The position numbers and the translations under genes were made by a program. A stretch of 64,000 bases of DNA from Alphaproteobacteria bacterium (GTDB lineage Bacteria > Pseudomonadota > Alphaproteobacteria > Puniceispirillales > Puniceispirillaceae): contig JADHOL010000010.1 of NCBI GenBank assembly GCA_016779005.1, positions 1 to 64,000 on the forward strand, in the 5' to 3' direction. Numbering within the stretch: position 1 is the stretch's first letter; the number at the start of each line of letters is the position of its first letter. Positions 1 through 64,000 of the stretch are shown piece by piece. Below the pieces are notes generated by a model. It searched no databases. It was not told where the DNA came from and was given only the letters and a program-made list of their open reading frames with translations.

Positions 1-374
1 AGCATTTTTGGGGACGCATTTGAGAGCACTGCAAGTTTGTGACCAGCAGCCTGCAGATCAGCAAGCACTTTGGGAACTTCCTCATAGGCAGTGAGCTCGC
101 TATATAACGACAAAAGCCTGTCCCTTATCTTCTGGTCTGATGAAAGCGCGTACTCCTCAAGCGTTGCATCAAGAGCGCGGGTTGTTAGCTCCCAAAAGTC
201 ATCGTACTTGCCCATCATGGAGCATAGCCAGCTATACCTTAACTGTCTTTCTCGCCAGCCCTTCGCTAAAGACTGCCAATTCTTTTGAAGAGGCTCAATG
301 CCGTGTTCAGTTGCTGCCTGTCTAGCTGCAGCATCTACATCTAGTAATGTCCCGTAGGCATCAAAGACAAACAT
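1..374 (-). CDS. Haloacid dehalogenase, type II (HAD superfamily), 3'-truncated by window edge
   Basis: The reverse strand from position 374 reads without a stop to the window edge, about 124 codons. It opens with a HAD motif I of the L-2-haloacid dehalogenase class (FVFDAYGTLLDV, nucleophile Asp at residue 5) and reaches motif II (VLSNAS) near residue 118. Family members hydrolyse (S)-2-haloacids to 2-hydroxyacids in the cytoplasm. The cap-domain sequence between the motifs (QLRYSWLCSMMGKYDDFW) fits the type II family. The C-terminal Lys and Asp motifs lie outside the window. It sits between a tRNA-linked integrase and the left edge, so it may be cargo of an integrated element. Substrate is inferred from family only; a phosphatase role cannot be excluded. 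Confidence 0.85.
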   Translation of the reverse strand, partial: MFVFDAYGTLLDVDAAARQAATEHGIEPLQKNWQSLAKGWRERQLRYSWLCSMMGKYDDFWELTTRALDATLEEYALSSDQKIRDRLLSLYSELTAYEEVPKVLADLQAAGHKLAVLSNASPKM

Positions 375-412
375 CAAAAGAGTCTCTTTGACTAAAGTAA
401 TGGTTAAACTGA

Positions 413-706
413 CTAGGATATAATTGCTTTAATTTCATCTAACTGTTTTTTCCAAGTTCGCGCTTGGCTTAGAGCCCTTTCTAGGTTATTTGCATCGATG
501 TGTGATTTAATTGCATCCCACACAGGAAAGCATTGTTGGAAAACTGGATGTTCCTGGCCGAATGTATTCATTGCTTGCATTAGTAGCACACTAACTGCCT
601 CATGGGATTTATCCATATCTTTTGACAATAATGAATCTAAAAGAATATCGGTGGTTTCTCCTAATACATCCCATGCTTGCAGGAGGTCTTGATGCTCATC
701 AGTCAT
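413..706 (-). CDS. Hypothetical 97-aa protein
   Basis: I do not recognise this protein. It is 97 aa, predicted mostly helical, without a signal peptide or membrane segment, and has two acidic/amphipathic stretches (LLQAWDVLGETTDILLDSLL and a Lys-rich C-terminus). The start is supported by a GAGGAAGAA Shine-Dalgarno just before the ATG at 706. The stop is about 38 bp before the dehalogenase start on the same strand, so the two may be cotranscribed. It lies inside the presumed integrated element next to the integrase. I see no toxin, antitoxin or DNA-binding motif. Confidence 0.55.
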   Translation of the reverse strand: MTDEHQDLLQAWDVLGETTDILLDSLLSKDMDKSHEAVSVLLMQAMNTFGQEHPVFQQCFPVWDAIKSHIDANNLERALSQARTWKKQLDEIKAIIS

Positions 707-827
707 TCTTTCTTCCTCTAAAGATAGCTATTTTGACGATAACAACAATAATAACTCTTTAGCACCTTTTTTAAAAACGCTAAATCCCATCACCTACTGG
801 GAGCTATTTTTAGAGATATGGGACCCG

Positions 828-1796
828 CTAAATTAGCTTCAATCCTACATCCTCTGGTTTCAAATGTGTGTATCGCATTAGCATTCTTACATCCCTATGT
901 CCTGAAATTAGTTGTACTTCAGGGATACTAAGACCCAACTCAAAGAAGCGGCTTATAGCTTCATGACGCAAATCATGAAATCTAAGGTTATAAATATTAC
1001 ATCTCTTGCATAATCGCTCCCACGCTAGTCTCAAAGCGTTCGCTGAGATGGGTAGTATGTTCTCCTGCTGCTGATTCCCACTTGTTTCGATTACATTGAT
1101 TGCCTTGCTGCTTAGAGGTATGGCTCGCGAATGCCCTGTTTTAGTTTCGGAAATATGAAGTAATCTCTTTCGTCTATCAATGTGTTCCCATTTAGCATTT
1201 AAAAGCTCACCACGTCTCATGCCTGTTTCGATGGCCAACTCAATCGCCAGTCTTAAATCAGAATGACTGCAATTGGCGAGCAGAGAATTGAGTTCTTCGT
1301 GACCCACTCTTCGAGTTCGCTGCTTACTCTCCTTTGGAATAGCAATACGAAAGATTGGGTTTTCTGATATTGGTGTATTCCACTCATTTATAGCAGTACT
1401 TAGACAATGTCTTAAGATTACCAATTCTCTTCTTACAGCCGATGGGGAGACAAGGCGTAGTCTGTCATCTCTGTAGACAGCAAATAGTGATGGGCTGAGT
1501 TCTGTTATCGGCTTTTGGGTGATGGATGATTTTAGCATGTGATTGATTCGATATGTCTCAGAGGATGCGCCTTTCTTCTTTAAGGATATCTCATCTCTAT
1601 ATTTGACGAGCAAGCATTCCAGAGTTTTTAAGTTATGAGCGGCTTTTTGATATCCGCCTGATTCGACTAATGCTTCTGTTTGCAAAGCCCAAGCTTTTGC
1701 GTCTGTTTTTGTATTAAAACTTTTGGATATAGACGAGGTTCCCTGACGCCTTATTTGTACATGCCAGCGCTCTGCGCGCTTTCTTATGCTGGCCAT
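828..1796 (-). CDS. Tyrosine recombinase / site-specific integrase
   Basis: 322-aa integrase of the lambda/P4 type. An N-terminal arm-binding segment (residues 1-50) is followed by a SAM-like core-binding domain (about 50-150) and a catalytic domain. All catalytic residues are visible: Arg194 (TGMRRGEL), Lys219 (ETKTGHSR), His274 and Arg277 (HDLRHEA), His300 (SGHRD) and nucleophile Tyr309 (MRYTH). It would catalyse integration and excision of the element to its left. The ATG at 1796 has a good AGGAGAG ribosome site. The gene reads away from the 3' end of tRNA-Arg about 100 bp away, the usual arrangement when an element has entered a tRNA gene. It appears intact. Confidence 0.93.
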   Translation of the reverse strand: MASIRKRAERWHVQIRRQGTSSISKSFNTKTDAKAWALQTEALVESGGYQKAAHNLKTLECLLVKYRDEISLKKKGASSETYRINHMLKSSITQKPITELSPSLFAVYRDDRLRLVSPSAVRRELVILRHCLSTAINEWNTPISENPIFRIAIPKESKQRTRRVGHEELNSLLANCSHSDLRLAIELAIETGMRRGELLNAKWEHIDRRKRLLHISETKTGHSRAIPLSSKAINVIETSGNQQQENILPISANALRLAWERLCKRCNIYNLRFHDLRHEAISRFFELGLSIPEVQLISGHRDVRMLMRYTHLKPEDVGLKLI

Positions 1797-1804
1797 TTTT
1801 CACT

Positions 1805-1835
1805 CTCCTATTGTGACACCAGTGTGACACACGTG
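1805..1835. repeat. Direct repeat TGTGACAC x2 upstream of integrase
   Basis: Two copies of TGTGACAC lie about 3 bp apart in the spacer between the integrase start and the tRNA. Such short repeats beside an integrase can be arm-type sites for integrase or excisionase, but here this is inference from position alone. Confidence 0.4.
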
Positions 1836-1897
1836 ATTTCAAAGAGTATTATGAGATGGCGGTACCTCTATAAGTATCTGTATTAACTTATAAAGAT

Positions 1898-1974
<77 letters not shown>

Positions 1975-1984
1975 CTATTGGAAT

Positions 1985-1990
1985 ATTATA
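1985..1990 (-). promoter_or_regulatory. -10 element of tRNA-Arg promoter
   Basis: A perfect TATAAT on the minus strand, about 10 nt before the tRNA 5' end. No convincing -35 hexamer is seen at 17 bp; TTCACA lies at about 20 bp. Confidence 0.45.
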
Positions 1991-2094
1991 TACACCGTTT
2001 CCGCTAATAATGTGAACAATCAAATTTTATAAGAGCATAAAGCGTAAGTAATATAGGAACGGTACATGCAATTCCTAACCCCAACATCCAAGCA

Positions 2095-3060
2095 TCAGCG
2101 GGTGAGATCTAGAAAAATATCCTCAAGATCAGGTTGATAGGTACTGACATCCATTATCTGAATCCCGGCATTGCCTATTTGCTTCAAGATATCACCAGAG
2201 CTGGTTTCTTCTGGATTAAATCTAATTGTAAATCCGCTAGAAGTCTTAATTGGATTTAAGGATTGTATCTCATCTGGAAGCGCTTGGTTTTGCTGACTTT
2301 CTGGTATGGTAACACTTAAATCCTTTCGCCCTGCGGATTTTAGCAAATCAGATTTGGTTTTGCTCACCATAACCTCGCCATGATTTAAAATGGCAACATG
2401 GTCACATAGCTCTTCTGCTTCTTCAAGGTAATGGGTGGTAAGAACGATTGTAACGCCCGCATCATTTAGGCTTCGCACATTATCCCATAGTTTCTGGCGT
2501 AATGCCACGTCAACACCAGCGGTAGGTTCATCCAAGATAAGCACTGGCGGTGAATGCACCATCGCTTTTGCAACCAGCATTCGCCGTTTCATTCCACCAG
2601 AAAGTGTTCGTGCGTATGCATGACTTTGTTCGGTAAGCCCTACCATCTCAAGAATTTCTTTTGTGAGCCGCTCTTTGCGCGGAATATTATACATTCCAGC
2701 AGTGAATTCTAACGATTCATATGGTGTGAGGAATACATCGATATTTAATTCTTGCGGCACAATACCAATATTAGCTCTGCATTGTCTGGGATTAATGTCC
2801 AAATCCTCTCCCCACACAGTCACACGTCCTGTTGACTTAATAACAGTTCCAGCAAGTATATTTATCAAGGTTGATTTACCCGCACCATTTGGGCCAAGAA
2901 GTCCGAAAATACATCCAGCAGGTATTGCAAGATTAATATCCTTCAGCGCATTTTTTGGCTTTGACAATCCTTGCGCTTTATAGGTTTTTGATAAACCATC
3001 TAGCCGAATTGCTATATTATCTTCAGGCCTGTTCAGAAATGATCTTGGACTGGATTTCAT
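2095..3060 (-). CDS. ABC-2 type transporter ATP-binding protein
   Basis: About 321-aa ATPase of the NodI/CcmA/drug-export class. It has Walker A GPNGAGKS, Q-loop (VPQELNID), signature LSGGM, Walker B VLILDEP, D-loop and H-loop TTH in order, then about 90 residues of C-terminal domain ending LEDIFLDLTR, typical of ABC-2 exporters. It would energise export through a membrane partner. No permease gene is next to it: the 3' side runs into tRNA-Arg and the 5' side is divergent from the zinc-finger/polA pair. I use the ATG at 3060; a TTG two codons upstream (3066) is also open. Substrate unknown. Confidence 0.9.
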   Translation of the reverse strand: MKSSPRSFLNRPEDNIAIRLDGLSKTYKAQGLSKPKNALKDINLAIPAGCIFGLLGPNGAGKSTLINILAGTVIKSTGRVTVWGEDLDINPRQCRANIGIVPQELNIDVFLTPYESLEFTAGMYNIPRKERLTKEILEMVGLTEQSHAYARTLSGGMKRRMLVAKAMVHSPPVLILDEPTAGVDVALRQKLWDNVRSLNDAGVTIVLTTHYLEEAEELCDHVAILNHGEVMVSKTKSDLLKSAGRKDLSVTIPESQQNQALPDEIQSLNPIKTSSGFTIRFNPEETSSGDILKQIGNAGIQIMDVSTYQPDLEDIFLDLTR

Positions 3061-3341
3061 TGCCAAACACTTTCTTGGATGCCTGTCGTAACAGGCATGT
3101 CTATTTCAGGATTGTTTTTAAAAAGATAAGGAAGCATCAAAAATAGGTCTTGGTGTCGTTAAAATATCGATAGTCCTGATCTGCCTTAAATTTAAATCAA
3201 ATGCCAGATGTTTCTTTTATATTTGTGATAAACTGATTATTATGTGAGTTATGACAGAAAAATAATATGCAAATCATGATGATATAAAGCTGGTTTTGGG
3301 CTTGAATTTTATTCATCAAATTATGAAGCAAGGAAGTGTTG

Positions 3342-3521
3342 ATGTTAAAACCAGAAAAAAAAACAGGAGAACAAGGCCATAGTCACTCAAGCAAGCGTGT
3401 TTCCTGTAACGGTGGGGGCGGCGCATTAGGCCATCCTCTAATCTGGTTAACCTACGGACAGGATGGGAGCGTTACTTGTCCATATTGTTCCAAAAAATTT
3501 GACTCTCAACAATCAGAATGA
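3342..3521 (+). CDS. Zinc-finger domain protein (zf-CHCC family)
   Basis: 59-aa protein with the CHCC layout: VSCNGGGGALGHP provides Cys and His, and VTCPYCSKKF provides the last two Cys. The family resembles the NDUFS6 zinc domain, and its bacterial members are small zinc proteins of unclear role. The ATG at 3342 is preferred over the in-frame GTG at 3336 because AAGGAAG is correctly spaced from it. The stop overlaps the polA start in an ATGA, so the two are translationally coupled; this pairing with polA is common in alphaproteobacteria. Confidence 0.85.
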   Translation: MLKPEKKTGEQGHSHSSKRVSCNGGGGALGHPLIWLTYGQDGSVTCPYCSKKFDSQQSE

Positions 3522-6439
3522 AACACGCGCAGCAATCTGACAGACTGGTATTGGTTGATGGTTCTGGATATATATTCCGAGCTTATCATGCATTGCCGCC
3601 AATGTACCGAGCCGATAGCACGCCCGTAAATGCCGTATTTGGTTTTACGAAAATGCTGATAAAATTAGTGACTGATCTTCAGCCCCAATCAATAGCGGTT
3701 ATTTTCGATGCTGGCAGAAAAACCTTTCGGAACGAGATTTATTCTGAATATAAAGCCAATAGAGGGGAGCCTCCAGAAGAGCTTATACCGCAGTTTGATT
3801 TGGTAAGGCAGGCAACAGAAGCACTTAATTTACCTATGTTTGAGATGGTCGGGTATGAGGCAGATGATGTTATAGCCACATTTGCGAAACAGGCTTTTAT
3901 TAAGGGTCAAGATTGTCTTATCGTATCTTCTGATAAAGATTTAATGCAGCTTGTAAATAAGCATGTGAAATTATTAGATCCCATGAAAAACACCGTCATT
4001 GGTGATGAAGAAGTTCAGCTAAAATTCGGTGTTTTTCCAGATAGAGTTGTTGATGTGCAGGCTTTGGCAGGGGATAGCTCTGATAACGTTCCTGGTGTGC
4101 CAGGTATCGGGATTAAAACAGCGGCAGAGTTAATCAATCAGTTTGGAGATCTTGAGGCGTTACTCGCGCAGGCAGAGACAATTAAACAACCCAAACGGCG
4201 CGAGAATCTTGTTCAATTTGCGGATCAAGCTCGCCTATCTCAGCAATTAGTGCTGCTTCGTGATGATGTTCCTGTAGATATGCAGATTAGTGAGCTTATT
4301 CTGCCAGTATTAGATCGTAAGAAACTACACTCTTTTCTGGTGGAGCAGGGATTTAAAAGTCTGGCAGTCTCTCTTGGTTATGCAGAACAAACAAGAGAGC
4401 GTCCGTTTATAGACCCGGCAAGCACACATAATGAAAACGCACAAAAAGATGAGCCTAAATCGAGTGGTGAGCCTGTCAATTCAGAGCCTCAAATTCCCTA
4501 TGTTGATGAGGTATCCTATCAGCTTATCACGGATTTGCAGCAGCTTGATAGCTGGTGTGAGATGGCGCGCGATCAAGGCAAGATAGCGATTGATACAGAA
4601 ACAACCTCTCTTAATGCGGCGTCTGCTGATTTGGTTGGCGTTGCACTTGCAATTGCCCCGGGGAAGGCATGCTACATACCGCTGCGACATTCACATAAAA
4701 CAGAAATTTCAGAACAGGCAGGTCTTGATTTTGGGGATTCTGGTGATTCTGTGAATTCTGGCGCTTCTGGCGATTTTAGGGATAGCTCTGATAGTCAGGA
4801 TAAGCACTACCAGCAAGTTGATTTTAATGAGGCGATGAAACGATTAAAGCCCTTGCTTGAAGATCCCGCAATTTTAAAAATTGGTCACAATTTGAAATAT
4901 GACGCGCATATTTTGCAACAAGAGCGCAATGGAAACATAAGGCTATCTCCGCTGGATGACACCATGTGTTTATCTTATGTGTTAGATGCTGGAAGAGTAG
5001 AGCGCCACGGGCTAGATTTTCTAGCTATGCATTGGCTCTCGCATGAAACAATTAAATATCAAGATGTGTGCGGCAAGGGCGCAAAGCAAATTTCATTTGC
5101 GCAAGTAACCCCAGAAAATGCAAAGGACTATGCAGCAGAAGATGCAGATATCACATTGCGTCTGTGGATGATGTTAAAGCCAAGGCTTGCTAATGAGGGA
5201 ATGACAATAGTTTATGAGCGGCTTGAGCGCGCCCTCATTCACGTTTTATCCTCGATGGAACAAAATGGCATTGTCGTTGATGCCTCGATTTTAAGGCGCC
5301 TATCAAATGATTTTGCGGGTAAAATTGCTCTTTTAGAAACAGAAATTCATTCCCTAGCCGGCCAAGAATTTAATATTGCCTCTCCCAAGCAGCTTGGCGA
5401 AATATTGTTTGAGAAACTAGGCTTTGAAGGGGGCAAAAAATCCAAAACAGGGGCGTGGTCTACGGGCGCGGATATATTAGATGAAATGGCTGCTGCTGGT
5501 AGTATAATCGCGCAAAAAGTACTAGATTATCGCCAATTAGCAAAATTAAAATCAACCTATACAGATGCATTGCTTGAGAGTGTAAATTCGCGCACTGGAC
5601 GGGTTCACACATCCTACTCAATGGTGGGGGCATTAACAGGTCGCCTGTCATCATCAGATCCAAATTTGCAGAATATTCCTATTAGAACAGAGGAGGGGCG
5701 TTCCATTCGAACGGCATTTATAGCAGAGCCCGGGTCTAAGATTATTTCTGCTGATTATTCACAGATTGAGCTAAGGCTGGTTGCCCATATTGCTAAAGAA
5801 AAGACCATGCTGGAGGCGTTTCAGAATAATATCGACATTCATGCTCAGACCGCAGCAGAAGTATTTCAGATTCCAATCGCACAACTTGATAGTGAAACAA
5901 GAAGGCGGGCTAAGGCTATAAATTTTGGTATAATATATGGCATTTCAGGCTTCGGACTTGCACGCCAGCTTGGTATATCACAAACAGAAGCAAGAGATTA
6001 TATCAAAGCTTATTTCGCGCGCTTTCCAGGGATTCGTGATTATATGGAACAAATGAAACAAGTTGCACGAGATAATGGATTTGTGGAAACCCTATTTGGC
6101 AGGCGAATTTATATCTCTAACATAAAATCCTCTAATGGCGCTGTGCGTGGGTTTGCCGAGCGTCAGGCCATAAATGCCCCTATTCAAGGAAGTGCAGCAG
6201 ACATAATCAAAAGAGCAATGATTAAAATGCCTGATACAATCAGCGCGCTGAATTTGAACACAAAAATGCTTTTGCAAGTGCATGATGAATTGATATTTGA
6301 AACAGCTGAGAGTGAGATAGATATCGCATTAGAGGCAATTAAAACAACGATGGAAACCGCTCATCAACCTGTCTTATCACTGGATGTTCCCATTATTGTT
6401 GATGGCGGTGCTGCGGATAGCTGGGCAGAAGCGCACTGA
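3518..6439 (+). CDS. polA: DNA polymerase I
   Basis: 973-aa repair and Okazaki-processing polymerase. Residues 1-290 are the 5'-3' exonuclease (LVDGSGYIFRAYHA; DKDLMQL; GDSSDNVPGVPGIG). A 3'-5' exonuclease follows with intact acidic motifs IDTETTSL (about 357), GHNLKYDAHIL (about 455) and YAAEDADIT (about 538), so proofreading is probably active. The polymerase domain has motif A ISADYSQIELR (about 742), motif B RRAKAINFGIIYG (about 797) and motif C LQVHDEL (about 919). Residues 407-427, between Exo I and Exo II, are an in-frame 9-bp tandem repeat (DSG-like) that lengthens a loop. The start overlaps the zinc-finger gene by 4 bp. Confidence 0.98.
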   Translation: MKHAQQSDRLVLVDGSGYIFRAYHALPPMYRADSTPVNAVFGFTKMLIKLVTDLQPQSIAVIFDAGRKTFRNEIYSEYKANRGEPPEELIPQFDLVRQATEALNLPMFEMVGYEADDVIATFAKQAFIKGQDCLIVSSDKDLMQLVNKHVKLLDPMKNTVIGDEEVQLKFGVFPDRVVDVQALAGDSSDNVPGVPGIGIKTAAELINQFGDLEALLAQAETIKQPKRRENLVQFADQARLSQQLVLLRDDVPVDMQISELILPVLDRKKLHSFLVEQGFKSLAVSLGYAEQTRERPFIDPASTHNENAQKDEPKSSGEPVNSEPQIPYVDEVSYQLITDLQQLDSWCEMARDQGKIAIDTETTSLNAASADLVGVALAIAPGKACYIPLRHSHKTEISEQAGLDFGDSGDSVNSGASGDFRDSSDSQDKHYQQVDFNEAMKRLKPLLEDPAILKIGHNLKYDAHILQQERNGNIRLSPLDDTMCLSYVLDAGRVERHGLDFLAMHWLSHETIKYQDVCGKGAKQISFAQVTPENAKDYAAEDADITLRLWMMLKPRLANEGMTIVYERLERALIHVLSSMEQNGIVVDASILRRLSNDFAGKIALLETEIHSLAGQEFNIASPKQLGEILFEKLGFEGGKKSKTGAWSTGADILDEMAAAGSIIAQKVLDYRQLAKLKSTYTDALLESVNSRTGRVHTSYSMVGALTGRLSSSDPNLQNIPIRTEEGRSIRTAFIAEPGSKIISADYSQIELRLVAHIAKEKTMLEAFQNNIDIHAQTAAEVFQIPIAQLDSETRRRAKAINFGIIYGISGFGLARQLGISQTEARDYIKAYFARFPGIRDYMEQMKQVARDNGFVETLFGRRIYISNIKSSNGAVRGFAERQAINAPIQGSAADIIKRAMIKMPDTISALNLNTKMLLQVHDELIFETAESEIDIALEAIKTTMETAHQPVLSLDVPIIVDGGAADSWAEAH
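4736..4798 (+). repeat. In-frame 9-bp tandem repeat (7 degenerate units) in polA
   Basis: Seven consecutive 9-bp units based on GATTCTGGT encode D-S-G, D-S-V, N-S-G, A-S-G, D-F-R, D-S-S and D-S-Q. The block falls in the loop between exonuclease motifs I and II of PolA and keeps the reading frame. Confidence 0.85.
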
Positions 6440-6604
6440 CCCTATCATGACAGCATAATTAGAATATCGCTGCCTGTTTGCAATCACTGCGCCTTAATCT
6501 TGCCTTTTAACGGCCGTGTTTTGGTTATTATTATTTTCTTAATTAGGGTAAATATTAGGATAATATCCGTTTCTAAATCGGGGTTAATGGTAGAGGAGAA
6601 CTAG

Positions 6605-7300
6605 ATGGTCAATAAGATTGCTCTTGTAGATGATGACCAGAATATAATTGCATCTGTTTCAGTTATGCTTGAGCAAGAAGGCTATGAGGTAGATTGTTAT
6701 TTCGATGGGGAACAGGCACTTTATGGCATTTTAAATAGACCAGTTGATTTGGGTATTTTGGATATAAAAATGCCGCGTATGGATGGGGTGGAGCTTCTTC
6801 AAAAGCTTCGACATAAAACAGATATGCCTGTTATTTTTCTTACCAGTAAAGATGATGAGCTAGATGAAGCATTAGGGCTTAGTATCGGTGCAGATGACTA
6901 TATCACAAAACCCTTCTCGCAACGATTGCTAATAGCTAGAATTAAAGCAGTACTTAGACGCTCCAAATTACAAGAAGACTCCCAATCCGAATCAGAAGAT
7001 ACTATAAAATATGGGGATCTTTTGTTAGATCCTGACCGCCATTTATGCAGATGGAAACAAAAAGATATTAAATTGACGGTTACAGAGTTTTTGATGCTTA
7101 AGGCTCTTATTCTGCGGCCAGGTCATGTTAAAAGCAGAGATCAGTTAATGGATGCAGCTTATGGCGAGTCTATATTTCTCGATGACAGGACGATAGATAG
7201 CCACATTAAAAGACTGCGTCGAAAGTTTCGGGTAATTGATCCGACTTTCGATCAGATTGAAACTTTGTATGGCATTGGGTATCGATATAGTAATGATTAG
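6605..7300 (+). CDS. chvI: Response regulator ChvI, OmpR/PhoB family
   Basis: 231 aa. The receiver domain has the acidic pair at residues 10-11, phospho-acceptor Asp53 (GILDIKMP), Thr80 and Lys102 (TKPF). A winged-helix DNA-binding domain follows from about residue 130 ([29 protein letters not shown]). ChvI with the ChvG kinase controls acid and envelope-stress and surface genes in alphaproteobacteria. The identification rests on sequence and on the following chvG and rapZ. Start ATG preceded by GAGGAG. The 165-bp upstream spacer should hold the promoter; I see no clear -35/-10 pair. Confidence 0.93.
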
Positions 7301-7366
7301 CGCTTCATGCATAATTTCTTCTACATTATGGGATAATCTGTTTCCAAATAGCTGGGGAAGTTGCTA

Positions 7367-8998
7367 GTGCGTGATGATCCTATAGCAAAACGTCTCGTAA
7401 GTCCTCTTTCTATTCGAATTTTGCTGATAATGCTTCTTCCTCTGGTGCTGTTTTTTATCGGTATTCTAGCTGTTGACAGATATAGAATTGTGTTAATCGA
7501 TGCAGAATTAAGTGCCTTAAAACGCCAAGGGGAGACACTTGCACGCTCCCTTGCTTTGGCAGATTCAGATACCTACAATAATACGGATAATCCAAGAGGC
7601 GCAAATAGAGGTCTTGCCCCATCTACTTTGAGGCATGTTCTTCCATTAGTTGGTTATGGCTCCTCCCTAAGGGCAAGGATATATCAGCCCTCTGGTAGAA
7701 TCATGGCCGACACAGCAAAAAATCAAATGCCAGATTCAGTGGTTCGGATGTCGGTCAGAACACAAGAACCCTTTCTAGGCAGTTTAAAACATGAAATTAT
7801 TGCCTCTATTTCTAGATTTAGCAATTTTGTAAATGGCGTGGAGAAGCTCCCCGAAATGCCTAATCGCAGACTCTATTCTGCTAATCAGATACCTGCTTTG
7901 AAGAATGCAATGATGGGCAGAAAAGCTAGCATGAGTTGGCGCACGCCATCTGGCGCGCTTGTGCTTGGTGTGGCTTTGCCCATACAAGAAGTGCGCGTCG
8001 TCAGAGGCGCATTGTTGCTGACTAAAAATGGCTCGGATATCGAAGCAGAGATTGCAAAAGTCCAATGGGCGTTTTTCTTATTATTATGTGCCATGTTTTT
8101 TCTGACTATCATTCTGGGTCTGTATTTATCGAGGTCAATAACGCGGCCTATAGTTGAGCTGGCAGCCTCTGCAAGACGAGTTGCAAACGCAAAAGACAAA
8201 TCCATGAAGCTTACCAACCTGCCAAATAGAAATGACGAAATAGGAGATTTGTCGAAAGCACTTCAAGAAATGACAGATGATTTACAAGAAAGAATAAAGG
8301 CAACTGCAGGATTTGCAGCTGATGTTGCGCATGAGCTAAAAAATCCGCTGACCTCTCTTCGCTCAGCAGCAGAAACATTTTCAAGGATAAAAAATCAATC
8401 TCAGCAACATCTGTTAATGGGCGTTATTCTTGAAGATGTAACAAGGCTCGATAGGCTGATCACCGATATTTCTCAAGCTAGTAGAGTAGAGGCAGAGCTT
8501 GCCCAGACCCATCGAGATAATGTTGATTTCAGCGCGCTTGTGGATAGCTGGGTTTCCATGATGCGTGATAGATACCCCGATATTAAACTGAGTTGGAAGC
8601 AGATTGATAAGCGCCAAGATAAAACTCATTTTGAGGTGAGCATTCACACAGGAAGAATAATTCAGATTCTGGATAATCTATTGGCGAATGCAATTAGTTT
8701 TAACCCTCCTGACCAGGAAATCGAGCTTGAGCTTTACATAACAGGAAGAAACAAACAAAAAATCTGTTTTTCTATTCGTGATCATGGCCCTGGCATTCCT
8801 GATGCAAATCTTGATACTATTTTTAATAGATTTTATTCGCAAAGACCTAATGATGAAGCCTTTGGTCATCATTCTGGTTTAGGGCTTTCGATTGCAAGGC
8901 AAATAGCGGAGGCTCATGGTGGGGACTTATATGCAGGTCACGCAGCTGGGAATGGCGCGATTTTCTTTCTCGAACTACCGCTTGCCAAACAGACCTAA
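7367..8998 (+). CDS. chvG: Sensor histidine kinase ChvG
   Basis: About 543-aa inner-membrane kinase, partner of ChvI. There are two membrane segments (near residues 18-38 and 230-252) around a periplasmic domain of about 190 aa, then HAMP, HisKA with the phospho-His in DVAHELKNPL, and HATPase with the N-box (DNLLANA), RDHGPGIP and GLGLSIARQIAEAHGG. GTG at 7367 is chosen because GGGGAAG ends 6 nt before it; the TTG at 7361 directly abuts that site. In most alphaproteobacteria hprK follows; here rapZ is next. Confidence 0.93.
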   Translation: MRDDPIAKRLVSPLSIRILLIMLLPLVLFFIGILAVDRYRIVLIDAELSALKRQGETLARSLALADSDTYNNTDNPRGANRGLAPSTLRHVLPLVGYGSSLRARIYQPSGRIMADTAKNQMPDSVVRMSVRTQEPFLGSLKHEIIASISRFSNFVNGVEKLPEMPNRRLYSANQIPALKNAMMGRKASMSWRTPSGALVLGVALPIQEVRVVRGALLLTKNGSDIEAEIAKVQWAFFLLLCAMFFLTIILGLYLSRSITRPIVELAASARRVANAKDKSMKLTNLPNRNDEIGDLSKALQEMTDDLQERIKATAGFAADVAHELKNPLTSLRSAAETFSRIKNQSQQHLLMGVILEDVTRLDRLITDISQASRVEAELAQTHRDNVDFSALVDSWVSMMRDRYPDIKLSWKQIDKRQDKTHFEVSIHTGRIIQILDNLLANAISFNPPDQEIELELYITGRNKQKICFSIRDHGPGIPDANLDTIFNRFYSQRPNDEAFGHHSGLGLSIARQIAEAHGGDLYAGHAAGNGAIFFLELPLAKQT

Positions 8999-9090
8999 GC
9001 TTGACAGAAATTGTTTTTTGCCTAAATCCTCAATTAAGGGATTTGTTCAAAATAAATAGCATCTTGGACAAGATTTGGAGCAATTAAGAT

Positions 9091-9975
9091 ATGGCAGATG
9101 ATCCGAGCATTAATAAAGATGCGGCAGATGTGCGTATTGTACTCGTAATTGGACCATCTGGTGCGGGTAAATCAACAGCTTTGAATGCGCTTGAGGATGC
9201 GGGCTTCTCGGCAGTGGATAATCTGCCCTTATCTTTAATCGATCAATATATTGCGTTAGAAGTTGAAACAGCAAAACGAAGAATTGCACTTGCTGTTGAC
9301 ATGCGAACGACAGGGTTTGAAAAAAAGGTAGTTACAGGGCTTATTCAAAATTTAAAATCTAAATTTATGGATGCTTGCCAGATTGTCTATATTCATGCGC
9401 ACCCATCTGAAATTATAAAAAGATATCAAACGACAAGACGACATCACCCGCTTGTTAATGCAGGGAATTTAAATGAGGCTATAGAAATAGATTTTGCTGC
9501 AATGGACGGGCTTGACGCATTTGCTGATATCATCTTGGATTCAACTGACTCAGACCCTTCTGGATTTAGAACTATTCTGCTCTCTCGACTTGGATTGCCT
9601 GCTCTTAACCCGGTGCCCCTATCTATCTCGAGTTTTTCCTTCCGTAAAGGTGTCCCTGAAGCAGTGGATTATGTATTTGATACAAGGTTTCTTAATAATC
9701 CTCATTGGCAGGAGGAGCTGCGTCATCTAACAGGCATAGACAGAGAGGTACAGGATTTTGTTCAGGCTGATATTGGATTTCAAGCCTTTATGAGCAATGT
9801 GACACAAATAATAGAATTGGTGCTACCTGCATTGCAACGCACAGGCAGGCCACAATTAGGGGTCGCCTTTGGATGTACAGGGGGGCATCATCGCTCGGTT
9901 TCTTCGGCTGAGTATTTGGCCTCTTGGGCTACAGAAAAACAAATCAAACATGTGCTAGAACATTTAGAATTATAA
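9091..9975 (+). CDS. rapZ: RNase adapter RapZ / P-loop nucleotide-binding protein
   Basis: 294 aa. N-terminal P-loop GPSGAGKS (residues 21-28) with the typical DNLPLSL motif after it. The C-terminal domain has the family signature FGCTGGHHRSV, close to the C-terminus. In E. coli RapZ delivers the sRNA GlmZ to RNase E; in alphaproteobacteria the gene normally lies between hprK and PTS genes and its role is less clear. Here hprK, EIIA-Man and HPr are all missing, and ahcY is the next gene. Start ATG has GGAG nine bases upstream. Confidence 0.92.
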   Translation: MADDPSINKDAADVRIVLVIGPSGAGKSTALNALEDAGFSAVDNLPLSLIDQYIALEVETAKRRIALAVDMRTTGFEKKVVTGLIQNLKSKFMDACQIVYIHAHPSEIIKRYQTTRRHHPLVNAGNLNEAIEIDFAAMDGLDAFADIILDSTDSDPSGFRTILLSRLGLPALNPVPLSISSFSFRKGVPEAVDYVFDTRFLNNPHWQEELRHLTGIDREVQDFVQADIGFQAFMSNVTQIIELVLPALQRTGRPQLGVAFGCTGGHHRSVSSAEYLASWATEKQIKHVLEHLEL

Positions 9976-9985
9976 TAGGAAATTT

Positions 9986-10036
9986 TAATCGAGTATTATA
10001 ATCGAGCATTATCTTCGGGTATTATCGTCGGGCATA
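9986..10036 (+). repeat. 13-bp tandem repeat, 4 degenerate units
   Basis: Four adjacent units of 12-13 bp (consensus TAATCGAGYATTA, drifting to TCKTCGGGYATTA) begin 11 bp after the rapZ stop. The rest of the 276-bp spacer to ahcY holds a second repeat (10203-10246) and no gene that I can support. I looked for SAH- or SAM-type riboswitch conserved elements and did not recognise one. Confidence 0.85.
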
Positions 10037-10202
10037 TTCGGTGGGAACTATAATTGAGCCAATAGAAGAACCCAATGCCAAATGGCAGGGTGATTCTGGC
10101 GGGGACTGGCATTATTTTTAAGGTTCAAACTTAGAAAAATTTTTAAATGCTACTTAAAAAAGGCTATCGCTAGTTTGGTAAGTTTGGTATCACGCTGTAG
10201 AT

Positions 10203-10246
10203 GAATTGCCGTAAACGAATTGCCGTAAATGAATTGGATGGATTTA
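10203..10246 (+). repeat. 14-bp tandem repeat upstream of ahcY
   Basis: GAATTGCCGTAAAC is followed directly by GAATTGCCGTAAAT and a partial third copy (GAATTGGATGG). The block overlaps the region just before the chosen ahcY start and creates an upstream in-frame ATG at 10201 that is probably not used. Confidence 0.8.
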
Positions 10247-10251
10247 AATCA

Positions 10252-11643
10252 ATGAGTGATTATATTATTTCAGATATCAGTCTTGCTGAGTGGGGCCGAA
10301 AAGAACTTTCAATCGGCGAGAGTGAAATGCCTGGTTTGATGGCACTCAGAGAAGAATTTGGGAGCACCAAGCCTCTTAAAGGGGCACGGGTTGCGGGATG
10401 TCTTCATATGACAGTGCAAACAGCGGTGCTTATTGAAACCTTAACTGCACTTGGTGCTGATGTGCGTTGGTCGTCCTGTAATATTTTTTCAACACAAGAC
10501 CACGCTGCTGCTGCAATTGCTCAGTCAGGAGTGCCAGTATTTGCTAAAAAAGGCGAGACATTGGAAGAATATTGGGCCTATGTGGATAAGATTTTCGACT
10601 GGCCTGAAGGTGAAGCTGCCAATATGATACTAGATGATGGCGGTGATGCGACTATGTATATTTTGCTAGGCGCTAAACTTGAAGCTGGCGAAGAGGTTCT
10701 AGAAAACCCTGCCTCAGAAGAGGAAACTTTTCTAAAGCAGCAGATTTTAAAAAGACATCATACGCACAAAGGCTGGTTTACCCGCCAGCGAGATGCCATA
10801 AAAGGGGTTTCGGAAGAGACAACAACAGGGGTTCTTCGACTATATCAGCTCGCTGAACAAGGACAATTACCGTTTCCAGCAATAAATGTGAATGACTCTG
10901 TCACTAAATCAAAATTTGATAACCTATATGGGGTGCGCGAATCATTGGTAGATGGAATACGCCGTGCCACAGATGTTATGCTTGCAGGAAAGGTTGCTTT
11001 GGTATGCGGATTTGGGGATGTGGGCAAAGGCTCTGCTGCCTCCCTTCGTCAGGGCGGCGCACGGGTAATGGTAACCGAAATTGACCCGATATGTGCGTTG
11101 CAGGCCGCTATGGAAGGATATGAAGTTGTCACATTAGATGATGTTGCATCCAAAGCTGATATTTTTGTAACAGCGACAGGCAATAAAGATGTAATAACGC
11201 TTGATCACATGCGTGATATGAAGGATAGAGCGATTGTGTGTAATATCGGTCATTTCGATAATGAAATTCAAGTATCCTCACTATCAAATTACGTATGGAG
11301 CGAAATCAAACCTCAGGTAGATGAAATTGAGTTTCCAGATGGTAAGAGGATGATTTTGCTTGCAAAGGGACGACTTGTTAACCTTGGCTGTGCAACAGGC
11401 CATCCATCTTTTGTTATGTCTGCCTCATTTACGAATCAGGTGTTGGCACAAATCGAATTATGGCAAGATAGCGATAAGTATGAAAATAAAGTCTATACGT
11501 TGCCACGGCATTTGGATGAAAAAGTTGCCGCGCTTCATTTGGATAAAATTGGTGCCAAACTCACCGAATTAAGAGAAGACCAAGCAAATTATATTGGCGT
11601 TGAGCAGCAAGGCCCCTTTAAGTCTGAAGAATATAGGTACTAA
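10252..11643 (+). CDS. ahcY: Adenosylhomocysteinase (S-adenosyl-L-homocysteine hydrolase)
   Basis: 463 aa, the usual length for the bacterial form with the roughly 40-residue insertion. It hydrolyses S-adenosylhomocysteine to adenosine and homocysteine, closing the methylation cycle. Visible are [12 protein letters not shown] near the N-terminus, the substrate segment [12 protein letters not shown], the NAD-binding GFGDVGKG (about residue 250) and the C-terminal [11 protein letters not shown]...FKSEEYRY. I use the ATG at 10252 (MSDYII); the upstream ATG at 10201 adds 17 residues encoded by the tandem repeat. It follows rapZ where PTS genes would normally intervene. Confidence 0.97.
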
Positions 11644-11656
11644 TTCGGGCATCTAA

Positions 11657-12136
11657 ATGGAATGGACCATAGCTTCTATTGAGGAAGAATCGGTATATAA
11701 TTTAGGGCGTATACTTGCAGATTATGTAAGGCCAGGGGTTGTTTTCTGTCTTTCTGGGGACCTTGGTTCTGGGAAGACAACGCTGGCACGAGCCATCATC
11801 AGGAACGCTTGTAATAATGTTGGCGAGATTCCAAGCCCAACTTTTAACCTTGTTCAAAGCTATGAGGTGGGTGCTGGTTTTGAAATATGGCATCTTGATC
11901 TCTACCGATTAAATAATATCGAAGAGGCAATAATGCTTGGCCTTGAAGAAGCGCTCATAGAGTATTGTTGCATTATTGAATGGCCAGGTCTGATAGAGCC
12001 AATAATGCCTGCTCACAGCATATATATTCAGCTGGATTTTCAAGATAGAAATAGCAGTAGCCTGTCTAACCAGCGTATGATTACTATTAAAACCTCTAAT
12101 CCCATTATGGCGTCTTTTAATGGACTGCACGAATAA
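11657..12136 (+). CDS. tsaE: tRNA threonylcarbamoyladenosine biosynthesis ATPase TsaE
   Basis: 159 aa with Walker A GDLGSGKTT (residues 34-42), the SPTFNLVQSY segment and the IIEWPGLIEP motif typical of the family. It partners TsaB/TsaD to make t6A37 in ANN-decoding tRNAs. It lies 13 bp after ahcY, so probably in one operon. In many alphaproteobacteria tsaE is followed by a sugar kinase (amgK) and a nucleotidyltransferase (murU); here addB follows after 58 bp. Confidence 0.93.
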   Translation: MEWTIASIEEESVYNLGRILADYVRPGVVFCLSGDLGSGKTTLARAIIRNACNNVGEIPSPTFNLVQSYEVGAGFEIWHLDLYRLNNIEEAIMLGLEEALIEYCCIIEWPGLIEPIMPAHSIYIQLDFQDRNSSSLSNQRMITIKTSNPIMASFNGLHE

Positions 12137-12194
12137 TTTAACAGGTCGATAAAAAATACTGCCCTTAAACCTTATCTGAGCTATTATCAAACTG

Positions 12195-15100
12195 ATGATA
12201 AAATCTGGATTTTACACCATCCCAGCTTCACAGGCTTTTGCTGATACTCTTGTAACTGGAATCATAGATAAATTTCCAGAACCAGAACAACTAGCTAGGA
12301 TAGAGCTATATCTGCCGAGTAGAAGAGCTATTTCTTCTATCAAGGAAGCATTTTTAAAGCATCAGAATAAGGGGCCTATATTACTGCCAAAAATGTTCGC
12401 GGTCGGTGAGCCAGATGAAGAGGTTGCTTTAAATATCACTATTGAGAGGCTTGAGTTAGACGAAGCAATTAATGGGTTTGAAAGGCAATGCCTTATTGCA
12501 TCGCAAATACAGCATTTTCCAATTGGTGGCCGGCGAATGGCGCCTGCGCCTGCGATGAAATTAGCATCAAGCTTGTGCGTGCTCATTGACCAGATGCAGC
12601 GTGCAGGCACCCCCTTATCAGCGATAAGGGATGTTCTGCCAGATGAATTATCAACGCATTGGCAGGAAATTTTAAAATTTTTAACCATATTATTTGACTA
12701 TTGGCCTTCTATACTTGCGGAACGGGGGCAAATAGATCCAGTAGCGCGTCAACAGCAATTACTCCAAGCTCAGCTAGATTTCTGGACTAGTCATCCCCCA
12801 AACGTGCCGATAATCCTTGCAGGCTCAACAGGCACTCTGCCTATGACAAGAGCCTTTATGAAAGTAATTTCGCAATTACCAATGGGGGCTGTGATTTTCC
12901 CGGGTATAGAGCTGGATATCGAAGATGCGGACTGGCGTGCTATTGAACAAGACCCAGTTCACCCCTTACATCAAATTGCTCGTTCAATGGTTGAGTTTGA
13001 ATTGCCGTTATCTGAAGTGCGTTATTGGCATGCAACCGAACAGATGCAGCATAAATCAGTGCGCTCCCGGCAGATAATGCTGCGCGAGGTAATGAGACCA
13101 GCCAGTAGAACATCGCAGTGGAGAAGGCTTGCCGTCGACCAGAGCGAATTATCACCTTCCAGCCTTCAAGGATTGACAGTAATGTCAGTGACAGACTCCT
13201 TTCAAGAGGCTGAATTAATTGCAGGATTAATGCGGCAGGCACTCGAAACCCCGAATAAAACAGCGATGCTTATCACCCCAGATAGAATGTTGGCACGAAA
13301 AGTACAAGCAGCATTGATGAGATGGAATATTCTGGTAGATGATTCTGCCGGTAGCGCGCTAATATTATCCAGCCCAGCAAGATTTCTGGCATTAATCATA
13401 CGCGTGGTGCAAGAAGATGCATCCCCTCACGCGCTCAGAGCCTTATTCAAGCATCCATTTGCAACTGCTGGATTGCCAAGAGCTGAATTTACCCATTTGG
13501 CAAATTTATTTGAAGAGCAAATCTTAAGAGGCCCGCTCCCACGAAAAAACTGGGAGAGCTGGACTTTATTAGTGGCCCAAACACCAAAATTAAAGCATTT
13601 CTGGCAGACCTGTTTAGTGCCAGCATTCACCCCATTGCGAGATGCTTTCAAGGCGGTAAACCCATCGCTCGATACCCTTGCGATAGCTCTTATGCAGACA
13701 GCACAAAATTTAGGTGCATTGCCAGAAAATAGAGTAGATGAAAATAGCGCAGATGAAAATCGTGCAGATGAAAATAATGTAGATTCTGGCATAAATGATA
13801 CACAAAGTGACGCTCCCCTTCATATTTACTCAGATTTTGCAGGAGCAGTATTGCTTGAACTTTTATCTGATATGATACGCTTTGGGGGCAGCTATCCACT
13901 TGCTGCATCTGAATTTCACAATACCTTTAGGGTGTTATGTCAAGAAGAGGTGGTAAGAACCCCTTATAATCAGCATCCAAGACTTAAAATTCTGGGTACA
14001 ATCGAAGCACGAATGCAACAAGCAGATACCGTAATACTTGGCGGGTTGAATGAGGGGGTATGGCCACCATTTTCTCAACGAGATATGTGGATTAATAATG
14101 CCTCACGAACTCAATTAGGGTTGCCTGACAGGCATTGGCGTATAGCCCTGTCAGCACATGATTTTATGATGGCAGCAGCATCGCCAGAAGTTATGATAAC
14201 GCGTTCTGTTATCACAGACGGAGCGCCAACCCAAATATCGCGCTGGCTTGCACGATTAGATGCTGTGGTGGCAGCAGCGGGGCTATCATCCTACCTTGAT
14301 AAACAGATACCTGTCTGGATGAAGGCTGTAAATGCACGTAAAATTCCAGATATCGTAAAACCAATTGCGCGGCCAGAGCCAAAGCCAGCCCTTGCCCACA
14401 GACCCTCTCAAATATCAGCAACTGATTTTGATCAATGGATTACAGACCCTTATGGGTTTTATGTTAAGAAAATACTAAAAATTAGACAGAAAAACCCGAT
14501 TGATGAGCCGCCATCTGTGGCGTTGAGAGGATCTCTTATTCATGATGTTATTGCAGAATTTTCAACGCGTTATCCGACTGGGAAATTGCCTGAAGATGCG
14601 CAGGAACAACTTCATAAAATTGTAGATGCGCATTTGTCGAAATGGTCCAATATTGCCTATATCGACCTGTTCTGGAGGCAAAAATTTTCTGTAATTCTAA
14701 ACTGGTTTCTAGAGGAAGAAGGCAGAAGACGTGATGAGCGCTTTCAGGTGGTTGTAGAAAAAGAAGGAAGGCTTGAGCTGCCGGTTGGTCAGCGTTTAAT
14801 TCTTATTACCGCAAGAGCAGATAGAATAGAGCTGCATCCGGGTAATCATTATCAGATAATTGATTATAAATCTGGCAATCCACCCTCAAAGCTAGCGGTA
14901 AGTTCAGGAAGGGCCGTGCAGCTACTTGTCGAAGCGGCAATCCTGTCAAAAGGGGGGTATCGTTTATCTGACAAGACAGCACAGGATATTGAGCTTTTTT
15001 ACTGGCAATTGAAAGGCAGGGAAACAGCACCTGCCAAAATTGACGACGTTACGCCAGATGAGTTTGACGTCTCTATTATTTTTGATCAATTGCTTGCGCT

Positions 15101-15236
15101 GGTTCAGAGTTTTGAGAATGAAGACCAACCCTATTTATCAGAGCCAAATTCAGCACAACGGCCAAAATTCTCGCAAGTAAGGCACCTTGCCAGAATAAAG
15201 GAATGGAGAGCGTTTGAGGTGAATGATGATGGATAA
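12195..15236 (+). CDS. addB: Double-strand break repair protein AddB
   Basis: 1013-aa subunit of the AddAB helicase-nuclease that processes double-strand ends for RecA. The N-terminal half is the inactivated helicase-like region typical of alphaproteobacterial AddB. The motif ILGGLNEGVWPP is near residue 615. The C-terminal PD-(D/E)XK nuclease shows SATDFDQWITDPYGFY, RGSLIHDVIAEF and ARADRIEL...IIDYKSGNPP (about 873-895). Residues 511-530 are a four-unit ENxxD repeat (see 13725-13784). The 3' end overlaps addA by 14 bp, implying coupled translation. Confidence 0.93.
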   Translation: MIKSGFYTIPASQAFADTLVTGIIDKFPEPEQLARIELYLPSRRAISSIKEAFLKHQNKGPILLPKMFAVGEPDEEVALNITIERLELDEAINGFERQCLIASQIQHFPIGGRRMAPAPAMKLASSLCVLIDQMQRAGTPLSAIRDVLPDELSTHWQEILKFLTILFDYWPSILAERGQIDPVARQQQLLQAQLDFWTSHPPNVPIILAGSTGTLPMTRAFMKVISQLPMGAVIFPGIELDIEDADWRAIEQDPVHPLHQIARSMVEFELPLSEVRYWHATEQMQHKSVRSRQIMLREVMRPASRTSQWRRLAVDQSELSPSSLQGLTVMSVTDSFQEAELIAGLMRQALETPNKTAMLITPDRMLARKVQAALMRWNILVDDSAGSALILSSPARFLALIIRVVQEDASPHALRALFKHPFATAGLPRAEFTHLANLFEEQILRGPLPRKNWESWTLLVAQTPKLKHFWQTCLVPAFTPLRDAFKAVNPSLDTLAIALMQTAQNLGALPENRVDENSADENRADENNVDSGINDTQSDAPLHIYSDFAGAVLLELLSDMIRFGGSYPLAASEFHNTFRVLCQEEVVRTPYNQHPRLKILGTIEARMQQADTVILGGLNEGVWPPFSQRDMWINNASRTQLGLPDRHWRIALSAHDFMMAAASPEVMITRSVITDGAPTQISRWLARLDAVVAAAGLSSYLDKQIPVWMKAVNARKIPDIVKPIARPEPKPALAHRPSQISATDFDQWITDPYGFYVKKILKIRQKNPIDEPPSVALRGSLIHDVIAEFSTRYPTGKLPEDAQEQLHKIVDAHLSKWSNIAYIDLFWRQKFSVILNWFLEEEGRRRDERFQVVVEKEGRLELPVGQRLILITARADRIELHPGNHYQIIDYKSGNPPSKLAVSSGRAVQLLVEAAILSKGGYRLSDKTAQDIELFYWQLKGRETAPAKIDDVTPDEFDVSIIFDQLLALVQSFENEDQPYLSEPNSAQRPKFSQVRHLARIKEWRAFEVNDDG
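13725..13784 (+). repeat. In-frame 15-bp tandem repeat (4 units) in addB
   Basis: Four units built on GAAAATnnnGyAGAT encode ENRVD, ENSAD, ENRAD and ENNVD. They lengthen a hydrophilic loop between two conserved blocks of AddB and preserve the frame. Confidence 0.9.
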
Positions 15237-18200
15237 TTCCAGCCTTGCATCTGACCCGAAATTATCTGTTTTTGTTTCTGCTAATGCAGGTACTGGAAAA
15301 ACAAGAGCGCTTACCCACCGCGTTTTTCGGCTTTTGCTAAATGGCGTGAAGCCAGACAGCATATTATGTGTAACCTATACCAAAGCAGCAGCAGCAGAGA
15401 TGCAACAGCGACTGCAAAATACGCTTTCAAAATGGGCTGTATGTAGCGAGAGTGAGCTTATATCTGACTTGACCGAAATGAGCGAGCCTAATCCAAGCCA
15501 GGAGAAAATTCTAATATCAAGGCAGCTATTTGCCAGGATATTAGATAATGAAGATGGCCCTAGAATTGAGACGATACATTCATTTTGTCAGACAATATTA
15601 TCTCGGTTTCCAATAGAGGCAGGTGTGCCTCCTGGATTTGACTTAATCACAGAATCTGAATCAAATGAGATATTACAGCAGCGTCTGCTTGAATTATTTG
15701 CAACTCCAGCACGTCATATTAAACAGAAGTTACATTTTCTGGCTAAAATTACAGATGAGAGGACATTAAGTCAGTATCTCATTCAGATAGTGCAAAAACG
15801 AGATATCATTGAAAAATTCGCAACGGATCCCGCTTCTGCGCGGCGTTTTAAAGAACATTTAAAAACGCAAATTGGATGTAAATCAATGGCTGATTTTTCC
15901 TCTGAAAAATTATCTATGATGGCTCAGATAAAGCAACTTCCATTTCAGAAAATGGCTGATGCGCTTGATGGTGGCGGCAAAAATGATAAAGAAGCAGCTC
16001 TTAAAATCAAACGCTGGGCTGGTTTATTACCAGAGCAGGCAGAAGCAGGGTTTTCATTATTAGTGGATGTTTTCTTTAGTGGGGGCAATCCAAAAACACG
16101 TATCGGCACCAAAGCAGTAAGGGCACTTAATCCTGAATTAGAGGGTGATATATCTGAGGCGCAACGCTTGATTTTAGAGTATATGCAAACCCAAAATGGC
16201 GCTTATACAGGAGAATTAAGTTTTTATATATTATCTCTTGCAGCAGAATTATATCTATCCTTTCAACATCAAAAATTCAGCCGAGGTGTGTTAGATTTTG
16301 ACGATTTGATATTCTTTACAAATCAGCTGCTTCAAAAACAGCAAATCCATGCTTGGGTTAGATGGAAGCTAGAAACGGCTATTCAACATGTTCTGGTTGA
16401 CGAGGCACAAGATACCAGCCCAATGCAATGGTCGGTGATTTCCAACCTTTTGTCAGAGTTTTTTGAATCAGAAGATGAAGCGCCACTGCCAAGGACGTTT
16501 TTTGCTGTTGGGGATTATAAACAGTCAATATATAGTTTTCAGAATGCGGATCCAAACGTGTTTATTGCAAAGCAAGCAGAAATCAAAGAACAGTCAGATC
16601 AATACAAAAAACCATTTAAGCAAGTAAGTCTGTCAAAATCTTATCGCTCATCTGCACCGATACTCTCATTCGTGGATGCGGTTATGCAGGATGAGCGCAT
16701 TATCGGAGTAGGGGATAGCTATGTGCCGCACGGTCTGCATTGGACTAGCCTTTCTGGGTCTGTGGAACTATGGCCAGTTGTGGAATCGCAGAAAAAACCG
16801 CTAACAGCGCCATTTATGCCAGTCGAAATAGAACGTGTTGAAACAGCAGAGGTTATTCTAGCAGAAAAAATAGCCCTGCATATTAAGGCAATTTTGCAGT
16901 CTGGCACAGATAATATTTTGGGCAGAGCTGTGCGCCCAAACGATATTATGATATTGGTGCGAAAGAGAGACTCGTTCCTAGCCAATTTAAGAGCGGCACT
17001 GATTTCAGCAAGAATACCCGTCTCACCCCCAGACCGTGTTATACTGCAAAATCAGATAGAAATTCAGGATTTGCTTGCGCTTGTTGATGTGTGCTTATCA
17101 CCTGAAGATGATTTGCAACTTGCTAGCATTCTTAAGTCACCCTTACTGGAATTACAGGAGGAGGATTTACAAGAACTAGCAATCGCAAGAGGAAAAACCT
17201 CTTTGTTTAGCAGATTACAAGAATATGAAAAATCTGAATGCCGTAAGGGATTGGCATGTCGCAAATTAGTGGAATGGCGATCCCGTGCTGGAACACAGGA
17301 TGTGTTTAGCTTTTTTAATCAGCTTTTAATTGGGGACCGGTTAGTTGATGCATTTATCAAGCGTCTTGGGATAGGGGTTATTGAGAGCTTTAATGGTTTC
17401 TTGCAGGAAATTTTAGCGTTTGAAAAAGCAGGAAATCTAGAGCTAAGCCAATTTGTAAGATCTTTCAGAGATAGCCAAGGCATATTAAAGCGCGATAATA
17501 GCGCTACCGCGTACCCTCAAGTAAGATTGCTAACAATACACGGCTCCAAGGGACTTGAAGCGCCTATAATATACCTGCCCGATATGTTAACTGCTAAAAC
17601 ACCTTCAGATACGCTTACATTCTCTCAAGAATGGATTTACTGGACAGAGAACAGCAATTTTGCACCTTCTTTTATTACAGAGATTAGAAATGCAGAAAAA
17701 GAAAAAATCAAAAGAGAAGATGACCGCTTATTATATGTCGCTCTAACCCGGGCAGAACAAGCTCTTATCATTGCTGGATGGGAAGCACCGGCAAGGCGGG
17801 TTATTAAAAATAGCTGGTATGAATTATTGAAGGACACCTTATCTGACAATCCAGCATGTGTGGATATTGACGGTACCTTAACGCTTCAATTTGCCCCATC
17901 AACAAAAACCCAGAAACAGGACGAGCCATCCATAGAGCAGGAGCAAATAATAGCAGATGTTCCAACTTGGTATGATGAGCTTCCCGATACATATGTTGAG
18001 ACAAAAGGCGCAATTATTCGCCCGTCTGAATGGCTATCAGATACGCAGCAGATTACACCACACAAAAACAGCCAGCTAAAAGCGCTTGAGCGGGGGAAGC
18101 TAATTCATACATTACTTGAGAGGCTCCCATTACTTCATGAATCCGACCAAGCAACATCAGCCATTCGATATATAAAAAAACAAATGCCAACCCTATCTGA

Positions 18201-18597
18201 AGCAGAGGTAACAGCATTGTTTGATGAAGTATATTCTATCCTTCATCATGAGGATTGCAGTGATTTGTTCTCAAATAAGTCATTGGCTGAGGCCGCTATC
18301 ATTGGCAGAATTGGGACGCTGGAAATATCCGGGCAGATAGATAGATTGATTGTCACTGACAGCTATATCAAGCTAGCAGATTTCAAAACCGGACGGCCTT
18401 CTGCCAGCCCTCCCGAGGCATATCTTCGTCAAATGGCGCTTTATATGGGATTGCTAAAACAACTCTATCCAGACAGGTCATTTCATAGTTTTCTTATCTG
18501 GACGCAATCAGCAGAAATCATGCCTCTTTTAAATGAGCAATTGAATGCTTATCTTAATACCAGAACCAGTGTAAACGCATTTAATAACGAAAAATAA
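15223..18597 (+). CDS. addA: Double-strand break repair helicase-nuclease AddA
   Basis: 1124-aa UvrD-type helicase fused to a RecB-like nuclease. Walker A is at ANAGTGKTRALTHR (about residue 20), motif Ia at VTYTKAAAAEM, Walker B at LVDEAQDTSPMQW (about 391), SYRSS and LLTIHGSKGLEAP follow, and LLYVALTRAEQAL is near 830-845. The C-terminal nuclease has GQIDRLIVTD and LADFKTGRP (about 1038-1055) and QMALYMGLL. With AddB it resects double-strand breaks. The start is the first of three consecutive ATGs, overlapping the addB end. Confidence 0.95.
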   Translation: MMMDNSSLASDPKLSVFVSANAGTGKTRALTHRVFRLLLNGVKPDSILCVTYTKAAAAEMQQRLQNTLSKWAVCSESELISDLTEMSEPNPSQEKILISRQLFARILDNEDGPRIETIHSFCQTILSRFPIEAGVPPGFDLITESESNEILQQRLLELFATPARHIKQKLHFLAKITDERTLSQYLIQIVQKRDIIEKFATDPASARRFKEHLKTQIGCKSMADFSSEKLSMMAQIKQLPFQKMADALDGGGKNDKEAALKIKRWAGLLPEQAEAGFSLLVDVFFSGGNPKTRIGTKAVRALNPELEGDISEAQRLILEYMQTQNGAYTGELSFYILSLAAELYLSFQHQKFSRGVLDFDDLIFFTNQLLQKQQIHAWVRWKLETAIQHVLVDEAQDTSPMQWSVISNLLSEFFESEDEAPLPRTFFAVGDYKQSIYSFQNADPNVFIAKQAEIKEQSDQYKKPFKQVSLSKSYRSSAPILSFVDAVMQDERIIGVGDSYVPHGLHWTSLSGSVELWPVVESQKKPLTAPFMPVEIERVETAEVILAEKIALHIKAILQSGTDNILGRAVRPNDIMILVRKRDSFLANLRAALISARIPVSPPDRVILQNQIEIQDLLALVDVCLSPEDDLQLASILKSPLLELQEEDLQELAIARGKTSLFSRLQEYEKSECRKGLACRKLVEWRSRAGTQDVFSFFNQLLIGDRLVDAFIKRLGIGVIESFNGFLQEILAFEKAGNLELSQFVRSFRDSQGILKRDNSATAYPQVRLLTIHGSKGLEAPIIYLPDMLTAKTPSDTLTFSQEWIYWTENSNFAPSFITEIRNAEKEKIKREDDRLLYVALTRAEQALIIAGWEAPARRVIKNSWYELLKDTLSDNPACVDIDGTLTLQFAPSTKTQKQDEPSIEQEQIIADVPTWYDELPDTYVETKGAIIRPSEWLSDTQQITPHKNSQLKALERGKLIHTLLERLPLLHESDQATSAIRYIKKQMPTLSEAEVTALFDEVYSILHHEDCSDLFSNKSLAEAAIIGRIGTLEISGQIDRLIVTDSYIKLADFKTGRPSASPPEAYLRQMALYMGLLKQLYPDRSFHSFLIWTQSAEIMPLLNEQLNAYLNTRTSVNAFNNEK

Positions 18598-18674
18598 ATT
18601 TAAAAAAACTATTTACCAATGGGCAGATTTATTACTAACTATTAAGAATTATTTTTAAGCATAAAGGAATTAGC

Positions 18675-18995
18675 ATGGCTACTAAACACTCAACCGATTC
18701 TAATTTTGACACTGATGTCATAAAAGCAGCTGGACCAATAGTTGTAGATTTTTGGGCTGAATGGTGTGGGCCTTGCCGCGCCATTAGTCCTGCACTGGAA
18801 GAGATTTCAAATTCACTCGAAGGTCAAGTTGATATTGTTAAGGTAAATATTGATGATAATCCAGTAACTCCGCAAAGCTATGGGGTGCGCGGGATCCCAA
18901 CTTTATTAATGTTTAAAAATGGCGAAGTTGTAGCTGAGAAAATTGGCGCATTACCAAAATCCCAGCTAGAACAATGGGTGAAGGAAAACTTATAA
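18675..18995 (+). CDS. trxA: Thioredoxin
   Basis: 106 aa with the catalytic WCGPC (Cys31, Cys34), the cis-proline segment GIPTLLMFKNGE and a charged C-terminus; standard thioredoxin length. It reduces protein disulfides in the cytoplasm. It is separated from addA by 77 bp of AT-rich sequence and followed by a terminator-like hairpin; the ribosome site is AAAGGA. Confidence 0.97.
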   Translation: MATKHSTDSNFDTDVIKAAGPIVVDFWAEWCGPCRAISPALEEISNSLEGQVDIVKVNIDDNPVTPQSYGVRGIPTLLMFKNGEVVAEKIGALPKSQLEQWVKENL

Positions 18996-19006
18996 TCCTC
19001 TATGGT

Positions 19007-19037
19007 AGCCTATCATAAGTTGGGATAGGCTCTCTTT
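19007..19037 (+). terminator. Probable intrinsic terminator of trxA
   Basis: A perfect 8-bp stem AGCCTATC/GATAGGCT with a 9-nt loop, followed by CTCTTT. It sits 12 bp after the trxA stop and before the convergent folC 3' end. The T-run is short, so termination may be partial. Confidence 0.6.
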
Positions 19038-19046
19038 AACCAAAAC

Positions 19047-20324
19047 TTATTCTGGCAGGGTATCATTTAATAGTAATGCGTGCCCTGCTAGATATAACGA
19101 GCCACAAATCACTACAAATTCACTTTCACTTGTGGCAGAAAGTGCCGCGCTGAGGCTTGATTTTGCGGTCGCTTTAATTCCTAAATCCTGACAATTATCT
19201 GACAGCGCTTGGGCGGATAGGCTTGCTGGCTGTCCTGGTATCGTTATGGTAAATATCTCGCTGATGAGGTTTTTTAAAGGCATAAAAACGTCATCTGGCT
19301 TTCGGGTAGTTAGCATCCCTGCAATAAGGGTCCATTTCTCTTCGGTTATTTGTGCAAGAGAGGCCGCAAGAGCTGTTGCACCGTGTGAGTTATGCGCGCC
19401 ATCAATCCATATTGGTCTTGCATCACGGTAATTGAGTAATGTTCCCTCATCGATGAATTGTACCCGTCCAGGCCATTTTGCGAGCCCGATGCCTGAAAAT
19501 AATCTATCATCCAAAGGCGTAAAATTATCACTATAGATTATGGATGCAGCTGCAAGGGCGGCATTCTGTATTTGATGGGGGCCGATTAGCGCGGGTTTTG
19601 GGAGCGTAAAAACCCTATTTTTACATTCTAGTTTTACCTCTCCTGTGCTTATCTGCTCCCAGATGAAATCAGCCCCTTCAAAAAAAATGGGTGCCGCCAT
19701 CTCTCTTGCTTTTTCGATAAGAGTTTCCTCAACCTCCTTGGTTTGAGAGGCACTAATTACAGGCACATTTTTTTTGATTATACCTGCTTTTTCACCCGCT
19801 ATTTGTGTTAGCTCAGAGCCCAGAAAATGCTCATGATCGCGTGCGATAGGGGTAATAATAGACGCTAATGGATTTTCGATTACATTTGTTGAATCTAGCC
19901 TGCCACCAAGACCCGTTTCTAAAATAAGCAAATCGGCGGGTATTCTTGCAAATGCCATAAATGCAGCAACCGTTGTGATTTCGTAAAATGTAATAGGCCT
20001 ATTCTGGTTAAGCTTCTCTACCTCATCCAAAACCTGCAGAAGCGCCTCATCATCGATTAGCTTGTTGGCAATCCGAATTCGCTCATTAAATCTGCATAGA
20101 TGTGGCGAGGTATAACAATGCGTTACAAGGCCAAGTTGCTTTGCGATAGCAAACAGATAGGCACAAACAGAGCCTTTTCCATTGGTGCCTGCTATATGAA
20201 ATATAGGCGGCAGATTCTGATGCGGGCTTCCTGCCTTTTCAAGGAGTTGATAGGTTCGCTCTAGCCCTAGGTCAATAAGCTTTGGGTGAAGAAGGGCAAG
20301 CCTATCAAGGCTTTCTGACAGCAT
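19047..20324 (-). CDS. folC: Folylpolyglutamate synthase / dihydrofolate synthase
   Basis: 425 aa with the mononucleotide-binding loop FHIAGTNGKGS, the segment ETGLGGRLDSTN and the C-terminal WIDGAHNSHGA of Mur-ligase-like FolC. It adds glutamate to dihydropteroate and folates. ATG at 20324 is chosen because AAGGAG lies 6 nt upstream; the frame stays open to 20372 with other possible starts. It follows trpA by 72 bp. In related genomes accD lies between trpA and folC, but not here. Confidence 0.94.
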   Translation of the reverse strand: MLSESLDRLALLHPKLIDLGLERTYQLLEKAGSPHQNLPPIFHIAGTNGKGSVCAYLFAIAKQLGLVTHCYTSPHLCRFNERIRIANKLIDDEALLQVLDEVEKLNQNRPITFYEITTVAAFMAFARIPADLLILETGLGGRLDSTNVIENPLASIITPIARDHEHFLGSELTQIAGEKAGIIKKNVPVISASQTKEVEETLIEKAREMAAPIFFEGADFIWEQISTGEVKLECKNRVFTLPKPALIGPHQIQNAALAAASIIYSDNFTPLDDRLFSGIGLAKWPGRVQFIDEGTLLNYRDARPIWIDGAHNSHGATALAASLAQITEEKWTLIAGMLTTRKPDDVFMPLKNLISEIFTITIPGQPASLSAQALSDNCQDLGIKATAKSSLSAALSATSESEFVVICGSLYLAGHALLLNDTLPE

Positions 20325-20396
20325 ACGCATCTCCTTCATATGTGTTACCGATAGTATTTTTTTATTATCCACAAATCATAATGATTTGAATATTTT

Positions 20397-21224
20397 TTAT
20401 TCAGGCTTATGGGCAGATATCGCATCTGCGAGCAATTTAGTAAAATCACTTACCTTTCTGGCAGTATCCTCAGCTGATAAATTCTGCGTATCGGATTCTG
20501 CTATAATCTCCACGACTGCGGAGCCCACAATAGCGCCATCGCCTAGCGAGGCAATATGTGCTGCCTGTTCTGCAGTTCTGATACCAAAACCAGTTACAAC
20601 AGGCAAATCGCTGACTTGTTTTATTCTATTTACAGCGCTAGAGATAGATTCCATCTGAGCAGATTTTGTGCCAGTGATACCTGCGATTGAGACGTAATAA
20701 ATAAATCCAGATGCCTTTTCCAAAACGTGTGGCAATCTATCGCCAAGGGTTGTTGGTGTGATTAATCTGATAAAATCTAGTTCTGAATTTTGGCTTGGAT
20801 TACACAGCTCTACATCCTCTTCAGGGGGAAGATCTACAATGATAAGACCATCTGCACCAGCTGCCTGTGCATCTTTAAGAAACAGCTCAACACCATAACG
20901 ATAAATAGGGTTGTAATACCCCATCAAAATCAACGGAGTATCGGCATGTTTTTTACGGAATTGAGACGCAATTTCAAGACTACCTCTAAGGGTCATACCT
21001 GACTTGATAGCACGCAAGCTTGCTGCCTGAATTGCAGGGCCATCTGCCATTGGATCAGAAAATGGCATTCCAAGTTCTATCATATCCACGCCAGATTCAA
21101 CCAAACCATCTAATATTTTTATGCTGGTATTGGTATCAGGGTCTCCCGCAGATACAAAAATACCCAAAATGCCTCTGTTTTCTTGCTTTGCCTTTGCAAA
21201 GCTTGCGGCTAATCTTTTGCTCAT
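20397..21224 (-). CDS. trpA: Tryptophan synthase alpha chain
   Basis: 275 aa. Catalytic Glu50 (MIELGMPFSDP) and Asp61 (ADGPAIQ) are in place; GADGLIIVDLPPEE and the phosphate-binding VVTGFGIRTAEQ are clear. It cleaves indole-3-glycerol phosphate and passes indole to TrpB. Start ATG at 21224 is inferred from homology (MSKRLAASFAKAK) and sits 31 bp after the trpB stop; the frame also extends back into trpB to 21299. Confidence 0.97.
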   Translation of the reverse strand: MSKRLAASFAKAKQENRGILGIFVSAGDPDTNTSIKILDGLVESGVDMIELGMPFSDPMADGPAIQAASLRAIKSGMTLRGSLEIASQFRKKHADTPLILMGYYNPIYRYGVELFLKDAQAAGADGLIIVDLPPEEDVELCNPSQNSELDFIRLITPTTLGDRLPHVLEKASGFIYYVSIAGITGTKSAQMESISSAVNRIKQVSDLPVVTGFGIRTAEQAAHIASLGDGAIVGSAVVEIIAESDTQNLSAEDTARKVSDFTKLLADAISAHKPE

Positions 21225-21255
21225 TTTATGTGCTTCGACCTCTATTTGGAGTTTC

Positions 21256-22479
21256 TTATAGTAACCCGCGCTCATCCAGCTTAGGCAGCACTGCTTCAAG
21301 GTCTTTATCCCCGCGACCGCACATATTAAGGATTACAATTTGTTCTTTATCCATTAATGGTAATTGTTTTGCTGCAAATGCAAGTGCATGGGAGGGCTCA
21401 AGAGCAGGAATTATCCCTTCAAGCCGGGAGCATAACTGAAATTGAACCAACGCTTCTTCATCTGTCGCACTCACATAATGAACACGTCCTATATCATGAA
21501 GCCACGAATGCTCTGGCCCAATGCCAGGATAATCAAGACCAGCTGATATAGAATGGGCATCTATTATCTGTCCATCATCATTTTGTAATAAATAGGTTCG
21601 ATTGCCATGTAAAACGCCTGGTGTTCCGCCGGTAAGGCTTGCCGCATGCATTCCGCTATCGATTCCCAGACCAGCAGCTTCAACGCCATAAATAGTAACA
21701 TCAGTATCATCTAGAAATGGGTGAAACAGGCCAAGCGCATTTGAGCCACCGCCAATACACGCAATAAGCGCGTCTGGCAATCGCCCTTCAGCTTCGAATA
21801 ATTGCTCTTTTGCTTCTGTTCCAATAACAGACTGGAAGTTTCGAACCATTTCGGGGTAGGGATGTGGGCCTGCAACTGTGCCAATAATATAAAAATGAGT
21901 ATCAGGATGAGCTACCCAATAACGAAGTGCTTCGTTCATGGCGTCTTTTAATGTGGATGTGCCAGAGGTAACAGGGTGTACGGTAGCCCCTAATAGGCGC
22001 ATCCTATCCACATTAGGCTTTTGACGTTTAACATCCTCAGCCCCCATAAAAACCTCGCATTCAAGATTAAATAATGCGCATGCCGTTGCGGTAGCTACCC
22101 CATGTTGCCCAGCCCCTGTTTCAGCAATGATTTTTGTTTTTCCCATCTTTTTAGCAAGTAGTGCCTGACCAAGCACATTATTAATTTTGTGAGCGCCTGT
22201 GTGATTTAGCTCGTCCCTTTTTAAGTATAATTTCGCGCCGCCATAGTGCTCTGTAAGGCGTTCAGCAAAATATAAAGGAGAGGGTCTGCCAACATAATGT
22301 TTCTGGAAATATAGCAGTTCTGCGTTAAAATCAGGGTCTGTTTTTGCTTCATTATAAGCAGCTTCAACCTGCAATATCAAAGGCATTAATGTCTCTGCAA
22401 CAAAGCGACCACCGTGAATACCAAAACGACCATTCTCATCTGGCATTGTCTTAAAGGAATTTAGCTGTGTTTCGTTCAT
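21256..22479 (-). CDS. trpB: Tryptophan synthase beta chain
   Basis: 407 aa. PLP lysine is Lys98 in [10 protein letters not shown]. The GGSNALG phosphate loop, [12 protein letters not shown] and the C-terminal LSGRGDKD-equivalent (NMCGRGDKD) are present. It condenses indole with serine to tryptophan. It is followed closely by trpA. Upstream lies a methyltransferase gene instead of the usual direct link to trpF. Confidence 0.98.
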
Positions 22480-22526
22480 CGTTAACTATACTCACTTATA
22501 TTGAATGATTAAAGACAAAGTTAAAA

Positions 22527-23288
22527 TTATGCATTAGGGATAGGTTTTTCATTTTTAATAACATTAAAACGCAAACGAACATAATCTGCATACCAGATGC
22601 CATTCTTATCTTGCAATGTATCAGCAACAGCTTGATTTATGTCTTGAATGAAATCTTCACACGGGCTTGCAGGAGTATCATTTAAAAATGGTTTGGCAAA
22701 GGTTTTTATCCACCCTGCAACATCTGTCACAAGCTTGGTTGGACGCTCAAACTGTTCGATAAAATCAATTTGAAATCCTGTTTTTTCCAACTGGTATGCA
22801 TAATCCTCTTTAGAGGGGAAATACCATGGGTTGTAATTATCACCATTCAGTCCCCTGCGGTCTAATTCTGTGTAAATTTGCGTGATGATTGTTTGAACAT
22901 TTCCACTTCCGCCCATTTCTGCACAAAAACGTCCATTGATTTTTAACGCGTTAAAAACATTTTCCAAGACCTTATCTGATGATTTCATCCAATGTAGAGC
23001 AGCATTAGAAAAAATAGCATGAAATTCAGTTTCGAAATTCATATCTTCCCCGCTCATTACATAAGCGTTTAGGCCTTTTGTCTGAGCTGCATTAACCATT
23101 TCTTTGCTTGAATCAATGGCTGTGACCTTACATCCCTTTGCAGCGATTTTTTCTGCAAGCTCACCATTCCCGCAACCCAAATCAAGAATATGCTCACCGC
23201 TAACAGGGTTTAATAGCATAAGAACATCATCTCCAAATTGAGAGACAAAAGAGGCATTCTCTGCGTAATCATCAACACTCCAATCCAT
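22527..23288 (-). CDS. Class I SAM-dependent methyltransferase
   Basis: 253 aa. Motif I is DLGCGNGELA (about residue 37) with the acidic end of strand 2 at TAIDSSKEM; motif IV-like AIFSNAALHWM follows. The Asn-Ala-Ala-Leu-His-Trp segment and overall layout resemble trans-aconitate/ubiquinone-type small-molecule methyltransferases. The substrate is unknown. It sits between trpF and trpB, a position where I do not expect a gene in relatives, with AT-rich spacers of 47 and 134 bp; this suggests a later insertion. A trp-pathway role is not implied. Confidence 0.85.
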   Translation of the reverse strand: MDWSVDDYAENASFVSQFGDDVLMLLNPVSGEHILDLGCGNGELAEKIAAKGCKVTAIDSSKEMVNAAQTKGLNAYVMSGEDMNFETEFHAIFSNAALHWMKSSDKVLENVFNALKINGRFCAEMGGSGNVQTIITQIYTELDRRGLNGDNYNPWYFPSKEDYAYQLEKTGFQIDFIEQFERPTKLVTDVAGWIKTFAKPFLNDTPASPCEDFIQDINQAVADTLQDKNGIWYADYVRLRFNVIKNEKPIPNA

Positions 23289-23422
23289 ATTTACTCACTA
23301 CTGAAGTGAAGCTTAACGGTCAAGCTTCTTTTGTGAACGGCTCTTAGATACACAGCAATGCTATTTAGATACATATTTGCGCCTAATTTCTGTATCAAAG
23401 CTGTATAATTAAACAGAATAAT

Positions 23423-24073
23423 TTAAGAGCTCGTTTTTGCAGACTTCACAAAGGCTGAGATCAGTAAATCATCTTTTATACCTGCGCTTGCCTCTACCCC
23501 TGATGAGACATCAACCCCATCTGGATTGGTTTGCGCAATTGCATGGGCTACATTATTGGGATTTAATCCGCCTGCGAGCATCCAAGGTAAATCACATTCA
23601 AAATCTGCAAGAAGCGACCAATTAAAGCTCTCGCCATTGCCGCCAGGCATTAAATCTGCAGATGCAGCCGCATCAAATAACAACCAATCTGCCGAGAAAT
23701 TATATTGCTGACTGGCCTTAATATCCAACTGCGTTTTGACACGAATTGCTTTAATTATCGGAAGGCCATATTTCTGTCTTATCTCATCAACCCTCATTGG
23801 CGGTTCTATGCCATGTAACTGGAGAAAGTCAGGTTTTGATGTGCTTATAATTTCAGATAATTCTGTATCAGTAGGGTTAACACAAAGGGCCACTTTTTTA
23901 ATCCCAGAATCAGAATAATTACGGTCATAATAATCAGATAATTCAGCCGCGTTCGCAGGGCTGAGATGTCTTGGAGATTTCTGGAAAAAAACAAAACCAA
24001 TAAAATCAGCGCCAGCCTTGATACAATTATCGATATCTGAGGGTGTTTTTAACCCACAAATTTTAACGTTCAT
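23423..24073 (-). CDS. trpF: Phosphoribosylanthranilate isomerase
   Basis: 216-aa TIM barrel starting MNVKICGLKT (catalytic Cys in KICG), with FIGFVFFQKSPRHLSP, the general acid region FDA and LAGGLNPNNV, and the phosphate-binding GVDVSSGVE at the C-terminus. It isomerises N-(5-phosphoribosyl)anthranilate in tryptophan synthesis. Its start overlaps the lapA 3' end by 11 bp. Confidence 0.97.
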   Translation of the reverse strand: MNVKICGLKTPSDIDNCIKAGADFIGFVFFQKSPRHLSPANAAELSDYYDRNYSDSGIKKVALCVNPTDTELSEIISTSKPDFLQLHGIEPPMRVDEIRQKYGLPIIKAIRVKTQLDIKASQQYNFSADWLLFDAAASADLMPGGNGESFNWSLLADFECDLPWMLAGGLNPNNVAHAIAQTNPDGVDVSSGVEASAGIKDDLLISAFVKSAKTSS

Positions 24074-24449
24074 AAGTATAAGCCTTGTGTAAATGGGCTT
24101 GTTTGCCGTGTTCCCTATTCAAAGCTAAACCTGTTGTGGTTTGGTCAAATAGCAGATGATTATCATCTTTCATTTCTGGCGGTGCATTGGGTTTTTTTCC
24201 CATTTGTCTTGCGGCACGGCGGGATGTAATGGATTTAAGCCAAATTAATAAGGCCCCAAACAATAAGCCGATCCCAAAAGCTAATAAAATCGGAAGCCAT
24301 AAAGCAAGGCTGAGCTGTCCTGGAATTGGCCATAGCTGGAGGGTTATTAATTGGGTGTTAGAGCCGACGATCGCAGCAATAAAAAGGCTGAACAGGATTA
24401 GAATTACTAACCAGAATAGTTTTGATATGAAATGGGAAATGCCAGACAT
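24063..24449 (-). CDS. LapA-domain inner-membrane protein
   Basis: 128 aa. Two membrane segments (about residues 11-32 and 47-70) flank a short periplasmic loop containing NTQLITLQLWPIPGQ, the LapA pattern, followed by a basic then acidic cytoplasmic tail. In E. coli LapA works with LapB in LPS assembly control; the alphaproteobacterial homologue usually lies between ihfB and trpF, as here. Confidence 0.85.
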   Translation of the reverse strand: MSGISHFISKLFWLVILILFSLFIAAIVGSNTQLITLQLWPIPGQLSLALWLPILLAFGIGLLFGALLIWLKSITSRRAARQMGKKPNAPPEMKDDNHLLFDQTTTGLALNREHGKQAHLHKAYTYER

Positions 24450-24509
24450 TACGTTTTAATCCTGTTTTCAGGACGGCATTATTATCAGCTTAGATGACAA
24501 AATGCCAGA

Positions 24510-24788
24510 TTATTTATTTAATCTCTCCCGCATTCCCTTACCCATTTTAAAATAAGGTACTTGTTTGCGCGCGACATCTACAGGCTCACCAGTGCGGGGG
24601 TTTCTTCCTTTTCTTGCACCATGTTCGCGAACAGAAAAAGCACCAAAGCCTCGCAATTCAATACGATCACCATTCTCAAGTGATACACTAATCGTCTCGA
24701 ATATCGTATTTACGATTCGCTCAATATCCCTGTGATATAATTCGGGGTTTTCCGCCGCAAGCATATTTATCAACTCTGATTTGGTCAT
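24510..24788 (-). CDS. ihfB: Integration host factor subunit beta
   Basis: 92 aa from ATG 24788 (MTKSELI); the GTG at 24794 is also open but lies over the AGGTGA ribosome site. HU/IHF fold with [17 protein letters not shown] and the arm [14 protein letters not shown] carrying the intercalating Pro. It bends DNA as a heterodimer with IhfA. It is separated from rpsA by a terminator, so it has its own promoter in the 185-bp spacer. Confidence 0.96.
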
Positions 24789-24911
24789 GGTCACCTAACC
24801 CTTTTATATTCAAAAGAATGCTTAGTTTATACTTGTCTTAACTATCCAAATAGATTACTCATTTCTATTTGCCACTATACCAAAAGGGTACTTGAGGTTT
24901 TTCAAAATGGC

Positions 24912-24947
24912 AAAAAAAAACCTCACCTCAAGCGAGGTTTTTTTATT
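24912..24947 (-). terminator. Intrinsic terminator of rpsA
   Basis: A-tract and CCTC pair with GAGG and T-tract to give a stem of about 11 bp (AAAAAACCTC/GAGGTTTTTT) with a 9-nt loop. On the minus strand it is followed by a run of T, as expected for termination 30 bp after the rpsA stop. The flanking A/T tracts could let it work on both strands. Confidence 0.85.
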
Positions 24948-24978
24948 TTAGTTTTGACTAAATCTAACTAGGATACAC

Positions 24979-26694
24979 CTATTCAGAATCATCATCGTCT
25001 TTTTTTGCTAATGCTGCCCCAAGGATATCCCCTAAGCTTGCACCACTATCAGATGAGCCGAATTCTGCCATAGCTTGTTTTTCTTCAGCCATTTCACGTG
25101 CCTTGATAGATAGTGTTAATTTATTGTTTTTATTATCTATTTGAGAAATTACAGCATCTACCTTCTCACCAACAGCAAAACGTTCTACGCGCTGGTCTGA
25201 TCTATCTCTGGCAAGGTCACCTCGTCTGATAAAGCCAGAAAGCGTATCTCCAACACGGACTTCAAGGCCTTGTTCGGTTACAGCGGTAATAATACACGTT
25301 ACCGCATCGCCTTTGCGTACTTTTTCAACAGCATCAGCAACAGGATTGCTTGTTAATTGCTTGATTCCAAGAGAAATACGTTCTTTTTCAAGGTCGATAT
25401 CCAGAATTTTTGCCTCAACCTTGTCGCCTTTGTTAAATCCTTCAAGCACGTCTTCGTTAGAAGAGGACCAAGAAATATCAGACAGATGAACAAGGCCGTC
25501 TATTTCTTCTGTTAATCCGACAAATAATCCGAACTCAGTGATATTATTGATTTCACCCTCAATCACATCGCCAATCTTATTATTAGTCTCAAACTCTGCC
25601 CAAGGGTTGTCTGTTGCCTGTTTTAGGCCAAGTGAAATTCGGCGCTTGGTTAAATCAACATCCAGAACAACAACTTCAACTTCCTGACTTGTTGAGACGA
25701 TCTTACCTGGATGCACATTCTTTTTAGTCCAGCTCATCTCAGATACGTGAACCAATCCTTCGACACCGTCATCTAATTCAACAAATGCGCCGTAATCAGT
25801 AATGTTCGTAACTCTGCCACTAAGACGTGTACCTGTTTTAAACTTATCAACCGCATTTTCCCATGGGTCGCTTTGCAGTTGTTTCATGCCAAGCGAAATA
25901 CGCTGCGTTTCTTGATTAAATCGTATGACTTGAACATCAACAGTTTGACCAACCGTAAGTGCTTCAGATGGGTGATTGATTCTACGCCAAGCAATGTCAG
26001 TTACGTGTAGTAATCCATCCACCCCGCCTAAATCAACAAATGCGCCATAATCAGTGATATTCTTAACAACACCTTTTAGAATTTGTCCTTCTACTAAATT
26101 AGACACAAGCTCGCTACGTGCCTCAGCGCGGGATTCTTCGAGAACAGCTCTGCGGGAGACGACAATATTGCCTCGGCGACGGTCAATTTTTAATATCTGA
26201 AACGGCTGAGGGGCGCCCATAAGAGCGCTCACATCATTAATGGGGCGAATATCAACCTGACTTCCAGGAAGGAACGCCGTTGCACCTGACAGGTCTACTG
26301 TAAAGCCGCCTTTAACTCTGCCAAAAATCACACCTGTTACACGCTCTTGTGCTTTAAATGCGCGCTCCAAGATAACCCATGCTTCTTCTCTTCTGGCTTT
26401 CTCGCGGCTTAGAAGTGCTTGACCATCTTTGTCTTCCATGCGCTCAACATAGACTTCAACAGTATCGCCAACCTGTAATTCTGGGTCTTGGCCTGGTGCT
26501 GTGAATTCTTTGAGAGGAATGCGGCCTTCTGATTTAAGACCCACATCAATGATAGCATTATCTGACTCTATGGCAATGATTGTTCCGCGAACAACGCTGC
26601 CTTCTACTGAGGTGCTTTCTGAAAAACTTTCTGCAAGTAAATCAGCAAAATTCTCATTGACGAGTAAATTCTCGTCATCTTTTTGGTTTGACAA
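24979..26694 (-). CDS. rpsA: 30S ribosomal protein S1
   Basis: 571 aa with six S1 RNA-binding repeats; several keep the signature (ITDYGAFVDLGGVDGLLHVTDI and close variants). It promotes translation initiation on structured mRNAs. The C-terminal tail is short and acidic (KKDDDDSE). The gene lies downstream of cmk with a 194-bp spacer that probably holds a promoter. Confidence 0.98.
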   Translation of the reverse strand: MSNQKDDENLLVNENFADLLAESFSESTSVEGSVVRGTIIAIESDNAIIDVGLKSEGRIPLKEFTAPGQDPELQVGDTVEVYVERMEDKDGQALLSREKARREEAWVILERAFKAQERVTGVIFGRVKGGFTVDLSGATAFLPGSQVDIRPINDVSALMGAPQPFQILKIDRRRGNIVVSRRAVLEESRAEARSELVSNLVEGQILKGVVKNITDYGAFVDLGGVDGLLHVTDIAWRRINHPSEALTVGQTVDVQVIRFNQETQRISLGMKQLQSDPWENAVDKFKTGTRLSGRVTNITDYGAFVELDDGVEGLVHVSEMSWTKKNVHPGKIVSTSQEVEVVVLDVDLTKRRISLGLKQATDNPWAEFETNNKIGDVIEGEINNITEFGLFVGLTEEIDGLVHLSDISWSSSNEDVLEGFNKGDKVEAKILDIDLEKERISLGIKQLTSNPVADAVEKVRKGDAVTCIITAVTEQGLEVRVGDTLSGFIRRGDLARDRSDQRVERFAVGEKVDAVISQIDNKNNKLTLSIKAREMAEEKQAMAEFGSSDSGASLGDILGAALAKKDDDDSE

Positions 26695-26888
26695 TAAAAG
26701 TCTCCGTGGGATGCTATTTAGGGGGCGAAAAGCCCTATTTTATCTTGGCTGGGTTCAAGATTTTTTCTGTCTAAACACACTTAAGTTATTTTCCTTAAGT
26801 CAGATATTTTATAAACAGCAAACAAATTTCCAGCTATTGTTAGTTAAAAAAGTAAGACACCGTTTAGAAAAATGTCAAACAACGAGCC

Positions 26889-27560
26889 TTAGCCATTAAT
26901 GTAATTTAAGGCAATTTGCAAGACTTCATCCGCATTTAATGAGGAACTATCAATAAAAAATGCATCTGAAAGACGTTTTAAAGGGGCAATTTGTCTGGTG
27001 CTATCTCTTTTGTCACGCTCCATCAGGTCTTTGAGAATGGTTTCTTGTGTTTGATTTGAGTTGGTATCTTTAAACTCCGCAAACCGCCTTTTTGCGCGAA
27101 TCTCGGGTTTGGCATCAATAAAGAACTTAAAATCTGCTTCGGGGAGTATGACAGAGCCAATGTCTCTTCCATCCAAAACTGCCCCTTTGTTAGAGGGAGG
27201 AGAATTGGCAAAATCTCTTTGTTTTTCAATAAGTGCCTGGCGGATTTCTGGCAAGCTTGCAACGATTGCGGCCAGACTTGAAATCTTTTGACTTCGCAGG
27301 TCAGGCGAATCTGATATTGGAAGCGCTAAGCCAAGTGCAATGGTTGTAAGTTCAATTCGGGTTGATTTCTCAAAGCGCTCTTCTGTTACGGGCTTGTTAA
27401 AATTGTCATCAAGACTAGACAGCCCGTATCTTGATGCTTCGAGCGCAACAGCGCGGTAGAGAAGTCCTGTGTCCAGATAATCGCACCCAAGGCTTTCTGC
27501 AAGCCTTTTTGCCAAGGTGCCTTTCCCAGATGCTGCAGTGCCATCAATCGCTATTTTCAT
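26889..27560 (-). CDS. cmk: Cytidylate kinase
   Basis: 223 aa. P-loop at AIDGTAASGKGTLA, CMP-binding DTGLLYRAVAL, and LDGRDIGSVILPEADFK with the conserved DGRDIG; a Lys/Arg-rich lid (RDKRDSTRQIAPL) follows. It phosphorylates CMP and dCMP. The aroA-cmk-rpsA order is the normal alphaproteobacterial one. Confidence 0.97.
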   Translation of the reverse strand: MKIAIDGTAASGKGTLAKRLAESLGCDYLDTGLLYRAVALEASRYGLSSLDDNFNKPVTEERFEKSTRIELTTIALGLALPISDSPDLRSQKISSLAAIVASLPEIRQALIEKQRDFANSPPSNKGAVLDGRDIGSVILPEADFKFFIDAKPEIRAKRRFAEFKDTNSNQTQETILKDLMERDKRDSTRQIAPLKRLSDAFFIDSSSLNADEVLQIALNYING

Positions 27561-27640
27561 GTTCTGCCTTTGTGTGTGAAGCCAAATTTACCTAACCTAA
27601 TCGCCAGCCTAATTAAAATATCATCTTCAGTGAGTACCTG

Positions 27641-27684
27641 CCGTATGATTTCTACCGTGTGTTTTTCTACCGTGTGATTTTTAG
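27641..27684 (-). repeat. 14-15-bp tandem repeat spanning the aroA stop
   Basis: Three consecutive units, CCGTATGATTTCTA, CCGTGTGTTTTTCTA and CCGTGTGATTTTTAG. The aroA stop codon (27681-27683) lies in the last unit, so the duplication starts at the end of the coding sequence and fills the spacer towards cmk. Confidence 0.85.
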
Positions 27685-29042
27685 GCTGAATTTATAGGGG
27701 AAATTCTTGCACCATGCTTATTCATTAATTCAACAAATCCAGGAAAGCTTGTCTCAATCGTGGAAACGCCATCTACAATGATTCTATCACTACTTACAAA
27801 GCCAAGAGTTAAAAAAGACATTGCAATTCTATGGTCATGTTCTGATGAAATATTAAAGCCGCCCTTTATATAAGAGTCCCCCTTTGCTGTCTTAGTACCA
27901 TATACCCGCATTGAGGTTTCCGTTTCATCAACAGTTACGCCTGCAAGCCGTAATCCCTTTGCCATAATAGCTATTCTATCTGCTTCTTTATGTCGTAACT
28001 CGCCAATATTTTCCATCAAGCTAGGCCCAGTTGCCATTGCAGCTGCGATACATAAGATAGGATATTCATCTATCATTGATGGCGCTCTATCGGATGGTAT
28101 GACAATTCCTTTTAATTGGCTTGAAGAAACCTTTATGTCAGCAACCTGCTCGCCGCCAACCTCGCGTTGATTGCTGATTTCTATTCTGCCACCCATTTCG
28201 CGAAGCGTTGTAATTAATCCAATGCGCTCTGGGCTCATACCAATTGTAGGCAATAAAAGCTGGCTGTTTTTAGTGATTAATCCTGCAACAATTAAAAATG
28301 CAGCAGATGAGGGATCCCGTGGCACAATAATATCATTTGCCTGTAATGTAATGCCGCCTGTCACGCTTGCTATGTAACTGCCATCTAAATTGGTTTGCGT
28401 GTTAACTTCTACTCCGAAATGCCGCAGCATACGCTCTGTATGATCACGCGATTTTGCAGGCTCAATTACAGATGTTACACCTCGTGCATTTAACCCTGCA
28501 AGTAAGATAGCTGATTTGATTTGCGCAGATGCCACCGGGGAATTGTATCTTATCGGAAGCGGGCTTGTTCGTCCTGTTAGCGTAACAGGCAATAATCCAT
28601 CACCATTATCGCTCACTTGAATTCCCATTTGGCTAAGTGGTTCTGTAATACGTCGCATTGGTCTGCTTGACAGAGACTCATCCCCAGTGAAAGTTGCAGT
28701 TATATTCTGACCAGCAACCAGACCCATCAATAGCCTTACGCCAGTTCCCGCATTTCCAAGGTCCAGGGGCCTTGCAGGCTCTTGAAGGCCATGCATGCCG
28801 ACCCCTATTACCTTCACCACATCATCTTCCACTATGGAAATGCGAACACCGAGATCACGCATCGCGTTTAAAGTTGAGTGAACATCTGTGCTGTGCAGCA
28901 AGCCCGATATTCGCGTTGTCCCTTCTGCAATTGAGCTGAACATGAGCGATCTGTGAGAGATTGATTTATCCCCTACAACAGAACAGGTTCCTTGTAATCC
29001 GGAAATTGCCTCAGATGAGAGAGAGTCTGTATGATTAATCAT
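27681..29042 (-). CDS. aroA: 3-phosphoshikimate 1-carboxyvinyltransferase (EPSP synthase)
   Basis: 453 aa. PEP/S3P-site motifs DKSISHRSLMF, LGNAGTGVRLLMG, RPMRRI and the catalytic DEYPILCIAAA are present, and RHKEADRI and SSEHDHRIAMS follow. It makes EPSP in the shikimate pathway. The sequence near 85-100 (GNAGTGVRLLMG, with GNAGTGVR rather than GNAGTAMR) is closer to the class II bacterial type. It is divergent from the FYDLN protein. Confidence 0.97.
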   Translation of the reverse strand: MINHTDSLSSEAISGLQGTCSVVGDKSISHRSLMFSSIAEGTTRISGLLHSTDVHSTLNAMRDLGVRISIVEDDVVKVIGVGMHGLQEPARPLDLGNAGTGVRLLMGLVAGQNITATFTGDESLSSRPMRRITEPLSQMGIQVSDNGDGLLPVTLTGRTSPLPIRYNSPVASAQIKSAILLAGLNARGVTSVIEPAKSRDHTERMLRHFGVEVNTQTNLDGSYIASVTGGITLQANDIIVPRDPSSAAFLIVAGLITKNSQLLLPTIGMSPERIGLITTLREMGGRIEISNQREVGGEQVADIKVSSSQLKGIVIPSDRAPSMIDEYPILCIAAAMATGPSLMENIGELRHKEADRIAIMAKGLRLAGVTVDETETSMRVYGTKTAKGDSYIKGGFNISSEHDHRIAMSFLTLGFVSSDRIIVDGVSTIETSFPGFVELMNKHGARISPINSA

Positions 29043-29225
29043 TTCAAGCCTCGGTTAGGAATAAAAAATACCCATTTTGCATGCGGTGCTTTCTCTCACA
29101 ACAATTAATATTTATCTAGGTTTAAAATAAATTTCGAAAATTTTTTTTGCGCGCGATATGAATAAATAATCAATCTGTTCAAAATGGGATAGAAATTATA
29201 CTTGCCGTTACAGATTAGAGCTGTT

Positions 29226-29289
29226 TTGACAATTTTTTTGATTTTTGAGCAAAATTTACTTTGACATAGGGACATATTATCGTGTTATT
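29226..29289 (+). promoter_or_regulatory. Possible promoter(s) for the FYDLN gene
   Basis: The 300-bp divergent spacer between aroA and the FYDLN gene holds two TTGACA hexamers, at 29226-29231 and 29261-29266. The second is followed at 16-17 bp by TGTTAT/TTATTC, a poor -10. Nothing else is recognisable in the spacer apart from long A/T tracts. Confidence 0.35.
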
Positions 29290-29342
29290 CGCGGAGTTGT
29301 TATAAAAAAAGCATCTTTTGAAAAAAGCATCAAGGATTAGAT

Positions 29343-29789
29343 ATGAACGAGATTGAATTGGGCGTTAAGCGACGCTGTGTTAGCTGTGGCACGAAATTCT
29401 ATGATTTTTTAAAATCCCCCATCACCTGTCCTAAATGCGGAGCAGAATTTGACCCTGAACAGCTTCTTAAAAGTAGGAAGGGCAGAGTAGCTACTAAATC
29501 AGCTGTTGTTGAAACTACCAAAAAAGAAACTGATGAGGATGAGTTTCAAACAGATCCACTCCTTGCTGGAGCCGAAATTGAAGCAGATATTGACGCTGTA
29601 GAAGATGATGGATTGCCGGCAGATGAGGAAAGCTTTGTTGCTGTAAGCTCTGATGAAGATGAGACTGCCGCACCAGCTACCTTCGAAGATGATGAAGAGT
29701 TTATTGATGAATTAGCTGAAGATGCTGATGATGATGATATTGATGCAGATGAGGATGCAGCACCCCTTTCTGAGAATGAGGAAGAATAG
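29343..29789 (+). CDS. TIGR02300 / FYDLN-type zinc-ribbon protein with acidic tail
   Basis: 148 aa. The N-terminus has a four-Cys zinc ribbon (CVSCGTKFYDF, then CPKCGAEFDP). From residue 60 on, the protein is almost wholly Asp/Glu with Ala, a low-complexity acidic tail. The family is alphaproteobacterial, found next to aroA as here, and has no established function. ATG preceded by AAGGA. tRNA-Ala follows after 63 bp. Confidence 0.9.
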   Translation: MNEIELGVKRRCVSCGTKFYDFLKSPITCPKCGAEFDPEQLLKSRKGRVATKSAVVETTKKETDEDEFQTDPLLAGAEIEADIDAVEDDGLPADEESFVAVSSDEDETAAPATFEDDEEFIDELAEDADDDDIDADEDAAPLSENEEE

Positions 29790-29799
29790 GGCGTTCTGG

Positions 29800-29828
29800 T
29801 TGACATTGGCGGATAGTTTGAATAGGAC
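29800..29828 (+). promoter_or_regulatory. Possible promoter of tRNA-Ala
   Basis: TTGACA at 29800-29805, 17 bp, then TAGGAC at 29823-29828, about 25 bp before the tRNA 5' end. The -35 is perfect; the -10 is weak. Confidence 0.4.
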
Positions 29829-29852
29829 ACATAGTTATTAAAAACCTATAGT

Positions 29853-29928
<76 letters not shown>

Positions 29929-30189
29929 ATTTACTTTTTTTGGCTGCCAGCTGGCCTCATCTAACCTGTTAAGTATGATTAGATTTCAGGGCAGGGTTAT
30001 ATACCCCAAGCTTATGAGACAATGGCATCATGGCCCTTGCCAATCTTAAGTAAATAAATATCTATTCACTAATGTTAGATGATTATTCTTGGGCCATATC
30101 TAATTATCAAATATAGTTGCCAAATCTATTTGATAAATACAGGTCACTGATTGATAGTGCTGATAAACAGAATCGAAAGGAACTTTAAG

Positions 30190-30561
30190 ATGAAAACCTC
30201 AAGCTCAGAACTTGAAGCCGCTAACAAGATTGTACCAAAAATTGACGTTGAAACAGCTATTGAAAAACACAAAACTGGGAAGGCTGTATTTATTGATGTT
30301 CGTGATGGATTGGATATAAATCAAACTGGTACCATAAAGGGCGCCCTCCGCATTCCCAGAGGATTTATAGAATTTGCAGCAGATCCTGAAACGCCATTTC
30401 ATAATAATGCGCTTCAAAAGGATGCTGATATTGTGCTCGTATGCGGTGCTGGCGGAATGGCAGCACTAACAGGCAAGACATTGGTTGAAATGGGGTTTCA
30501 GTCAGTATCAAATGTGGGCGGATTTTCAAGCTGGAAAGAGGGCGGCGGTCCTGTTGAATAG
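30190..30561 (+). CDS. Rhodanese-like domain protein
   Basis: 123 aa, a single rhodanese domain. FIDVRDGLD and the active-site loop start VCGAGGMAAL place the catalytic cysteine at residue 85; GFQSVSNVGGFSSWKEGGGPV is the usual C-terminal motif. Single-domain members carry or transfer sulfane sulfur; the substrate is unknown. ATG at 30190 follows AAAGGAAC at good spacing; the frame extends upstream to 30151 without support. Confidence 0.88.
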   Translation: MKTSSSELEAANKIVPKIDVETAIEKHKTGKAVFIDVRDGLDINQTGTIKGALRIPRGFIEFAADPETPFHNNALQKDADIVLVCGAGGMAALTGKTLVEMGFQSVSNVGGFSSWKEGGGPVE

Positions 30562-30605
30562 AGCAGAATTACCTGCCATTGCGTGATCATTAGGCGTGTT
30601 AGAAG

Positions 30606-31265
30606 ATGAACATTTTTGTTTATGGCGATTCTAATAGTTGGGGATATCTTGATGATGGAACTGGCCTTCGCTATGAGCGCAGATGGCCTGAGGTGATGAA
30701 GCAATATCTAATGGGGGCGGATTTTGTTAGTCAGGACTGTCTTCCAGGACGGACTGTGGCAAATGATGACCCTGAAAATGGGTCTCATTTAAATGGGCGC
30801 ACAAACTTGCTTGCCAGCATTCTAGCGCATTCCCCAATTGACCATGTATTGCTAATGCTTGGCACTAATAGCTTTAAATATCGTATGAATTTGTCAGCTG
30901 AGAGGATTTGTGATCAGCTGTTAGAGGCAGCTTGTGTCATTTCAACCAGCGGAGCTGGCGCTGGTACTTGGCACGATACTGTCAGCCCCACAGTCACCAT
31001 TATTTGCCCGCCAATATTAGGAATGAGAGCAGAGGATCCTAATTGGGTTGGATTTTCTGATTGGATTGGCGGCGCTGAAAAGTCGCGCGCCCTTCGCAGG
31101 CTTCTGATAGAGGCCACAGCTAAAAGCAAAATTGATTATTTTGATTCAAACAAGGTTGTAGCCTCTTCTGATAGAGATCCAATTCATCTGTCAGCAGAAA
31201 ATCACCATAAATTCGGCGAAGAGATGGCCAAGCATATTTTGCGTTTAAAAAATCGACAAAATTAA
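30606..31265 (+). CDS. SGNH/GDSL-type hydrolase
   Basis: 219 aa. Catalytic Ser9 in GDSNSWG, block III Gly-Thr-Asn88 (MLGTNSF), and Asp191/His194 in DPIHLS complete the SGNH set. There is no signal peptide, so it is cytoplasmic, unlike TesA. It resembles aryl-esterase/acyl-hydrolase family members of the kind annotated as arylesterase in alphaproteobacteria. Substrate unknown. Convergent with lptB across a 30-bp spacer made of a tandem repeat. Confidence 0.88.
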   Translation: MNIFVYGDSNSWGYLDDGTGLRYERRWPEVMKQYLMGADFVSQDCLPGRTVANDDPENGSHLNGRTNLLASILAHSPIDHVLLMLGTNSFKYRMNLSAERICDQLLEAACVISTSGAGAGTWHDTVSPTVTIICPPILGMRAEDPNWVGFSDWIGGAEKSRALRRLLIEATAKSKIDYFDSNKVVASSDRDPIHLSAENHHKFGEEMAKHILRLKNRQN

Positions 31266-31273
31266 CCCTAGTT

Positions 31274-31295
31274 TTAACCAAAGATTAACCAAAGA
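31274..31295 (+). repeat. 11-bp tandem repeat between two stop codons
   Basis: TTAACCAAAGA occurs twice in tandem with a partial third TTAA. It fills the spacer between the SGNH-hydrolase stop and the convergent lptB stop (31296-31298). Confidence 0.85.
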
Positions 31296-32084
31296 TTAAA
31301 AAGTGAAGCGTTTACCCAAATATACTTCACGAACCCCTTGATGCTCAACAACCTGTTCTGGGGTGCCTTCCATTAATAAAGCGCCATCATGCAAGATATA
31401 GGCTCTATCTACGATATCTAATGTTTCCCTGACATTATGGTCTGTAATAAGCACGCCTAATCCACTCTCTTTTAGATGCGTTATAAGGTCTCTTACTTCA
31501 CCAATGGCAATTGGGTCGATACCTGCTAATGGTTCGTCAAGAAGGAGGAATGTTGGTCTTGCCGCTAGCGCACGCGCTATTTCAAGTCTGCGCCTCTCAC
31601 CACCAGAGAGATTAATAGCAGCTGTATTACGTAAATGAGCAATGCTAAATTCAGCCATTAACTCCTCTAGCATACCATCGCGAACATCTTTATCACTCTC
31701 AACAATTTCTAATACGGAGCGTATATTCTGAGCAACGCTTAATCCTCTAAAAACGCTTGATTCTTGCGGAAGATAGCCAAGTCCTAATCGTGCTCGATAA
31801 AACATCGGGGAATGGGTAACTTCAAGACCGTCCAGAAATACACGGCCTTCATCTGCTGCTAGTAAACCACATAGCATATAAAAAGTAGTTGTTTTTCCAG
31901 CCCCGTTTGGGCCAAGAAGCCCAATTGCCTCGCCACGCTGAACACCAAAACTTACATTGCGGACAACGCGACGTTTATTGATATATTTGCCAAGACCATC
32001 GGCAACTAGCCCAATATTGCTGTCGATCAATTTCAAGTGACTTGACCAACTATTTGAGTTTTCAGCTGTTTCTTCGTTTGTCAT
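31296..32084 (-). CDS. lptB: LPS export ABC transporter ATP-binding protein LptB
   Basis: 262 aa. Walker A GPNGAGKTT, Q-loop LPQESSVF, signature LSGGERRRLEIARAL, Walker B FLLLDEPLAGIDP and H-loop ITDHNVRETL; these are the LptB-specific forms. It powers extraction of LPS from the inner membrane with LptFG. There is an N-terminal extension of about 25 residues. In most alphaproteobacteria rpoN, hpf and ptsN follow; here the next gene is convergent and unrelated. Confidence 0.96.
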   Translation of the reverse strand: MTNEETAENSNSWSSHLKLIDSNIGLVADGLGKYINKRRVVRNVSFGVQRGEAIGLLGPNGAGKTTTFYMLCGLLAADEGRVFLDGLEVTHSPMFYRARLGLGYLPQESSVFRGLSVAQNIRSVLEIVESDKDVRDGMLEELMAEFSIAHLRNTAAINLSGGERRRLEIARALAARPTFLLLDEPLAGIDPIAIGEVRDLITHLKESGLGVLITDHNVRETLDIVDRAYILHDGALLMEGTPEQVVEHQGVREVYLGKRFTF

Positions 32085-32155
32085 GAATTAGCGCGATCAT
32101 GTAAGGAATTGATAGAGTTAATCATCACCATAGAAAAAAACCGTTGGTTTTGCAA

Positions 32156-32935
32156 TTAATTTGATGTACCCAAAATTAATTTTCCAGTTACACGCTTGTT
32201 CTCGCTCCCTGCCAGTATCTTACTATATCCTGTCTCCATGTTAATAATCGCTATATCGCCGCGAAGCTGATTATTGCCATCCAAAATTTCAACAGAATCG
32301 GACAGGGTCATATTGCCGTTTTCAGCTTCATAAAATGCGGAGCCTGAATAGGCAATTCTGCCTGCTTCTTCGGTTAATTTTACATCTCCCTTGGCATTTA
32401 TTGTAGTTACGTTGCCATCATCTGATAGCGCAATTTCTAGCCGTTGTGCCTCTATCTTTCTGGCTTCGGAGATTGAAATCATCGCATCATCTTGTAGATT
32501 TAAAATACCGTTTAATTCATTAAATTGAATTTGATTGGATGATTGAGCGATAAATTCTTCGGATTCAAAATAATTCTCATTTCCATTAAGTGTAACGGTC
32601 TGTGTATTCATTTCATAATGTAACCTATCAGAATAGCCAGAGCCCGATACATCGCTAAATTTCACAGAGCCTGCTGCTTGAATTCTAGTAATGTCACGGT
32701 TTTCCTCGCTTTCATAAAAAGCGATAATTTCGTCTGCTTGTATGGTGCGCTCACCTTGGGTTGCAATCGCATCTCCCTTGGCAATATAGGATTTGTTCTC
32801 CTGGTTCCATTCCAGAAAACCGGAGGCTTCAATTTCTAAATTTTCTGCCCATAAGGGCTTGAACAGGAACATACATAAAGCAAGCCCCAGAATATATGTT
32901 TTATGGTTGAATATCTGTCTTAATGTTCCATTCAT
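32156..32935 (-). CDS. lptA: LPS transport periplasmic protein LptA (OstA-like)
   Basis: 259 aa from ATG 32935, preferred because AAGGGTG precedes it; GTG 32944 is also open. A signal peptide (TYILGLALCMFLFKPLWA) is followed by a beta-rich OstA domain with the typical AKGDAIATQGERTIQADEI pattern. It bridges the periplasm for LPS. It is 11 bp after lptC in the lptC-lptA-lptB order. Confidence 0.87.
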   Translation of the reverse strand: MNGTLRQIFNHKTYILGLALCMFLFKPLWAENLEIEASGFLEWNQENKSYIAKGDAIATQGERTIQADEIIAFYESEENRDITRIQAAGSVKFSDVSGSGYSDRLHYEMNTQTVTLNGNENYFESEEFIAQSSNQIQFNELNGILNLQDDAMISISEARKIEAQRLEIALSDDGNVTTINAKGDVKLTEEAGRIAYSGSAFYEAENGNMTLSDSVEILDGNNQLRGDIAIINMETGYSKILAGSENKRVTGKLILGTSN

Positions 32936-32946
32936 TGCAGGCACCC

Positions 32947-33660
32947 TTATTCTTGATTACTGACATGTTTTGGCTGCTGGTTTTCCATAATAACAAGATT
33001 AGCATAACCGCCAAAATAAATAGTTCCGCTTTCTTGATTAATACTCATATCTTCGCCTGTAATCTTCATATTTTCAGTCACAACAATAACGGGCTGATTA
33101 CTATGATAAATTTTATTCACCAAATCTACTGATAATTCGGAGGTGTTAATATTCACCTTTGGCTTGGTTTGGTTTATCTCAACAGCTCCTTGAAATAGAG
33201 TTGTTTCCTTGGATTGATCTAAAATCGCTTCGAGTGAGTTTATTTTTATAATGCTTCCATTTTTAGTCCAAATCGTGCCATCTGGTTTCAAGAGATGAAT
33301 AAGCCCTTGCTTTGGCATATTATCTACCGCCTCCTCGGCTGTTATTTCAAAATTTTCACCATCATCTGTTCTTCCTGAAAATCGAGCGCCAGTCATTTTG
33401 GTATTGCCGTCTTGAGTTTGTGATACCTGTTCAATGCTTACTTCAATATTTCCAGTCTGATCTACGAAATTTAGCCACCAGACAACAGCTAAGCTTATAA
33501 AAATAGAGGGAATTAACAACAGATATGAGCGCTTTAATCCAGGCTTTCTGGAGCTGCTTTCTGCCTTTATTTTAGAGAGGCTTGCTAAATTTCTTGCAAA
33601 AGCTCTGGTGTTTCCAGAAGTGCTGGCATTGCCATCAGAGTCACTATTTTCTTGTGTCAT
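32947..33660 (-). CDS. lptC: LPS export protein LptC
   Basis: 237 aa. One membrane segment near residues 46-65 (SYLLLIPSIFISLAVVWWL) is preceded by a basic cytoplasmic stretch and followed by a periplasmic OstA/LptC-like beta domain. It passes LPS from LptBFG to LptA. Identification depends on topology and on the lptA-lptB neighbours, as LptC sequences diverge strongly. Confidence 0.87.
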   Translation of the reverse strand: MTQENSDSDGNASTSGNTRAFARNLASLSKIKAESSSRKPGLKRSYLLLIPSIFISLAVVWWLNFVDQTGNIEVSIEQVSQTQDGNTKMTGARFSGRTDDGENFEITAEEAVDNMPKQGLIHLLKPDGTIWTKNGSIIKINSLEAILDQSKETTLFQGAVEINQTKPKVNINTSELSVDLVNKIYHSNQPVIVVTENMKITGEDMSINQESGTIYFGGYANLVIMENQQPKHVSNQE

Positions 33661-33675
33661 TTGTATTTTTTCTAC

Positions 33676-33707
33676 CTAATTCTGGCATATTCTAATTCTG
33701 GCATATT
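33676..33707 (-). repeat. 16-bp perfect tandem duplication upstream of lptC
   Basis: CTAATTCTGGCATATT occurs twice head to tail, in the 111-bp spacer between the RNase D-like gene and lptC. The copies are identical, so the duplication looks recent or is maintained. Confidence 0.9.
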
Positions 33708-33771
33708 AGACTGATATTCATCATTGCTTTTGTGGCTTATGTTACAGCGTCCTCTAAAACCCTAAATAAAC

Positions 33772-34383
33772 CTAGTGATGAAAAATATCTAAATCTTCAA
33801 ACCCGCCTAAATCCAGCATTATTCGATGCGTTAGAAAATCAAAGCAATGATGGGCTAAATTCAACCGGCCCTCTTTTTTGAGTTGCTCATTTAATTTGGC
33901 TTTTAATCTATGCAAATATAACACATCACTAGCGGCATATTTTTTCTGAGCCTCGCTTAGTATCTCAGCGCCCCAGTCAGATGATTGTTGTTGTTTTGAC
34001 AATTCAATCGATAGTAATTCAGAACATAAATCTTTTAATCCGTGCCTGTCGGTATAGGTTCTAGATAATTTTGATGCAATTTTTGTGCAATAAATAGGTC
34101 CTGAGACTTCGCAGACATCGCGGGTTAAAACTGCTAAATCAAATCTGGCAAAATGAAATAGCTTCTCCACAGTCTTGTCCTGCAGTAATGCTTCTAGGTG
34201 AGGGCTTTTATGCTTTTCAGCAGAGATTTGCACCAGATGCGCCTCTCCATTGCCATCAGATAATTGAACAAGACAAAGCCTATCTCTTGTTAATTTTAAT
34301 CCCCTTGTTTCTGTATCAATCGCAACCGATTTGCCAAAGCTAATATCGCTTGGTAGGTCATGTTGATGAAGAAATATACTCAT
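33772..34383 (-). CDS. RNase D-like 3'-5' exonuclease (DEDDy)
   Basis: 203 aa, exonuclease domain only, without the HRDC domains of E. coli RNase D. Exo I is VAIDTETRGL, Exo II lies at LFHFARFDLAVL and Exo III at YAASDVLYLHRL, so all four acidic residues and the Tyr are present. Short members of this class are widespread in alphaproteobacteria, next to lptC. It probably trims RNA 3' ends. Its start overlaps the nitroreductase stop by 4 bp. Confidence 0.9.
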   Translation of the reverse strand: MSIFLHQHDLPSDISFGKSVAIDTETRGLKLTRDRLCLVQLSDGNGEAHLVQISAEKHKSPHLEALLQDKTVEKLFHFARFDLAVLTRDVCEVSGPIYCTKIASKLSRTYTDRHGLKDLCSELLSIELSKQQQSSDWGAEILSEAQKKYAASDVLYLHRLKAKLNEQLKKEGRLNLAHHCFDFLTHRIMLDLGGFEDLDIFHH

Positions 34384-34982
34384 TTTAATCGTTGGCCTTC
34401 CTTAATATCTTGTCCATATCTCAATGCGATTTGAGATATATCAGGGCGATTACGCTCGTTTGGTTGTTTGGTTTTTGCGCCAATATAAATGAAGCCTGCA
34501 ATTTTGTCAGTATCAGGATTCCCGCCAAGTGTTGTTATCATTTTATCATTGTAAGAATACCAATGCGTGACCCACTGCGCGCCATATCCAAGGGCAAGCG
34601 CGGCTGTGAGTAAATTCTGACAAACGGCACCAGCAGATAAATGCATCTCCCACTGGGGAATCTTTGGATGCATAACAGGTTTTGAGATCACGCACAAAAC
34701 AGCAGAGGCTTTTGCAAACCTGCTTTCTTCAAACTCTAGCATAGCTTCTGTTGCATCTGGATTTATCCGCGCAAATTCATCTCGCAAACAAGACTTGCCG
34801 AGTTGTAAGCGTTGCTCGCCTGATATGACAATAATCTGCCATGGCGTTAACATGCCATGATCTGGAACTCTTGTTCCACATTCAAGTATGGAAGATAGGT
34901 CACGCTCTGGCAGTGGGAGCGGGTTTAAGTTGCGGATCATAACAGAGCGACGTTGCTTTAAAAATGAAATAATAGGATTCAT
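34380..34982 (-). CDS. Nitroreductase family protein
   Basis: 200-aa flavoenzyme of the YdjA-type short group: RRSVMIRNL and RVPDHGMLTPWQIIVI at the N-terminus, LSAGAVCQNLLTAALALGYGAQWVT in the middle and GFIYIGAKTKQPNERNRPD at the end. It should bind FMN and reduce nitro- or quinone-type substrates with NAD(P)H. Physiological substrate unknown. Translationally coupled to the RNase D-like gene. Confidence 0.92.
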   Translation of the reverse strand: MNPIISFLKQRRSVMIRNLNPLPLPERDLSSILECGTRVPDHGMLTPWQIIVISGEQRLQLGKSCLRDEFARINPDATEAMLEFEESRFAKASAVLCVISKPVMHPKIPQWEMHLSAGAVCQNLLTAALALGYGAQWVTHWYSYNDKMITTLGGNPDTDKIAGFIYIGAKTKQPNERNRPDISQIALRYGQDIKEGQRLK

Positions 34983-35084
34983 AGAGTCTGCTTGCGTTTG
35001 AATTAGATTAAAGAGTGTAGCATAACGGCGTCTATTTTAATACCCCAGTAATAGGACAAACATCGTCTTAAAATATTCAGATTT

Positions 35085-35125
35085 TTTATCCAAAGTTCTT
35101 ATCCAAATTTCTTATCTGGCTTTTA
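35085..35125 (+). repeat. 13-bp degenerate tandem repeat upstream of irr
   Basis: Three to four units of the type TTCTTATCCAAAT (TTTATCCAAAG, TTCTTATCCAAAT, TTCTTATCTGGCT, then TTTATCTGC) in the 286-bp divergent spacer between the nitroreductase gene and irr. A TTGACA hexamer at 35211-35216 may belong to an irr promoter, but the -10 is unclear. Confidence 0.65.
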
Positions 35126-35257
35126 TCTGCAACATCCATATAGGTTGCATCAAGCTGGCCTACAAACAGAGAAGAATTAGAAAACGCTTTTATGCATATA
35201 ATCAAATATCTTGACAATCTTAATGCTTCAAATCAAGTTTGAGAGGTGTAAATAATA

Positions 35258-35302
35258 ATGTTGGGCTTATGTCGGGTGATGCTAAAATCATTGAGGTGCT
35301 GA
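35258..35302 (+). other. Possible upstream ORF overlapping the irr start (14 codons)
   Basis: An ATG at 35258, nine bases after GAGAGGTG, opens a 14-codon frame ending in TGA at 35302. It is out of frame with irr and overlaps its first codons. It has the best ribosome site in the region, so either it is translated as a leader or the irr start is unusual. Confidence 0.35.
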
Positions 35303-35679
35303 AAGATGCTGGATTGCGGCCAACAAAGCAGCGGATATGTGTTGGACGTTTATTATTTACGGGCAAACATCAGCATGTAAGCGCAGATAGGTTGCAACTC
35401 CAAATACGAGAATTAGGGCAAAAAATGGCCCTAGCGACTATCTATAATTGTCTTCACCAGTTTCACAAAGCAGGGTTACTGAAAAAAGTAAATGCGGTAA
35501 ATGATGTGATTATGTTTGATACTAACTTATCCTATCATCATCATTTTTTGAATGTGGATACAGGGGAGCTTACCGATATCAACAAAGAAGCTGTTTCGAT
35601 TGCAGGGTTGCCGTCACTTCCAGATGGGTTTGAGGCTTTATCAATGGAACTAACAATTCGGGTTAAACCTCAAATTTAG
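35269..35679 (+). CDS. irr: Fur-family iron/heme response regulator, Irr-type
   Basis: 136 aa from ATG 35269 (TTG at 35239 is an open alternative). The winged-helix part (GLRPTKQRICVGRLLF; ALATIYNCLHQFHKAGLL) and the dimer domain with FDTNLSYHHHF are typical of alphaproteobacterial Irr, whose HHH (residues 90-92) binds heme or metal. It lacks the Cys pairs of zinc-structural Fur/PerR. Irr represses or activates iron-dependent genes through ICE boxes. It stands just before katG, and an ICE-like palindrome is found there. Confidence 0.85.
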   Translation: MSGDAKIIEVLKDAGLRPTKQRICVGRLLFTGKHQHVSADRLQLQIRELGQKMALATIYNCLHQFHKAGLLKKVNAVNDVIMFDTNLSYHHHFLNVDTGELTDINKEAVSIAGLPSLPDGFEALSMELTIRVKPQI

Positions 35680-35750
35680 CGATTGGCTTTCTGCCTTAAC
35701 CGTTTAATTGTTTTTTTCTTAAAGTTTTTTATAAGGTGATAAAGGATTAC

Positions 35751-35767
35751 TTTAAAACCATTCTAAA
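35751..35767 (+). promoter_or_regulatory. ICE/Irr-box-like palindrome before katG
   Basis: TTTAAAA-CCA-TTCTAAA is a 7+3+7 inverted repeat with one mismatch (a perfect one would be TTTAGAA/TTCTAAA). It matches the shape of the rhizobial iron control element as I recall it. It ends 4 bp before the TTGACA at 35772. Confidence 0.5.
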
Positions 35768-35771
35768 CCGA

Positions 35772-38022
<2,251 letters not shown>

Positions 38023-38043
38023 TCAATCCGAATATTAAAGATT

Positions 38044-38071
38044 AAAAAACGCCCTTTAGGCCGTTTTTTTT
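38044..38071 (+). terminator. Intrinsic terminator of katG
   Basis: AAAAAACG-C-CC / GG-C-CGTTTTTTT hairpin with one internal mismatch and a TTTA loop, ending in seven T. It begins about 22 bp after the katG stop and faces the convergent gapA gene. Confidence 0.8.
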
Positions 38072-38100
38072 ATTACTGATTGTGAATAGGGGGAAGGCGT

Positions 38101-39099
38101 TCATCCCATACAAGTTACCGTATCAAGCATTCTGTTAGAAAAACCCCATTCATTATCATACCAGCTGAAAATGCGGGTCATTCCATCTGGCATTACCCGT
38201 GTCTGGTCAATATGGGCTATCGAAGATGCTGGGTGATGATTGAAATCTGTTGATACCAACTCACGTTCTGTAAAATCTAAAACGCCTTTTAATTCGCCAT
38301 TAGCGGCAATTTTAATAAATTGATTTATTTCATCAGCAGATGTTTGCTTAATAGGTTCAAACACAAAATCAACCGCAGAAACATTTGGTGTTGGAACACG
38401 AATAGCAACCCCGTCAAGCTTGCCGTTTAGCTCTGGTAAAACAAGTCCTACAGCCTTTGCGGCGCCTGTTGTGGTGGGGATCATGTTTAAGGCAGCCGCA
38501 CGCGAGCGATATAAATCCTTATGTTCTGTGTCCAGAATACGTTGGTCGCTTGTGTAGCTGTGAATAGTGGTCATGAAACCTTGTTTAATACCACATGTAT
38601 TATGCAGAATATGCGCAATTGGCGCTAGGCAATTGGTTGTGCAAGACGCATTTGAGATGATTTTATGTTCTGGTGATATAAGGGTGTGATTTACACCATA
38701 TACCACGGTTAAATCAGCTCCTTTGGAAGGCGCAGAAACAAGCACTTTTTTGGCGCCTCCTCTTAGATGCACAGCAGCTTTATCAGCATCGGTAAAAATG
38801 CCAGTACATTCCATAACAACATCTACCCCAAGCGCGCCCCAATCAAGAGCCTCTGGGTCACGTTCGCTCAAAAAGCGAACCTTGTTGCCTGCGACATGCA
38901 TCATATCGCCCTCTATAGTGACAGGTGTTGGCAACCTGCCATGCACGGAATCAAATTCCAGAAGATATGCAGAGTCAGAAAGAGACGGGATTGTATTTAC
39001 CGCAATAATTTCCACATCACTTCGTGGATTTTCAATAAGTGCTCTAAATACATTTCTGCCTATCCGGCCAAATCCATTAATTGCTACTTTGACGGTCAT
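38101..39099 (-). CDS. gap: Glyceraldehyde-3-phosphate dehydrogenase, type I
   Basis: 332 aa. Rossmann GFGRIGRNVFRA, catalytic Cys153 (SNASCTTNCLAP), SYTSDQRILD, phosphate-binding AAALNMIPTTTGAAKA and SWYDNEWGFSNRM. It interconverts glyceraldehyde-3-phosphate and 1,3-bisphosphoglycerate. The usual Asp that recognises the NAD ribose (in the VND motif) is Thr36 here (AVNTIPS), which suggests use of NADP or dual specificity, as in gluconeogenic GapB. It stands alone, not with pgk or tkt. Confidence 0.96.
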   Translation of the reverse strand: MTVKVAINGFGRIGRNVFRALIENPRSDVEIIAVNTIPSLSDSAYLLEFDSVHGRLPTPVTIEGDMMHVAGNKVRFLSERDPEALDWGALGVDVVMECTGIFTDADKAAVHLRGGAKKVLVSAPSKGADLTVVYGVNHTLISPEHKIISNASCTTNCLAPIAHILHNTCGIKQGFMTTIHSYTSDQRILDTEHKDLYRSRAAALNMIPTTTGAAKAVGLVLPELNGKLDGVAIRVPTPNVSAVDFVFEPIKQTSADEINQFIKIAANGELKGVLDFTERELVSTDFNHHPASSIAHIDQTRVMPDGMTRIFSWYDNEWGFSNRMLDTVTCMG

Positions 39100-39255
39100 A
39101 TCTTTCCCCTATCTGGTTTCTAAAAGAGTGTTAAATGTTTCATCCAGAAGTGTCATAGCAAATTAACAGCCATTCGCGAACCCACAAAAATGAACAAATT
39201 AGGCCTCTTATTCTGATAGCACCTATTTGAAACTTTTCACGAAAAGAATAAATGC

Positions 39256-39294
39256 AAAAAGGGGGTGGCTTGGAGGATAGGGACCACCCCTTTT
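39256..39294 (-). terminator. Probable terminator downstream of the copper-chaperone gene
   Basis: A stem of 11-12 bp (AAAAGGGG(G)TGG / CCACCCCTTTT, one bulged G) with a 15-nt loop; on the minus strand it ends in CCCCCTTTTT. It lies about 150 bp after the PCu(A)C stop. The rest of the 342-bp spacer (39100-39441) shows no gene I can support, so a short 3' RNA ending here is possible. Confidence 0.6.
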
Positions 39295-39441
39295 ATGTGC
39301 ACAATATGTTTGGGGAGAAATTGTGTCTTAATACAAGTTTTAACCTGCATCATTTTAATACTAAAAAAAGCTGCACCTAAATAGTGCTAATAATTGCTAT
39401 TGGCGATGCAATTTTTGCACAGGTGATAATATCTATGAAGT

Positions 39442-39921
39442 TTAATGATTATGTTTTTTTGAACTTGGATTATCACTAGCCGGAGCAGATTTAACAGTCG
39501 CTGGTACTATCACAGAACCCAGATTTTTAAATGTTAAAGTTAATTCGAGCGTTTGCATCGGGATTATTTGCATATTAAGCTTCATAAACATGAGATGAAA
39601 ACTGCCTGGCTTTAGATATATGCTCTCGCCAGCCGGGATAATTAATCCATCTGGTATCGGCCTCATTTTCATTACCTCGCCATCCATCTTCATCTGGTGG
39701 ATTTCTCCTTTAGCAGCAAAAGAGCTAGATACGGACAGTAATATCTCATCCGTATCACCGAGATTTTCAATTGTAAGGTACCCTGCGGTTGTTTTGTGAT
39801 TTGGAGGGGTGTCTTTTATCCATACGTTATCAATTATAATATGGTTAAATTTTAGGGGTTCTGCATATGCGCTAGCAACACTCCCAATTATCAAGGTGAT
39901 AAATAGTATAAATACCCGCAT
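39442..39921 (-). CDS. Periplasmic copper chaperone PCu(A)C
   Basis: 159 aa from ATG 39921, which has AGGAAA upstream; 39954 is an alternative start. A signal peptide (MRVFILFITLIIGSVASAYA) is followed by the PCu(A)C fold with copper ligands His75 (EIHQM), Met86, His109 and Met111 (GSFHLMFM), close to the H-x10-M-x21-H-x-M pattern. It delivers Cu(I) to the CuA site of cytochrome oxidase. The tail ends in a His-containing KKHNH. No sco or cox gene is adjacent. Confidence 0.9.
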   Translation of the reverse strand: MRVFILFITLIIGSVASAYAEPLKFNHIIIDNVWIKDTPPNHKTTAGYLTIENLGDTDEILLSVSSSFAAKGEIHQMKMDGEVMKMRPIPDGLIIPAGESIYLKPGSFHLMFMKLNMQIIPMQTLELTLTFKNLGSVIVPATVKSAPASDNPSSKKHNH

Positions 39922-40094
39922 CAATAGTTTCCTAATATCATTTTTGACAAACACCTTAGAATAGATGGTTTAGGATTATCAAATTATAAATATAGAATGC
40001 GTCAATAATGCCCATAGATATGCATAATAGTGTGCAAAAATAGAAGTTCTAAAAACGCTTTTGGGATGGTTTTCTGATTAGATTAGAAAGTCTT

Positions 40095-40190
40095 GGCTGG
40101 TTCAGTAACCAGCCTAGAAGGTTAGACCTTATGCCGATAAGACATAGTTTTCCTGTAGAGGCTCCCCCAGAGTACCTACAGCTTAATTGA
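40095..40190. other. Cluster of three inverted repeats (possible structured RNA)
   Basis: A perfect 8-bp hairpin GGCTGGTT-CAGT-AACCAGCC (40095-40114), then AAGGT-TAG-ACCTT (40118-40130), then CTGTAG/CTACAG arms enclosing a C-rich loop (about 40153-40181). They fill the 3' side of the small membrane-protein gene and may form its 3' UTR or a separate RNA. No T-run follows, so they are not a plain terminator. Confidence 0.45.
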
Positions 40191-40305
40191 ACAAGCTAAA
40201 TGCTGCGACTAATAAAATAATTACTGCAATCGCAAATAAATATCCGTTTCCTGTATTTCTGCGTGAGTAGTCTGCTGAAATTGCGTTTGTTTTATATGGG
40301 AACAT
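40183..40305 (-). CDS. Small single-pass membrane protein, 40 aa
   Basis: I do not recognise the family. The frame runs MFPYKTNAISADYSRRNTGN, then a 17-residue hydrophobic segment (YLFAIAVIILLVAAFSLFN), and stops. GAGGAGA lies 8 nt before the ATG, a strong ribosome site. The upstream 40 bp holds a palindrome around a TATAGT. The length, topology and initiation signals support a real gene. It may be membrane-complex associated; that is inference only. Confidence 0.7.
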   Translation of the reverse strand: MFPYKTNAISADYSRRNTGNGYLFAIAVIILLVAAFSLFN

Positions 40306-40325
40306 TGCCGGTCTCCTCTCTATGT

Positions 40326-40344
40326 CTTTCCACTATACGGAAAG
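40326..40344 (-). promoter_or_regulatory. Palindrome around a -10-like box before the 40-aa gene
   Basis: CTTTCC-N7-GGAAAG with a TATAGT (minus strand) nested in the centre, 21 bp before the ATG at 40305. It could be an operator covering a -10. A further AT palindrome (AAAAAATTAA/TTAATTTTTT) lies at 40362-40388. Confidence 0.4.
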
Positions 40345-40460
40345 AATTAGAAAAAAGGATCAAAAAATTAAAAAAACCTTAATTTTTTTTTCGCTCTTCC
40401 AAATTTGAGTCCTAAATGTAAGGACTTTGGCCTTAATGGGCGCGTCCTACCTATCTCGTT

Positions 40461-40745
40461 CTACATATCGATAGATAAGCTTGTATCGCCCGCAATGACA
40501 AAGGATGCGTTTTTAAAAGAGGGTGATCCAAGAAACCCTTCTGCATTATTACTAAACGCATAAGGCTCTTTCGGAATGCCAACGAAATTTTTATCTAGTT
40601 TATTTTTCAAATTTACGTCAATATAAACGCCAATAACATAAATGCCATCTGATTTTCGCGAAACCGCAAGCGCTATTTTTGAGGGGCGTTTAGGCGCGCT
40701 AGACTTGACGCATCCGCGCGCTTTTGTCAGAGGGCGCACAGGCAT
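40461..40745 (-). pseudogene. Truncated DUF2141 protein gene
   Basis: The last 70 residues match the DUF2141 pattern: GIYVIGVYIDVNLKNKLDKNF, then GIPKEPYAFSNNAEG, PSFKNASFVIAGDTSLSI. Intact members are 130-160 aa with a signal peptide and a beta-rich N-terminal part. Here the frame is closed by a TAA about 8 codons before the only ATG, the first 25 residues do not look like the family, there is no ribosome site, and no signal peptide is present. The 5' part ends where the suyA upstream region begins. I call it a remnant, function unknown. Confidence 0.65.
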
Positions 40746-40760
40746 TTGAAGAGTTACAAA

Positions 40761-40777
40761 ATGGGCTTGTTACCCAT
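40761..40777 (+). promoter_or_regulatory. Possible operator upstream of suyA
   Basis: ATGGG-N7-CCCAT inverted repeat about 42 bp before the suyA start, in the 73-bp spacer. No regulator gene is adjacent and no clean -35/-10 pair is seen. Confidence 0.3.
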
Positions 40778-40818
40778 CCAAAAATACTATTGAAACCCTG
40801 ACGATAGGAGAGATTAAA

Positions 40819-41109
40819 ATGTCAGAAATACCCCATTTATTGGTTCACGATCATGAAGACACTGTTGGTGTCGTCGTTGTTGAGGGGCTAGAGGCTGGAA
40901 CAGATATGCTTGTTTGTATAACACATGATAATTCGACCTTTCGGTTAAAAGCAGAGCAATCAGTTCCTATCGGTCACAAGATATCTCTTAGAGATCACCA
41001 GGTAGGCGACACTGTCTATAAATATGGTGAGGATATTGGCAGAATCATACAAGATTGTGCAAAAGGTCATCATTTACATACACATAATTGCAAAACCAAG
41101 CGTTGGTAG
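40819..41109 (+). CDS. suyA: Probable (R)-sulfolactate sulfo-lyase, small subunit (UxaA N-terminal/SAF family)
   Basis: 96-aa SAF-domain protein with the [15 protein letters not shown] start and the [20 protein letters not shown] and [14 protein letters not shown] motifs. SuyAB splits (R)-3-sulfolactate into pyruvate and sulfite. The same fold forms the N-terminal part of altronate/galactarate dehydratases. I favour sulfolactate because the two parts are separate genes and the next genes encode a ComC-family dehydrogenase and a YeiH/CuyZ-type exporter. AGGAGA precedes the ATG; suyB starts 10 bp after the stop. Confidence 0.72.
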
Positions 41110-41119
41110 GGAGCTAGAA

Positions 41120-42298
41120 ATGACTGATTTTTCAAATGTAATGGTTCAAGGTTATCGACGTGATAATGGTCACATTGGTGTTCGCAATCATGTATTGATC
41201 CTGCCGTTGGATGATATTTCAAATGCGGCATGCGAAGCTGTTGCCAATAATATCAAAGGGACATTGGCGATACCACATGCATATGGCCGCTTGCAATTTG
41301 GGGAAGACCTAGAGGTGCATTTTCGAACCTTAATAGGCACGGGGAGTAATGCAAATGTAGCCGCTGTTGTGGTTATTGGAATTGAGCCTGAATGGACCCA
41401 GCGTGTTGTAGATGGCATAGCAGAAACAGGAAAACCTGTTTCTGGATTATCAATTGAACAAAATGGTGATCTGAAAACCATTATGGATGCCTCTCATATA
41501 GCAAAGCAATATGTGCATTATGCAACCGAGCTTCAGCGAGAGGATTGCCCTCTTTGTGAACTTTGGATTTCAACTAAATGTGGGGAAAGTGATACTACCA
41601 CAGGTCTTGGCTCCTGCCCGGCAGTTGGTAATATGTATGATAAGCTTTTACCAATTGGTATTACAGGCTTCTTTGGTGAAACCTCTGAGATCACAGGGGC
41701 AGAGCATATTTGTAAACACAGAGCCATCAATGAAGAGGTTGGTGAGCGCTGGTATAAAATGTGGAAAGCCTATCAAGATGATGTCATTTTTGCCCATCAA
41801 ACAGATGATCTCTCTGATAGTCAGCCAACCAAAGGCAATATCTTGGGTGGATTAACGACTATTGAGGAGAAAGCACTTGGTAATCTTGAGAAAATTGGCC
41901 GAACATCCAGATATATTGACATTCTGGGCCCTGCGGAGAAACCTCAATCTGGCGCGGGATTATATTTTATGGATAGCTCTTCGGCAGCTGCAGAATGTGT
42001 AACATTAATGGCTGCAGGTGGGGCTGTCATTCATACATTTCCAACCGGACAAGGTAATGTGATAGGCAACCCCATTGTACCTGTCATTAAAATCACAGCG
42101 AATCCAAGAACCATCCGCACGATGAGTGAGCATGTTGATGTGGATGTATCAGGTATTTTAAGACGTGAAACCACAATTGACGAAGCAGGCGATCAGCTGA
42201 TAGATATGATCATACGCACAGCAAATGGTCGAAATACAGCTGCGGAAGCACTTGGCCATCGAGAATTTTCAATGACCAAATTATATCGATCAGCTTAG
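41120..42298 (+). CDS. suyB: Probable (R)-sulfolactate sulfo-lyase, large subunit (UxaA C-terminal family)
   Basis: 392 aa from the ATG at 41120 (GGGAGC upstream); the open frame begins earlier at 41024 inside suyA but that start is not supported. UxaA C-terminal motifs are clear: [46 protein letters not shown], and [24 protein letters not shown]. The conserved Cys residues probably bind an iron centre. With suyA it forms the lyase. An altronate/galactarate dehydratase-like role is the main alternative. Confidence 0.72.
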
Positions 42299-42300
42299 AA

Positions 42301-42335
42301 AAGGAGGGCGGAGGAAATCTCCGCCTCAATCTTTG
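42301..42335 (+). promoter_or_regulatory. Shine-Dalgarno, hairpin and TTG start of comC
   Basis: AAGGAG (42301-42306) is followed directly by a perfect 7-bp hairpin GGCGGAG-GAAAT-CTCCGCC (42307-42325), then 7 nt and TTG at 42333. Folding the hairpin brings the ribosome site to a normal 7-nt spacing from the start. No T-run follows the hairpin, so it is not a terminator. Confidence 0.6.
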
Positions 42336-43322
42336 GAACATATTTTCATAACCACCCAAGAAGCGATGCAACGCGTCCGTGATGCGTTTCAATCTCACGG
42401 GATGAGCACACACAATGCTGAGATAATTGCGCATTATTTAGTGTTGGCAGAAACCGATGGCCAATTGGGACATGGTCTCTCTAGAGTGAAGAGTTATTTG
42501 GCACAAATTAAAAGTGGAAAAGTAAATATTAGGGCTTCTATCAGCTCAGAATTTCAGGGAAAGGGCTGGCTTGCGCTAGATGCAGATCATGGATTTGCAT
42601 TTCCTGCATTAGACCATGTTTATTTGCAGGCAATGCCTCTGGTTCGCGAAAATGGATCTCTTCTGGTTACGATTAATAAATCTCACCATGCGGGCGTTCT
42701 AGCTCATCATGTTGAGCGCTATGCAGAGCAGGGCGTGGTTGCGCTTATGTTTTCGAATACCCCGGCTGCGATGGCGCCTTGGGGGGGCTCTACCCCTATC
42801 TTTGGAACCAATCCCATTGCATTTTCCTGCCCAAGGGATACGGGCTCACCATTTGTGATTGACCTTTCTCTTGCAAAAGTAGCGCGCGGTAAGGTTATGA
42901 GAGCAAAGACAGAAGGTAAAAAAATTCCAGATGACTGGGCTGTTGATCCAGATGGTATTGCTACAACAGACCCCGAACAAGCATTAAAAGGGGCAATGTT
43001 GCCAATGGGGGGTGCCAAGGGCGCTGCTCTTGCATTGATGGTTGAATTAATAACAGCAGGGCTAGCAGGGGCACATTATGGATTTCAGGCTTCTTCATTC
43101 TTGGATACAAAAAGCTCAGAGCCGAATGTTGCTCAGACACTTATTCTTATCGCACCGCCTGCTAAACGAATAGCTCATTTTGAGACGTTATTTTCGGCTA
43201 TTTTAGCTCAGCCAGATACACGGCTTCCAGGCATAAACCGGCTTAAAAAGCGAGCAGATGTAGCAAAAAATGGATTGAAAATCCTATTGGATGACTACAC
43301 CTATATTTTATCGCAAGCATAA
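42333..43322 (+). CDS. comC: Ldh/malate dehydrogenase type 2 family oxidoreductase, probable (R)-sulfolactate dehydrogenase
   Basis: 329 aa. Family motifs: ADTDGQLGHGLSRVKSY-like N-terminus (AETDGQLGHGLSRV), INKSHHAGVLAHHVE, FSNTPAAMAPWGG, FGTNPIAFSCP and MGGAKGAALALMVELI. Members use NAD(P)H to reduce 2-oxo acids; ComC reduces sulfopyruvate to (R)-sulfolactate, the SuyAB substrate. Assignment rests on its place between suyB and the exporter. The start is TTG 42333 with a hairpin-bridged ribosome site, or ATG 42366 with a weak AAGAAG site. Confidence 0.75.
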   Translation: MEHIFITTQEAMQRVRDAFQSHGMSTHNAEIIAHYLVLAETDGQLGHGLSRVKSYLAQIKSGKVNIRASISSEFQGKGWLALDADHGFAFPALDHVYLQAMPLVRENGSLLVTINKSHHAGVLAHHVERYAEQGVVALMFSNTPAAMAPWGGSTPIFGTNPIAFSCPRDTGSPFVIDLSLAKVARGKVMRAKTEGKKIPDDWAVDPDGIATTDPEQALKGAMLPMGGAKGAALALMVELITAGLAGAHYGFQASSFLDTKSSEPNVAQTLILIAPPAKRIAHFETLFSAILAQPDTRLPGINRLKKRADVAKNGLKILLDDYTYILSQA

Positions 43323-43324
43323 TA

Positions 43325-44374
43325 ATGACTGGCCAGTTTCTAAACCGATATTATAGTCAGTTTTGCCATATAGTGCATCGTTATTATCCAGGGGTAATAG
43401 TGGTAGGAATTTTGGCGCTCGCAGCACAATTTATTTCTGATTATTATGGTGCCCCGACAATGCTAATGGCGTTGCTTTTTGGGATGGCCTTGAACTTCTT
43501 GTCAAAAGAGAAGCGATGTGTTGAGGGTATAAATTTCACAGCGCAGAAAGTTCTTCGCGTTGGCGTTTGCCTGTTAGGGGCGCGAATAAGTTTCGATATG
43601 ATTTCGGCTGTTGGTCTGGTGAATGTGGCAATTACGGTAATGGCGGTATTAGCAACCATAGGGTTTGGTATTGCTATGTCTAAATGGTTTAATATTGACA
43701 GGTATTTTGCGTTCTTAACTTCTGGTTCAGTTGCTATTTGTGGGGCTTCTGCAGCTTTGGCAATCGCTGCAATAATGCCGAAACATAAAAAGCGTGACGA
43801 GGAGCTTATATTTACGGTAGCTGGTGTTACCATCCTATCCACATTCGCAATGATATTATATCCCATTTTAGGTCAAAAAATCGGCCTGTCAGGAGACGCG
43901 CTAGGTGTATTTTTAGGTGCAACTATTCACGATGTGGCTCAAGTTGTGGGGGCAGGATATTCTGTAGATGAGCCAACTGGCGATATCGCAACAATTATTA
44001 AATTGCTGCGTGTTGCAATGCTGGCGCCAGTTGTGGTTATTGCTGGATTGATTATTCGCTTTAAAATAGGTGGCAAGAAAATAAGTGGCAGGAAAATTGA
44101 TAATAGGGGCGAGCGTGAGAGCCCGCCCATTCTACCTGCATTTGTTTTGGGGTTCATTGTTATTCTACTCGCTAACTCGCTTGGTATATTGCCGCACATT
44201 ATAAAGGAGGGGTTTCAGATAACCTCGCGTTGGTTTTTGGTAATGGCAATTGCAGCAGTTGGAATGAAAATAGATTTGAGTGAATTGCGACATATTGGAA
44301 AGTCTGCTTTTTTTCTTATTATCGCGGAAACGATATTTGTTGCTGTGTTCGTTACGAGTATTTTGTTTGTTTAA
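43325..44374 (+). CDS. YeiH/UPF0324 family putative sulfate/sulfite exporter (CuyZ/SuyZ-like)
   Basis: 349-aa membrane protein with about 9-10 helices. Family features include GAPTMLMALLFGMALNF, RVGVCLLGARISF, SVAICGASAALAIAA and GATIHDVAQVVGAGYSV. In taurine/sulfolactate/cysteate degraders a homologue is placed beside the desulfonating enzyme and is thought to export sulfite or sulfate. It starts 2 bp after the comC stop, so is in the operon. Residues around 248-262 carry a duplicated 15-bp unit (IGGKK-ISGRK). Confidence 0.85.
   Translation: MTGQFLNRYYSQFCHIVHRYYPGVIVVGILALAAQFISDYYGAPTMLMALLFGMALNFLSKEKRCVEGINFTAQKVLRVGVCLLGARISFDMISAVGLVNVAITVMAVLATIGFGIAMSKWFNIDRYFAFLTSGSVAICGASAALAIAAIMPKHKKRDEELIFTVAGVTILSTFAMILYPILGQKIGLSGDALGVFLGATIHDVAQVVGAGYSVDEPTGDIATIIKLLRVAMLAPVVVIAGLIIRFKIGGKKISGRKIDNRGERESPPILPAFVLGFIVILLANSLGILPHIIKEGFQITSRWFLVMAIAAVGMKIDLSELRHIGKSAFFLIIAETIFVAVFVTSILFV
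44066..44095 (+). repeat. In-frame 15-bp tandem duplication in the exporter gene
   Basis: ATAGGTGGCAAGAAA is followed by ATAAGTGGCAGGAAA and a third, drifted copy; it encodes IGGKK, ISGRK, IDNRG in a cytoplasmic loop between membrane segments. Confidence 0.8.
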
Positions 44375-44532
44375 ACCTATCTGGTAAACTCATCTGATAA
44401 TTGCATCTTTGGTGCCTTAGATAAACATATTGTTTATATAATGAGCAAAACTTATTTGCACAGATAGCAAGCTATGATGAGGCTTTCCTGTCGGAGGACA
44501 ATCTGTTACTTATCTCGTTATTATCTAACGCC

Positions 44533-44591
44533 CTGTTATTTGTTGTGCGTTATTTAACGTGCAGTTATTTAAAGTGCTGTTATTTATAGTG
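44533..44591 (+). repeat. 14-15-bp tandem repeat, 4 units
   Basis: CTGTTATTTGTTGTG, CGTTATTTAACGTG, CAGTTATTTAAAGTG and CTGTTATTTATAGTG in tandem, ending 26 bp before the start of the NDUFA9-like gene. The remainder of the spacer from 44375 is AT-rich without other features. Confidence 0.9.
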
Positions 44592-44617
44592 AGAATTTTG
44601 AGTAAATAGGAATGAAC

Positions 44618-45565
44618 ATGCAACTGCGAAACAAAACCGTCTGCATAATTGGTGGCTCTGGATTTATTGGAAGAGCATTAGTTGAAAAATTAGCGCGTGC
44701 AGGGGCACGTATCTCTGTTCTTACCCGAAATGCGGTGCGCTCAAAAAATCTAAAACCAGTTGGAGATATTGGCCAGATAACAGTTATGTCTGGTGATGCG
44801 CTTCTAGATGATGATTTGGCAAGAGCTATTCAATCGGCTGATTATGTTGTTAATTTGGTTGGTATTTTTCACCCATCTGGCAAACAGAATTTTGAAAACG
44901 CGCAGGCCGAATTACCGCAAAGAATAGCACAAATCGCAGAGCAGGCAGAGGTTACAAAAATTGTTCAGATATCCGCGATTGGGGCAGATCTCAAGGCTGC
45001 TAGTACATATTACAGAACCAAAGCCGAGGGTGAGAGAAGCCTGCTACGTCTTGCGCCAAATAGTACAATTTTGCGCCCCTCCATTGTTTTTGGACCAGGA
45101 GATGGTTTTTTCGATAGGTTTGCAAGAATGGCTATGATTGCACCTGCCCTGCCTTTATTAGCTGGGGGGAATACCAAATTTCAACCTGTTTTTGTTGGCG
45201 ATGTTGCTGAGTCTATTATTTATTGTCTTAGTAACAGCCAAACAGATGGGCAAATTTATGAGCTAGGCGGCCCCTCTATTTATAGTTTTAAAGAATTATT
45301 AGTCTATATGCTCTCTGCGATTGGCAAGAAGAGAGCTTTAATTCCTGTTCCAATTTTTGCGATGCAGGTTCCAGCAGCAATGGCATCTATCCTGCCTAAT
45401 CCGCCAATAACGCGGGATCAGTTGCGGATGTTAGATACTGATAATATTGTAAATGAGAATATGCTGGATATCACTTCATTTGGCATCACGCCGCAGCCTA
45501 TTGAAGCACATGTTCCAAATTACCTGTCTTGTTATCGACAGGGCGGTATTTTTGCATCAAGCTAG
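44618..45565 (+). CDS. NDUFA9-like NAD(P)-binding epimerase-family protein
   Basis: 315 aa from the second ATG (44618), which has AGGA at 6 nt; 44612 is also open. Rossmann motif IIGGSGFIGRALVEKL, then YYRTKAEGERSLL with the Tyr-x3-Lys pair, and LRPSIVFGPGDGFF. The family is related to the complex I accessory subunit NDUFA9. It may bind NADPH and stabilise complex I or quinone synthesis; not proven. Convergent with uppP, overlapping 4 bp. Confidence 0.88.
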   Translation: MQLRNKTVCIIGGSGFIGRALVEKLARAGARISVLTRNAVRSKNLKPVGDIGQITVMSGDALLDDDLARAIQSADYVVNLVGIFHPSGKQNFENAQAELPQRIAQIAEQAEVTKIVQISAIGADLKAASTYYRTKAEGERSLLRLAPNSTILRPSIVFGPGDGFFDRFARMAMIAPALPLLAGGNTKFQPVFVGDVAESIIYCLSNSQTDGQIYELGGPSIYSFKELLVYMLSAIGKKRALIPVPIFAMQVPAAMASILPNPPITRDQLRMLDTDNIVNENMLDITSFGITPQPIEAHVPNYLSCYRQGGIFASS

Positions 45566-46398
45566 AAGCTAATGATAAGCAGCACAAGGCCAAGTGCAAA
45601 CCGGTAATATACAAATAGATTAAAATTCGCGCGTCCAAGCCATTTCATCATGCCATGAATTGCCCCTAATGCAATAATGCAGGAGAATACGGCAACATAT
45701 AATGCAGCTGCGCCTACGACAATATCTTCTTGGCGGATAAGTGTTACGACTTGCAGACACCCTGCCGCAATAATGACAGGGATTGATAATAATAATGAGA
45801 AGCGTGCAGCACTCAAACGCTCAAAGCCAAGATATCGTGCCATTGTCATTGTAACGCCGCTTCGCGAGGTGCCAGGGATTAATGCAAGCATCTGCACAAG
45901 CCCAATAAATAAAGCTTGTTTCAATCTCATTTCGCTTAATGTGTGCTCAGAGGGCGATGTTTTGTCTGAATGCCATAGGAAAATAGCAAAGATAATATTT
46001 GAAATGGCAACAGTTTGCAAGAGCCGAAGCATATCAGGCTCAAAAAGCGAAACCAAAAACCCAGCAATAATAACCGGAATAGTCGCAATTATAAGCATTT
46101 TAATCATCATTAGGGATGGCGCATCAATCAGGATATTAGCGTTAGGCCTTAATGACTTCAAAGCAGTATTTCGGAGTGCCAAAGTCATTTTAATTAAATC
46201 AGAACGCACATAAATCATCACCGCTATCAGGGTTCCAATATGAGCTGCAACATCAATAGATACCCCATGGTCACTCCGATTCGTAATAGAGGGCACTAAA
46301 ACAAGATGGCCAGATGAGGATACAGGCAGAAATTCTGTTATGCCTTGAACCAAAGCAAGTAACAGGTAATAAGAAAAATCAGAAAAAGAAAAAGCCAT
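45562..46398 (-). CDS. uppP: Undecaprenyl-diphosphate phosphatase (BacA/UppP)
   Basis: About 278-aa membrane protein with the two catalytic motifs, QGITEFLPVSSSGHLVL near the N-terminus and PGTSRSGVTMTMAR near residue 180. It recycles undecaprenyl diphosphate for peptidoglycan and other envelope polymers. The start is ATG 46398; a TTG three codons upstream (46407) is in frame. It is close to the NDUFA9-like gene as in many alphaproteobacteria. Confidence 0.95.
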   Translation of the reverse strand: MAFSFSDFSYYLLLALVQGITEFLPVSSSGHLVLVPSITNRSDHGVSIDVAAHIGTLIAVMIYVRSDLIKMTLALRNTALKSLRPNANILIDAPSLMMIKMLIIATIPVIIAGFLVSLFEPDMLRLLQTVAISNIIFAIFLWHSDKTSPSEHTLSEMRLKQALFIGLVQMLALIPGTSRSGVTMTMARYLGFERLSAARFSLLLSIPVIIAAGCLQVVTLIRQEDIVVGAAALYVAVFSCIIALGAIHGMMKWLGRANFNLFVYYRFALGLVLLIISF

Positions 46399-46439
46399 AT
46401 TTTTCAATGCCTTACCTGCTTATTACTCCAGAAATGATT

Positions 46440-46494
46440 TTGGAAATAATTCGGAAATAATCTGGAGTTAATCTGGGGTTAATCTGAAAATAAT
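46440..46494 (+). repeat. 11-bp tandem repeat, 5 units
   Basis: Five consecutive units: TTGGAAATAAT, TCGGAAATAAT, CTGGAGTTAAT, CTGGGGTTAAT and CTGAAAATAAT. They lie just upstream of uppP on its 5' side, in the 428-bp spacer to gltD. Confidence 0.9.
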
Positions 46495-46826
46495 ATAGTC
46501 TAGTAAATCTTTTGAGAATGCAAATAAAACAAGCATATTGCTAATTTGAAATCTCTAAACAGAAAAATAATACCGAATCGGAACTAAATAATTCATCATT
46601 AGGGTTGATAGGCTCGCAAATTCATTATAAACTTGAGTCATAGCGAATTTTATGGTAGTATTGTTGACCAATTAACGAGAATGATTCGTTTAAGATAGGG
46701 GTGTTTTATCTGCATTATCTTGGGACCTAACATCATTGCTTTCATGCATGACAAATCCAAAGATACATACCCCCTAATCATAAAGCGTGTGCAAAAAGAC
46801 AATCAATGAATGTCAAGGAGACGGTG
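46495..46826. other. Intergenic region upstream of gltD
   Basis: About 330 bp of AT-rich sequence between the uppP repeat and gltD. I see no ORF with a ribosome site. The only clear signal is AAGGAG before the gltD ATG. It should contain divergent promoters for uppP and gltDB, which I cannot place with confidence. Confidence 0.4.
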
Positions 46827-48266
46827 ATGTCGTCTAAAATGCTAAAATTTGTCAATACCGAAAAAGCGATGCCGAAAAAACGCAAAGCAGAGACACGGAA
46901 ATTTGATTTTGATGAGATTTATGCCGAATTTAGTGAACAAAAAGCAGAAGAGCAGGCAAGTAGATGCTCTCAATGCGGTGTTCCTTTTTGTCAGGTAAAT
47001 TGTCCGCTTCATAATAATATTCCAGATTGGTTAATGCTAACCGCTGAAGGGCGAATGCAAGAGGCTTATGAAGTCTCCTCTGCTACCAATACCTTTCCTG
47101 AAATTTGTGGCAGAATTTGTCCGCAAGACAGGTTGTGTGAGGGTAATTGCGTAATCGAAAAAGGATTTGAGTCTGTTACAATAGGTGCTGTTGAACGACA
47201 TATCACAGAAACAGCCTTTGATAATGGGTGGGTGAAACCAATTGCGCCAAGCGTAGAAAAAGAACAGTCTGTTGGTATTATTGGCGCTGGACCGGCGGGT
47301 CTTGCTGCTGCTGACCTGCTCCGAAGAAAAGGATATCAAGTCGTTATATATGACCGGTATGACCGAGCAGGCGGACTACTTATATATGGAATACCAGGGT
47401 TTAAGCTTGAAAAAGAAATTGTTACCAGACGATATGAGCTACTTGAGCAAGGCGGTGTTAGCTTTCGCTTAAACTGTGAGATTGGCCGCGATATTTCGTT
47501 TGATGAATTACGGGCAAAGCATGATGCGGTATTAATTGCTACTGGTGTTTATAAAGCGCGTGATATCAGCTTGCCGGGAAGTGACTTAAAAGGGGTTGTG
47601 CCTGCATTAGATTTTCTGATTGCATCTAACCGTAAATCATTAGGCGATAAGGTGCCAACATTTGATGATGGGACGCTTAATGCAGATGGAAAAGATGTGG
47701 TTGTCGTTGGCGGCGGTGATACGGCGATGGATTGCGTGCGAACTGCCATTCGTCAAAATGCTAATTCTGTAACATGTCTTTACCGCCGCGATAAAGCCAA
47801 TATGCCTGGCTCGCAACGTGAAGTTCAGAATGCAGAAGAAGAGGGTGTTAACTTTCAATGGTTATCTGCACCTTCACAATTTCTGGGACAAGATAAAATC
47901 ACCTCTGTTCAAGCACAGCGCATTCATTTGGGCCAGCCAGATGCAACCGGAAGGCAAGTTCCCAACCTTCTTCCCGGGTCTGAATTTGATGTTTCAGCAG
48001 ATATCGTCATCAAAGCACTTGGATTTGATCCTGAAGATTTGCCAGGTATGTTTCATCAGCCAGCACTTGAGGTTTCTAAATGGGGCACACTATCTATTAA
48101 TTGGAAGACGATGCAAACAGCTATTGAAGGGGTGTTTGCGGCTGGGGACATTGTTCGCGGTGCATCACTGGTGGTCTGGGGCGTAAGAGATGGAAGAGAT
48201 GCTGCAGAACAAATTGACAGCTTTATTATCAAGTCAAGTCAGGAAAAAATTCAGGCAGCTGAATAA
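46827..48266 (+). CDS. gltD: Glutamate synthase [NADPH] small chain
   Basis: 479 aa from ATG 46827, which has AAGGAG at good spacing (46806 is an alternative). Two N-terminal Cys clusters for the iron-sulfur centres (CSQCGVPFCQVNC; CGRICPQDRLCEGNC), an FAD-binding GAGPAGLAAAD and an NADPH-binding VVGGGDTAMDC. It feeds electrons from NADPH to GltB. The gene order gltD-gltB is clear; the stop lies inside a short tandem repeat. Confidence 0.97.
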   Translation: MSSKMLKFVNTEKAMPKKRKAETRKFDFDEIYAEFSEQKAEEQASRCSQCGVPFCQVNCPLHNNIPDWLMLTAEGRMQEAYEVSSATNTFPEICGRICPQDRLCEGNCVIEKGFESVTIGAVERHITETAFDNGWVKPIAPSVEKEQSVGIIGAGPAGLAAADLLRRKGYQVVIYDRYDRAGGLLIYGIPGFKLEKEIVTRRYELLEQGGVSFRLNCEIGRDISFDELRAKHDAVLIATGVYKARDISLPGSDLKGVVPALDFLIASNRKSLGDKVPTFDDGTLNADGKDVVVVGGGDTAMDCVRTAIRQNANSVTCLYRRDKANMPGSQREVQNAEEEGVNFQWLSAPSQFLGQDKITSVQAQRIHLGQPDATGRQVPNLLPGSEFDVSADIVIKALGFDPEDLPGMFHQPALEVSKWGTLSINWKTMQTAIEGVFAAGDIVRGASLVVWGVRDGRDAAEQIDSFIIKSSQEKIQAAE

Positions 48267-48294
48267 CGGCCCAATAACGGCCCAATAACGGCAT
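48262..48294 (+). repeat. 11-bp tandem repeat at the gltD stop, 3 units
   Basis: AATAACGGCCC is repeated three times (the last drifts to AATAACGGCAT). The first unit contains the gltD stop codon. It fills most of the 58-bp gltD-gltB spacer. Confidence 0.9.
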
Positions 48295-48324
48295 AGGTAA
48301 AAGAGTTTTCGGAAAGTTAGTAAT

Positions 48325-51300
48325 ATGACATTTGAAGCAAAAAATTATATCCGTAATAGAGCAGTAACTGAAAAGCTTTTGCAACATGCGGGCGCTTATA
48401 ACCCAGCATGGGAGCATGATAATTGCGGGGTGGGGCTGGTTGCAGCGACCGATGGCAAACCCTCACGCGCAGTTGTCGAGGCAGCTATAAATGCACTTCG
48501 AGCTATCTGGCATCGCGGCGCTGTTGATGCTGATGGCATGACAGGGGACGGCGCTGGAATTCATATCGCTATCCCGCGTGAATTCTTTATGGAACATGTT
48601 GCCAGAACAGGTCATAAGGATAATGGCGATAGGCTTGCTGTTGGCATGGTATTCCTGCCAAGATTGGATTTGGGCGCGCAAGAAACATGCCGCTGTATCG
48701 TTGAGCGTGAAATCCTAAAAATGGATTATAAAATTTATGGCTGGCGTCAAGTGCCAGTGGATATTAATGCGCTTGGTGATAAAGCAAACGCGACACGCCC
48801 TGAAATTGAGCAAATTATGTTTACAATGCCAGCTGCAAAATCAGAGGCAGAGGCAGAGCGTGAGTTGTTCATTGTTCGCAGAAGAATTGAAAAAGCGGTT
48901 CTTGCAGAATTAATTAATGATTTTTATATCTGCTCACTCTCTTCGAGATCTATTATCTATAAGGGTATGTTTTTAGCAGAGCAGGTAACTGAGTTCTATC
49001 CTGATTTAGATGATAAGCTGTTTATTTCTGATTTTGCTGTCTATCATCAAAGATATTCAACAAATACATTTCCAACATGGCGATTGGCACAGCCTTTCAG
49101 AGTGATTGCCCATAATGGCGAGATTAATACAGTTCGCGGAAATATGAACTGGATGTCCTGTCATGAAGATAGGATGGATAGCGATGTTTTTGGCGATAAC
49201 GTAGAAGATATAAAGCCTGTTATTGCTAAAGGGAGTTCTGATTCAGCGGCTCTTGATTCTGTTTTTGAATTGCTGTTACAGGCAGGGCGCGATTTGCCGA
49301 TGGTAAAAACAATGATGATACCTCAAGCTGTAACGCCAGACGTACCCTCAGAATTAGCTGGGCTTTATGGATATTGTAATGCGGTGATGGAGCCGTGGGA
49401 TGGGCCTGCAGCGATAGCTGCCTTCTCTGGTAATTGGGTAATAGGGGGCATGGATCGCAATGGTCTGCGCCCGCTGCGCTATACAATTACCAAAGATGGA
49501 TTGCTTCTTGCGGGTTCTGAAACTGGAATGGTTTCAATCCCGCCTTCAAATATTCAAGAGCTTGGACGGTTAGGCCCTGGCGAGATGATAGGGGTTAATC
49601 TGGCAGAAGGCAGGCTTGTTAAAGATAGCGAGCTTAAGTCAGAATTATCGGGACGAGCTGACTGGAATAGCTGGCTTGGCAAATCACATCAGCTAGATGA
49701 AATATTAGCCGAGAAAAAGGATATTACGCCGCAACGACCTGCATCAGATATTATTAGACGACGTCAGTTGCTTGCGGGCTGGAGTATGGAGGATATGGAA
49801 CTCATATTACAGCCAATGATCGAAACTGGAAAAGAGGCTGTTGGCTCTATGGGGGATGATACACCGCTTGCTGTTTTATCATCTCATTACCGCGGTTTGC
49901 ATCATTTCTTCAGGCAGAATTTCTCGCAAGTAACAAACCCGCCAATTGATTCGCTTCGTGAACGACATGTAATGACATTGCGAACACGGCTTGGCAATCT
50001 TGGAAATATTTTGGATGAATCAGCAGAACAATGCGACCATTTACTTCTGGACTCCCCAGTCTTAACAAATTCAGAATGGGCACATCTTATTGAACATCTC
50101 GGTGCAAAGGCTGTGGTTATTAATTGTCAGTTTGATGCAGATGGCGGCGAGAATAGTCTTAAAAATGCCCTAGAAGAAATTCAGATTTTGGCCGAAAATG
50201 CTGTTCGCGGCGGGTGTGAGCATGTAATGTTATCTGACAGTAACATTTCTTCTTCTGAAGCGCCAATACCCATGATTTTGGCAGTAGGCGCGGTGCATTC
50301 TCATTTGGTTCGCCAGCAATTACGCACGTTTGTATCTGTTAATGTAGCTACAGGTGAGTGTCTTGATGTTCATCATTTTGCTGTATTGATAGGCGTTGGT
50401 GCTACTACTGTAAATCCATATGGCGCAGAATGGGCAATTGCTGAGCGCAAAGAAAAAGGTCTGGTTGAATCACTTTCAATAACACAGGCTGTTACAAACT
50501 ATAAAACGGCAATTGAACTTGGCTTGCTGAAAATCATGTCGAAAATGGGAATTTCGGTTCTGTCATCCTATCGTGGTGGGTATAATTTTGAAGCGCTTGG
50601 TCTTTCACGTGCGCTGGTTGTTGATTATTTTCCGCCTATGTCCTCTCGAATATCTGGCCTTGGTCTGAGCGGTATTCAAACACGCGTATTGGAAATGCAT
50701 AAACGGGCCTTTTCTAATGAGGTTACTTATTTGCCAGTTGGAGGACAATTTAAATACCGCAAGTCAGGAGAGGCACATGCCTTTGATGGGCAGGTAATTC
50801 ATGCCATGCAACATGCTTGTAATACCGGCTCTTATGATAGCTGGAAGAAATATGTATCCATGGTTAGTCGCCAAGGCCCAGTCAATCTGCGAGATTTGCT
50901 TGACTTCACCCCAAATAAGCCGTCGCTCTCCGTAGAGAAAGTTGAGAGTATAACCGATATAAGAAGACGCCTTGTATCCCCTGGAATCAGTCTTGGTGCG
51001 CTAAGTCCAGAGGCGCATGAAACGCTTTCTATAGCGATGAACAGGATTGGCGCTAAATCTGATTCAGGTGAGGGCGGTGAGGACTCTGAGAGATATAAAT
51101 TGCGTGATAATGGTGATGATCCCTCTAGTGCGATTAAACAGGTTGCTTCTGGCAGATTTGGAGTAACAGCAGAATATCTTAATAATTGTAAAGAAATTGA
51201 GATTAAAGTTGCGCAAGGTGCAAAGCCAGGTGAAGGCGGACAACTGCCAGGTATTAAAGTCAATAGTCTTATCGCTAAATTGCGTCATTCTACACCTGGT

Positions 51301-52860
51301 GTAACCCTGATATCACCGCCGCCTCATCACGATATTTATTCAATCGAGGATTTAGCGCAGCTAATCTATGATCTAAAACAGATAAACCCAGAAGCAAAAG
51401 TATGTGTAAAGCTTGTGGCATCCACAGGCATTGGCACTATTGCAGCAGGTGTTGCAAAAGCCAAAGCAGATACCATTTTGATATCTGGTCATGGCGGTGG
51501 AACAGGGGCAAGCCCTCAATCATCCATTAAATATGCTGGCATGCCGTGGGAAATGGGGTTAACCGAAGTACATCAAGTGCTAACCATGAATGGTCTTCGG
51601 GAGGCAGTTGTATTGAGAACAGATGGCGGTCTGAAAACAGGGCGTGATGTTGTCATGGCTGCTATTCTTGGCGCAGATGAATATGGAATTGGAACCTCAT
51701 CATTGCTTGCGATGGGGTGTGTGATGGTTCGCCAGTGTCATGCCAATACATGTCCCGTTGGTGTGTGTACACAAAGAGAAGATTTGCGTGCTAAATTCGA
51801 AGGCACACCTGAAAAAGTGGTTCAATTATTCACTCATATAGCAGAGGAGGTACGAGAAATTATTGCCTCACTTGGCTTTGAGAGTATCTCAGACGTAATA
51901 GGTCGCACAGAATTGCTGGCTCAAGTATCACGAGGGGATTCTGCATTAGATGATTTAGACTTAAACCCTATCCTTGTGCAAGCAGATGCTCAAACAAAGC
52001 ATCGCGGCGGAAATAGGGATGCAGGCAGAACAGAAGTGCCAGATACGCTTGATGCTCAGATGGTTAAAGATACCCAGAAAGCACTCGCAAGCGGTGGTAA
52101 AATGCAGCTATCCTATAATATCGAAAATACTCAGCGCGCTATTGGCACCAGACTATCCTCTCATATTGTTCGCAAATTCGGGTTAACTGGAATGAAGTCT
52201 GGTCAAATTTCAGCTCGGTTGCGCGGGTCAGCGGGGCAATCTCTTGGAGCGTTTGCCACTCAAGGACTTCGCTTGGATATTATTGGTGATGCAAATGATT
52301 ATGTTGGCAAAGGGCTATCTGGTGGTATGATTACGGTTCGCCCATCTGCAGAGGCATCTTTTGTTGCATCTGAGAATACCATTATCGGTAACACAGTTTT
52401 GTATGGTGCTACTAGTGGATTGCTATTTGCGGCTGGTCAGGCAGGAGAGCGTTTTTGTGTTCGCAATTCAGGTGCAACAGGTGTTGTTGAAGGATGCGGC
52501 TCTAATGGATGTGAATATATGACAGGTGGCAATGCTATTATTCTAGGGCCTATCGGATCTAATTTTGGAGCTGGTATGACAGGTGGAATGGCTTTTCTAT
52601 ATGACCCAGAAGAAGAAAGTCTGAAGGATTTCAATACTGAAACCTTGCATATTACGCGTCTTCAATCTGGACATTGGAGTGATAAATTATTGGAAATGAT
52701 ACAGCAACATGTGCGAGAGACTAATTCAGCACTTGCCAAACGACTTGTTAATGATTGGTCAATGGAAATTAGAAATTTCTGGCATGTTGTTCCACATGAA
52801 ATACTAAATACCCTTGATAATCCGGTGAGTTCAGAAACAGTAATTGGCAAAATCGCATAA
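48325..52860 (+). CDS. gltB: Glutamate synthase [NADPH] large chain
   Basis: 1511 aa. Class II amidotransferase domain with nucleophile Cys34 (HDNCGVGLVA; a 33-residue prepeptide is expected to be removed), then the central domain, FMN-binding synthase domain (about 850-1220; ISGHGGGTGASPQSS) with the [3Fe-4S] Cys residues (GCVMVRQCHANTCPVGVC), and the C-terminal GXGXG domain (GDANDYVGKGLSGG). It transfers the glutamine amide to 2-oxoglutarate, giving two glutamates. Confidence 0.98.
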   Translation: MTFEAKNYIRNRAVTEKLLQHAGAYNPAWEHDNCGVGLVAATDGKPSRAVVEAAINALRAIWHRGAVDADGMTGDGAGIHIAIPREFFMEHVARTGHKDNGDRLAVGMVFLPRLDLGAQETCRCIVEREILKMDYKIYGWRQVPVDINALGDKANATRPEIEQIMFTMPAAKSEAEAERELFIVRRRIEKAVLAELINDFYICSLSSRSIIYKGMFLAEQVTEFYPDLDDKLFISDFAVYHQRYSTNTFPTWRLAQPFRVIAHNGEINTVRGNMNWMSCHEDRMDSDVFGDNVEDIKPVIAKGSSDSAALDSVFELLLQAGRDLPMVKTMMIPQAVTPDVPSELAGLYGYCNAVMEPWDGPAAIAAFSGNWVIGGMDRNGLRPLRYTITKDGLLLAGSETGMVSIPPSNIQELGRLGPGEMIGVNLAEGRLVKDSELKSELSGRADWNSWLGKSHQLDEILAEKKDITPQRPASDIIRRRQLLAGWSMEDMELILQPMIETGKEAVGSMGDDTPLAVLSSHYRGLHHFFRQNFSQVTNPPIDSLRERHVMTLRTRLGNLGNILDESAEQCDHLLLDSPVLTNSEWAHLIEHLGAKAVVINCQFDADGGENSLKNALEEIQILAENAVRGGCEHVMLSDSNISSSEAPIPMILAVGAVHSHLVRQQLRTFVSVNVATGECLDVHHFAVLIGVGATTVNPYGAEWAIAERKEKGLVESLSITQAVTNYKTAIELGLLKIMSKMGISVLSSYRGGYNFEALGLSRALVVDYFPPMSSRISGLGLSGIQTRVLEMHKRAFSNEVTYLPVGGQFKYRKSGEAHAFDGQVIHAMQHACNTGSYDSWKKYVSMVSRQGPVNLRDLLDFTPNKPSLSVEKVESITDIRRRLVSPGISLGALSPEAHETLSIAMNRIGAKSDSGEGGEDSERYKLRDNGDDPSSAIKQVASGRFGVTAEYLNNCKEIEIKVAQGAKPGEGGQLPGIKVNSLIAKLRHSTPGVTLISPPPHHDIYSIEDLAQLIYDLKQINPEAKVCVKLVASTGIGTIAAGVAKAKADTILISGHGGGTGASPQSSIKYAGMPWEMGLTEVHQVLTMNGLREAVVLRTDGGLKTGRDVVMAAILGADEYGIGTSSLLAMGCVMVRQCHANTCPVGVCTQREDLRAKFEGTPEKVVQLFTHIAEEVREIIASLGFESISDVIGRTELLAQVSRGDSALDDLDLNPILVQADAQTKHRGGNRDAGRTEVPDTLDAQMVKDTQKALASGGKMQLSYNIENTQRAIGTRLSSHIVRKFGLTGMKSGQISARLRGSAGQSLGAFATQGLRLDIIGDANDYVGKGLSGGMITVRPSAEASFVASENTIIGNTVLYGATSGLLFAAGQAGERFCVRNSGATGVVEGCGSNGCEYMTGGNAIILGPIGSNFGAGMTGGMAFLYDPEEESLKDFNTETLHITRLQSGHWSDKLLEMIQQHVRETNSALAKRLVNDWSMEIRNFWHVVPHEILNTLDNPVSSETVIGKIA

Positions 52861-52869
52861 AGGTGTTTG

Positions 52870-53409
52870 ATGATGCCAAATAGATTCGCCATACGCAGCT
52901 ATGTGCGCCAAGATGAAGCAGCGGTAGGCCGAATAACACAAGATGCCTTTGGTCCTGAACATGCAACCCGTTCTGTGTGGCAGCTGCGTTATGCGCATCC
53001 AATTGATGAGCTTGGATTAATAGTAGAGGATTTGGATATATCTGCAGAAAATAGTGATGCCGTTACAGGCAGAATTGTTGGCAGTCTGCAATTTTGGCCG
53101 ATTAGAATTAGTGCTTATCCCGCGCTTCTTCTTGGCCCGCTTGCTGTAAAATATTATCTAAGAGGCCTTGGTGTAGGCAGGTTGCTGGTAAAACAAGCAT
53201 TAGGTCAAATCAGCCAACGCAATTGGGATTTTTGTCTGGTCTCAGGAGAGCCTGATTATTATCCAAAATTTGGATTTAAACCTGTTCCTTATAAGGTGGA
53301 CTGGCCAGGCCCCATTGAAAGACAAAGGGTGCAATTTATAAATTTGCGTTCTTTGGACTTAGAAAAATTACCAGATCACACATTGCCTGTCTTGTCAGAT
53401 ATTGATTGA
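52870..53409 (+). CDS. GNAT family N-acetyltransferase
   Basis: About 179 aa. The acetyl-CoA motif A is LLLGPLAVKYYLRGLGVGRLLVKQAL; the rest shows the GNAT order with FCLVSGEPDYYPKFGFKPV, a motif of the YhbS-like branch. AAAGGTG serves either ATG (52870 or 52873). Substrate unknown. It follows gltB closely, perhaps in the same transcript. Confidence 0.9.
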   Translation: MMPNRFAIRSYVRQDEAAVGRITQDAFGPEHATRSVWQLRYAHPIDELGLIVEDLDISAENSDAVTGRIVGSLQFWPIRISAYPALLLGPLAVKYYLRGLGVGRLLVKQALGQISQRNWDFCLVSGEPDYYPKFGFKPVPYKVDWPGPIERQRVQFINLRSLDLEKLPDHTLPVLSDID

Positions 53410-53451
53410 GCGCATATGGTAAGTTCGATTTTAATCGAACAGATTTCTTAG

Positions 53452-54129
53452 ATGAACAACACCTCACTTTTACATCATTTTGTGTTGTCAGCAGCTAGCA
53501 GATTTATCCGTCTTCAGCTTGTTGAATATAAATATGAGTTTGAATTAGCACATCATTTGCCATGGCAAAGAGATGAGGATTTTCTGTCTCTTAATCCAGC
53601 AGGGTCTGTGCCCGTTTTTCAGTATAATGATAAGATTATTTTATCAGGTTCACGTGCCATCAGTGAATGGATAGAAGAATCAAGAGCAGATGCAAGGCTG
53701 TTATCAGGCTCAGTTGTTCAACGCGCTGAGATAAGGCGACTGACAGATTGGTTTGAGGATAAATTTTATTATGAAGTTGGCTTGCCCCTTTTGCATGAAA
53801 GAGTAATAAAGCGTTTCGATGCTGGTGCTGGTGCCTCTTCGGAAAATATTCGAACAGCGCTTGCAAATGCTCATGTGCATTTAAGCTACCTTAATTGGTT
53901 GACAGAGCGATATAGCTGGCTTGTAGGTGCGGAGTTATCACTCGCCGATTTCTGTGCAGCCGCTCATATCTCGGTGTTAGATTATTTTGGGGATATTCAG
54001 TGGGATAAATATCCAGCAGCAGCATCATGGTATATGAAGCTTAAGTCTCGCCCTTGTTTTAGAGCTCTTCTTGGCGATCAGCTAACAGGCGTTACGCCTG
54101 CCAGCCATTATGCTGAACTTGATTTTTAA
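53452..54129 (+). CDS. Glutathione S-transferase family protein, FzlA-like
   Basis: 225 aa. The N-terminal thioredoxin-like domain (YKYEFELAHHLPW; LNPAGSVPVFQYND; GSRAISEWIEE) and the C-terminal helical domain end with DYFGDIQWDKYPAAASWYMKLKSRPCF and HYAELDF. That ending is characteristic of the alphaproteobacterial FzlA group, GST-like proteins that bind FtsZ and shape constriction. uppP and the NDUFA9-like gene are nearby, as I recall for fzlA in relatives. A plain GST cannot be excluded. Confidence 0.72.
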   Translation: MNNTSLLHHFVLSAASRFIRLQLVEYKYEFELAHHLPWQRDEDFLSLNPAGSVPVFQYNDKIILSGSRAISEWIEESRADARLLSGSVVQRAEIRRLTDWFEDKFYYEVGLPLLHERVIKRFDAGAGASSENIRTALANAHVHLSYLNWLTERYSWLVGAELSLADFCAAAHISVLDYFGDIQWDKYPAAASWYMKLKSRPCFRALLGDQLTGVTPASHYAELDF

Positions 54130-54132
54130 GCA

Positions 54133-54918
54133 TTAATCCGTTCCTGATATTAATGTTTCAAGACTACCGATTATAGCATCTATCTGTTCTGTTTGTGAAT
54201 ATCGATGTGTAGCTGTTTTGTCCAAGTGGATTTTAACATTTTCGGATTTAAGCCGGTGCGCAATATCTATAGATGTTTGCCATGGAACTTCTGCATCACA
54301 TAAGCCGTGATGCAAAACAACAGGCCCCTTAAAATCAATAGGGTTTTGCAAAATAAGATGTTTTTCAGCTTCCTGAATAAGAGTGTAGGGATACACAACA
54401 TCTGTATCACTATAAGGATTTGGAACCGCTAACAAACCTGTTTTGCGAAATGTGTTCTGCTGCTCTGTATCTAATATATCCCAGATTAATCTCTTGGTAA
54501 AATCTGGTGCTGCTGCGATGCCAATTAAGCTAGCTATTCTCTGAGGGCGATATGCGCATAACAACAACATAATCCATCCACCAAGGGAGGATCCAACCAA
54601 AATCTGTTTTCTAGTTGTAACCATGTCAAGAATATCACAACTATCTTCAATCCATTGACCTATTGTAGCAGACAGGATGTCGCCGCCCGTTCTGCCATGC
54701 CCAAACAAATCAAATCTGGTAAATTCTATATCCTTGCTAACCGCCCATTGCATGAGCGCTTCCGCCTTGCTGCCTTTCATGTCAGAGCCATGTCCGTGCA
54801 AAAACACTATACCAACCCCATCATCTATAGATGGTTTGCCGCCGTAATGCTGATAGGCAAGCTTATAACCACGCTTTGTTGGCAATTGTTTAATATCAGA
54901 ATCATTTATCTCTTGCAT
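54133..54918 (-). CDS. Alpha/beta hydrolase
   Basis: 261 aa. Oxyanion segment FLHGHGSDMKG, nucleophile elbow GSSLGGW, acid in GLCDAEVP and catalytic His in ATHRYS near the C-terminus form a full triad. No signal peptide. The branch resembles ABHD10-type palmitoyl-thioesterase/esterases. Substrate unknown. It is convergent with the FzlA-like gene, 3 bp apart; CATTAAT/ATTAATG arms there could be a weak shared terminator. Confidence 0.88.
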   Translation of the reverse strand: MQEINDSDIKQLPTKRGYKLAYQHYGGKPSIDDGVGIVFLHGHGSDMKGSKAEALMQWAVSKDIEFTRFDLFGHGRTGGDILSATIGQWIEDSCDILDMVTTRKQILVGSSLGGWIMLLLCAYRPQRIASLIGIAAAPDFTKRLIWDILDTEQQNTFRKTGLLAVPNPYSDTDVVYPYTLIQEAEKHLILQNPIDFKGPVVLHHGLCDAEVPWQTSIDIAHRLKSENVKIHLDKTATHRYSQTEQIDAIIGSLETLISGTD

Positions 54919-54922
54919 AGCG

Positions 54923-54954
54923 TTGTCTGGGTGTTGTCTGGGTGTTGTCTGGTG
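54923..54954 (-). repeat. 11-bp tandem repeat upstream of the hydrolase gene
   Basis: TTGTCTGGGTG is repeated almost three times (the last is TTGTCTGGTG), starting a few bases before the hydrolase start codon on its 5' side. It would lie in the 5' UTR. Confidence 0.9.
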
Positions 54955-55101
54955 TTCGTTTTTATCTAGGGGGCTGATTTTTTTGGGTTAGTGAATTTAG
55001 CTTTGCGTAACATACATATTGCCTAAAATAATGACTAGGCTTACAAATAGCGAAGTAATGCTACTTCTATCTTTTTTTGATAATAAGAAATTTATCTATA
55101 T

Positions 55102-56289
55102 ATGTCACAAAAAAATAATCTGGTACGACCTGTGATTGCTCAGATACTCCCTGCGTTAAATAATGGGGGTGTTGAAAGAGGAACTATAGAAACCGCAAAG
55201 GCAATTAGGGATGCTGGTTGGAAATCGGTTGTTATTAGTTCTGGCGGCATGCTGGAATCTCATCTAAGCCGAGCTGGCGCCAAACATTATAAATTGCCAG
55301 TAGATCAAAAAAACCCGCTCTCTTGGACATTTACCAAAAATAAACTCCGTAAAATCCTGAGGGATGAGAATGTGGATATCGTTCATGTGCGCTCTAGAGT
55401 GCCAGCTTGGATAGGCCTGCCAGTTGCAAAATCATTAACAATACCAACTGTTGCAACAATACATGGAAAGTTTGAAGCAGCGAATTTATTTAAACGTGTA
55501 TATAACAAGAAAATGCTTACTGCAGATGAAATAATTGCGATATCGCAATTTACCAAATCAGTTATTGAAAGTCAGTTTCCAAAATCAATAGAAAATCTGT
55601 CCTTGAATGTTATTCATAGAGGCGTTGATATCACCATGTTCAATCCGCTTAATGTAACACAGCAACGGATTATCAATGAAGCTGATAGAATTGGGTTGCC
55701 TGATGATTTGCCTGTTGTGATGTTGCCTGCGCGCCCTACAAGCTGGAAGGGACATGTTATTCTCTTGCAGGCTCTTGCACGCCTTAAACATCTGGATATT
55801 GCGTGTGTATTATTAGGGGCAGGTGATACCAACTCTGGATATTCTGAAATGCTCGAGAAAAAATCAGTTGAATTAGGGCTGGGCGCGCATGTGCGCATTG
55901 CGACCTCAACAAGAGATATGCCAGCTGCATTAATGCTTGCAGATGTCGTTGCGATGCCATCTATTCGCCCAGAACCATTTGGCAGAGTTGCCATTGAAGC
56001 ACATGCGATGGGACGGCCTGTTGTGGCTTTTGATCATGGGGGCGCACGAGAGACAATTTCTGCTGGGAAGACTGGATGGCTGGCAGCACCTAATGATGTG
56101 GATAGCCTTGCGCAGGCGCTAGAAACTGCTTTGAGTTTGTCTCAATCAGATCGTGATAAATTATCAACGCATGCACAATCTGCCGTGAAGCGCAGGTTTA
56201 GTGTTAAAAAGATGACAAAGTCAACTCTAGCAGTTTATAAAAACCTTCTTCTTAAAAAGGGTTTCTCCCCTCTTGTTTTAGGAAAGTGA
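55102..56289 (+). CDS. Glycosyltransferase family 4
   Basis: 395-aa GT-B fold. N-terminal domain with NGGVERGTIETAKAIRDAGW and DIVHVRSRVPAW; C-terminal domain with ARPTSWKGHVILLQAL, the nucleotide-sugar motif EPFGRVAIEAHAMGRPVVA (two Glu seven apart) and GGARETI. Probably acts on LPS, capsule or another surface glycan at the inner membrane; acceptor unknown. It stands alone between the hydrolase and thrS. The region before it is AT-rich; no clear promoter. Confidence 0.9.
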   Translation: MSQKNNLVRPVIAQILPALNNGGVERGTIETAKAIRDAGWKSVVISSGGMLESHLSRAGAKHYKLPVDQKNPLSWTFTKNKLRKILRDENVDIVHVRSRVPAWIGLPVAKSLTIPTVATIHGKFEAANLFKRVYNKKMLTADEIIAISQFTKSVIESQFPKSIENLSLNVIHRGVDITMFNPLNVTQQRIINEADRIGLPDDLPVVMLPARPTSWKGHVILLQALARLKHLDIACVLLGAGDTNSGYSEMLEKKSVELGLGAHVRIATSTRDMPAALMLADVVAMPSIRPEPFGRVAIEAHAMGRPVVAFDHGGARETISAGKTGWLAAPNDVDSLAQALETALSLSQSDRDKLSTHAQSAVKRRFSVKKMTKSTLAVYKNLLLKKGFSPLVLGK

Positions 56290-56305
56290 ACCAGTTAAAT
56301 TCTGC

Positions 56306-56356
56306 AAGAAAGCCTATTATCCAAGGAAGCTTATTATCTAAGAAAGTTTATTATCG
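56306..56356 (+). repeat. 17-bp tandem repeat, 3 units, upstream of thrS
   Basis: AAGAAAGCCTATTATCC, AAGGAAGCTTATTATCT and AAGAAAGTTTATTATCG in tandem, filling most of the 88-bp spacer between the glycosyltransferase stop and the thrS start. I looked for a T-box or thrS-type leader and see none. Confidence 0.9.
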
Positions 56357-56377
56357 TTATATAAGGAAAAAGAATTA

Positions 56378-58339
56378 ATGCCTAAAATTGCTCTCCCAGA
56401 TGGGTCCGAGCGGCACTATGATGCCCCTGTAACAGCCGCACAAATTGCAGCTGACATTGGTCCAGGTCTTGCTAAAGCAGCTCTGGCAGCTGTTGTAAAT
56501 GGCGAGAATTGGGATATTGGCCGAGCTATCAATGAAGATAGTGAACTCCGTTTAATCACCGCAAAAGATGATGCTTGCCTTGAATTAATTAGGCATGATT
56601 GCGCGCATATTCTAGCAGAGGCGGTTCTAGAATTATATCCTGAAACACAAGTTACGATTGGCCCTGCCATTGAAACTGGTTTTTATTATGATTTTTACCG
56701 AGAGCACCCATTTAGCACAGATGATCTTGATGACATTGAAAAGCGGATGCATGAAATTGTAGATCGCGATGAGCAAATAACACGCGGTGAATGGAGCCGC
56801 GATGAGGCGATCTCATTTTATAAAGAGCGCAATGAGCCATTTAAGATTGAATTAGTTGAGGCTATTCCTGCGCATGAGACGGTTAGTTATTATGCACAAG
56901 GAAGCTTTATCGACCTGTGTCGCGGGCCTCACCTAGTATCTACCAAAAAAGCAGGTCATGCGTTCAAATTGATGAAAGTTGCAGGCGCCTATTGGCGCGG
57001 TGATTCCAATAATCCGATGTTACAGCGTATATATGGAACTGCCTTTGCAACTGAAGCAGACCTTCAAGCATATTTAACGATGCTAGAAGAAGCAGAAAAA
57101 AGGGACCATAGAAAACTAGGTAAAGCACTAGATTTTTTTCATATGCAAGAAGAAGCGACGGGTTCTATTTTCTGGCATCCAAATGGATGGACTCTTTACC
57201 GAGAGATTGAGAATTATGTAAGACGGCGTCTTGCCGCTGAGAATTATCAAGAAGTTAAAACACCTCAGATGATTGACAGAAGTTTGTGGGAGGCGTCTGG
57301 ACATTGGGAGAAATTCGGTGAAAACATGTTCACCGCAAACACCCAAGACGATAAAACATTAGCATTAAAGCCAATGAATTGCCCAGGTCATGTTCAGATT
57401 TATCGGCAGGGTGTGAAATCATATCGTGATTTGCCGCTACGCATGGCAGAGTTCGGCTCTTGTCATAGGAACGAGCCGTCTGGAGCGTTGCATGGAATAA
57501 TGAGAGTACGTGCATTTACACAAGATGATGCTCATATCTTTTGTACAGAAGAGCAAATAAATTCAGAATCGGTGGCATTTTGTAATTTATTAAAGGATAT
57601 TTATAAAGATTTCGGGTTCACAGATATCAGGGTTAAATTTTCAGATCGCCCTGAAGTGCGCGCAGGTGATGATGCCACCTGGGATAAGGCAGAACAAGCC
57701 TTATCAGATGCAACCAAAGCGGCTGGTATTGAAACATCTCTTAATCCGGGGGAGGGCGCATTCTACGGGCCTAAGTTAGAATTTGTGCTAACAGATGCTA
57801 TCGGACGCGATTGGCAATGCGGTACTTTGCAAGCAGATTTTATTTTGCCAGAGCGTCTTGGTGCAGAATATGTTGATGAAGATGGTCAGCGTAAACGCCC
57901 TGTTATGCTGCATCGCGCAATTTTGGGTTCTTTGGAGAGATGGATTGGAATATTAATTGAGCAATATTCAGGCAGAATGCCTGCATGGCTCTCCCCTATT
58001 CAAGTTGTAATTGCCCCCATTACAGAAACAGCAAATGACTATGCAAATACAGTTTATCAAACCCTTAATAAAGCTGGCATAAGAGTGCAAACAGATCTTA
58101 GAAATGAGAAAATCGGCTATAAAATCAGAGAACATAGCACAGCAAAAGTTCCCTATATACTTGCGGTTGGCGCACGCGAGGCAGAAGCTGGAACAGTTGC
58201 AGTGCGGCAACTGGGCATGCAATCCCAGCAGGTGATGCGTATAGATGAGGTTAAATCATTTCTTCTATCCGAATGTATGCCGCCTGATTTAGCGTCATCT
58301 GGTTCACCATCACCTGATTTACCATCAAATGCGCAATAA
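56378..58339 (+). CDS. thrS: Threonine-tRNA ligase
   Basis: 653 aa. N-terminal TGS domain (residues 1-60), editing domain with [16 protein letters not shown] and CRGPHL, then the class II core with zinc ligands Cys ([10 protein letters not shown]), His (FTQDDAHIF) and His ([12 protein letters not shown]), and the anticodon-binding domain. It charges tRNA-Thr. The last 20 residues ([19 protein letters not shown]) are a low-complexity extension that contains a partial duplication, probably dispensable. Confidence 0.97.
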
Positions 58340-58444
58340 CCGATATCGCTTACTTGCAATCATTAAGGTTTCAACGTATGACTAACAAATCAGACCTTTA
58401 GCCTATTTTAAATGCTAAGGTTTATTTAATAAATTTCAACAATT

Positions 58445-58993
58445 ATGGAGAGTTCAATAGTACGTCCAAGACAAGAAATGCCGTCTTCCTCAGATGGGCC
58501 GCGAATAAATGAAATGATACATTCAAGGTCTGTTAGATGTATCGATCCAGATGGAGAACAACTCGGAATTTTATCCATCGATGATGCCCTGAATAAAGCA
58601 GCTGAATTAGGCCTTGATCTGGTAGAACTCCAACCAAATGCAGTGCCGCCTGTTTGTAAAATCCTAGATTACGGAAAACATAAATATCAGGCGCAAAAGC
58701 GGGCTAACGAAGCTCGAAAAAAGCAAAAAATCATTGAAGTAAAAGAAATCAAGCTTAGACCTAATATCGATCAACATGATTATCAGGTTAAAATGAAAGC
58801 GGTTCATAAATTTCTTGATGGCGGTGATAAGGTTAAAGTTACCCTTAGATTTAGAGGCCGTGAAATGGCCCATGTTGAGCTTGGTGCAGAGCTATTATCG
58901 CGGGTTCGCGGGGATGTAGATGATTTTGCAAAAATCGAATCCATGCCCAAAATGGAAGGCCGGCAAATGACGATGGTGCTTGCTCCAAAATAA
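58445..58993 (+). CDS. infC: Translation initiation factor IF-3
   Basis: 182 aa. N-terminal domain from GPRINEMI and the linker [21 protein letters not shown], then the C-terminal domain with [19 protein letters not shown] and MTMVLAPK. It starts with ATG at 58445 here, not the AUU found in some bacteria, after a weak ribosome site. It is 105 bp after thrS, in the usual thrS-infC-rpmI-rplT order. Confidence 0.97.
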
Positions 58994-59144
58994 TAAATTC
59001 GCCCGAGAAAACCTAAATATACAAAATGAGCTTGAAATAGCGTTTATATCTTGCACAAGAAGGCTAATTTATGATTGCTTTTATACAAGACAGCTAGTAT
59101 AACACGCTCACTAAAAGTCGAGCTAAGGCCATGATAGGGCATGC

Positions 59145-59156
59145 CTTGCCGGCAAG
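59145..59156. repeat. 12-bp palindrome CTTGCCGGCAAG before rpmI
   Basis: A perfect palindrome 33 bp before the rpmI start, in the 195-bp spacer after infC. As RNA it would have no loop; it could be a protein-binding site or part of an L20 leader. No other structure recognised. Confidence 0.5.
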
Positions 59157-59188
59157 ATAATATCTAATATAGATAAAGTGAGGATGAA

Positions 59189-59386
59189 ATGCCCAAATTA
59201 AAAACCAAGAGTGGTGCAAAAAAGCGCTTCTCTCTTACAGCTAAAGGGAAAGTTCGCGGTTCCGCTGCTTTCCTTAGTCATAATTTGCGTAGACGCTCTC
59301 AAAAAATGAAGCGACAAGCTCGTGGAACGATGATTCTACACCCAGCTGATGCGAAAATCGTAAAAGGGTTTCTACCCTACGCCTAA
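59189..59386 (+). CDS. rpmI: 50S ribosomal protein L35
   Basis: 65-aa basic protein, MPKLKTKSGAKKRF start with GKVRGSAAFLSHNLRRRSQKMKRQ; normal L35 length. GAGGA precedes the ATG. Cotranscribed with rplT, 24 bp downstream. Confidence 0.97.
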   Translation: MPKLKTKSGAKKRFSLTAKGKVRGSAAFLSHNLRRRSQKMKRQARGTMILHPADAKIVKGFLPYA

Positions 59387-59410
59387 ACTAGCTAAATAAG
59401 GAGAAGTGCT

Positions 59411-59767
59411 ATGGCTCGAGTGAGCAGAGGTACAACCACACATGCGCGTCACCGCAAAGTAATTAAAGCCGCTAAAGGCTATTATGGTAGACGTAAAAAT
59501 ACATTTAAAGTTGCAAAACAAGCTGTTGATAAAGCAAGGCAGTATGCGTACCGCGATAGGCGTGTTCGCAAGCGCGAGTTCAGAGCATTATGGATTCAGC
59601 GGATAAATGCTGCGGCACGGGCGCATGGGGTTACCTACTCATCGCTGATGGGCGGCTTGATAAAAGCAGGAATAGAGGTCGATCGCAAAATGCTTGCAGA
59701 TTTAGCGGTTCATGAGCCTGCGGCATTTACAAAACTAGTTGAGCAATCCCAAAAAGCTGCAAGCTAG
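59411..59767 (+). CDS. rplT: 50S ribosomal protein L20
   Basis: 118 aa, [30 protein letters not shown] start and [30 protein letters not shown]; full-length L20, an early assembly protein that can repress its own operon in other bacteria. pheS follows 23 bp downstream. Confidence 0.98.
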
Positions 59768-59790
59768 TTAGACTGGCCCTCGTTACTATA

Positions 59791-60864
59791 ATGGTAGATA
59801 TTGACACGCTACGGGAAAAATTTCTCAAGGATATCACTCTGGCAGGGGATCTTGATCAGCTTAATGCGGTTAGGATAGATGCGCTTGGCAAAAAGGGTGC
59901 GATATCATTTGAACTTGCTAAACTTGGTCAAATGGATGCCGATGCTAGAAAACAAGCTGGCCAAATCATAAATGCGGTGAAGCAGGAACTTACTTCTGCG
60001 CTTGCAGAACGCCAAGAGCTTCTTGCAAAACAAGCATTAGATAAAAAGCTCGAATCTGAAAAGAGTGATGTATCATTACCAACACGCCCATCTATTCAGG
60101 CAAAAATGCATCCGCTTTCAAGAACGATGGAGGAAATATCAGCAATCTTTGCTGATATGGGGTTTGTAATTGCGGAAGGCCCCGAGATTGAAACGGACGA
60201 GAATAACTTCACAGCGCTTAATATTCCCCCTGAGCATCCAGCACGACAGGAGCATGATACCTTTTATTTAAAGGCTGATGCCTCTGGAAGTCGGCCTGTG
60301 CTGCGAACTCATACGTCACCAGTTCAAATTAGAACTATGCGTTCTACCAAACCACCAATTCGGATTATTGTTCCTGGTAGAACATACCGGTCTGACCATG
60401 ATGCAACGCATTCACCCATGTTTCATCAATGTGAAGGGTTAGTGATAGGGCCAGATATTCATATGGGTCATTTAAAAGCTACCTTGATTGATTTTTGCCG
60501 AAGTTTTTTTGGAATGGATGAGTTGCCAGTTCGTTTTCGCCCTAGCTATTTTCCATTCACGGAGCCGTCTGCAGAGGTTGATATTGGCTGCAGCAGAGAA
60601 GGCGGCGGATTGAAAATAGGGGCTGGAGAGAGCTGGCTAGAGATCCTTGGAAGCGGAATGGTAAATCCAAGAGTACTTGAAAATTGCGGGTATGATTCTA
60701 CAACTACTCAAGGGTTTGCATTTGGCATGGGGGTTGAGCGTCTTGCAATGCTAAAATATGGCATTCCTGATTTACGTACCTTTTATGAGTCAGATTTGCG
60801 CTGGTTACATCATTATGGATTTATGCCACATGACGTTGCTGGTCTTCATACTGGCATTGTGTAA
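59791..60864 (+). CDS. pheS: Phenylalanine-tRNA ligase alpha subunit
   Basis: 357 aa. An N-terminal coiled-coil for tRNA binding is followed by the class II core: MHPLSRTMEEISAIFADMGF, motif 2 (RTYRSDHDATHSPMFHQCEGL) and motif 3 (GFAFGMGVERLAMLKYGI). It forms the alpha2-beta2 enzyme with PheT. In a typical rplT-pheS-pheT run. Confidence 0.98.
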   Translation: MVDIDTLREKFLKDITLAGDLDQLNAVRIDALGKKGAISFELAKLGQMDADARKQAGQIINAVKQELTSALAERQELLAKQALDKKLESEKSDVSLPTRPSIQAKMHPLSRTMEEISAIFADMGFVIAEGPEIETDENNFTALNIPPEHPARQEHDTFYLKADASGSRPVLRTHTSPVQIRTMRSTKPPIRIIVPGRTYRSDHDATHSPMFHQCEGLVIGPDIHMGHLKATLIDFCRSFFGMDELPVRFRPSYFPFTEPSAEVDIGCSREGGGLKIGAGESWLEILGSGMVNPRVLENCGYDSTTTQGFAFGMGVERLAMLKYGIPDLRTFYESDLRWLHHYGFMPHDVAGLHTGIV

Positions 60865-60878
60865 AGAGGGATAGTGCG

Positions 60879-63278
60879 ATGAAATTCACCCTCAATTGGT
60901 TAAAAGATCATTTAGAGACTGAGTGCTCTTTGAGCGAAATTTGTGATGGATTGGTAAGATTGGGTCATGAAGTTGAAGAGGTTGTTGACCCTGCACAAAG
61001 CTTGTCTGACTTTCGTATTGTTGAAATTAAAGAGGCACAACCGCATCCAGAAGCAGATAGGCTTCAGCTTTGTGTGGTAGATGATAACGGGTCTATATTG
61101 CAGATTGTTTGTGGTGCGCCGAATGCACGTGCTGGCCTGAAAACAGTTCTAGCACCGATTGGCACATATGTGCCAGCTATTGATATCATTATCAAAAAAG
61201 GCCTTATCAGGGGTCAGGAATCAAATGGTATGTTATGTGCCTTCTCAGAGCTTGGCTTGGATGGCGATAGCGACGGTATTATTGAGCTGCCAGATGATGC
61301 CCCGCTGGGCACGTCATATATTGAATATGCAGATTTAAATGATCCTGTTATTGAAATCGCAATAACGCCAAATCGCGGCGACTGCCTAGGGGTGAGAGGG
61401 ATAGCTCGTGATTTGTCTGCCGCCTCAATTGGCCGCATGAAACCTCTGGATACATCTGAATGTAAAGGCGAATTTGATAGTCCAATCCATTGGGCGCTTT
61501 CGCCAGACACAGTTGAAATCGTACCGCGCGTTACAGGCAGATATTTCCAAGATGTTGCTAATAAGAGCTCGCCTGAATGGATGGCCAGAAGATTAATCAG
61601 TATAGGTCAGCGACCTATCTCTGCATTAGTTGATATCACTAATTATATTATGATGGATTTGGGCAGACCCTTACATGCGTTTGATGCCGATAAAATCAGC
61701 GGAGATACGCTATTTATTAGGCGCGCAAATGCGGGAGAGAAGATACTAGCTCTCAATGAGAAGGAATATGAATGCACGCCTGATATGCTGGTAATTGGTG
61801 ATAGGGATGGTGCTGATGATATTGCTGGAATTATGGGGGGAGAGCGAACTGGTATAACAGACGATACACAAAACCTATTTCTAGAAATCGCTATATTCGA
61901 CCCTATTAGTGTTGCAGCTACTGGCAGAACGCTGAATATTAATTCAGATGCACGTTATCGTTTTGAGCGCGGGTTGGACGGTGAGTCCCCAGACCTTCTA
62001 TCTGGCTATATTGCGCGATTTGTGCAGTCTATATGTGGCGGTAAGATAAGCCGTGAGGTAAGCGTTGGAGCAGGGGTTACATGGCAACGATGTGTTTATT
62101 TTAATCCAGAATTAACACAGCAATTAACAGGTATTGAGCTTGCGCATCCACAACAAAGACAGATTTTAAATGAGTTAGGTTTTATTATCGAGCCAGGAGA
62201 AGATAAGACATGGAATGTCACGCCGCCTGCATGGCGAAATGATATTGACGGTCAAGCTGATTTGGTCGAAGAAATAATTCGTGTTGCTGGATATGATAAG
62301 CTCCCGATGGTGCCACTGCCCCGATTGAGCGTCATAGCCCAGCCAGCCTATTCACAAGAACAGCTACGCCCGATTCATCTTCGGCGTATGTTAGCGGCTG
62401 CTGGACTTAATGAGGCGGTTACATTCTCATTCATGGCGCAGTCTGATGCGGCCTTGTTCGGGGGCGGGGATGATGCGCTCACCCTGGTAAATCCGATCAG
62501 CAGTGAGCTTGATTGTATGAGGCCTTCTATTCTTCCTAACTTACTTAATGCGCTATCTCGTAATATGAATCGCGGCATTAAGAATGTCAGATTGTTTGAG
62601 ATAGGCCCGGTATTTCACGGAACAGATGAGGCAAGCCAGACGCTGTCATGTGCGGGGGTATTAAACGGGGATTACCAAATCGGGGACTGGCAGGATAAGG
62701 CACGCTGTGTTGATGTATTTGATGCCAAGAAAATAATGGAAAAAATATGCGAGACCCTTGGGGTCTCTAGTCAGTCCATTCAACTTAACACTCCTGGTCC
62801 TGCATGGTTTCACCCAGGCCAATCTGCCAATATGATGCTTGGTAAAACAGCCATCGGAAGCTTTGGTATGATCCATCCAGAAATTCTTGCTGCCTTTGAT
62901 ATTAAAGTTCCAGTTGCTGCCTTTGATTGCAATATCAACGCTATCCCGTTGCCGAGACACAAAAATGTAGCACGACCTTTGTTAAAGCTTTCTACTTTTC
63001 AGCCTGTTGAGCGTGATTTTGCGTTTGTGCTGGATGAAGAAGTAAGTGCTGCCAAGTTATTAAGAGCTGTTAGGGCGGCGGCAAAAGATAAAATATCAGA
63101 TATTGGTATTTTCGATGTGTATGAGGGGGCGGAAATAGGGGATGGCAAAAAGTCTATCGCGGTAAAAATTCAGCTCACCCCTGATGAGGCTACATTTACA
63201 GAAGCTGAGCTTCAGCAAATCAGCGCAGATATTATAGCTTCAGTTGAGAAGCAATGTGCTGGAAAGCTACGCGGATAA
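60879..63278 (+). CDS. pheT: Phenylalanine-tRNA ligase beta subunit
   Basis: 799 aa, normal length. Domains: EMAP-like tRNA-binding (about 40-155; HPEADRLQLCVV), B3/B4 with editing site (about 215-390), B5 (about 400-475), core, and C-terminal FDX-ACB domain (from about 705; KLSTFQPVERDFAFVLDEEVSA). Starts 15 bp after pheS. Confidence 0.98.
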   Translation: MKFTLNWLKDHLETECSLSEICDGLVRLGHEVEEVVDPAQSLSDFRIVEIKEAQPHPEADRLQLCVVDDNGSILQIVCGAPNARAGLKTVLAPIGTYVPAIDIIIKKGLIRGQESNGMLCAFSELGLDGDSDGIIELPDDAPLGTSYIEYADLNDPVIEIAITPNRGDCLGVRGIARDLSAASIGRMKPLDTSECKGEFDSPIHWALSPDTVEIVPRVTGRYFQDVANKSSPEWMARRLISIGQRPISALVDITNYIMMDLGRPLHAFDADKISGDTLFIRRANAGEKILALNEKEYECTPDMLVIGDRDGADDIAGIMGGERTGITDDTQNLFLEIAIFDPISVAATGRTLNINSDARYRFERGLDGESPDLLSGYIARFVQSICGGKISREVSVGAGVTWQRCVYFNPELTQQLTGIELAHPQQRQILNELGFIIEPGEDKTWNVTPPAWRNDIDGQADLVEEIIRVAGYDKLPMVPLPRLSVIAQPAYSQEQLRPIHLRRMLAAAGLNEAVTFSFMAQSDAALFGGGDDALTLVNPISSELDCMRPSILPNLLNALSRNMNRGIKNVRLFEIGPVFHGTDEASQTLSCAGVLNGDYQIGDWQDKARCVDVFDAKKIMEKICETLGVSSQSIQLNTPGPAWFHPGQSANMMLGKTAIGSFGMIHPEILAAFDIKVPVAAFDCNINAIPLPRHKNVARPLLKLSTFQPVERDFAFVLDEEVSAAKLLRAVRAAAKDKISDIGIFDVYEGAEIGDGKKSIAVKIQLTPDEATFTEAELQQISADIIASVEKQCAGKLRG

Positions 63279-63346
63279 TGAGCGGTTAGGATTATTTTTG
63301 TTAATTATTGTTCTATTGCTTAAGCACCCATATCCATAATTCAGAC

Positions 63347-64000
63347 CTAAATTCTATTAATTGCAGAAATAAGCGCCCTTATGGGGGCTTGGGTTATGGA
63401 TGTATCAATTCCAGAGCCGAAAATAGATTTACCACTATCATCAGGTACTTTTAATTCAACATAGGCAGCTGCTTCAGCCTGTGATGTACTAGAGCGTGTG
63501 TTCTGGCCAAAATCAGCTAGTTTAAATGAAACATCAAAGGTTTTGCGAAACCCATTTACAAATGCTGAAACCGGCCCATTACCAGTTTCAACAAACGATG
63601 TCTCTGTGCCGTTATAACTTACGGTGGCAGTGACTTGCTCAGTACCAGCAGAACGAGAAACTGGATGAGATTGGAAGGATACTAGCTCAAAGGGCGCATT
63701 TAAATTAACATAGAATTGCTCGTAAATTTCCCAAATTTTACGAGCAGTAATTTCAGCGCCGCTGGTATCAGCCTCTGTTTGAACCAGCTGGCTAAACTCA
63801 ACCTCCATTGCTCTTGGTATTCTAATATGATGTTCTGTTTCTAATAGCCAGGCCGAACCTGCCTTACCTGATTGCGAGTTTACCCGAATAATAGCCTCAT
63901 ATGTGCGTCCAATATCTGCGGGGTCAATGGGAAGGTAGGGGACTTGCCAGATTATATCATTTGATTTGCTTATGGCTTCCATACCTTTGCGGATGGCATC
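63347..64000 (-). CDS. leuA: 2-isopropylmalate synthase, C-terminal part (5' end outside window)
   Basis: The frame is open to the right edge, about 217 codons visible. It begins within the end of the catalytic barrel (DAIRKGMEAI; WQVPYLPIDPADIGRTYEAIIRVNSQSGKAG) and then shows the regulatory C-terminal domain, typical of the long LeuA type that is inhibited by leucine. It would make 2-isopropylmalate from 2-oxoisovalerate and acetyl-CoA. Convergent with pheT across 68 bp. No frame damage is seen. Confidence 0.93.
   Translation of the reverse strand, partial: DAIRKGMEAISKSNDIIWQVPYLPIDPADIGRTYEAIIRVNSQSGKAGSAWLLETEHHIRIPRAMEVEFSQLVQTEADTSGAEITARKIWEIYEQFYVNLNAPFELVSFQSHPVSRSAGTEQVTATVSYNGTETSFVETGNGPVSAFVNGFRKTFDVSFKLADFGQNTRSSTSQAEAAAYVELKVPDDSGKSIFGSGIDTSITQAPIRALISAINRI

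Follow-up and report, generated by a model that had tools for sequence, protein, structure and literature searches.

A 40-codon gene for a probable single-pass membrane protein in a SAR116 genus, with a shared N-terminus and a strong hairpin that is lost in the closest relative

Introduction

What is one to make of an ATG frame of only 40 codons, with a palindrome in front and inverted repeats behind: is it a gene, and what could its product do? The frame resides in the draft genome of an alphaproteobacterium of the SAR116 cluster (G000; 1.97 Mb, 48 contigs); the taxonomy listing places this cluster in Puniceispirillales. The stretch of DNA that was analysed as a whole, 64 kb in length, is here called the window. 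An earlier note, made from the letters of this stretch, had located the locus with correct coordinates and had proposed a short gene for a membrane protein within a discrete, regulated transcript with structured flanks. As will be seen, the gene fared considerably better than the transcript.

The reading frame and its predicted product

The frame extends from 40183 to 40305 on the minus strand and encodes MFPYKTNAISADYSRRNTGNGYLFAIAVIILLVAAFSLFN; it appears in the ORF listing, and hydropathy, a structural model, codon conservation and a shared N-terminus bear on it. A Shine-Dalgarno sequence, AGGAG (40313-40317, minus strand), read from the sequence, lies 7 nt 5' of the ATG, which bears out the strong ribosome site of the earlier note. 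The length of the frame is uninformative, since frames of this size are common here: the ORF listing has 105 of at least 30 aa overlapping 34000-46000. The case for a gene therefore has to be made by conservation.

The 40-mer consists of a polar N-terminus with K5, R15 and R16, followed by a hydrophobic helix at about residues 21-39. The best 19-residue hydropathy mean is 2.64, for residues 21-39, and the predicted structure has a helix at residues 21-40 with a pLDDT of 90-93 (about 60 for the earlier residues), so that the hydrophobic C-terminal segment that had been claimed is indeed there. Methionine occurs at the start only; cysteine and histidine are absent. Judged by these features of the sequence, the product is most likely a single-pass (bitopic) inner-membrane protein, and apparently a lineage-specific one. 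Searches of Pfam, NCBIfam and PHROGs gave nothing significant, the top match being an unnamed PHROG at E 0.085, and 50,697 phage records contained no match. In viral contigs a pattern search gave five stretches, none of which was confirmed, and a phage origin was rejected. A narrow search of the literature on SAR116 small proteins found nothing on the subject, which does not imply absence from print.

Codon conservation in the closest relative

The closest relative, G006, is 92.8% identical to the window across 4467 aligned bases. Its contig C12 ends inside the frame, and the comparison covers the region downstream, the last 22 codons of the ortholog and the stop. These 69 common coding bases contain no insertion or deletion, and the 22 codons are kept in frame. 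The 17 differences, the TAA/TAG change of the stop included, fall on first, second and third codon positions 1, 4 and 12 times, respectively (third positions thus accounting for 12/17), and pN/pS is 0.20 over 22 codons in this one genome pair. When the changes were placed at random, as many silent ones were reached by 11 of 3851 stop-free placements, a further 1149 draws that created a stop having been excluded. Six residues are replaced in G006 (G21V, Y22F, A25V, V28F, L31F and S37I); all belong to the hydrophobic stretch, and all are apolar in G006.

Taken together, the comparison is good evidence that the frame is translated, and it comes from a single genome pair and roughly half of the gene. 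At the level of codons, the C-terminal half of the 40-mer is under coding selection, as tested on 22 codons of that pair. With the N-terminus that is shared within the genus (see below), this conservation supports the short gene for a membrane protein of the earlier note, and we consider 40183-40305, with high confidence, a real coding gene.

The MFPYK family

The N-terminus MFPYK(S/T)NA and the spacer in front of the start are met again in further genes of this SAR116 genus, on different tails: in proteins of 43-95 aa and in FG-GAP proteins of 623-626 aa. The exact degenerate DNA pattern for ATG-Phe-Pro-Tyr-Lys-x-Asn-Ala was found at four places in 3 of 61 genomes, all of this genus, and a reversed control gave none. 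With two mismatches allowed, eight matches turned up in 6 of the 10 genus genomes, against five for the control; two of the eight are frames stopping within 20 codons and were counted as noise. Within codons 1-9, third positions account for 4/6 of the differences from the window in the copy on contig C30 of the same genome (G000:C30), for 3/5 in G005 and for 5/7 in G008.

Besides the 40-aa window frame, the family comprises G000:C30 (95 aa), G005 (43 aa), G008 (52 aa), a frame from a possible TTG start in G006:C245, and two long proteins: that of G003 (626 aa from ATG), in which Pfam recognises FG-GAP repeats, and that of G007 (623 aa from ATG), which is 93% identical to it. The start spacer of the window, GACCGGCA (40306-40313, minus strand), lies before the ATG. 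In the form GACYGGCW it is common to the window, G000:C30, G005, G008 and G007, while G003 has the one-base variant GAGTGGCT; counting the window and this variant, 6 of the 8 loci compared have a spacer of this type, and it is absent from G006:C245 and G002. Between spacer and ATG there are four extra bases in G005 and two in G008. Among six aligned members M1, F2, Y4, K5 and A8 are invariant, all N-terminal and none in the helix.

How far does the similarity reach? With a profile of the family (A2), 6 of the 10 genus genomes gave matches at E <= 1.2e-15, seven altogether; only one of these, G006:C245 (E 1.2e-15), is new, the other six being the rows from which the profile was built. The full-length window protein, used as a single sequence, matched the copies of G000:C30 and G005 with E values of 0.217 and 0.0499, respectively; further full-length values were 0.026 in a small local search and, with candidate stretches as the sole reference, 8e-5 and 1e-4. 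G002 has a copy that aligns from residue 2 to residue 40 of the 40-mer, in a frame that lacks a proper start and contains a stop; this copy has apparently lost start and frame, and the gene thus seems dispensable in G002. The profile had no match in four of the 10 genus genomes, G002 among them, two of the four having a completeness of just 64% and 73%. A search of 126 further genomes of the order brought up no convincing relative; four of them gave matches at 0.006-0.009, which begin at profile position 7 or beyond and were counted as noise. A class sample of 385 genomes gave, at E <= 1e-4, a match in G000 itself only, and no convincing relative in the other 384, some of which overlap the order set.

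The window frame has what characterises the family, an MFPYK(S/T)NA N-terminus followed by one hydrophobic helix, and also the start spacer. By its sequence it probably belongs to the MFPYK family. Our confidence is lowered by the weak full-length matches to other members, so that what supports membership is the N-terminal block, together with the start spacer and the layout that the members have in common. The FG-GAP protein of G003 shares 52% identity over 44 residues with the copy of G000:C30. Of 136 genomes of the order, three have its FG-GAP part at E <= 1e-20, namely G003, G007 and, as a weaker match, one of another genus; apart from the FG-GAP repeats, Pfam returned one sub-threshold match for the G003 protein.

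Some further observations may be added. In several MFPYK genes (L017, L018, L019, L020 and L021) a GGGGA of the leader is able to pair with codons 2-4 around the start. The expected number of pairs is 5.6-7.7 in four family genes and 3.5 in a fifth (0.0 in the window, 0.16 in G006:C245). Against 300 shuffled leaders the stem is clear in G008 (1/300), whereas shuffled leaders did as well in 25, 40, 42 and 78 cases for the other four. A stem between leader and codons 2-4 that controls translation in these other family genes was dropped as a candidate, the stem being clearly better than those of shuffled leaders in G008 only. Near MFPYK genes of two genomes, proteins of 433 aa (L017:3340-4641) and 431 aa (L020:2189-3484) match phrog_4756; to our reading, some of their residues resemble a diverged family A DNA polymerase, and the 431-aa protein has distant matches (about 25%) in five Aeromonas phage records. 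In the window itself, a 322-aa frame (828-1974) that we read as integrase-like adjoins a tRNA-Arg(CCG), as in an integrated element.

Hairpins and transcript signals

The downstream inverted repeats of the earlier note are present as predicted stem-loops in the window: the 96 nt downstream fold with z = -2.69, a folding matched by 2 of 200 shuffles. For the longer predicted mRNA the advantage over shuffles is weak (z = -1.83; 8/200). All predicted stem-loops belong to the minus strand, and their pairs fare differently in G006. Stem-loop 1 (40153-40181) has 3 of 11 pairs broken there, and stem-loops 2 and 2b (40119-40146) have 3 of 10 broken; an alternative stem, CTTAT-N4-ATAAG (40128-40141), is kept. 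Stem-loop 3 (40091-40118) is the strongest of the hairpins, with the core GGCTGGTT-ACTG-AACCAGCC at 40095-40114, and it was not scored as a terminator. Seven of its 11 pairs are broken in G006, all seven in the core of eight. In total, 13 of the 32 pairs of the window are broken and 19 survive, three of these via two-sided changes. The downstream region of G006 has a z of +1.20, and 179 of 200 shuffles fold at least as well. Pairing was compared in two sequences, the window and G006, from which two-sided changes cannot be weighed. A conserved hairpin device was rejected for the strong hairpin on account of the 7 of 8 broken core pairs and of a G006 sequence that folds like its shuffles.

Perfect inverted repeats are frequent in this DNA. 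With arms of at least 6 and loops of 3-12 bases, nested ones counted separately, the 64 kb contain 269. Perfect arms of at least 7 bp with at least 4 G/C are found at 21 distinct places (25 rows), the GGCTGGTT hairpin among them. A promoter scan of 39900-40820 yielded two sites, against 2.7 in shuffles; both are on the minus strand (40620-40648 and 40024-40053), and neither is at the frame. A terminator scan of the same region found none. At gathering score, Rfam recognised in the window two tRNAs only, none of them in the region of the frame, and a permissive scan of 39960-40460 gave seven matches, all under the gathering scores; a known RNA element was accordingly rejected.

Upstream of the gene, the palindrome around a -10-like box that had been reported is a perfect dyad, TCTTTCC-N7-GGAAAGA, at 40325-40345 (minus strand, read from the sequence), with TATAGT in its centre; it is a candidate operator. 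The exact dyad has a single copy in the window and is absent from 100 of 100 shuffles, a test that was chosen after the dyad had been seen. Forty-five nt before TATAGT starts a TTAA-N7-TTAA box (40368-40382, strand unspecified), which we take, as a candidate, to be a CtrA-type box. The window has eight such sites, those at 31274-31299 and 40368-40382 included, against 3.1 expected, and 1 of 100 shuffles is as high; they may be a CtrA-type regulon.

The discrete, regulated transcript with structured flanks is therefore not supported: its strongest hairpin is lost in G006, and 39900-40820 showed no promoter at the gene and no terminator. The earlier note had named missing conservation of the pairing in close relatives as what would refute it, and on that criterion the hairpins fail in G006, the one relative that covers the downstream region. 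Hairpins and upstream dyad are best explained as regulatory sequence, either at species level or of an ordinary kind, rather than as a conserved RNA device.

Neighbouring genes

The downstream neighbour is, by family match, a gene for a copper chaperone, PCu(A)C (PF04314; 39442-39954, minus strand), for which we read the ATG at 39921 as a likelier start. In eight of the 10 genus genomes a PCu(A)C gene was recognised. Apart from the window and G006, four of them (G001, G003, G005 and G009) cover the 900 bases that precede it, and in none of the four is there such a frame; only weakly hydrophobic frames (mean 1.73-1.75) are seen there, in G001 and G009. A conserved partner gene was thus not found among the genomes covering that region. 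On the upstream side a DUF2141 reading frame (40461-40745, minus strand) matches profile positions 32-107 of 112, its start being missing or unrecognised. In G002 a tRNA-Ser(GCT) adjoins the stretch matching the DUF2141 region, and in G006 a different sequence does so (L076, L077). The partial DUF2141 frame and these differing junctions imply that the small gene sits at a rearrangement-prone junction.

Proposed role

The best explanation, to which we give an even chance, is a genuine 40-aa bitopic inner-membrane protein of the SAR116 genus, signal-anchor-like in build, that works via a cytoplasmic N-terminal motif. The charged end of a membrane protein stays cytoplasmic according to the positive-inside rule. 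With its positive charges before the helix, the 40-mer would have its N-terminus in the cytoplasm and its C-terminus at the periplasmic face, and it may be described as an uncleaved signal-anchor peptide. Within the genus the N-terminus plus helix stands almost alone, in proteins of 43-52 aa, or precedes apparently exported tails, in the 95-aa protein and in the FG-GAP proteins of 623 and 626 aa. To serve as a plain signal anchor, a protein would not need a conserved octapeptide at its N-terminus, from which we infer that the motif contacts a shared component. The conserved cytoplasmic motif would then be the working part of the 40-mer and would touch something common to the family members. 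Like other small bacterial proteins with a single helix, the 40-mer may bind, via its helix or N-terminus, to some larger component of the membrane or of export and modulate it; by analogy, we give such a modulator slightly less than an even chance.

In its manner of working the 40-mer would belong with the large class of bacterial small proteins that have one helix. MgrB, as described in PMC8404706, is a membrane protein of 47 aa that inhibits PhoQ. Regulators of this kind resemble the 40-mer in being membrane proteins of 40-50 aa made from their own gene; they differ in that the 40-mer is without a known kinase or transporter partner, and the likeness is one of design, with no sequence relation claimed. 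Autotransporters, according to PMC2805444, have exceptionally long signal sequences with domains of their own on exported proteins, and the extended signal peptide region is reminiscent of the long N-terminal sequence seen here. The FG-GAP relative in G003, however, shows no type V beta-barrel translocator in Pfam, and several MFPYK members consist of N-region and helix and little more. A further comparison is with the FG-GAP proteins of G003 and G007, which share N-terminal block and start spacer with the window frame; the latter, in contrast, has no FG-GAP domain and ends right after the helix.

One may go further and see in MFPYK(S/T)NAFH plus helix a module for sorting or docking that is specific to this lineage. 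The octapeptide would be recognised by a dedicated factor of the genus, located in cytoplasm or membrane, the module would have been shuffled before unrelated exported tails, and the stand-alone copies of 40-52 aa would serve as ligands or competitors. This extension we consider improbable.

Alternative explanations

Could the 40-mer simply be a leftover? An orphan signal-anchor would have remained when a larger family gene lost its exported tail or had it replaced; the MFPYK module would be the long N-region of a signal peptide, and the 40-mer would have no separate function. The recurrence of N-terminus and helix at the beginning of the 95-aa protein and the FG-GAP proteins is consistent with such an origin, and so is the leader sequence common to G000:C30, G003, G007 and G008. 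Selection on the C-terminal half, i.e., the 22 codons and the stop position kept in G006 with coding bias, argues however against a functionless remnant. Further, the G002 copy aligns to residues 2-40 of the 40-mer where the FG-GAP protein matches nothing, and no tail of the FG-GAP or the 95-aa type was found downstream of the window frame. An orphan anchor thus has some chance, but is unlikely.

Of course, a short hydrophobic peptide also calls to mind a type I toxin, which depolarises the membrane and is restrained by antisense RNA and mRNA structure. In PMC8309996, fewer than 60 aa and one helix are named as common features of such toxins, and with its single predicted membrane helix the 40-mer conforms to both, as do TisB and others. 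TimP, 38 aa long and with an uncleaved signal-like sequence according to PMC7667032, is a close analogue in design. The related copies in several genomes, their narrow distribution with apparent decay in one genome, and the well-folding downstream RNA of the window would suit a toxin, too. The cationic residues of type I toxins, however, are generally in the C-terminal domain according to PMC8309996, whereas those of the 40-mer lie on the N-side of the helix. An antisense partner was not found: the promoter scan of 39900-40820 shows no plus-strand site, and on either strand of 37000-43500 no complement to the leader is longer than 13 nt, a length that 13 and 15 of the 30 shuffled leaders attain as well. 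The downstream folding is lost in G006, and the N-terminus is also carried by the FG-GAP proteins of 623-626 aa, which suggests targeting rather than killing. We therefore regard a toxin as quite unlikely.

A third possibility is a copper-responsive small membrane protein: the dyad would be a CueR/HmrR operator, and the protein would work with the adjacent PCu(A)C chaperone, whose gene lies downstream. The published CueR signal, as given in PMC1526738, is ACCTTCCC-(5)-TGGAAGGT, and by our count the window dyad agrees with it at 11 of 16 positions. CueR itself is encoded in the genome (TIGR02044, 155.4 bits against a curated cut-off of 147.4). A looser form of the dyad occurs at three places in the 10 genus genomes; the two outside the window are the same site in G005 (G005:C13:36186-36204, L080) and G009 (G009:C15:22475-22493, L081). 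There TTGACC-19 bp-TATATA surrounds CCTTCC-N7-GGAAAG, a layout of the CueR type, before a gene for a CopC-CusF fusion, the domains of which were checked in G005 only. This copper-promoter layout made a CueR operator worth testing for the window dyad. CueR, however, requires that the dyad sit within a promoter whose spacer is 19 bp long (PMC1526738), and the -35/19 bp/-10 frame that is present in G005 is missing at the window, where the hexamers flanking the dyad, as read from the sequence, misfit the CueR frame on both strands. The looser pattern is as frequent as its reversed control (3 vs 3), the linkage to PCu(A)C is not conserved, and the 40-mer has neither Cys nor His, nor Met beyond the start. 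A CueR operator was accordingly rejected for lack of promoter geometry, enrichment and PCu(A)C linkage, and the copper reading as a whole is very improbable. Independently, at L017 (2182-2577 and 1174-2122) a CueR gene is seen beside DUF4396 and a gene that we read as cytochrome-c-like, and the second MFPYK gene of that genome is about 2.7 kb away.

That the frame is no gene at all but a chance intergenic ORF, as its commonplace length and the empty searches of Pfam, NCBIfam and PHROGs might suggest, is hardly credible in view of the codon-position bias and pN/pS of 0.20 in G006 and of an N-terminus and ribosome-site spacer common to other genes.

Significance

The striking hairpins around this small frame teach that such structures need not be conserved. 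What the locus adds to an uncultured marine lineage is a conserved small protein that is missing from three family libraries (Pfam, NCBIfam and PHROGs). A further hint is that stand-alone micropeptides and a 620-aa FG-GAP protein make use of one and the same N-terminal module. If this module were a true sorting tag, it would be of wider interest; at present, the finding is a modest one.
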